Source of the DNA: a virus
DNA length: 21,318 bases
Virus record (IMG/VR): IMGVR_UViG_3300031659_002649
Coordinates: 1 to 21,318 of that record
Reading direction: 5' to 3' (one strand)
The stretch's first letter is position 1; every line of letters begins with the position of its first letter. Shown here in pieces: positions 1 through 21,318 of the stretch. Below the pieces are notes generated by a model. It saw only the letters and a list, made by a program, of their open reading frames with translations. It was not told where the DNA came from and did no database searches. Position numbers and translations under genes: made by a program.

Positions 1-243
1 TTCCTCCATCACTTCAAGATTTTGTTCTAATGTTTCAACCATATCAGGACGTTCAATCATAACATCATAAATCATATCATCATCCTTAGTAGTAAATTGA
101 ATTACTGGAATTATTTTACGTTTGGTTTTGATGTTTTTAAGTGCAGTATCTACTATTACTTCAGATATAAATTTATTACCTCCAGCAAAGGCCTCGTTTA
201 ATTCCTCAGTAGTATTGAATTCTAAAGTATGTTTAAATTTCAT
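1..243 (-). CDS. Hypothetical protein, 3' end cut by window edge
   Basis: An open frame of 81 codons begins at the ATG at 243-241 and runs off the left edge without a stop, so only the N-terminal part is visible. It starts MKFKHTLEFNTTEELNEAF and ends in acidic residues. No domain is recognised. The start is supported by an AT-rich leader with a CGTATATTCAC promoter-like motif 19 nt upstream and by the absence of any other gene in the preceding gap. It is probably the first gene of the next transcription unit to the left. Its function is unknown. Confidence 0.7.
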   Translation of the reverse strand, partial: MKFKHTLEFNTTEELNEAFAGGNKFISEVIVDTALKNIKTKRKIIPVIQFTTKDDDMIYDVMIERPDMVETLEQNLEVMEE

Positions 244-262
244 ATTTTATATTTATTTATAC

Positions 263-275
263 GTGAATATACGAA
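263..275 (-). promoter_or_regulatory. Putative phage promoter motif (TTCGTATATTCAC)
   Basis: On the minus strand this reads TTCGTATATTCAC, followed by GTATAAATA, which also resembles a T4-type late promoter (TATAAATA). It lies 19 nt upstream of the ATG at 243, in the gap between two gene blocks. The same 13-mer recurs exactly at 11561-11573 and with small changes at four other gene leaders. The promoter role is inferred from position and recurrence. Confidence 0.5.
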
Positions 276-311
276 GTACATATGGGGTATCCTAGTTTTT
301 AATGCATTATT

Positions 312-467
312 TTAGAAATTATCTAAAAAATTACCTTTTAAGGGTTTACCTTTTAATTTTTGGTATTTCTCATCAGCCTTTAAGGTTTTAGTTGCTAATC
401 TTTCTAAATGCTTTGATTTTTGGATGTCGTAGTCATCCATCAATTCTTTATGTTTTTTATTTTTCAT
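312..467 (-). CDS. Small lysine-rich hypothetical protein (51 aa)
   Basis: A 51-codon ORF runs from ATG 467 to TAA at 312. The product begins MKNKKHKELMDDYDIQKSK and is highly charged, with about a third Lys/Arg, and predicted mainly helical. No family is recognised. Its start overlaps the end of the upstream 42-aa ORF by 11 nt, the same tight packing seen elsewhere in the block. It is the last gene before the gap carrying the promoter-like motif at 263-275. It could be a small nucleic-acid-binding or host-takeover peptide, but nothing in the sequence proves this. Confidence 0.5.
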   Translation of the reverse strand: MKNKKHKELMDDYDIQKSKHLERLATKTLKADEKYQKLKGKPLKGNFLDNF

Positions 468-585
468 TTGTTATTTTTATATCATCTTCTATAAACCCAG
501 TCTGTACTTCTTCCGGTACCCATCTTGCGTTAAACGAAATGAATGGGAGTACGATTTTTAAATCTGCCCAACCCCAATCTTCCAT
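457..585 (-). CDS. Small hypothetical protein (42 aa)
   Basis: A 42-codon ORF from ATG 585 to TAA at 457. The ATG follows immediately after the TAA of the HNH-like gene (stop 588-586), a TAAATG arrangement that favours translational coupling and argues that the ORF is real. The product starts MEDWGWADLKIVLPF, is rich in aromatic and hydrophobic residues in its first half and acidic in its second. No membrane helix or known domain is evident. Function unknown. Confidence 0.5.
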   Translation of the reverse strand: MEDWGWADLKIVLPFISFNARWVPEEVQTGFIEDDIKITNEK

Positions 586-1200
586 TTATATTCTACTTAC
601 GTATTGATTTAAATCATCTCCGTCATCGTCATCTAACCCTAATTCTTTTAGACGTTGCAAATGGTAGTCATCTACTTCCCATTCAATCTTATCAGTTGTA
701 CCAAAATGTTCAGCTCCAGTTTCAATTTGTTTTACCTCTTTAGCGTTAAATATATCCCCAACTTGGAGGTAATAATGATTGTAACATAATAGCTGGACAT
801 TATCTAAATTGTAGTTGTTGGTGTTTTTATCTTTAAAATGTAATAGTAATGGAATTTTATAATCTAATACTCTACGTTCCTTAAATTTACATACAGCACA
901 TTCTTCTTGTATATAGCCTTGTTCTATTAAGGCGTACTTAAGTTTATTTGGGTTAAAAGATGAAGCTGCTATTCTACCTTCTATTATTTCAAGCATATGG
1001 GGCATCTTTTTAGGGCCCTTTAAAAATTTTGGGACACCTACACCTGCTTGGTTTTTATGAGATTCAAACAATTTATATAACTTAGCATACCTTTTATAGT
1101 GTTGGTAAGATACGTGTAAGTATCTTGCTGCCGCCATATTAGATAAGGTTCTAGCTTGAGCCCCTTCAATTTGTTCTTTAGATAAAGGTTTTGGTCTCAT
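586..1200 (-). CDS. HTH + HNH-endonuclease-like protein
   Basis: A 204-aa protein. Residues ~5-45 (LSKEQIEGAQARTLSNMAAA and onward) look like a helix-turn-helix. Residues ~100-150 carry an HNH-like treble-clef pattern: a CxxC pair (CAVC), then LLHFKDKN, a conserved N-rich stretch, and LCYNHYY. This matches the usual order C-x2-C, H, D-x-N, C-x2-H of phage HNH proteins, though the second zinc pair is C-x2-H. The tail is very acidic (DDDDGDD). HNH proteins of this kind may be homing endonucleases, nicking enzymes or DNA-binding regulators, and the sequence alone does not decide. Its start overlaps the upstream zinc-protein stop by one base (TAATG). Confidence 0.6.
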   Translation of the reverse strand: MRPKPLSKEQIEGAQARTLSNMAAARYLHVSYQHYKRYAKLYKLFESHKNQAGVGVPKFLKGPKKMPHMLEIIEGRIAASSFNPNKLKYALIEQGYIQEECAVCKFKERRVLDYKIPLLLHFKDKNTNNYNLDNVQLLCYNHYYLQVGDIFNAKEVKQIETGAEHFGTTDKIEWEVDDYHLQRLKELGLDDDDGDDLNQYVSRI

Positions 1201-1526
1201 TATTTTTCTTTTGAATCTAGTATTTTAAAAGGTCCTTGTAAATTTTTATCATTCTCTATATCAGGTGTTGATTCATTATTAGTTTTGTTTAAACTAGATT
1301 CTACATCTTTACTGGATATATAAGATTTATATTCGTTGTCATTCATAATTATAGTTTCAACCCAAGTGTGATCACCTTCTCCCATTAAAACACTAATTCC
1401 TTTTTTGGCTTCATCCCCCATACCTGATTCTGAGCATTTGACGCAGAAAGTATAGTTGTATTTAGTTAACCTTAATTCAGGCATATCTTCACCACAAGTT
1501 CGACAAGGTATCATTTTTATATTCAT
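1200..1526 (-). CDS. Zinc-ribbon protein, DksA/TraR-like N-terminus
   Basis: A 108-aa protein whose first 35 residues hold a four-cysteine zinc site: CRTCGEDMPELRL, then FCVKC about ten residues later. The spacing C-x2-C-G-x3-P-x2-RL...C-x2-C resembles the C4 zinc finger of DksA/TraR proteins, which bind in the RNA polymerase secondary channel, but the long N-terminal coiled coil of DksA is absent. The rest (residues 40-108) is polar and low in complexity (SSLNKTNNESTPD). A role in modulating transcription is possible. A structural zinc site in an unrelated protein is equally open. Confidence 0.55.
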   Translation of the reverse strand: MNIKMIPCRTCGEDMPELRLTKYNYTFCVKCSESGMGDEAKKGISVLMGEGDHTWVETIIMNDNEYKSYISSKDVESSLNKTNNESTPDIENDKNLQGPFKILDSKEK

Positions 1527-1535
1527 ATTTTTGTT

Positions 1536-2162
1536 TTATAATGTGTCATAATATTTATTTTGCTTTTCTTGACGTTTAATATCTTTAGGGTGATATAAAG
1601 CTAATTCTTCTTGAGAAGGTAAAAAAGCATATTCTTTATAACCATCTAATACTTCATGAACCTTATTCTTCCATTTGATTTCTGGTTTATTTTTCCAAAT
1701 ACGTCCTTGATAATCAGGCCAATTTACCCATCCTTTATCGTTTACATTCCATCTCCACTTACTAATATGTTCATCTGTTAATCCCTCTACAGTATTAACT
1801 CTAGGTACTAAATAAACCTCATTATCTGGATTTGTTTCAAGTATAATTGGGATATTTTGAATTAAAGATTCATTTGGTAATTCGTCAGCATCAATTTGAA
1901 AGATATAGTCTCCCTCACAATATTCTGTTAATTTATTTTTCCAATCAGCAAAGTGACCTTTAAAATCTAACCCCCTCCATGTTTGTACATTAGGTAGTTT
2001 ATTAAACTTTAAAAGGTAACTCAATAATTCAGTATCTCCATTATTCTGGTCAAATAGGATAACTATTTCATCTTGAGGTCTTTTATATTTTAACAGGAAT
2101 GGAACAAGTTTCTGTATTTCAAGAAACTCATTACATACTGTTATTGCATAACTTATTTTCAT
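1536..2162 (-). CDS. Family 2-type glycosyltransferase
   Basis: A 208-aa GT-A fold protein. The N-terminus MKISYAITVCNE is the usual first beta strand with the nucleotide-sugar contact. The DxD-type metal motif is D91-A-D93 in FQIDADELP. The C-terminal part has W/K/H-rich segments (GRIWKNKPEIKWKNKVHE) typical of short GT2 proteins. The acceptor is unknown: phage DNA bases, virion proteins or host surface sugar could all be glycosylated. It lies in the same operon as two GT4 enzymes, which suggests a shared glycan pathway. At 208 aa it is short but complete for a stand-alone GT2 catalytic domain. Confidence 0.82.
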   Translation of the reverse strand: MKISYAITVCNEFLEIQKLVPFLLKYKRPQDEIVILFDQNNGDTELLSYLLKFNKLPNVQTWRGLDFKGHFADWKNKLTEYCEGDYIFQIDADELPNESLIQNIPIILETNPDNEVYLVPRVNTVEGLTDEHISKWRWNVNDKGWVNWPDYQGRIWKNKPEIKWKNKVHEVLDGYKEYAFLPSQEELALYHPKDIKRQEKQNKYYDTL

Positions 2163-2164
2163 GT

Positions 2165-2617
2165 TTACGCTTCTGGGTTTTGTGGTAATGCCCCAATATA
2201 ATCAAGAGCTTCTATATAGTCAAGTGGTCCGAAACGTTTTATTGAAGCCATATCGGTTTTGAAGTCCATTTTATGTTCCTTTTTTTCTTCTTCGTTTAGT
2301 TTTACAGCTAATACTGCGGACCAAGCCCACTCATCTGCACTTTTCCCTTCAGCGAACACCATACCAAGTTCAGCAATATTTACAGTATTTGGCAACCAAA
2401 CTAAACCTGTATTTGTGTCTGTTTGTGCTAAGTCTTTATAAATTTCAGGTAATATTTCAAACTGTTCATTATAAAAATCAGTACCCGGGGTCATTAATGT
2501 ATTAGTCCAAAAACCACAAGATAAACTTAAATATTGAGTTATTTCTTCATTTATTTCTATTTTGTAACATAGATCCCCTCCAGTTAATGGGCAGTTTATA
2601 ATTTCATCGTATTGCAT
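2165..2617 (-). CDS. Conserved hypothetical phage protein (150 aa)
   Basis: A 150-aa protein beginning MQYDEIINCPLTGGDLCY. The CPLTGGDLCY segment near the N-terminus holds two cysteines and looks like a small metal- or substrate-binding element. The middle is Trp- and acid-rich (EWAWSAVLAVKLNEEEKKEH) and there is no transmembrane helix. I do not recognise a family with a known function. It lies between the GT4 and GT2 genes with gaps of only 2-3 nt, so it is co-transcribed with the glycosyltransferases and may serve the same pathway. Confidence 0.75.
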   Translation of the reverse strand: MQYDEIINCPLTGGDLCYKIEINEEITQYLSLSCGFWTNTLMTPGTDFYNEQFEILPEIYKDLAQTDTNTGLVWLPNTVNIAELGMVFAEGKSADEWAWSAVLAVKLNEEEKKEHKMDFKTDMASIKRFGPLDYIEALDYIGALPQNPEA

Positions 2618-2620
2618 ATT

Positions 2621-3898
2621 TTATAATTTAGGTGTTGTTAAATTTGGTAGAACTAATTTAGCTTCCGTTGGAAATAATGGAATATTAACATCCAATATTT
2701 TATCTACTAACTTTGCCATCTCTTTATAACTAAATTCATTTTTTATTTTATAAGCTTGTCTTTTACCCCCATCTGTATATTTTTTGTAATTAGTGTATAC
2801 ATCATATAGGGCTTTAATCGTTTCCTTAGTATTACATTGAAACCATTGAGATTCAGGTGTTAACCATTTATTAGCTGCACTTGCATGTACTTTTTCTAAA
2901 CCACCCGGGATTACTTTAGTAAATTCCTTACTAATGAAATCAGTATGACCTGACCAACCAGATGATATTATTGGTTTTTTAGATGTACAAAATTCAGCTA
3001 AAGGTCTACCATATCCTTCTCCTTTAGTAAGACTAACCATAGCCTTTACCTTAGGGTGGTTATATAATTCATTCATATCAGAGTCACTTAATGACCCATT
3101 TAATACATAAATGTTAGGTAAAGAATCCGTTTTCAAAGTATGTGCTTTTTTTAATTTAGCAATTCTTTCTAAAATAGTTTCCCTACTTATGTAGCTATTT
3201 CTTCCTGTTCCTGTTTTTAAAATTAAGGCAGGTTTAATTTTCTTGTTTTTAAAGGTGTCAAAGAAATATTTAACTAGTAAACCTACATTTTTTCTATCAT
3301 GTCCTAAGTCTCCTTCCATCCAATGTCCCACAAATAAGTAAGCAAATGATTCTTCAATTGAGGATAAATCTAACTTAACTTCTTTACTAGGTAAATGTTT
3401 ATAAATATCTAAATTTACTCCTTCAAATACAACGTGTACTGGTTTTTCTAACTTAATTATACCTATAGGTTGGTTTGTGTTTTTATCTCTTTTTTCAAAT
3501 TTAGAGTTATTAAATACTTCTTTACTGTGGTTAGATGAAACCCAGTTCATATCCATTCTATTTAAACCTTCTATCCAATCTGAAGCACATAGAGTACTTT
3601 CAATTCCTGCTGTACAACCAATGTTATAGGTTCCTACAGATTGGAATTCATTAGGAATTGTTATCTGCATCCAAATGTCTGGTTTTTTTTCTATCTTAGC
3701 TACAACATGAGTTAATAGAAACTCCCATTCCTTTTCATTAGCACAAAAACCAAATGGTGTATCTCCCCATCTTTGGCTTAATAGTTGGACGTCATATTTT
3801 TCTGTTTCAATTATAGACTTAACTATATCTCGACTACGTGCTCCATATCCAGAGTAGGTATCGAAAGGGCAACTTATTAAAAAAACTGGTTTGCTCAT
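2621..3898 (-). CDS. GT4-type (group 1) glycosyltransferase
   Basis: A 425-aa GT-B glycosyltransferase. The N-terminal Rossmann domain opens with FLISCPFDTYSGYGARSRD, a glycine-rich loop after the first strand. The C-terminal donor-binding domain has the E-x7-E signature E294-GYGRPLA-E302, followed by PIISSGWSGHTDFI, as in family GT4. It presumably transfers a sugar from a nucleotide-sugar donor; the acceptor is unknown. Its ATG overlaps the last base of the upstream GT4 stop (3898), so the two are translationally coupled. No signal peptide or membrane segment is visible, suggesting a cytoplasmic enzyme. Confidence 0.85.
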   Translation of the reverse strand: MSKPVFLISCPFDTYSGYGARSRDIVKSIIETEKYDVQLLSQRWGDTPFGFCANEKEWEFLLTHVVAKIEKKPDIWMQITIPNEFQSVGTYNIGCTAGIESTLCASDWIEGLNRMDMNWVSSNHSKEVFNNSKFEKRDKNTNQPIGIIKLEKPVHVVFEGVNLDIYKHLPSKEVKLDLSSIEESFAYLFVGHWMEGDLGHDRKNVGLLVKYFFDTFKNKKIKPALILKTGTGRNSYISRETILERIAKLKKAHTLKTDSLPNIYVLNGSLSDSDMNELYNHPKVKAMVSLTKGEGYGRPLAEFCTSKKPIISSGWSGHTDFISKEFTKVIPGGLEKVHASAANKWLTPESQWFQCNTKETIKALYDVYTNYKKYTDGGKRQAYKIKNEFSYKEMAKLVDKILDVNIPLFPTEAKLVLPNLTTPKL

Positions 3899-5349
3899 TA
3901 ATATGTAATTTTATGGTTTAAATATTTTCCTTTTTGAGTTGTAGCATTTATTATCTCAAACTTTTCCCTTGGTACCCATCTTTCGAATAATTCTTCAAAT
4001 GCTTCTATTACTCTTAGTGATTGATGATCTTGTGTAAAACCTGCTTCATCACTCATAGCCCACTCTCTACCTTTTAACCCTCTAGAAATTCTTTCATCCT
4101 TAGTTAAATTATATACTTCTTTTATTCTCTCACAAGCATCTTCCCAAGAACATCTATCATCATAGATATAAGGTGTTGGGGGAGAACCTTGGATTGAACG
4201 TGAAGTTGGGTAAACTGGGAATGCCCATTCACCATGTTTCTTATAAGTACCTTTATGGTTTGAAGGAATTTCAGGTGAGGGTGTAAACCACTCACCATTC
4301 TCATCTTCAAATCTCATTTGGTCTTGCATACCCCCTGTTGAGTTAGCAATAATCGGAGTACCAGATAGAATTGCTTCTGTTATTGTTAAACCCCAACCCT
4401 CATTAGAAGTTAATAATATTTGAACATCTGCTATGTTATATAAATAATTTAAATGTTCTCTTGATAGTTTACTAGTAGAAAATTTATAACAATCTTCATA
4501 CCTTTCATCAAATAAATACTCAGCTACTTTTGCTAAATCAGTACCGTGTGGTGATACAATTTCTGTGTGTAAAAGAAGCCTACATTTTAAAGCTTTTTCA
4601 TAAGGTAAAGAATCAAGGAAAGACCTAAAAGCCATCATAGTATCTGGTATTGATTTTCTACGAATATTTCTAGAATTAAAGAATACAACATATTCTACTT
4701 CTTTTCCCCCAAATAGTTGAGATTTAAATTCTTGAACCTTACTAAATTCTATATCACCATCATTAATAGGATAATATGCCTTATGGTCTAAACCGTGGGG
4801 GATATATTTAAATACTCTTTTACTATTATCACAGTCCTCTAAAACTAACTTATTAATGTTAACGGTTTGTTTAGAAATACCCATTAGTAAATCACAAGCC
4901 TCATAATAGGGTTGGTTATATCTAGGTGCAGGGTAATCATCCCATATGTTAAGATAAGTAATTGGAGCTATTTTCCTTAGCTGATCCTCCATATTAAAGA
5001 TATGTTGAAAATATCTAGGGTCTGTAAATAACATTATAGCATCCGGCTTCTCAATATTAAATATGTTATTAATCTCTTGACTAGTACCATAGTTTTCTAC
5101 AGCATATAAAATTACAGATGAATCTTCTATACCTGCTGCTTCATCCGTAGCTTTTGATAAATCTAACCTTTTACCTTTATCTGGGTGTGTAATAGCTCCT
5201 GCTACATTTACCCAATTAAAGTGGTGGGAAGTACCTATTATTATTTCTTTAGCGATTGTAGCAACACCTGAGTGTACTCTGATATCATCACACACTAACA
5301 TAATTTTCTTCCTCTTATCCTTAGGAAGATGTTTAAAACTTTTATTCAT
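3898..5349 (-). CDS. GT4-type (group 1) glycosyltransferase
   Basis: A 483-aa GT-B enzyme. Residues 15-35 (KIMLVCDDIRVHSGVATIA) form the first strand and glycine loop. The acceptor domain extends to about residue 190, the linker has PHGLDHKAYYP, and the donor domain carries E317-GWGLTIT-E325 followed by SGTPIIANSTGG, the GT4 nucleotide-sugar motif. It differs clearly from the neighbouring 425-aa GT4, so the pair is not a recent duplication and probably adds successive sugars. An internal frame (4122-4310) is an overlapping shadow. It begins 11 nt after the RHH-like gene, in one operon. Confidence 0.87.
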   Translation of the reverse strand: MNKSFKHLPKDKRKKIMLVCDDIRVHSGVATIAKEIIIGTSHHFNWVNVAGAITHPDKGKRLDLSKATDEAAGIEDSSVILYAVENYGTSQEINNIFNIEKPDAIMLFTDPRYFQHIFNMEDQLRKIAPITYLNIWDDYPAPRYNQPYYEACDLLMGISKQTVNINKLVLEDCDNSKRVFKYIPHGLDHKAYYPINDGDIEFSKVQEFKSQLFGGKEVEYVVFFNSRNIRRKSIPDTMMAFRSFLDSLPYEKALKCRLLLHTEIVSPHGTDLAKVAEYLFDERYEDCYKFSTSKLSREHLNYLYNIADVQILLTSNEGWGLTITEAILSGTPIIANSTGGMQDQMRFEDENGEWFTPSPEIPSNHKGTYKKHGEWAFPVYPTSRSIQGSPPTPYIYDDRCSWEDACERIKEVYNLTKDERISRGLKGREWAMSDEAGFTQDHQSLRVIEAFEELFERWVPREKFEIINATTQKGKYLNHKITY

Positions 5350-5360
5350 GTTATTCCTAT

Positions 5361-5549
5361 TTATAATTCTAAACTAGTTTGATTAGTAATTTGTTTACGA
5401 AAATCCTCATCTGTAAGATACAAAAATAAAGCGCGGTCGGCAAGCTTTTGGAAAGAAAACTTTCGTCTTACACATTCTATTTTAAAATTTTCAAATAAAT
5501 CACTTTTTACTTTAACACTTGTTAGTGTATCTTTTTTCTTATCACTCAT
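5361..5549 (-). CDS. Ribbon-helix-helix-like DNA-binding protein
   Basis: A 62-aa protein with a basic N-terminus (MSDKKKDTL), a short strand TSVKVKSDLFENFKI, and two helices (ECVRRKFSFQKLADRALFLY then DEDFRKQI). This strand-helix-helix layout and length fit MetJ/Arc-type ribbon-helix-helix dimers, which bind operators through the paired strand. It is the first gene after the CGTATAAT promoter-like motif (5568-5581) and precedes the glycosyltransferase operon, so autoregulation or control of that operon is plausible. The RHH call is from pattern only. Confidence 0.6.
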   Translation of the reverse strand: MSDKKKDTLTSVKVKSDLFENFKIECVRRKFSFQKLADRALFLYLTDEDFRKQITNQTSLEL

Positions 5550-5567
5550 AATTGTTGTTTTTATTTC

Positions 5568-5581
5568 ATTATACGTATATA
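5568..5581 (-). promoter_or_regulatory. Putative promoter motif (TATATACGTATAAT)
   Basis: On the minus strand this reads TATATACGTATAAT, ending in a good -10-like TATAAT. It lies 18 nt upstream of the RHH gene start, in the short gap after the nuclease stop. The identical 14-mer occurs upstream of hsp20 (12112-12125), and its core CGTATAWT matches the TTCGTATATTyAC motif found at other block starts. TACGTA makes it partly palindromic, so an operator is an alternative. Confidence 0.5.
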
Positions 5582-5587
5582 ATTATT

Positions 5588-6556
5588 CTAGTAGATTATA
5601 CCTTCACCACAATGTTCTTTATCTTCCTTATAGGGACAGAACCTACAATTCCAGGCACTTACTTGTTTTGGGTATTCTTTATCTTTAATGGTTCCACTAG
5701 GATTAAAACATTCACTAATAAAATCATTAATAGCCTTTTTAGCTCTACCTAGTTTAATTTTCCCACTTGGTGGAGAAAATGTTTGGACTCTATATGCTTG
5801 GTAAGGTGACATTAACTTTTCATCGTCAATATCTAGTACTTTTCGTTTTAATATAAAAAATTCAATTTCAATCTTATCTAATGCTATACCATACTGTTCT
5901 GAGAAGTATTGTTTGTATAATAGTAATTGAAATTGTTTGTCTTCATTCTTCTTGTCTTGATCTCTCCAACCACGAGTACTGGTTTTAATATCGATTATCT
6001 TGAATGTTTCTGTTGCTTCGTGGTACATGACAACGTCTAAATACCCCATATATAATACGTTATTTAACGCCTTATTTGGCGCAATAACAATTGGTACCTC
6101 ACAACCTACTAAACTATGCCCACGTTTTGAGAAATATCCACTTCTTTTCTTTTTAAACCAAGCCAAAATACCAATTCCATCATTATAAAATTCCCTCATT
6201 TCAGTAGCTGATGAGAAATGTTCGTTTTTATTGGTTTTATATGCCTTTTGGTATTCTGCTAAAAATTGTTCTTGAAATTCATCTTCTAAATCAAGTTTAT
6301 CAGCATTAGCACCACTTGTTTCATACATTACGTCTAAATAGTGTTGAATTACGGTATGCATAGCTGTCCCAAAAGATAAATGTATTGAAACATTAGGTTT
6401 TCTTATCTTATCTTTATACTGAAGTTTCCAACGATGTTGGCATCCTCTGTAGATAGACATTTGGGAATATGATATATTCTTTTGGTATGCGAAGTTAATT
6501 GGAGTTGGAGGATTTCCTCTTATTTCCTTAACAATACTTGGTAATTTCTTAGCCAT
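5588..6556 (-). CDS. PD-(D/E)XK nuclease with probable Fe-S cluster (Cas4/RecB-like)
   Basis: A 322-aa nuclease of the RecB/Cas4 type. Visible motifs in order: C39 in YRGCQHRW; SFGTAMHTVI with H67; E153 in GCEVP; GYLDVV with D174; D189-x-K191 in KIIDIKTS; then QFQLLLYKQY, the Q-x3-Y motif. The C-terminus has three further cysteines (C304, C307, C316 in NCRFCPYKEDKEHC), which with C39 would hold a [4Fe-4S] cluster as in Cas4 and AddB. It probably acts on DNA ends in recombination-dependent replication or host DNA degradation. It is the last gene of the clamp-loader block, 13 nt after the DUF1599 gene. Confidence 0.85.
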   Translation of the reverse strand: MAKKLPSIVKEIRGNPPTPINFAYQKNISYSQMSIYRGCQHRWKLQYKDKIRKPNVSIHLSFGTAMHTVIQHYLDVMYETSGANADKLDLEDEFQEQFLAEYQKAYKTNKNEHFSSATEMREFYNDGIGILAWFKKKRSGYFSKRGHSLVGCEVPIVIAPNKALNNVLYMGYLDVVMYHEATETFKIIDIKTSTRGWRDQDKKNEDKQFQLLLYKQYFSEQYGIALDKIEIEFFILKRKVLDIDDEKLMSPYQAYRVQTFSPPSGKIKLGRAKKAINDFISECFNPSGTIKDKEYPKQVSAWNCRFCPYKEDKEHCGEGIIY

Positions 6557-6569
6557 AACCTATTTTTTA

Positions 6570-7004
6570 TTATTTCTTCCACTTATCTCTACCAACTAGT
6601 AAACCAATGATGCCGTAGTTAGCAATGTCTATAAAAGTATCTTCCATACCTTCGCCTTGAACATAATTTTTTCCATTAACCAATAAATTTCTTAAACGTG
6701 ATATTTTATCAGTTAATCTAATGGCTAACCCAGTTAATGAGAATTTCTTATCATCGCTGTTATTAACGATATCTCCGCCTAATGTTATATTATTTAAACC
6801 ATAGTCTAAATGTTTAGCCGCAAACATAACATACATTTCTTGTTGTATCTTAATAAATTCAACGCTTAAATCTGGGTATTCTTCCTCAAATTTATCTACT
6901 GCTGTTTTGTCTGGAATGAAACCACTAAAAGGCATTTTACCGCTTTTAGAATTCATAATTTCTCTATCGCTCATATCTTCGTGTTTTGTAACTGAACTAC
7001 CCAT
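6570..7004 (-). CDS. DUF1599 / Nmad1-like protein
   Basis: A 144-aa protein. The diagnostic part is AAKHLDYGLNNIT (residues ~57-70), then LAIRLTDKISRLRNLL (~93-108) and MEDTFIDIANYGIIGL (~120-136). This set (KxxDYG, RLxDKxSRLxNL, ExxxDTxxDxANY) matches DUF1599, named nucleotide modification associated domain 1. The family has an all-alpha fold related to MazG/dUTPase-type NTP pyrophosphatases, and the acidic ED and D residues would bind Mg-NTP. It might clear or supply unusual nucleotides for modified phage DNA. It overlaps the upstream 78-aa gene by 8 nt. Confidence 0.75.
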   Translation of the reverse strand: MGSSVTKHEDMSDREIMNSKSGKMPFSGFIPDKTAVDKFEEEYPDLSVEFIKIQQEMYVMFAAKHLDYGLNNITLGGDIVNNSDDKKFSLTGLAIRLTDKISRLRNLLVNGKNYVQGEGMEDTFIDIANYGIIGLLVGRDKWKK

Positions 7005-7233
7005 TCATCATTAATTTTTTAGATGGTGTTTTATAATACAAATTTAGACAAGTAATTCTGTCATCGGCATCAACTAACATTGAAAGTGCTTCCTCAGCAT
7101 TCTTATAATAATCCTCTGTTGAATGATCACCAATACCAACTCCTTTGTTACCTAATAAATCTAGTGATAGCAATGCTTTAGCTTTATCTGCTTCTGCAGA
7201 TGTCATAAACATATTGTATAATTCTTTTGTCAT
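6997..7233 (-). CDS. Hypothetical protein (78 aa)
   Basis: A 78-aa protein starting MTKELYNMFMTSAEADKAK, predicted mainly helical, with GNKGVGIGDHSTEDYY in the middle. No domain is recognised. Its ATG overlaps the stop of the gp62-like gene by 4 nt (ATGA) and its end overlaps the DUF1599 gene by 8 nt. It is therefore embedded in the clamp-loader operon and probably has a replication or nucleotide-related role, but nothing in the sequence states which. Confidence 0.7.
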   Translation of the reverse strand: MTKELYNMFMTSAEADKAKALLSLDLLGNKGVGIGDHSTEDYYKNAEEALSMLVDADDRITCLNLYYKTPSKKLMMNG

Positions 7234-7643
7234 TTTAATAATTGTTTAAGTTCTTTCTTTTCTATCCCCATACTTGTCAATATACGAATAATTTCACTGA
7301 TATCCAATACTTCTATGTATTCTTTTGTTTCTTTTGATGAACACTCCCAATAGTTCCTTAAATATACTATTAATTCAGGGTTTGCCTTTTTTGTCTTTGA
7401 TTTAACGTATTTATTCCATTTTTGATTTGTTGGAATATACTCTTTGTAAATATTATATATTTCCTTTTTATTTTGAGGTAAAATCGCTTGTGCTTCATTT
7501 ACTATTTCTAAATAATTAGGATCCATAGATATAAACCTATGTACCATATAGCTATTCCAAATGTCCCAATCCTTTTCGTTAAAAGAGGATACGGGACGTT
7601 TGTTATAGTTTATTTCTTTAAGCCAGTCAAAGATGCTATTCAT
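7230..7643 (-). CDS. 62: Clamp loader small subunit (T4 gp62-like)
   Basis: A 137-aa protein with MNSIFDWLKEINYNKRP at the start, WNSYMVHRFISMDP at residues ~29-42 and YNIYKEYIP at ~62-70. This pattern is typical of gp62-type clamp loader subunits of T4-like phages, which are shorter than the 187-aa T4 protein. gp62 has no ATPase site: it completes the 4:1 gp44/gp62 complex that opens the gp45 clamp. Its position just downstream of gp44, separated only by an 80-aa gene, supports the call. Its ATG is directly adjacent to the stop of that gene. Confidence 0.75.
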   Translation of the reverse strand: MNSIFDWLKEINYNKRPVSSFNEKDWDIWNSYMVHRFISMDPNYLEIVNEAQAILPQNKKEIYNIYKEYIPTNQKWNKYVKSKTKKANPELIVYLRNYWECSSKETKEYIEVLDISEIIRILTSMGIEKKELKQLLK

Positions 7644-7886
7644 TTAGCAGAGTTCATCTTTAAGTTCTTCCCTTAATTCTACAGGAATACCTTCTCCTAA
7701 TATTTTATTAGTTGTTGGGTCATAGAATACTGGGATTGGCATTATAGCATCATTATCTGTTCCTGCTATAAATTTTGAAATTCTTCTTAAAATTACCCCT
7801 GACATAAAGATGCTACTACCATCCTCGTTTTTAATTCCAGTAGTTGTTTTTAAATCAATTTGAGGTTGTGCTTGTGGTTGTTCCAT
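7644..7886 (-). CDS. Hypothetical protein between clamp loader genes (80 aa)
   Basis: An 80-aa protein. A Gln/Pro-rich start (MEQPQAQPQIDLKTTTG) is followed by a compact region with SSIFMSGVILRRISKFIAG and IMPIPVFYDPTTNKILGEG, ending ELREELKDELC. The second part looks folded, with beta strands. No function is recognised. It sits between gp44 and gp62, 7 nt from one and flush with the other, so it is made with the clamp loader. A replisome accessory role is inference from position. Confidence 0.7.
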   Translation of the reverse strand: MEQPQAQPQIDLKTTTGIKNEDGSSIFMSGVILRRISKFIAGTDNDAIMPIPVFYDPTTNKILGEGIPVELREELKDELC

Positions 7887-7893
7887 TTTTTTA

Positions 7894-8811
7894 TTATTTA
7901 TTATTAATTAAATTTTGAATTAAACTCATTAGGTTGATTTCTTTATCTATTCTAAAATTAGCCTTATATTGGTGGTCGTTTATTAAAATAGCTGCTGTAC
8001 CCTCTTTTCCAGGTAGAAATTTATCAGCATTATTATAAAAATATTTAAAAGCATCCTCAAAATCGTCAATGTTTGAATCCGCAATCGTTTGTCTAATAAC
8101 TTTAAATGATGGTTTTGGTTTTAAAAGTTCCACCCCAATAACATCCAAATAGTTAGTAGAAATTGTTAAAGAGTCGTCTAACTCTAACTTCCCGTCTTTA
8201 CTGCTTGTTTGAATCGTGTTAAGCATTTTACGTAAGTCTGGGTAGTATTGTTTTACAATTATACCAATGGCAGTAGGTTCGTATGTTATCGACTCTTGAT
8301 CACAAATACTAGCTAAATGGATTGCTATTTCTTTTTTAGTGGGTGGTACTATTTTTAATACTTGACACCTTGATTGTAAAGGATCTATAATACGTTCTAC
8401 ATAATTACAAGTTAGGATAAACCTAGTTGTACGTGAAAACGTTTCTATAATATTTCTAAGGGATGCTTGTGCTTGAATAGTAAGAAAATCGGCTTCATCT
8501 AAAATAACTACCTTAATTGGTTCAAATGAGGCTACTGATGCGAAAGTTGCTACTTTATCTCTAATTGTCTCTATACCACGCTCATCAGAAGCGTTAATAT
8601 ACATATAATCACACTTTAGATTTTTGACAATTAATTTTGCTAAAGTAGTTTTTCCAGTTCCTGCTGGGCCAAATAATAGATAATTTTGAATATCGTTTTG
8701 TTCTAATTGTTTAGCTATTGATTTTTTTAAGTGAGGATTACCCACATAAGTATCAAGAGTTATAGGTCGATATTTTTCATTAAATAGTGTATTAGAGTCC
8801 GAACTCACCAT
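7894..8811 (-). CDS. 44: Clamp loader large subunit (T4 gp44-like, RFC-type AAA+)
   Basis: A 305-aa AAA+ ATPase. It has the RFC-box start NEKYRPITLDTYVGN (residues 11-25), Walker A GPAGTGKT (48-55), Walker B VVILDEAD (101-108), sensor 1 FILTCNY (131-137) and the arginine-finger SRC motif QSRC (146-149). The length is close to T4 gp44 (319 aa). Four copies with one gp62 load the gp45 sliding clamp at primer ends. Its start overlaps the 89-aa gene by 20 nt in another frame, and the RFC box lies ten residues after the chosen ATG. Confidence 0.92.
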   Translation of the reverse strand: MVSSDSNTLFNEKYRPITLDTYVGNPHLKKSIAKQLEQNDIQNYLLFGPAGTGKTTLAKLIVKNLKCDYMYINASDERGIETIRDKVATFASVASFEPIKVVILDEADFLTIQAQASLRNIIETFSRTTRFILTCNYVERIIDPLQSRCQVLKIVPPTKKEIAIHLASICDQESITYEPTAIGIIVKQYYPDLRKMLNTIQTSSKDGKLELDDSLTISTNYLDVIGVELLKPKPSFKVIRQTIADSNIDDFEDAFKYFYNNADKFLPGKEGTAAILINDHQYKANFRIDKEINLMSLIQNLINNK

Positions 8812-9061
8812 AGATTGAATATTGTTTAATTGGTTCTGGTTTTACTTCTGATTCTGTTGTTGAGATTGCGTATAGTTCACTTTTTAAAGGGGCTAGTAAA
8901 TAGTCTCCTTTAAATCCTGTTTTTACCATATATGCTTCTAAACAATCAGTTAATGTTTTATGTATAGGTCCGTCTGGTTCGTTTGCAACTAGTCTCCAAC
9001 GATCTCCTGGTGCTTGTCTTCGAGCAATAAGAATATACTCATTTGTTATTATTTTTTCCAT
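8792..9061 (-). CDS. Hypothetical protein (89 aa), first gene of clamp-loader unit
   Basis: An 89-aa protein beginning MEKIITNEYILIARRQAPGD, with GDRWRLVANEPDG and IKQYSIYGEFGL at the C-terminus. No domain is recognised. The ATG lies only 3 nt after the promoter-like TTCGTATATTTAC motif, so if the motif is a -10-type element the mRNA would be nearly leaderless. The end overlaps gp44 by 20 nt, suggesting translational coupling to it. Confidence 0.72.
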   Translation of the reverse strand: MEKIITNEYILIARRQAPGDRWRLVANEPDGPIHKTLTDCLEAYMVKTGFKGDYLLAPLKSELYAISTTESEVKPEPIKQYSIYGEFGL

Positions 9062-9064
9062 GAT

Positions 9065-9077
9065 GTAAATATACGAA
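9065..9077 (-). promoter_or_regulatory. Putative promoter motif (TTCGTATATTTAC)
   Basis: The minus strand reads TTCGTATATTTAC, identical to the motif before the DNA polymerase gene (16998-17010). It sits between the terminator hairpin at 9086-9105 and the start of the 89-aa gene. This terminator-then-motif order marks a likely boundary between the chaperonin/histone and clamp-loader transcription units. Confidence 0.5.
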
Positions 9078-9085
9078 AAATAAAT

Positions 9086-9105
9086 GGGGGAACCTAAATT
9101 CCCCC
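9086..9105 (-). terminator. Rho-independent terminator after histone-like gene
   Basis: The minus strand has a perfect 7-bp stem GGGGGAA/TTCCCCC with a 6-nt loop (TTTAGG), followed by ATTTATTTTT. The G/C run stands out in this AT-rich sequence. It starts 7 nt downstream of the histone-like stop codon, so it should end the 107-aa/groES/groEL/histone transcript. Confidence 0.8.
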
Positions 9106-9112
9106 AATAAAT

Positions 9113-9280
9113 TTACTTAGATTCTGCTACAGATGCTTTCTTGTAATCTGTAATTACTCTCTTAATTGCTTGTGCCGCCTTTCTAGCACGTCCTTGACTT
9201 GCTTTTGTGGTTCCTACATGCTCTTCTGCTAAAATGTTGAAGTTCTCTTCAATAATTTCAAAAATTTCTTGTTTGTTCAT
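9113..9280 (-). CDS. Histone H1/Hc1-like small basic protein (55 aa)
   Basis: A 55-codon ORF from ATG 9280 to TAA 9113. An acidic helical N-terminus (MNKQEIFEIIEENFNIL) is followed by a basic part, TTKASQGRARKAAQAIKR, ending TDYKKASVAESK. The motif A-x-x-x-R-x-RKA-x-x-x-IK resembles the short Hc1/histone H1-like proteins widespread in Bacteroidota (typically ~58 aa with GNKAAGTRARK-type cores). It would bind DNA non-specifically. It follows groEL by 29 nt and precedes a strong terminator. This supports a Bacteroidota host, but identification rests on motif resemblance only. Confidence 0.62.
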   Translation of the reverse strand: MNKQEIFEIIEENFNILAEEHVGTTKASQGRARKAAQAIKRVITDYKKASVAESK

Positions 9281-9309
9281 TCTTTTATTTATTTATTAAT
9301 TATTAATTA

Positions 9310-10920
<1,611 letters not shown>

Positions 10921-10926
10921 AATTTT

Positions 10927-11241
10927 TTATTTTCCTTCTTCTGTTAATATTTCTTCTACCTTAGCTAATACTTGATTTTCAGGACCAATGTAATATTCTT
11001 CACCTTCAAATGGAAGCTTTGTAAATCCTTGTGTTGGTAGAACTACTTTATCCCCAATTTTTACTTGTGGTACTAACATTACTCCACTGATAGTGTATCT
11101 ACCAGGACCTACAGCGATAACTTCACCAAAGGTATTTGTGTCTTTCCCCATGTCTGGGACAATAATGTTACCATAAACCGTTTCTTCAGTTTCAATGGGT
11201 TTAACGATAACTGCATCATAAAATGCTACTAACTCTCTCAT
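10927..11241 (-). CDS. groES: GroES co-chaperonin (10 kDa subunit)
   Basis: A 104-aa protein of normal GroES length. It has the N-terminal strand FYDAVIVKPI, a mobile-loop region with GNIIVPD (canonical GGIVLP/GGIIIPD), and GEVIAVGPGR followed by VKIGDKVVLP, the standard beta-barrel motifs. The loop (TEETVYGNIIVPDMGKD) diverges from host-type loops, which may tune it to the phage GroEL encoded 6 nt downstream. Its start overlaps the preceding 107-aa gene by 26 nt. Confidence 0.92.
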   Translation of the reverse strand: MRELVAFYDAVIVKPIETEETVYGNIIVPDMGKDTNTFGEVIAVGPGRYTISGVMLVPQVKIGDKVVLPTQGFTKLPFEGEEYYIGPENQVLAKVEEILTEEGK

Positions 11242-11539
11242 CTACGTATTGTTTTAAATTATTACTCATTTGTTTGTAATTGTTGATATATTCTTCTAGA
11301 CTACTAAAATTCCCAGTATCTGATTTTAGAGATGCTATTTTCATTAAGGCTTGTTCCATTCTGGGGTAATAGTATAGAGACTTTTCATAAGTCTTAGCAG
11401 TTCCCTCTTTAGCTCTAAAGTGGTTAGCATCTGATGTTACATTTTGTTTTACTGCATAACTATACTCATCTTTAGTGATGAAATAAGGTTCCAGTAAAGG
11501 ATCAGAAATAGTGGTAATTGATTTACGTTTTGTAGTCAT
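11216..11539 (-). CDS. Conserved hypothetical protein upstream of groES (107 aa)
   Basis: A 107-aa protein beginning MTTKRKSITTISDPLLEPYF. It has YFITKDEYSYAVKQNV and YYYPRMEQALMKIASL and ends in a helical stretch (LEEYINNYKQMSNNLKQYVD). No enzymatic motif is seen. It is the first gene after the promoter motif at 11561-11573 and overlaps groES by 26 nt, so it is expressed with the chaperonin pair. It might be a chaperonin client or adaptor, but only its position suggests that. Confidence 0.75.
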   Translation of the reverse strand: MTTKRKSITTISDPLLEPYFITKDEYSYAVKQNVTSDANHFRAKEGTAKTYEKSLYYYPRMEQALMKIASLKSDTGNFSSLEEYINNYKQMSNNLKQYVDERVSSIL

Positions 11540-11560
11540 ATAACTGTTTTTATATTAGAC

Positions 11561-11573
11561 GTGAATATACGAA
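11561..11573 (-). promoter_or_regulatory. Putative promoter motif of chaperonin unit (TTCGTATATTCAC)
   Basis: The minus strand reads TTCGTATATTCAC, identical to the copy at 263-275. It lies 21 nt upstream of the 107-aa gene, in the gap after hsp20, and heads the 107-aa/groES/groEL/histone unit that ends at 9086-9105. Confidence 0.5.
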
Positions 11574-11610
11574 TAATATTGCGCTAGGACACGCTTTTTT
11601 GGTAAAACTT

Positions 11611-12027
11611 TTATTTTATTATAATTATTTTTGCTTTTTTAGATTCCGCGACTGGGATAAATAAATGGAGCAAACCATTTTTCATTTTTGCTTCTAATTT
11701 ATCGAGTTCGAATTTAGCTGCTACTTTATAACCTAAATTAAAAGATCGTTTAGATAATCCTTTATAGATGTATCCTGTATAATCTTCTTCTTCAGTTGGT
11801 TTATCGTAGATAATTTTTAAAAGATCCCCATCAATTTCTAATTGAATATCTTTTTTAGTTAGACCAGTACAGGCAACTTCAAAATGAAGCCCTTCATCGT
11901 CATAGTAAATATCTAGTGGGTGTGATTGTTTGCTTTCAAACGTAGTTGGTTGGAAAACGCCGTCTGCCTTGAAAAGGTTACGGAATAGTAAGTCGAACGG
12001 TGAACGTTCATTGGTTAATGTACTCAT
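11611..12027 (-). CDS. hsp20: Hsp20 / alpha-crystallin small heat shock protein
   Basis: A 138-aa small heat shock protein. A short N-terminal arm (PFDLLFRNLFKADG) is followed by an alpha-crystallin domain from about residue 38 (HPLDIYYDDEGLHFEVACTG) through LTKKDIQLEIDGDLLKI, YKGLSKRSFNL and LEAKMKNGLLHLFIP, the last being the conserved A-x-x-x-NGxL signature. It ends in KKAKIIIIK, including an I-x-I-type tail that caps neighbouring subunits. It should act as an ATP-independent holdase. Hsp20 genes also occur in T4-like cyanophages. The 85-nt leader holds a stable hairpin (12043-12057) and a promoter-like motif. Confidence 0.9.
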   Translation of the reverse strand: MSTLTNERSPFDLLFRNLFKADGVFQPTTFESKQSHPLDIYYDDEGLHFEVACTGLTKKDIQLEIDGDLLKIIYDKPTEEEDYTGYIYKGLSKRSFNLGYKVAAKFELDKLEAKMKNGLLHLFIPVAESKKAKIIIIK

Positions 12028-12042
12028 ATCATTTAGTTTTGT

Positions 12043-12057
12043 GAGGCCGAAGCTCTC
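12043..12057 (-). promoter_or_regulatory. Stable cUUCGg hairpin in hsp20 leader
   Basis: The minus strand reads GAGAGCTTCGGCCTC: a 5-bp stem with one bulged A, closed by a C(UUCG)G tetraloop, ending 15 nt before the hsp20 ATG. An alternative stem, CCGA/TCGG, overlaps it and is mutually exclusive. Such leader structures upstream of small heat-shock genes can act as RNA thermometers. Here there is no Shine-Dalgarno sequence to mask, so the function is open. Confidence 0.4.
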
Positions 12058-12111
12058 GGTTTATTTTTGTGAATATAACTGCGCGCCCTAGCTGCTGCAA
12101 TATTAAATTCT

Positions 12112-12125
12112 ATTATACGTATATA
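12112..12125 (-). promoter_or_regulatory. Putative hsp20 promoter motif (TATATACGTATAAT)
   Basis: An exact 14-base match to the element before the RHH gene (5568-5581), ending in TATAAT on the minus strand. It lies 84 nt upstream of the hsp20 ATG, just after the 2OG-oxygenase stop. A second, weaker element, TTATATTCAC, is at 12069-12078, nearer the gene. Confidence 0.48.
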
Positions 12126-12128
12126 AAA

Positions 12129-12767
12129 TTATTTCTTTGTATCAAAAAAGAATACTTGTGTTAACCTTGCGGTACTTACATCATGACCAAAATAAACAGG
12201 AGCAGCGTGACATAAGTTGGCATCCCAAATTACTAGTCTATTAAACACATTTCCTACCTTATCAACTTCAGAATATGGAGTTGAGTCTACAAAAGTATTT
12301 CCTTCGAATAATTTTAAATCTTCAGAATCATGTCTCGCTCCTGTTTTTGTATAAGCGTAGAATGAGGTACCCGCCTCGTAAGGTGCATTAGGGTTAAGAT
12401 ATATAGCACCCGCCCACATCTGATTATCAGCATGATATACAGCACTTATTCCTGCTTTATGAGATTGAAATCTCCCATTCATAGAATAATCTTCCCATTT
12501 TGTAATTTCTTTTCCTATAACCTCTTCAAAAAGTTCTTTTAAACCATCATAAAAATGTTGTTTTCTAGTTCTTAAACCTAAATACCCTTCATCATCATAA
12601 AACCATTGACTTAAGGCATAATCTCTAACTTTATGGGGGTCTTCAAATACATTATCAACTACAAAAAATCTTTTAGTAGTGGTTTTGCTTAGTGGAAATT
12701 CATTTGTTCTCCTAAACCCAAAATCTCCTTTAGGGTCGCTGTCTGAAAAATTAATCTGTTCTTTCAT
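12129..12767 (-). CDS. 2OG-Fe(II) oxygenase-like protein
   Basis: A 212-aa protein. The probable iron site is H-x-D in VYHADNQMWAG (residues ~115-125), followed by IYLNPNAP. The distal His is in RLVIWDANLCHAAP (~182-195), and an Arg about a dozen residues later (STARLTQVFFF) would bind the 2-oxoglutarate carboxylate. The order HxD...H...R and the double-stranded beta-helix-like pattern fit a 2-oxoglutarate/Fe(II) dioxygenase of the prolyl-hydroxylase type. The substrate is unknown: protein, nucleotide or small molecule are all possible. Its start overlaps the sliding-clamp gene by 17 nt, so it is tied to replication-gene expression. Confidence 0.72.
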   Translation of the reverse strand: MKEQINFSDSDPKGDFGFRRTNEFPLSKTTTKRFFVVDNVFEDPHKVRDYALSQWFYDDEGYLGLRTRKQHFYDGLKELFEEVIGKEITKWEDYSMNGRFQSHKAGISAVYHADNQMWAGAIYLNPNAPYEAGTSFYAYTKTGARHDSEDLKLFEGNTFVDSTPYSEVDKVGNVFNRLVIWDANLCHAAPVYFGHDVSTARLTQVFFFDTKK

Positions 12768-13488
12768 TTCTTGCTATATAGTAAGTGCTTGATATATTAT
12801 CAGATACAAATTCTAGTTTTACCATTCCCCTATCTGATAGTTTAAGGGTAGATGTTGTCATTTCTTTGTTTGAGTTCAATATTTCTTTAAATAAGTTAGC
12901 ATCAAAAGGTATTGGGGTACCTAATAAACCTTTATCAATTTTACCTTGAATCTTGTATTGGATTTTATTTGAATAATTATTCCCATCACCGAATGTAAAT
13001 TCACTTATTATATCCCCATCCTCATTATTAACAGCATTAAGGGTAAAGTAATTATAATCAGCTAGTGCATTTTTTGCTTTAATTAAACTATCCATATCAA
13101 CCGTAGTTAAATCTAATTCCATCTCCCAAGTTTCAGGATCATTATAAAATTTTATTTTAGGGATAATTAAAGGATCAGATAATGAGTAACTAACATCAAA
13201 CCCTAAATCCGCAATATTTAATTTTTGAGATAATGCCCCCTGTGTTTCACAGGTAACAAGTAACTCCCCACTAGTAATAGATATTAGTTTACTAAGTTTA
13301 TTTGTATCAAAAACACCCAATTCACTATCGGGTAATTCGAAGTCTTTTAACTCTACCTTACAGGCACGTCCTGATTCCCCAGCAAATACTGTTAAGGTAT
13401 TATCTTTGATTCTCCATTTTACTTGGTTAAATCTTCCATTTAAGTAATACTTTGAAATAAATGAAGCTAATAGGTTTTTATTTATCAT
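12751..13488 (-). CDS. 45: Sliding clamp (T4 gp45-like)
   Basis: A 245-aa protein, close to T4 gp45 (228 aa). It begins MINKNLLASFISKYYLNG and alternates strands and helices in two repeated domains. The stretches GVFDTNKLSKLISI and TPIPFDANLFKEILNS are the helix elements at equivalent positions of the two domains, as in PCNA-like clamps. A trimer would encircle DNA and tether the polymerase. The identity is supported by its place directly after the polymerase C-terminal half and its sharing a region with gp44/gp62 homologues. A CGTATATT motif lies 4 nt before the ATG. Confidence 0.82.
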   Translation of the reverse strand: MINKNLLASFISKYYLNGRFNQVKWRIKDNTLTVFAGESGRACKVELKDFELPDSELGVFDTNKLSKLISITSGELLVTCETQGALSQKLNIADLGFDVSYSLSDPLIIPKIKFYNDPETWEMELDLTTVDMDSLIKAKNALADYNYFTLNAVNNEDGDIISEFTFGDGNNYSNKIQYKIQGKIDKGLLGTPIPFDANLFKEILNSNKEMTTSTLKLSDRGMVKLEFVSDNISSTYYIARNERTD

Positions 13489-13492
13489 AGTT

Positions 13493-13504
13493 GTAATATA
13501 CGAA
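13493..13504 (-). promoter_or_regulatory. Putative promoter motif before clamp gene (TTCGTATATTAC)
   Basis: The minus strand reads TTCGTATATTAC, a version of the family motif one base shorter. It fills the 23-nt gap between the polymerase C-terminal gene stop and the clamp ATG. It would allow the clamp to be made at higher levels than the polymerase, as expected for a trimeric processivity factor. Confidence 0.42.
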
Positions 13505-13511
13505 GTTATTT

Positions 13512-14483
13512 TTATATTTCAAAAGAATCTAAAGCATTTACGTAAGGGTTTATATCAAAACTCCACTGTAAATCGCTAAAGAAACCTTCTAGTTTGTTTA
13601 AGAGTATAGACTCAAATATCATATTTCTGTCTGCAAATTTTGCTAAGAAGTCTTCTATTTTTTTAGGCATATCATATTCTAAAAAGGCAAGCGCTTCAAT
13701 CTTGTATGGGTTGTCTTTTAGATATACCCATTTAATTTTATCCGCATCTGTAATTAAATTGTGACTTCTATCTAATTCCCAAAATCTTAGTAAATCATTG
13801 TACTTAATAGACGCCCTAACTGAGGCTGGTGCTCCTTGTTTTCTATTTACACCAGGAGTCGTACTTGCTACTTGTATTATTTCTGTAAAAATCTCCCCTG
13901 CTCTTGGTTTACGGCCTGAGTATTTCCCTATTTTTTTAACGGATGTTGGGTTTCCTAGTTGTGATAATGAAATAGTACCATCTAATATTTTTTTCTTAAA
14001 TACCTTTACCTGTGAGATTATTACATCTTTTTGTTCACCCTTTAATACTTGATGTAGTATTTTATTAAAAAATTCCCCTAATATTGGTGGGAAATTAGCT
14101 TTCATAAATTCTAACCCTTTAATATCTAATGATTCTTTTGCAATACCTTCTACTTTTGTAATCCACTGAGCATACCTTCGTGTGTTTCTAAAATAGGCTG
14201 AACGGATAACAGCCTCAGTCTTCATTTCTAGTCTATGGGATTCAACGTTGAAACATTCTTTTGCTAATTTATCATAGTGCTCTGTAATGATATCTTGGTA
14301 TTTTAATGCTACTTTTTCTAATATATTATCCTTTTCAGTACCTTCGAATTCTTCAAAGTTAGGATATAAATGTAACAATAAGGGTTCAGCATTAAAGTAA
14401 TTAGAGTCGGTGTCGACGTAAGCACAATAGTTAACATCACCATCATCACAAATAAACCAAGGTGTTTCTTCTAAATATTTCAT
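13512..14483 (-). CDS. 43: Family B DNA polymerase, C-terminal fragment (T4 gp43-like, 43B)
   Basis: A 323-aa protein carrying the part of a T4-type polymerase missing from the 591-aa ORF upstream. Motif C is YVDTDS at residues 22-27 with catalytic D24 and D26 (canonical YGDTDS, so Gly is replaced by Val). The rest of the palm and the thumb follow, with IGKYSGRKPRAGEIFTEI and KIKWVYLKDNPYK. The extreme C-terminus, VNALDSFEI, resembles the clamp-binding peptide at the end of gp43. The two fragments total 914 aa, against 898 in T4. It must associate with the N-terminal fragment to polymerise. No intein-type Cys/Ser junction is present. Confidence 0.9.
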   Translation of the reverse strand: MKYLEETPWFICDDGDVNYCAYVDTDSNYFNAEPLLLHLYPNFEEFEGTEKDNILEKVALKYQDIITEHYDKLAKECFNVESHRLEMKTEAVIRSAYFRNTRRYAQWITKVEGIAKESLDIKGLEFMKANFPPILGEFFNKILHQVLKGEQKDVIISQVKVFKKKILDGTISLSQLGNPTSVKKIGKYSGRKPRAGEIFTEIIQVASTTPGVNRKQGAPASVRASIKYNDLLRFWELDRSHNLITDADKIKWVYLKDNPYKIEALAFLEYDMPKKIEDFLAKFADRNMIFESILLNKLEGFFSDLQWSFDINPYVNALDSFEI

Positions 14484-14866
14484 TAATATTCTTTGTATGA
14501 TTTTTCTTCTATTAAACCTGATGATGTTAAAATATTAATTAATTTTTTAACTTCACATCTCTTATCATTGGCAATATACACAGAACGAGCTAGTTCTACA
14601 AATTCTTTATCAAATATTTTTTCACGTTCGCAGTCTCTAATCCAATCCTCTATATCCCAAAGTTGGCTATTAATATGTGATAATTCAAGATAATGGTTTT
14701 GGAGTTGACCATCATGGTTTTCAAATAGTTCTTTAGCTAAAGGGTTTAAGGTATTAAATTCTTTGTGGATATTGACTAATTTTTCTTTATCCTCAATCAT
14801 TTCCATTTTTATTTCTAAAATTGAAATTTTATCTAATAATTCTCCGTTTGATACTTCTATTAACAT
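14483..14866 (-). CDS. DUF6165-like protein between polymerase halves
   Basis: A 127-aa helical protein. The start MLIEVSNGELLDKISILEIK and the segments QLWDIEDWIRDCE and FDKEFVELARSVYIANDKR match the pattern of the DUF6165 family (V-x-GE-x-x-DK-x-x-ILE-x-K ... LW-x-IED-x-IR ... FI-x-LAR-x-VY-x-xND). The function of the family is not established. It is often seen near glycan-related genes, from memory. Here it overlaps the 43B start by one base and lies between the two halves of the DNA polymerase. Confidence 0.68.
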   Translation of the reverse strand: MLIEVSNGELLDKISILEIKMEMIEDKEKLVNIHKEFNTLNPLAKELFENHDGQLQNHYLELSHINSQLWDIEDWIRDCEREKIFDKEFVELARSVYIANDKRCEVKKLINILTSSGLIEEKSYKEY

Positions 14867-14876
14867 ATGTTTAGTT

Positions 14877-15140
14877 TTAAAATGTTCTTTCTCCTGGGGT
14901 TTTGGCTACTGTTTTTGGTCTTTCTCCTTTAGAATCTACATCATTTCTTTCATCAAGGGTTACATTATACTTAACTCCAGCCACTTTAAACTCACCACCC
15001 TGTTTTATCATTTTTTTAAAAAAGTTTATTTGGGGTTCAGACCAACTTTCACTTCTTAAAATTAATTCCTCTTTGGGGATTGTTATACCTTCAGAGGTAA
15101 TATGTTGGTTTTTTCTAATAGATTGTTTTTTAAGTGCCAT
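14877..15140 (-). CDS. Hypothetical protein between polymerase halves (87 aa)
   Basis: An 87-aa basic protein beginning MALKKQSIRKNQHITSEG, with WSEPQINFFKKMIKQGGEF and GVKYNVTLDER in the middle and a polar tail (DSKGERPKTVAKTPGERTF). No family is recognised. The Lys/Arg content suggests nucleic-acid binding. It follows the palindromic patch at 15156-15181 and is the first gene inserted in the polymerase split. It has none of the motifs of HNH, GIY-YIG or LAGLIDADG homing endonucleases. Confidence 0.7.
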   Translation of the reverse strand: MALKKQSIRKNQHITSEGITIPKEELILRSESWSEPQINFFKKMIKQGGEFKVAGVKYNVTLDERNDVDSKGERPKTVAKTPGERTF

Positions 15141-15155
15141 AATATTATGTGATTT

Positions 15156-15218
15156 ATGCGCATTTTACGCGCGTTTAACGCATTACCTCTTGGTTTGCGC
15201 GGGTTTATATGTTTAACG
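15156..15218. repeat. Palindromic GC-rich patch with short direct repeat at polymerase break
   Basis: Three perfect or near-perfect palindromes are clustered: ATGCGCAT (15156-15163), ACGCGCGT (15167-15174) and GCGTTTAACGC (15171-15181). The octamer GTTTAACG occurs twice, at 15173-15180 and 15211-15218; the second copy spans the last codons of the polymerase N-terminal ORF. The CpG density contrasts with the AT-rich surroundings. It may be a scar or a recognition site of the event that split the polymerase, or a regulatory site for the 87-aa gene. Confidence 0.5.
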
Positions 15219-16980
15219 ATTCTTTAAATTCTTTTGATAACTCACCACTTCGCATAATTTTATTCATATGTCGATTTGCTGCTAATGCACTTTCTTGTAT
15301 AATCCGGTGACCTGATAATGTAATAGATTCACTTAAAATAGCATAATTCATACCATATCTAAATGAAGGTAGAGCAGTTGCACCATACAAACTATTTAAT
15401 AAAATTTTCATTGTATATTGCATCAAGTGGTAGTGTTCTCCTCCTTCTTTATCTCCTGATTTATATGCATCTTTCATTTTATTCTTATACATAACCCTTT
15501 CTGTAAACCATTTATTTAAAATAGTAGATAGTACTGATTCTTTACCTGTGGAGAAAAAAGCACCATTTGCTGCTACGGCATATTTACCTTTTTTAACTGC
15601 TTTAATAATTTTACCTACCTCCCAACGTTGTTGGATACCTGCTGTAGTTTCAAATATTAAGGGTTGTGTTGGATCCATAGCTAACAAATCATTTAATCCT
15701 AAACGATTGTTTCTATCTCCCCCCTCACTTGGGTCTATAATTCTACCAACATATGTTTCTTTACCTATATTAATAGTCATTATAATTGAAGGATATAGTG
15801 ATGTTAAATCTTCATCAAACATATACTTGTATAAACCTGCTGTAGGGCAAAATAACCAACCACCTGCATACCCTTGTTTCTTCTGTGGGTTTCTTTCTTT
15901 ATTATTTGGTATAATACCTTGGGATAACAAGTAAGCTGAAATTGCTCCGTCTTGGGTTACACTATTAAAATATACTTCACTATAATTGTGTTTACCCTTA
16001 TGGGAAATATTTTTTGTTAGTGCAAGGTATTGTAGTTTTTCATCTAATAGTTTTAGGATTTCTACATCTCGAAAGTTATATTCAACAAACTTATTGATAT
16101 CATCCTCATATAAGTCATTTAAGTTACCATCATATTCGATCTTTTTTACCCCAGTATATTTGTCCCCAATAGCATCTAGTTTCCAACTTGGTTCATCCTT
16201 CCAACTATATTTCTTATGTAAGCGAATGTAATCTAAAGACTCAATACCTTTAATCTCAATAAACATATTAGATTTATAAAAGTATTGACTATATTTTTTA
16301 GAAGTAACTGGTTCGTTTATAATACCATAAAGGGGAGACATTTGATCCGCAACGTCTTTACCACAGACATTACAAATTCTATAATAAGTGTAAGGGTTAT
16401 CAAAGTAATCACTATTATACCCAATCAAAATATCGGGTCTGATGTCTTGTATAATACCAACCCAATACATTAATAATTCAGCTTCAGTTTTAAAAGGTAA
16501 AACAACTTTTCCTTCTGTTTGTTTTGGTACTTTACCTTTAGGATCTAAAATTAAACACCCCCAACTATCCGACTGTTTGTGCCAAAATGCTATTGAGGTA
16601 ATAGGCATAGGGGCACTTGCTATATAATCTTCGGTTAATGCACCTCCTATCTCACATTCAATATCATAAAATAATTCCTGATGTCCAGTTGATGGTTTAT
16701 CATCAGTTCCATATTGTTCAATAAGGAATTTTTGATGGGTATTCATATCGTGGAAATGTAAGTTTGGTGTATTTTTTTCGGGTCTATTCCTGTTAAAAAA
16801 CCATTTAGAAGTTGGTCTTAAGTTTTCACCATTAATCCCCTGGCAAGTATAGCTGTTATCATCTTCGACATAAGCTATATCTTCGTAAGGGACAACCTTA
16901 TGTTCACCATCTGATTCCCACAAATGCATTTCCCATAAGTTGGTACCTAATTTTTTACCTTTATAACATTTTTTATACAT
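15205..16980 (-). CDS. 43: Family B DNA polymerase, N-terminal fragment (T4 gp43-like, 43A)
   Basis: A 591-aa fragment with the complete 3'-5' exonuclease and the first part of the polymerase domain. Exo I is LFYDIECE (D106, E108), Exo II is GYNSDYFD (D194), and Exo III is YNFRD (Y301, D305). Motif A is DLTSLYPS starting at D391. Motif B is KILLNSLYG (K525, N529, Y532). The ORF stops at residue 591, in the helix that should lead to motif C, which is encoded about 0.7 kb downstream in 43B. Split gp43 is known in some T4-like phages (43A/43B of Aeromonas phages). It is the first gene after a terminator and promoter motif. Confidence 0.93.
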   Translation of the reverse strand: MYKKCYKGKKLGTNLWEMHLWESDGEHKVVPYEDIAYVEDDNSYTCQGINGENLRPTSKWFFNRNRPEKNTPNLHFHDMNTHQKFLIEQYGTDDKPSTGHQELFYDIECEIGGALTEDYIASAPMPITSIAFWHKQSDSWGCLILDPKGKVPKQTEGKVVLPFKTEAELLMYWVGIIQDIRPDILIGYNSDYFDNPYTYYRICNVCGKDVADQMSPLYGIINEPVTSKKYSQYFYKSNMFIEIKGIESLDYIRLHKKYSWKDEPSWKLDAIGDKYTGVKKIEYDGNLNDLYEDDINKFVEYNFRDVEILKLLDEKLQYLALTKNISHKGKHNYSEVYFNSVTQDGAISAYLLSQGIIPNNKERNPQKKQGYAGGWLFCPTAGLYKYMFDEDLTSLYPSIIMTINIGKETYVGRIIDPSEGGDRNNRLGLNDLLAMDPTQPLIFETTAGIQQRWEVGKIIKAVKKGKYAVAANGAFFSTGKESVLSTILNKWFTERVMYKNKMKDAYKSGDKEGGEHYHLMQYTMKILLNSLYGATALPSFRYGMNYAILSESITLSGHRIIQESALAANRHMNKIMRSGELSKEFKESLNI

Positions 16981-16997
16981 ATAACCCTTTTATTTAT

Positions 16998-17010
16998 GTA
17001 AATATACGAA
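16998..17010 (-). promoter_or_regulatory. Putative DNA polymerase promoter motif (TTCGTATATTTAC)
   Basis: The minus strand reads TTCGTATATTTAC, identical to the copy at 9065-9077, and is followed by ATAAATA. It abuts the terminator hairpin 17010-17028 and lies 17 nt before the polymerase ATG. Confidence 0.52.
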
Positions 17011-17028
17011 GGCTCCCTACAGGAGCCT
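17010..17028 (-). terminator. Hairpin terminator after the MazG-like gene
   Basis: The minus strand has AGGCTCC, a 5-nt loop and GGAGCCT, a perfect 7-bp stem, 5 nt after the stop codon of the 186-aa gene. The downstream tract is only moderately T-rich because it is the promoter motif itself. It probably ends the queuosine/nucleotide operon. Confidence 0.6.
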
Positions 17029-17033
17029 AAGTT

Positions 17034-17594
17034 TTATATAATTGTTTCTGCTAGATAATTTTTAGCTAATTCATCAGTTGTAAAGAACTGGGTTAAATCA
17101 GGTCTGAAGTAATTTATATTTTTCATTACCTTCCTATCCCTTGTTCTATATACAACCCAATAATCACCTACTTTTTCAAGATGGCATGGCTCAGCTTGTT
17201 CTTTAGAGCGGAGGGTGATAGTCTCCAAGGCTTCTTCTTCAGTCTTACAAGATTTTGACATATTACTTGCTTGTACTTCTTGATACGCGGGCCATATCTT
17301 ATCCTTAAGACCATGTAACATAGTACCGTTCCCAGTGGTAACATAAGTAAGGTCACACAAAGCATCCAAAATTTCCACGATGTCTCCGTTTTCGCAAGCT
17401 TGTCTATATTCTTCAAGTTCCTCAAGTACAAAGTCGTATACAAATTGCCACTCTTTCTTTTCGGGTATGGTTGGTTCATAAGCATTTGGTTTACCGAATG
17501 TTTGATTAAATATTTCTACTTCATTAACAAAAGGCACGTCTGCGGATTTTGGTAAGTTTTTAAAACCAAAATCTAATTTTGTTTGTTTTCCCAT
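17034..17594 (-). CDS. MazG/HisE-like NTP pyrophosphohydrolase-domain protein
   Basis: A 186-aa protein. The core at residues ~45-110 has the pattern of all-alpha NTP pyrophosphohydrolases: VLEELEEYRQACENGD, the EExxE metal-binding helix, followed by EILDALCDLTYVTTGNG with the D-A-x-x-D acidic pair, and HGLKDKIWPAYQEVQASNMSK. It should hydrolyse a nucleoside triphosphate or a phosphoribosyl nucleotide to the monophosphate and PPi. The C-terminal part (~115-186) looks like a separate small domain (GDYWVVYRTRDRK). It is the last gene of its operon and overlaps the DUF4494-like gene stop by one base. Confidence 0.78.
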   Translation of the reverse strand: MGKQTKLDFGFKNLPKSADVPFVNEVEIFNQTFGKPNAYEPTIPEKKEWQFVYDFVLEELEEYRQACENGDIVEILDALCDLTYVTTGNGTMLHGLKDKIWPAYQEVQASNMSKSCKTEEEALETITLRSKEQAEPCHLEKVGDYWVVYRTRDRKVMKNINYFRPDLTQFFTTDELAKNYLAETII

Positions 17595-17791
17595 TAGGCA
17601 ATTATCTTAATAATTTTAGTTTTTGCTATTTTAGTAATTGAAAAATTACTTTCTCCTTCAAAATCTTTAAATACTTTTGCTTCTGCGTCTGTTGGTGAGA
17701 CAGCATCTACTAAATATTTTTCTGTTACTTTTTGGATTTTACCACTTTCATGTTCAATTGTTAACTTTACGTCTACTTGCCAATAATTCAT
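17594..17791 (-). CDS. DUF4494-like small protein
   Basis: A 65-aa protein. MNYWQVDVKLTIEHESGK, then VTEKYLVDAVSPTDAEAKV, and TKIAKTKIIKIIA at the end follow the pattern W-x-V-x-V...G-x-x-x-x-x-x-E-x-YLVDA-x-S-x-x-(E/D)AEA of DUF4494, a family I know mainly from Bacteroidota and their phages. The function is unknown. It abuts the phosphoribosyltransferase gene (3-nt gap) and the MazG-like gene (1-nt overlap). It is one of the host markers in this window. Confidence 0.65.
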   Translation of the reverse strand: MNYWQVDVKLTIEHESGKIQKVTEKYLVDAVSPTDAEAKVFKDFEGESNFSITKIAKTKIIKIIA

Positions 17792-17794
17792 AAT

Positions 17795-18352
17795 TTATTT
17801 ATTTAGTTTATTAGTATTTGTTTTGGGCATTGTTAACCCACCTATTAAATTTAAATCATCTCTTTCGTCCTGTCTTTCATCAGGTTCGTTTGCTAATAAC
17901 TCATTAGCCATTTCTAACCACTCGGGTATATCTAATTGTTCTTTACTTGTTGGGTTTACTAAATAATCTTGAATGGGTTTTGAATCGCTCATTTCCCATG
18001 GGTAAATAATCCACTCATCTCCTTCATGTATTTCAGACCATATATTAGGTTGAAAACATGATGTGTGAGGTTTATAATGTAGTACTGCTGTCCAAACACC
18101 TGGGGCTTTTTCTAATGTAACTCCTGAATCACATATATCATCAACTACTAGAGTATTAGGTAATACAACATCAGTATAAGGTAAACCTAATTTATGTGAT
18201 ATTAACACTGCTGGGATTAATCCTCCTCTAGCAATACCATGAACTGAATCTATGTTAGGTTGATCATGTCGAATTTTATTACATATATCATCAACCGCAT
18301 CATTTACATCATCCCAACTTAAAAATATTTTGTTATCTGTTTTTAATGCCAT
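17795..18352 (-). CDS. Phosphoribosyltransferase (purine-type PRTase)
   Basis: A 185-aa type I PRTase. GIARGGLIPAVLISHKLG (residues ~40-57) is the N-terminal nucleotide-binding strand and helix. LVVDDICDSGVTL (~88-100) is the PRPP-binding signature, with the acidic pair DD followed by DSG. The later EWIIYPWE motif resembles xanthine-guanine-type PRTases. It probably converts a purine base plus PRPP to the nucleotide. The hood region is short and the C-terminal ~45 residues are polar. It follows folE by 3 nt, so a link to guanine or deazaguanine nucleotide supply is possible, but the substrate cannot be read from sequence. Confidence 0.82.
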   Translation of the reverse strand: MALKTDNKIFLSWDDVNDAVDDICNKIRHDQPNIDSVHGIARGGLIPAVLISHKLGLPYTDVVLPNTLVVDDICDSGVTLEKAPGVWTAVLHYKPHTSCFQPNIWSEIHEGDEWIIYPWEMSDSKPIQDYLVNPTSKEQLDIPEWLEMANELLANEPDERQDERDDLNLIGGLTMPKTNTNKLNK

Positions 18353-18355
18353 AGT

Positions 18356-19054
18356 TTATATATTATGTCCCCCGTTATTAATTTTGATTGAATCAAAATA
18401 TTCCTTACGAGCTAAGTTAGTATTATCTTTAAATACACCTGATGCTTTAGTTGTAATCATTGAAGCACCTTGATGTTTTACACCTCTACAACTTACACAA
18501 TTATGTCCTGCTACTACCGTTACAATTACACCTTTATTACCCTCAGTAATTTTTTCTACTGCATTATGAATAGCGGATGTTAATTGTTCTTGTATCGCTC
18601 CTCTTCTACCAAATAACTCTACAATTCTATTTAATTTAGATAAACCAATTACTTGACCATCTTCTCCTGCTATGTAACCAATATGAACAACACCATCTAT
18701 TGTTTGATGATGATGAGAACACATTGAAGTTAATGGTATATTACGTTCTATAATAATACCATCATAACCATCTGATGGGAATGAAGTAATTGGAGACATT
18801 TGCGTGTATCTACCGGCCCATAAATCATTAACATATGCTTTAGCAACACGTTTAGGTGTTTCAGCTGAATTTGGGTCATTTTTCCAGTCACATCTTAATG
18901 CATCTAAAAACTTACCAAATGCTTCCGCCGCATCTTCAATCATTGCTAATTTTTGTTCATCATTAAATGGGAATCCGGGTGCAACACCATTTGCGAATCC
19001 CTCTTGTACCACCTCTAATTGTTCGTGGAGTTTTCTGCGTTTATTTTCTGACAT
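18356..19054 (-). CDS. folE: GTP cyclohydrolase I
   Basis: A 232-aa enzyme of normal FolE length. Family signatures are AETPKRVAKAYV (residues ~64-75), the zinc site MCSHHHQ with C112 and H115, VIGLSKLNRIVELFGRRGAIQEQLT (~135-159), and GHNCVSCRGVKHQGAS with the second zinc cysteine at C186 or C189. It converts GTP to 7,8-dihydroneopterin triphosphate, the substrate of QueD. With queE and queD in the same block it forms the first three steps towards 7-carboxy-7-deazaguanine. A folate role is the alternative, but no other folate genes are seen. Confidence 0.93.
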   Translation of the reverse strand: MSENKRRKLHEQLEVVQEGFANGVAPGFPFNDEQKLAMIEDAAEAFGKFLDALRCDWKNDPNSAETPKRVAKAYVNDLWAGRYTQMSPITSFPSDGYDGIIIERNIPLTSMCSHHHQTIDGVVHIGYIAGEDGQVIGLSKLNRIVELFGRRGAIQEQLTSAIHNAVEKITEGNKGVIVTVVAGHNCVSCRGVKHQGASMITTKASGVFKDNTNLARKEYFDSIKINNGGHNI

Positions 19055-19125
19055 ATAACTTAATTTTAATTTTAATTCTTTGTAACCATAACCTAAATAT
19101 AAATATATTCATCAGGATTTGGTTT

Positions 19126-19263
19126 TTAATTTTTTTCATTTATGAATTCTTCTATTTTATCGATTAAGACTAACACCTCGTCTGGTTCCATAGTTATAGC
19201 ACAACAGACGGTGATGTTATCTCTTATTTCCTCCAATATACGAAGAGCTTCTTGCTTATCCAC
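19126..19263 (-). CDS. Small acidic hypothetical protein (45 aa, GTG start)
   Basis: A 45-codon ORF from GTG at 19263 to TAA at 19126. The GTG shares its first base with the final G of the queE stop (TAGTG), so translation is probably coupled. The product begins (M)DKQEALRILEEIRDNIT and ends EVLVLIDKIEEFINEKN, with two acidic amphipathic helices and a CC pair between them. The only internal ATG would leave 21 residues. No family is recognised. Confidence 0.5.
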   Translation of the reverse strand: MDKQEALRILEEIRDNITVCCAITMEPDEVLVLIDKIEEFINEKN

Positions 19264-20051
19264 TAAACCTCTCTTTGGGATTCAAAAGCTATGATGTGAG
19301 GACGCCAAGTCATTCTGTAACCGTTATCCCTTACCCAATCAAATACCAAAGGGTAAGATTTAAATAATCCTTCTCTTGAATCACCTGCAGGCATAAACCA
19401 TACTTTATCTTGAGGTATATCCATAACTTTAATAAAAATTAGAATTTCTTCTAATGCCTTTTCATCTTTACCATCCCATACAGGTTTGATGTGGTAATCT
19501 GGGTGGTAAGACATCATGTTAGACATAGCTGTATAATTAAGTCTAAGCTTATTATGTCTATCAATCATTTTTTGGTCTGTGATAGCACCTTGAGGTGTTT
19601 CTACCCCAAGAACTGGAACAGAATTAGAAAACTTAGGGCTAATAGATAACAAATGAATAGGATAGTCAGTGGGGAGAAAATGAGATCCCTCAGTTTCGAT
19701 AGTAATAAATATACCATTCTCATGTGCAAAATGTGTTAATTCATTTACTAAAGCGGGGTGCATAGTAGGTGAACCACCTGTAAGCATCATCTCCTTTATA
19801 TGAGGATTATCTTCATATGCTTTAATAATGTCTTTAAAATTAAAATGTCCTTTTTCTGGATGGATTGAAGTATACCAGGAGTCACACCACCCACCAGCTC
19901 CAAAATAGCACCTATGAGTACATCCTGTAGTTCTTACAACTACTGTTGGATATCCTGCTCTTGAACCCTCGGATTGTACAGCTGTGTAAATTTCTACAAT
20001 AGGTAAATTCTTTTCGTAGTCTTCTATTCTTTTTAATTGTTTATGTTCCAT
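19263..20051 (-). CDS. queE: 7-carboxy-7-deazaguanine synthase (radical SAM)
   Basis: A 262-aa QueE. It has the substrate-binding start VEIYTAVQSEGSRAGYPT, the radical-SAM cluster cysteines C44, C48 and C56, MLTGGSPTMHP (the GGE-like SAM motif, with Ser replacing Glu), FITIETEGS, and a C-terminal WRPHIIAFESQREV resembling the family's RLHKLLF-type ending. The cysteines are spaced C-x3-C-x7-C rather than the usual C-x3-C-x2-C, because of the insert YFGAGGW. The enzyme rearranges 6-carboxy-tetrahydropterin to CDG. It lies between queD and folE. Confidence 0.88.
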   Translation of the reverse strand: MEHKQLKRIEDYEKNLPIVEIYTAVQSEGSRAGYPTVVVRTTGCTHRCYFGAGGWCDSWYTSIHPEKGHFNFKDIIKAYEDNPHIKEMMLTGGSPTMHPALVNELTHFAHENGIFITIETEGSHFLPTDYPIHLLSISPKFSNSVPVLGVETPQGAITDQKMIDRHNKLRLNYTAMSNMMSYHPDYHIKPVWDGKDEKALEEILIFIKVMDIPQDKVWFMPAGDSREGLFKSYPLVFDWVRDNGYRMTWRPHIIAFESQREV

Positions 20052-20086
20052 AAATTTTTTTAAGTGGTTGTTTATTCACTATTATA

Positions 20087-20554
20087 CTAATCTTCTACGT
20101 AATAGGCAGCATTTTTACCATGCTCCATAAATTTAACTTTAATAACTTTTACACGATTAAATGTTTCTGCTTTAACAAATACATTTAATTTATCATAAAT
20201 ATACTTAGCAAAACTTTCTGCTCCCGTAGCAGGGATTATTCTTACTTGTGCTACACCTACGGCATCCATTTGTTTAAAGGCTTCTAAGTCTGGGTCATCT
20301 TCGGCTATAATCATAGTATGATCAAACATATGATCCATCCATATCTTAGGTTGTTTACCATCAATTAAGGTCTTAGCCCTTTTCATTCCTCCGAAATCCC
20401 AGACCCAATTACGATCATCTAATTCACCTTCGAAGTAAACCTTAAATGAAATACCATATCCATGTACAAATCTACAATGTGTGTTTTCTGCTTTCCATTG
20501 ACGAAACACTGTACTAAAACCGTCAAATACTTTACTTGATTGAAATTTACCCAT
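20087..20554 (-). CDS. queD: 6-carboxy-tetrahydropterin synthase-like
   Basis: A 155-aa member of the QueD/PTPS family. NTHCRFVHGYGISFKV (residues 24-39) corresponds to the catalytic Cys (C27) and zinc HGH motif; VWDFGGMK (51-58), MFDHTMI with D78-H79, ATGAESFAKYIYDKLN (109-124) and KFMEHG with E144 follow. HGH is HGYG here, and the N-terminal FSAAH motif is replaced by FSTVF, so two of the three canonical zinc histidines are absent. I recall similar HGY-type proteins in marine bacteria, so it may be a distinct subfamily. It would use FolE's product. Its start overlaps the thioredoxin gene by 8 nt. Confidence 0.82.
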   Translation of the reverse strand: MGKFQSSKVFDGFSTVFRQWKAENTHCRFVHGYGISFKVYFEGELDDRNWVWDFGGMKRAKTLIDGKQPKIWMDHMFDHTMIIAEDDPDLEAFKQMDAVGVAQVRIIPATGAESFAKYIYDKLNVFVKAETFNRVKVIKVKFMEHGKNAAYYVED

Positions 20555-20789
20555 TATACCAGTTTTGAATTTTATCTAAAGGATTATTACCTACTAACCT
20601 ACTAACTTCATTACCATTACCATCTACTTTTACTAAAGTAGGAACATTTCTAATTCCATATTTTGTTGATAAATTTTGATCTTCATCTACATTAACTTTT
20701 TGAAATGGTAAACCACTTCTTTCCATTGTTGGTCCTAGCGCTTTACAGGGGTTACACCAAGGCGCTGAAAAATAATAAATTTTGCTCAT
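20547..20789 (-). CDS. Small thioredoxin
   Basis: An 80-aa thioredoxin-fold protein. The active site is SAPWCNPCKALGP (C12 and C15, a CxxC with NP between). Later come VNVDEDQNLSTKYGIRNVPT with the conserved cis-Pro, and LVKVDGNGNEV. It is shorter than E. coli thioredoxin (108 aa), as phage thioredoxins and NrdC-type proteins often are. It may reduce a phage ribonucleotide reductase or other enzymes; no RNR is in this window. It overlaps queD by 8 nt. Confidence 0.88.
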   Translation of the reverse strand: MSKIYYFSAPWCNPCKALGPTMERSGLPFQKVNVDEDQNLSTKYGIRNVPTLVKVDGNGNEVSRLVGNNPLDKIQNWYNG

Positions 20790-20805
20790 ATTTAATTTTT
20801 AATTG

Positions 20806-20970
20806 TTATACTAATTCTTCTCCTATTCCTATTATTTCACTCAATATAAGTAAAATAACTGCGATATCCAAGCTATACCACAAAGCTCCGTAACCTAAGA
20901 GACGGATTGCAGATTTAATAAATGAAATTTGTTGATGTTTTTTTGCATCAGGTAGTTCTTGTTTTTTCAT
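20806..20970 (-). CDS. Small single-helix membrane protein (54 aa)
   Basis: A 54-codon ORF from ATG 20970 to TAA 20806. A polar N-terminus (MKKQELPDAKKHQQ) is followed by SFIKSAIRLLGYGALWYS and one hydrophobic segment (SLDIAVILLILSEIIGIG, ~residues 33-50), ending EELV. The pattern suggests one transmembrane helix with a cytoplasmic basic/amphipathic N-terminus. Its place between the tRNA genes and the thioredoxin gene, with no competing ORF, supports it. The function is unknown. Confidence 0.62.
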   Translation of the reverse strand: MKKQELPDAKKHQQISFIKSAIRLLGYGALWYSLDIAVILLILSEIIGIGEELV

Positions 20971-20986
20971 AACTTTTTAATTTTAG

Positions 20987-21058
20987 TTGTCTCACTAGGA
21001 CTCGAACCTAGACTAACAGTACCAAAAACTGTAGTGCTACCAATTACACCATGCGACA
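20987..21058 (-). tRNA. tRNA-Gln (TTG)
   Basis: A cloverleaf folds on the minus strand. The acceptor is TGTCGCA/TGAGACA (six pairs and one G-A mismatch at the fifth position), and the D-arm is GTGTAATTGGTAGCAC. The anticodon stem ACAGT/ACTGT has loop TTTTGGT, giving anticodon TTG. The T-arm is CTAGG-TTCGAGT-CCTAG. The discriminator is A, and CCA is not encoded. The anticodon identifies Gln (CAA). Confidence 0.88.
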
Positions 21059-21063
21059 TTTAG

Positions 21064-21145
21064 CGGAGAGGACAGGATTCGAACCTGCAAAGCTTTTACA
21101 CCCGACGGATTTCAAATCCGTTTGACAACCATTGTCCACCTTTCC
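21064..21145 (-). tRNA. tRNA-Ser (TGA)
   Basis: A cloverleaf on the minus strand. The acceptor is GGAAAGG/CCTCTCC (one A-C mismatch at the fourth pair). The anticodon stem ACGGA/TCCGT has loop TTTGAAA, anticodon TGA. A long variable arm (CGGGTGTAAAAGCTTT), as expected for class II tRNA-Ser, precedes the T-arm GCAGG-TTCGAAT-CCTGT. The discriminator is G and CCA is not encoded. It lies 5 nt from tRNA-Gln. Confidence 0.88.
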
Positions 21146-21153
21146 TATTAAAT

Positions 21154-21237
21154 TTAAATATTACTAAACAACTCCCGAACATTGTCAGCGGACCAAGGAT
21201 ATCTCTGCATTGATATTTGGCTTACTACTCTTACGAG
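21154..21237 (-). other. Possible C-terminal coding fragment at right edge
   Basis: A minus-strand frame open from CTC 21237 to TAA at 21154 encodes LVRVVSQISMQRYPWSADNV followed by RELFSNI and looks protein-like, but it has an upstream stop and no clear start apart from an internal ATG at 21210 (18 codons). It overlaps, in another frame, an edge-open frame (21316-21185). It may be the end of a frameshifted gene or a chance frame. Confidence 0.25.
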
Positions 21238-21316
21238 TTAATAATATTAAAATTGATAATGGGGTACACCCACATTTAATGTACCCTAACTCAACGACCT
21301 CTGCAGTTGTGAATCT
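21185..21316 (-). CDS. Possible partial ORF running in from the right edge
   Basis: A minus-strand frame is open from the window edge to TGA at 21185 (43 codons). It includes RFTTAEVVELGYIKCG and TPLSILILLTRKSSKP. There is no homology I can name. The frame covers a hairpin (21262-21286), which argues that the region could instead be non-coding and precede the tRNA genes. Confidence 0.3.
   Translation of the reverse strand, partial: RFTTAEVVELGYIKCGCTPLSILILLTRKSSKPNINAEISLVR
21262..21286 (-). other. 7-bp hairpin upstream of tRNA genes
   Basis: The minus strand has GGGTACA, an 11-nt loop and TGTACCC, a perfect 7-bp stem, followed by an AT-rich tract (ATTATCAATTTTAAT). It could be a terminator of a gene to the right or a processing hairpin of a tRNA precursor. 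The T-tract is interrupted, so the terminator call is weak. Confidence 0.35.
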
Positions 21317-21318
21317 GT

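Follow-up and report, generated by a model that had tools for sequence, protein, structure and literature searches.

The replicative family-B (gp43-type) DNA polymerase encoded in the virus record IMGVR_UViG_3300031659_002649 is divided between two genes, 43A and 43B, with the break between catalytic motifs B and C. By precedent and by conservation of the sequences, the two products most likely (probability of roughly 0.85) form an active two-chain polymerase. Comparison of the relatives argues that the split is real, ancient, clade-wide, and fixed by descent in a large group of uncultured marine phages that are T4-like and whose hosts are probably Flavobacteria. The cut passes through the catalytic palm and is stable across the whole clade, in which a fused member was not found, and it offers a natural experiment in how an essential single-chain enzyme turns into a two-subunit one and remains so. 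For the engineering of split family-B polymerases, the break provides a concrete site, and the genes that come and go at the seam allow tests of whether inserts cause splits or splits merely tolerate inserts.

Organization of the polymerase locus

The sequence analyzed, hereafter the window, is the whole 21.3-kb record, and essentially all of its genes lie on the minus strand. In the order of transcription, the locus comprises 43A for the N-terminal half of the polymerase (591 aa; positions 15205 to 16980), a noncoding spacer of 64 nt from the 43A stop to the u87 start (15141 to 15204), the gene u87 for an 87-aa protein without annotated function (14877 to 15140), a DUF6165 gene (127 aa; 14483 to 14866), 43B for the C-terminal half (323 aa; 13512 to 14483), and, directly 3′ of 43B, a gene for a 245-aa protein (12751 to 13488), all on the minus strand. 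The stop of the DUF6165 gene shares one base with the start of 43B in the sequence TAATG, and the spacer contains a conserved GC-rich element, TTAAACGCGCGTAAAATGCGCATAAAT. A clamp-loader ATPase gene (gp44-like; 7894 to 8811, minus strand; phrog_168, 2.7e-76) belongs to the same replication cluster. The closest annotated phage homologue of the polymerase, that of Microcystis phage Mel-JY01 (33% and 31% identity), is one intact 848-aa ORF, unlike that of the window, and is likewise followed by a homologue of the 245-aa gene. From its position, this gene probably encodes the sliding clamp, a guess for which a sequence search of PDB returned no match.

Exo I (residues 106 to 108), Exo II (188 to 194), Exo III (301 to 307), motif A (389 to 398), and motif B (525 to 533) are located in 43A, with Pfam matches to DNA_pol_B (2.8e-22) and exo1 (5.5e-14), and 43B contains motif C (YVDTDS, residues 22 to 27) and the thumb. 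No Pfam domain was matched by 43B, but its PHROG match, the profile search of PDB (best matches to RB69 gp43, E value of 2.1e-17), and the fold search by Foldseek (RB69 gp43, E value of 1.4e-07) agree. Together, the halves carry the exonuclease motifs and motifs A, B, and C in the order of T4 gp43-like family-B enzymes, with profile homology along their full length. A preliminary description of the window had placed the split between motifs B and C, and its coordinates, strands, lengths, and motifs were all recovered, as was the pair of genes between the halves, for which the assignment to DUF6165 was confirmed by Pfam (1.6e-15).

Position of the break and the longer seam

The two halves matched adjoining parts of one profile, phrog_262 (856 positions), at 26 to 568 for 43A and 565 to 848 for 43B; therefore, no conserved part of the polymerase is lost, as had been proposed beforehand. 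In the alignment to intact RB69 gp43, 43A could be followed as far as residue 609 and the 43B profile from about 607 to 610, and motif C of 43B corresponded to the hairpin at residues 621 to 623. The break, after about residue 577 of 43A, maps to RB69 gp43 residues of about 609 to 620, in the loop joining the palm helix after motif B to the motif C hairpin, with about 27 additional residues there. Between the motif C aspartate of 43B and the point at which the aligned helix of 43A ends, the window has about 38 residues compared to about 11 in RB69, so that its seam exceeds that of intact enzymes in length.

The extra residues are formed by the tail of 43A and the head of 43B. The C terminus of 43A is an unusual tail, SGELSKEFKESLNI, and 43B begins with the conserved head MK(H/Y)LE(E/D)TPW(W/F)ICD, which is missing in the intact Mel-JY01 homologue. 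The head is under constraint. Across 118 rows, P8 was conserved in 118, W9 in 114, and I11 in 114, and the dN/dS ratio, calculated from nonindependent sequence pairs, was about 0.19 for codons 1 to 11 of 43B and about 0.16 for codons 24 to 60. In the single-chain model the head is predicted to be disordered (pLDDT <50), which would be consistent with a requirement for 43A without proving it. We infer that the head serves in docking, a need that the split created.

Distribution of the split among relatives

Scans of IMG/VR yielded at least 248 relatives of 43B and at least 321 of 43A, and 186 distinct junctions were sampled from the loci of these relatives before the last, deeper scan. A fused polymerase was found at 0 of the 186 junctions, and the last scan of deeper relatives again returned no fused junction. 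The gene u87 was present at 149 junctions, 27 had no intervening gene and consisted of a pure ATGA overlap, in which the TGA of 43A overlaps the ATG of 43B with no residues lost, and 10 were of other types. Elsewhere, one to six genes usually lie between the halves, nearly always u87 and often DUF6165 or sugar-nucleotide genes.

In a tree of 148 polymerases, the 145 split rows formed one clade on one side and three intact enzymes, Mel-JY01 and two relatives, the outgroup on the other. On the simplest reading of this tree, the split would have arisen once, at the base of the clade, and it persists without refusion throughout the sample. No second family-B polymerase and no family-A polymerase match above the Pfam cutoff were detected in eight relatives with incomplete contigs of 87 to 170 kb. 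In principle, a small mutation shifting the frame could be enough to rejoin the insert-free halves.

Genes at the seam and the origin of the split

The seam ORFs were clustered into 27 families from 405 loci, many of which overlap on the same contigs. Among these overlapping loci, u87 was found in 382, DUF6165 in 169, a mannose-6-phosphate isomerase-like cupin in 78, a short gene of no known family in 60, and a cytidylyltransferase in 53, followed by the rarer genes for DegT aminotransferase, GNAT, methyltransferase, formyltransferase, NAD-epimerase, dTDP-sugar epimerase, and a PLP-dependent enzyme. Nucleotide-sugar and glycan pathways are the typical setting for many of them. Across the compared loci, the inserts turn over freely, DUF6165 being optional cargo, and the seam is a tolerated site for gain and loss of small genes. 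Many phages are insert free yet still split, so the seam genes are not needed to keep the halves apart. The preliminary description of two unrelated inserted genes is therefore correct for the content of the window and has to be revised in two respects, as u87 is not a random insert but is located at the junction in most relatives, and the split does not need the inserts.

Two seam families resemble homing endonucleases, one of the GIY-YIG type (loci L495, L496, L625, and L626) and one of the HNH type with a treble-clef zinc finger (L643, L645, and L646), and both are placed exactly at the junction. Gene 43 may accordingly be imagined to have once been intact and to have been split when a homing endonuclease entered it between motifs B and C; later replacement or loss of the endonuclease would have left the window junction as a scar. 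In the endonuclease-bearing loci, the C-terminal tail of 43A is of an alternative type (FKEEFLNSL or TKDFLENL), which the window tail EFKESLNI resembles, and this likeness hints that the window junction may once have held an endonuclease. However, the same tail type is present in loci without endonuclease (L145, L647, and L655), the endonucleases occur in 9 of the 405 overlapping loci and belong to two families, and the tree leaves the ancestral state of the junction open. With endonucleases at the junction in a few relatives, this origin is possible, though we hold it with reserve. A similar uncertainty over the order of events accompanies seg43 of the Aeromonas phages (PMC2988022). The earlier statement that neither intein nor homing endonuclease is present applies to the window, whose gap contains no homing endonuclease, and does not extend to the gaps of a few relatives.

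A frameshift or a new stop-start (ATGA) in the intact gene, with no insertion and with the other genes added later, is a tentative alternative origin, to which the 27 lossless ATGA junctions lend support. The insert-free rows looked basal in the first tree, but wider sampling placed u87-bearing rows on deep branches and showed repeated origins of the insert-free state, with at least seven changes forced by starred branches. The polarity that made the insert-free ATGA form ancestral was therefore withdrawn, and this form may be a product of repeated loss. In some loci the stop of 43A itself overlaps the start of u87, so that losing u87 from one start codon to the other would again give ATGA with 43B, which may explain the recurrence. 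Ribosomal −1 frameshifting at the ATGA junctions was considered and rejected, since no classical slippery heptamer was seen by eye and the process is impossible where genes intervene.

The u87 protein and the spacer element

Wherever u87 occurred in six large relatives, it was present in one copy, and its product had no match in Pfam or PHROG and no phage match. The AlphaFold model (pLDDT of 73) had no match in PDB at an E value of ≤0.001, with Z scores of at most 2.6, and a winged-helix-like order of elements, which was considered, gained no support from the fold searches. An obligate third subunit was rejected because u87 was not found in two insert-free relatives (incomplete contigs of 100 and 110 kb), and on this account u87 is at most accessory. 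It is rather unlikely, but conceivable, that u87 is a new polymerase-associated protein, acting as a dispensable third subunit or as a regulator of the 43A:43B pair, that the seam has long served as a cassette site for accessory genes, and that the noncoding element before u87 controls the amount of each half.

A two-chain polymerase

In the preferred reading, the replicative polymerase would be composed of two polypeptides assembling without splicing. From 43A would come the fingers, the exonuclease for proofreading, and the part of the palm with motifs A and B; 43B would contribute the thumb and the hairpin of the palm in which the aspartates of motif C lie. With motif A on 43A and motif C on 43B, the metal-binding carboxylates would come from different chains. 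The new C terminus of 43A and the N-terminal head of 43B probably form or stabilize the subunit interface, and the arrangement in one presumptive operon with frequent stop-start overlaps would suit translational coupling. Assembly of the halves, their activity, and the role of the tails are what we infer from these features. The halves of Aeromonas phage 25 co-purify with polymerase activity, and a review of phages 25 and 44RR reports co-purifying, active halves and leaves the cause of their split open (PMC2988022).

Rejoining of the halves by RNA or protein splicing would make the enzyme a single chain, and introns or inteins are known in phage polymerase genes, as in the Jug phages (PMC12363816), in phage MIJ3 with its split intein (PMC6892783), and apparently in LR756508 (inteins). 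For the window this is very improbable. No Rfam match, including group I and II introns, was obtained at an E value of ≤1 across positions 13400 to 17100, nor was there one at the gathering threshold. No intein Pfam domain was matched, 43A carries no intein-N and 43B no intein-C part, 43B starts only 21 to 23 residues before motif C, which is too short for an intein-C part, and the insert-free relatives have no room for an intron. An assembly or sequencing artifact or a dying pseudogene is a negligible explanation, since the same break recurs in many independent assemblies, in one clade, and the halves are under purifying selection with intact catalytic motifs, so that the split is a true one, as initially proposed.

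Comparison with other split polymerases

No published description of the break seen in the window was found in a literature search that mainly reached open-access papers, and a split polymerase goes unmentioned in the PMC papers that were searched on Far-T4 genomes and on T4-like genomes of Bacteroidetes. The window polymerase is broken at another site than in the described phage splits that were found. The Aeromonas T4-like phages (phage 25, 44RR, and Aes007) share with the window a T4-type polymerase in two genes with other DNA between them and the distribution of motifs A and C over different chains. Nevertheless, the likeness to Aeromonas 43A/43B that had been drawn could not be maintained, and the split is a different one. 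The Aes007 break corresponds to a site near window residue 505, about 85 residues earlier than in the window and before motif B, which is in 43B of Aes007, and an HNH endonuclease gene lies between its halves in place of u87 and DUF6165. In the window the break is after motif B, and the halves are separated neither by an endonuclease nor by untranslated sequence alone.

Rhodothermus phage RM378, the Far-T4 reference isolate, is also T4-like, with a Bacteroidota-related host and a two-gene polymerase. Its break lies elsewhere, at the boundary of exonuclease and polymerase, with motifs A, B, and C all in one 522-aa protein and the genes about 57 kb apart, and it was rejected as the same split; the window has no such separate, distant exonuclease and polymerase genes. 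The parts of the polymerase in the uncultured huge phage LR756508 are separated in the same interval as in the window, between motifs B and C, but there the ORFs are set apart by other genes spanning about 3 kb, and apparent inteins, read from the sequence, are present at motifs B and C. Because it groups with the intact Mel-JY01-type enzymes, it was not accepted as the same split and is probably an independent event; alternatively, a shared split may later have been fused again in Mel-JY01. The family-B polymerase of Pseudomonas jumbo phage MIJ3 is likewise in two ORFs, and differs in having a split intein and an HNH endonuclease between them (PMC6892783); its halves can be spliced by virtue of the split intein. 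In the Jug phages, polymerase genes are split by endonuclease sequences (PMC12363816), and in OM43 phages the polymerase is split around a small unknown ORF (PMC10580990).

Host and lineage

A Bacteroidota host, suspected in the preliminary description, is well supported for the window phage by synteny and sequence relatedness, though not proven for the record. Window genes are syntenic with those of Flavobacterium phage vB_FspM_immuto, with identities of 80% for QueE, 76% for pyrophosphohydrolase, 70% for the QueD-like protein, 63% for GTP cyclohydrolase, and 59% for GroEL. Unlike the window, immuto encodes a family-A polymerase of 777 aa, flanked by the genes that the two share, and 43A, 43B, and the clamp loader had no match in its first 100 kb. 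The window itself is without gp23; the capsid protein of the relative L566 was 59% identical to that of immuto and 35% to that of RM378, which together with the synteny places the phage among the Far-T4/immuto-like Bacteroidota phages. Bacterial genome assemblies contained four matching loci, three of which were labeled as Flavobacteriaceae MAGs. The genes for queuosine, GTP cyclohydrolase, phosphoribosyl transferase, and a heat shock protein fit the published Far-T4 clade 1 (PMC4360716).

Seam of the split polymerase

In a few relatives, an endonuclease-like gene is located exactly at the seam between the N- and C-terminal halves of the family-B DNA polymerase (43A and 43B, respectively, at 15205-16980 and 13512-14483 of the window, minus strand), for example, a GIY-YIG type in L625 (6701-7375) and an HNH/treble-clef type in L645 (6748-7521). 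The 43A tail is altered in both loci and resembles that of the window. An HNH endonuclease-like gene of the window itself (586-1200, minus strand; phrog_14736, 6.9e-09), with 42% identity to an HNH gene of Flavobacterium phage immuto (NC_055915), lies about 13 kb from the split. The polymerase of the uncultured huge phage LR756508 (locus L002, 9001-16880) is, as in the window, broken in the interval between motifs B and C, with about 3 kb of other genes separating its ORFs and apparent inteins at motif B and at motif C, one each.

The 87-aa gene u87 (14877-15140, minus strand) is preceded by a strongly conserved, GC-rich non-coding element, GCGTTAAACGCGCGTAAAATGCGCATAAAT (15141-15204, minus strand), matched in position in 52 overlapping relative loci, with 16 distinct sequences in the alignment. 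Three GCG..TAAA-like repeats spaced about 10 bases apart were observed within it; an Rfam search of the element gave no match, and it is possibly a leader or protein-binding element. In some deep branches (L527, L543, and L548), u87 is replaced at the seam by a 71-aa gene, which starts with LDLHGV.H and, judged by eye, appears Smr-like.

Comparison with phage immuto and accessory genes

Phage immuto shows synteny with the window. Between flanking genes common to both phages, immuto carries a 777-aa family-A polymerase (37898-40231), whereas the window carries the split family-B enzyme. Neither its halves nor the clamp loader (7894-8811, minus strand) found a match in the first 100 kb of immuto.

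Phage-encoded GroEL, GroES (Cpn10), and Hsp20 genes are present at 9310-12027, and tRNA-Gln and tRNA-Ser genes at 20986-21145 (all minus strand); immuto has tRNA-Ser, -Glu, and -Gln at a comparable place. The DNA may be modified, because genes of the 7-deazaguanine/queuosine type, for a phosphoribosyl transferase, a GTP cyclohydrolase, and QueE-like and QueD-like proteins, occupy 17795-20554 (minus strand) and immuto also encodes a DNA guanine transglycosylase.
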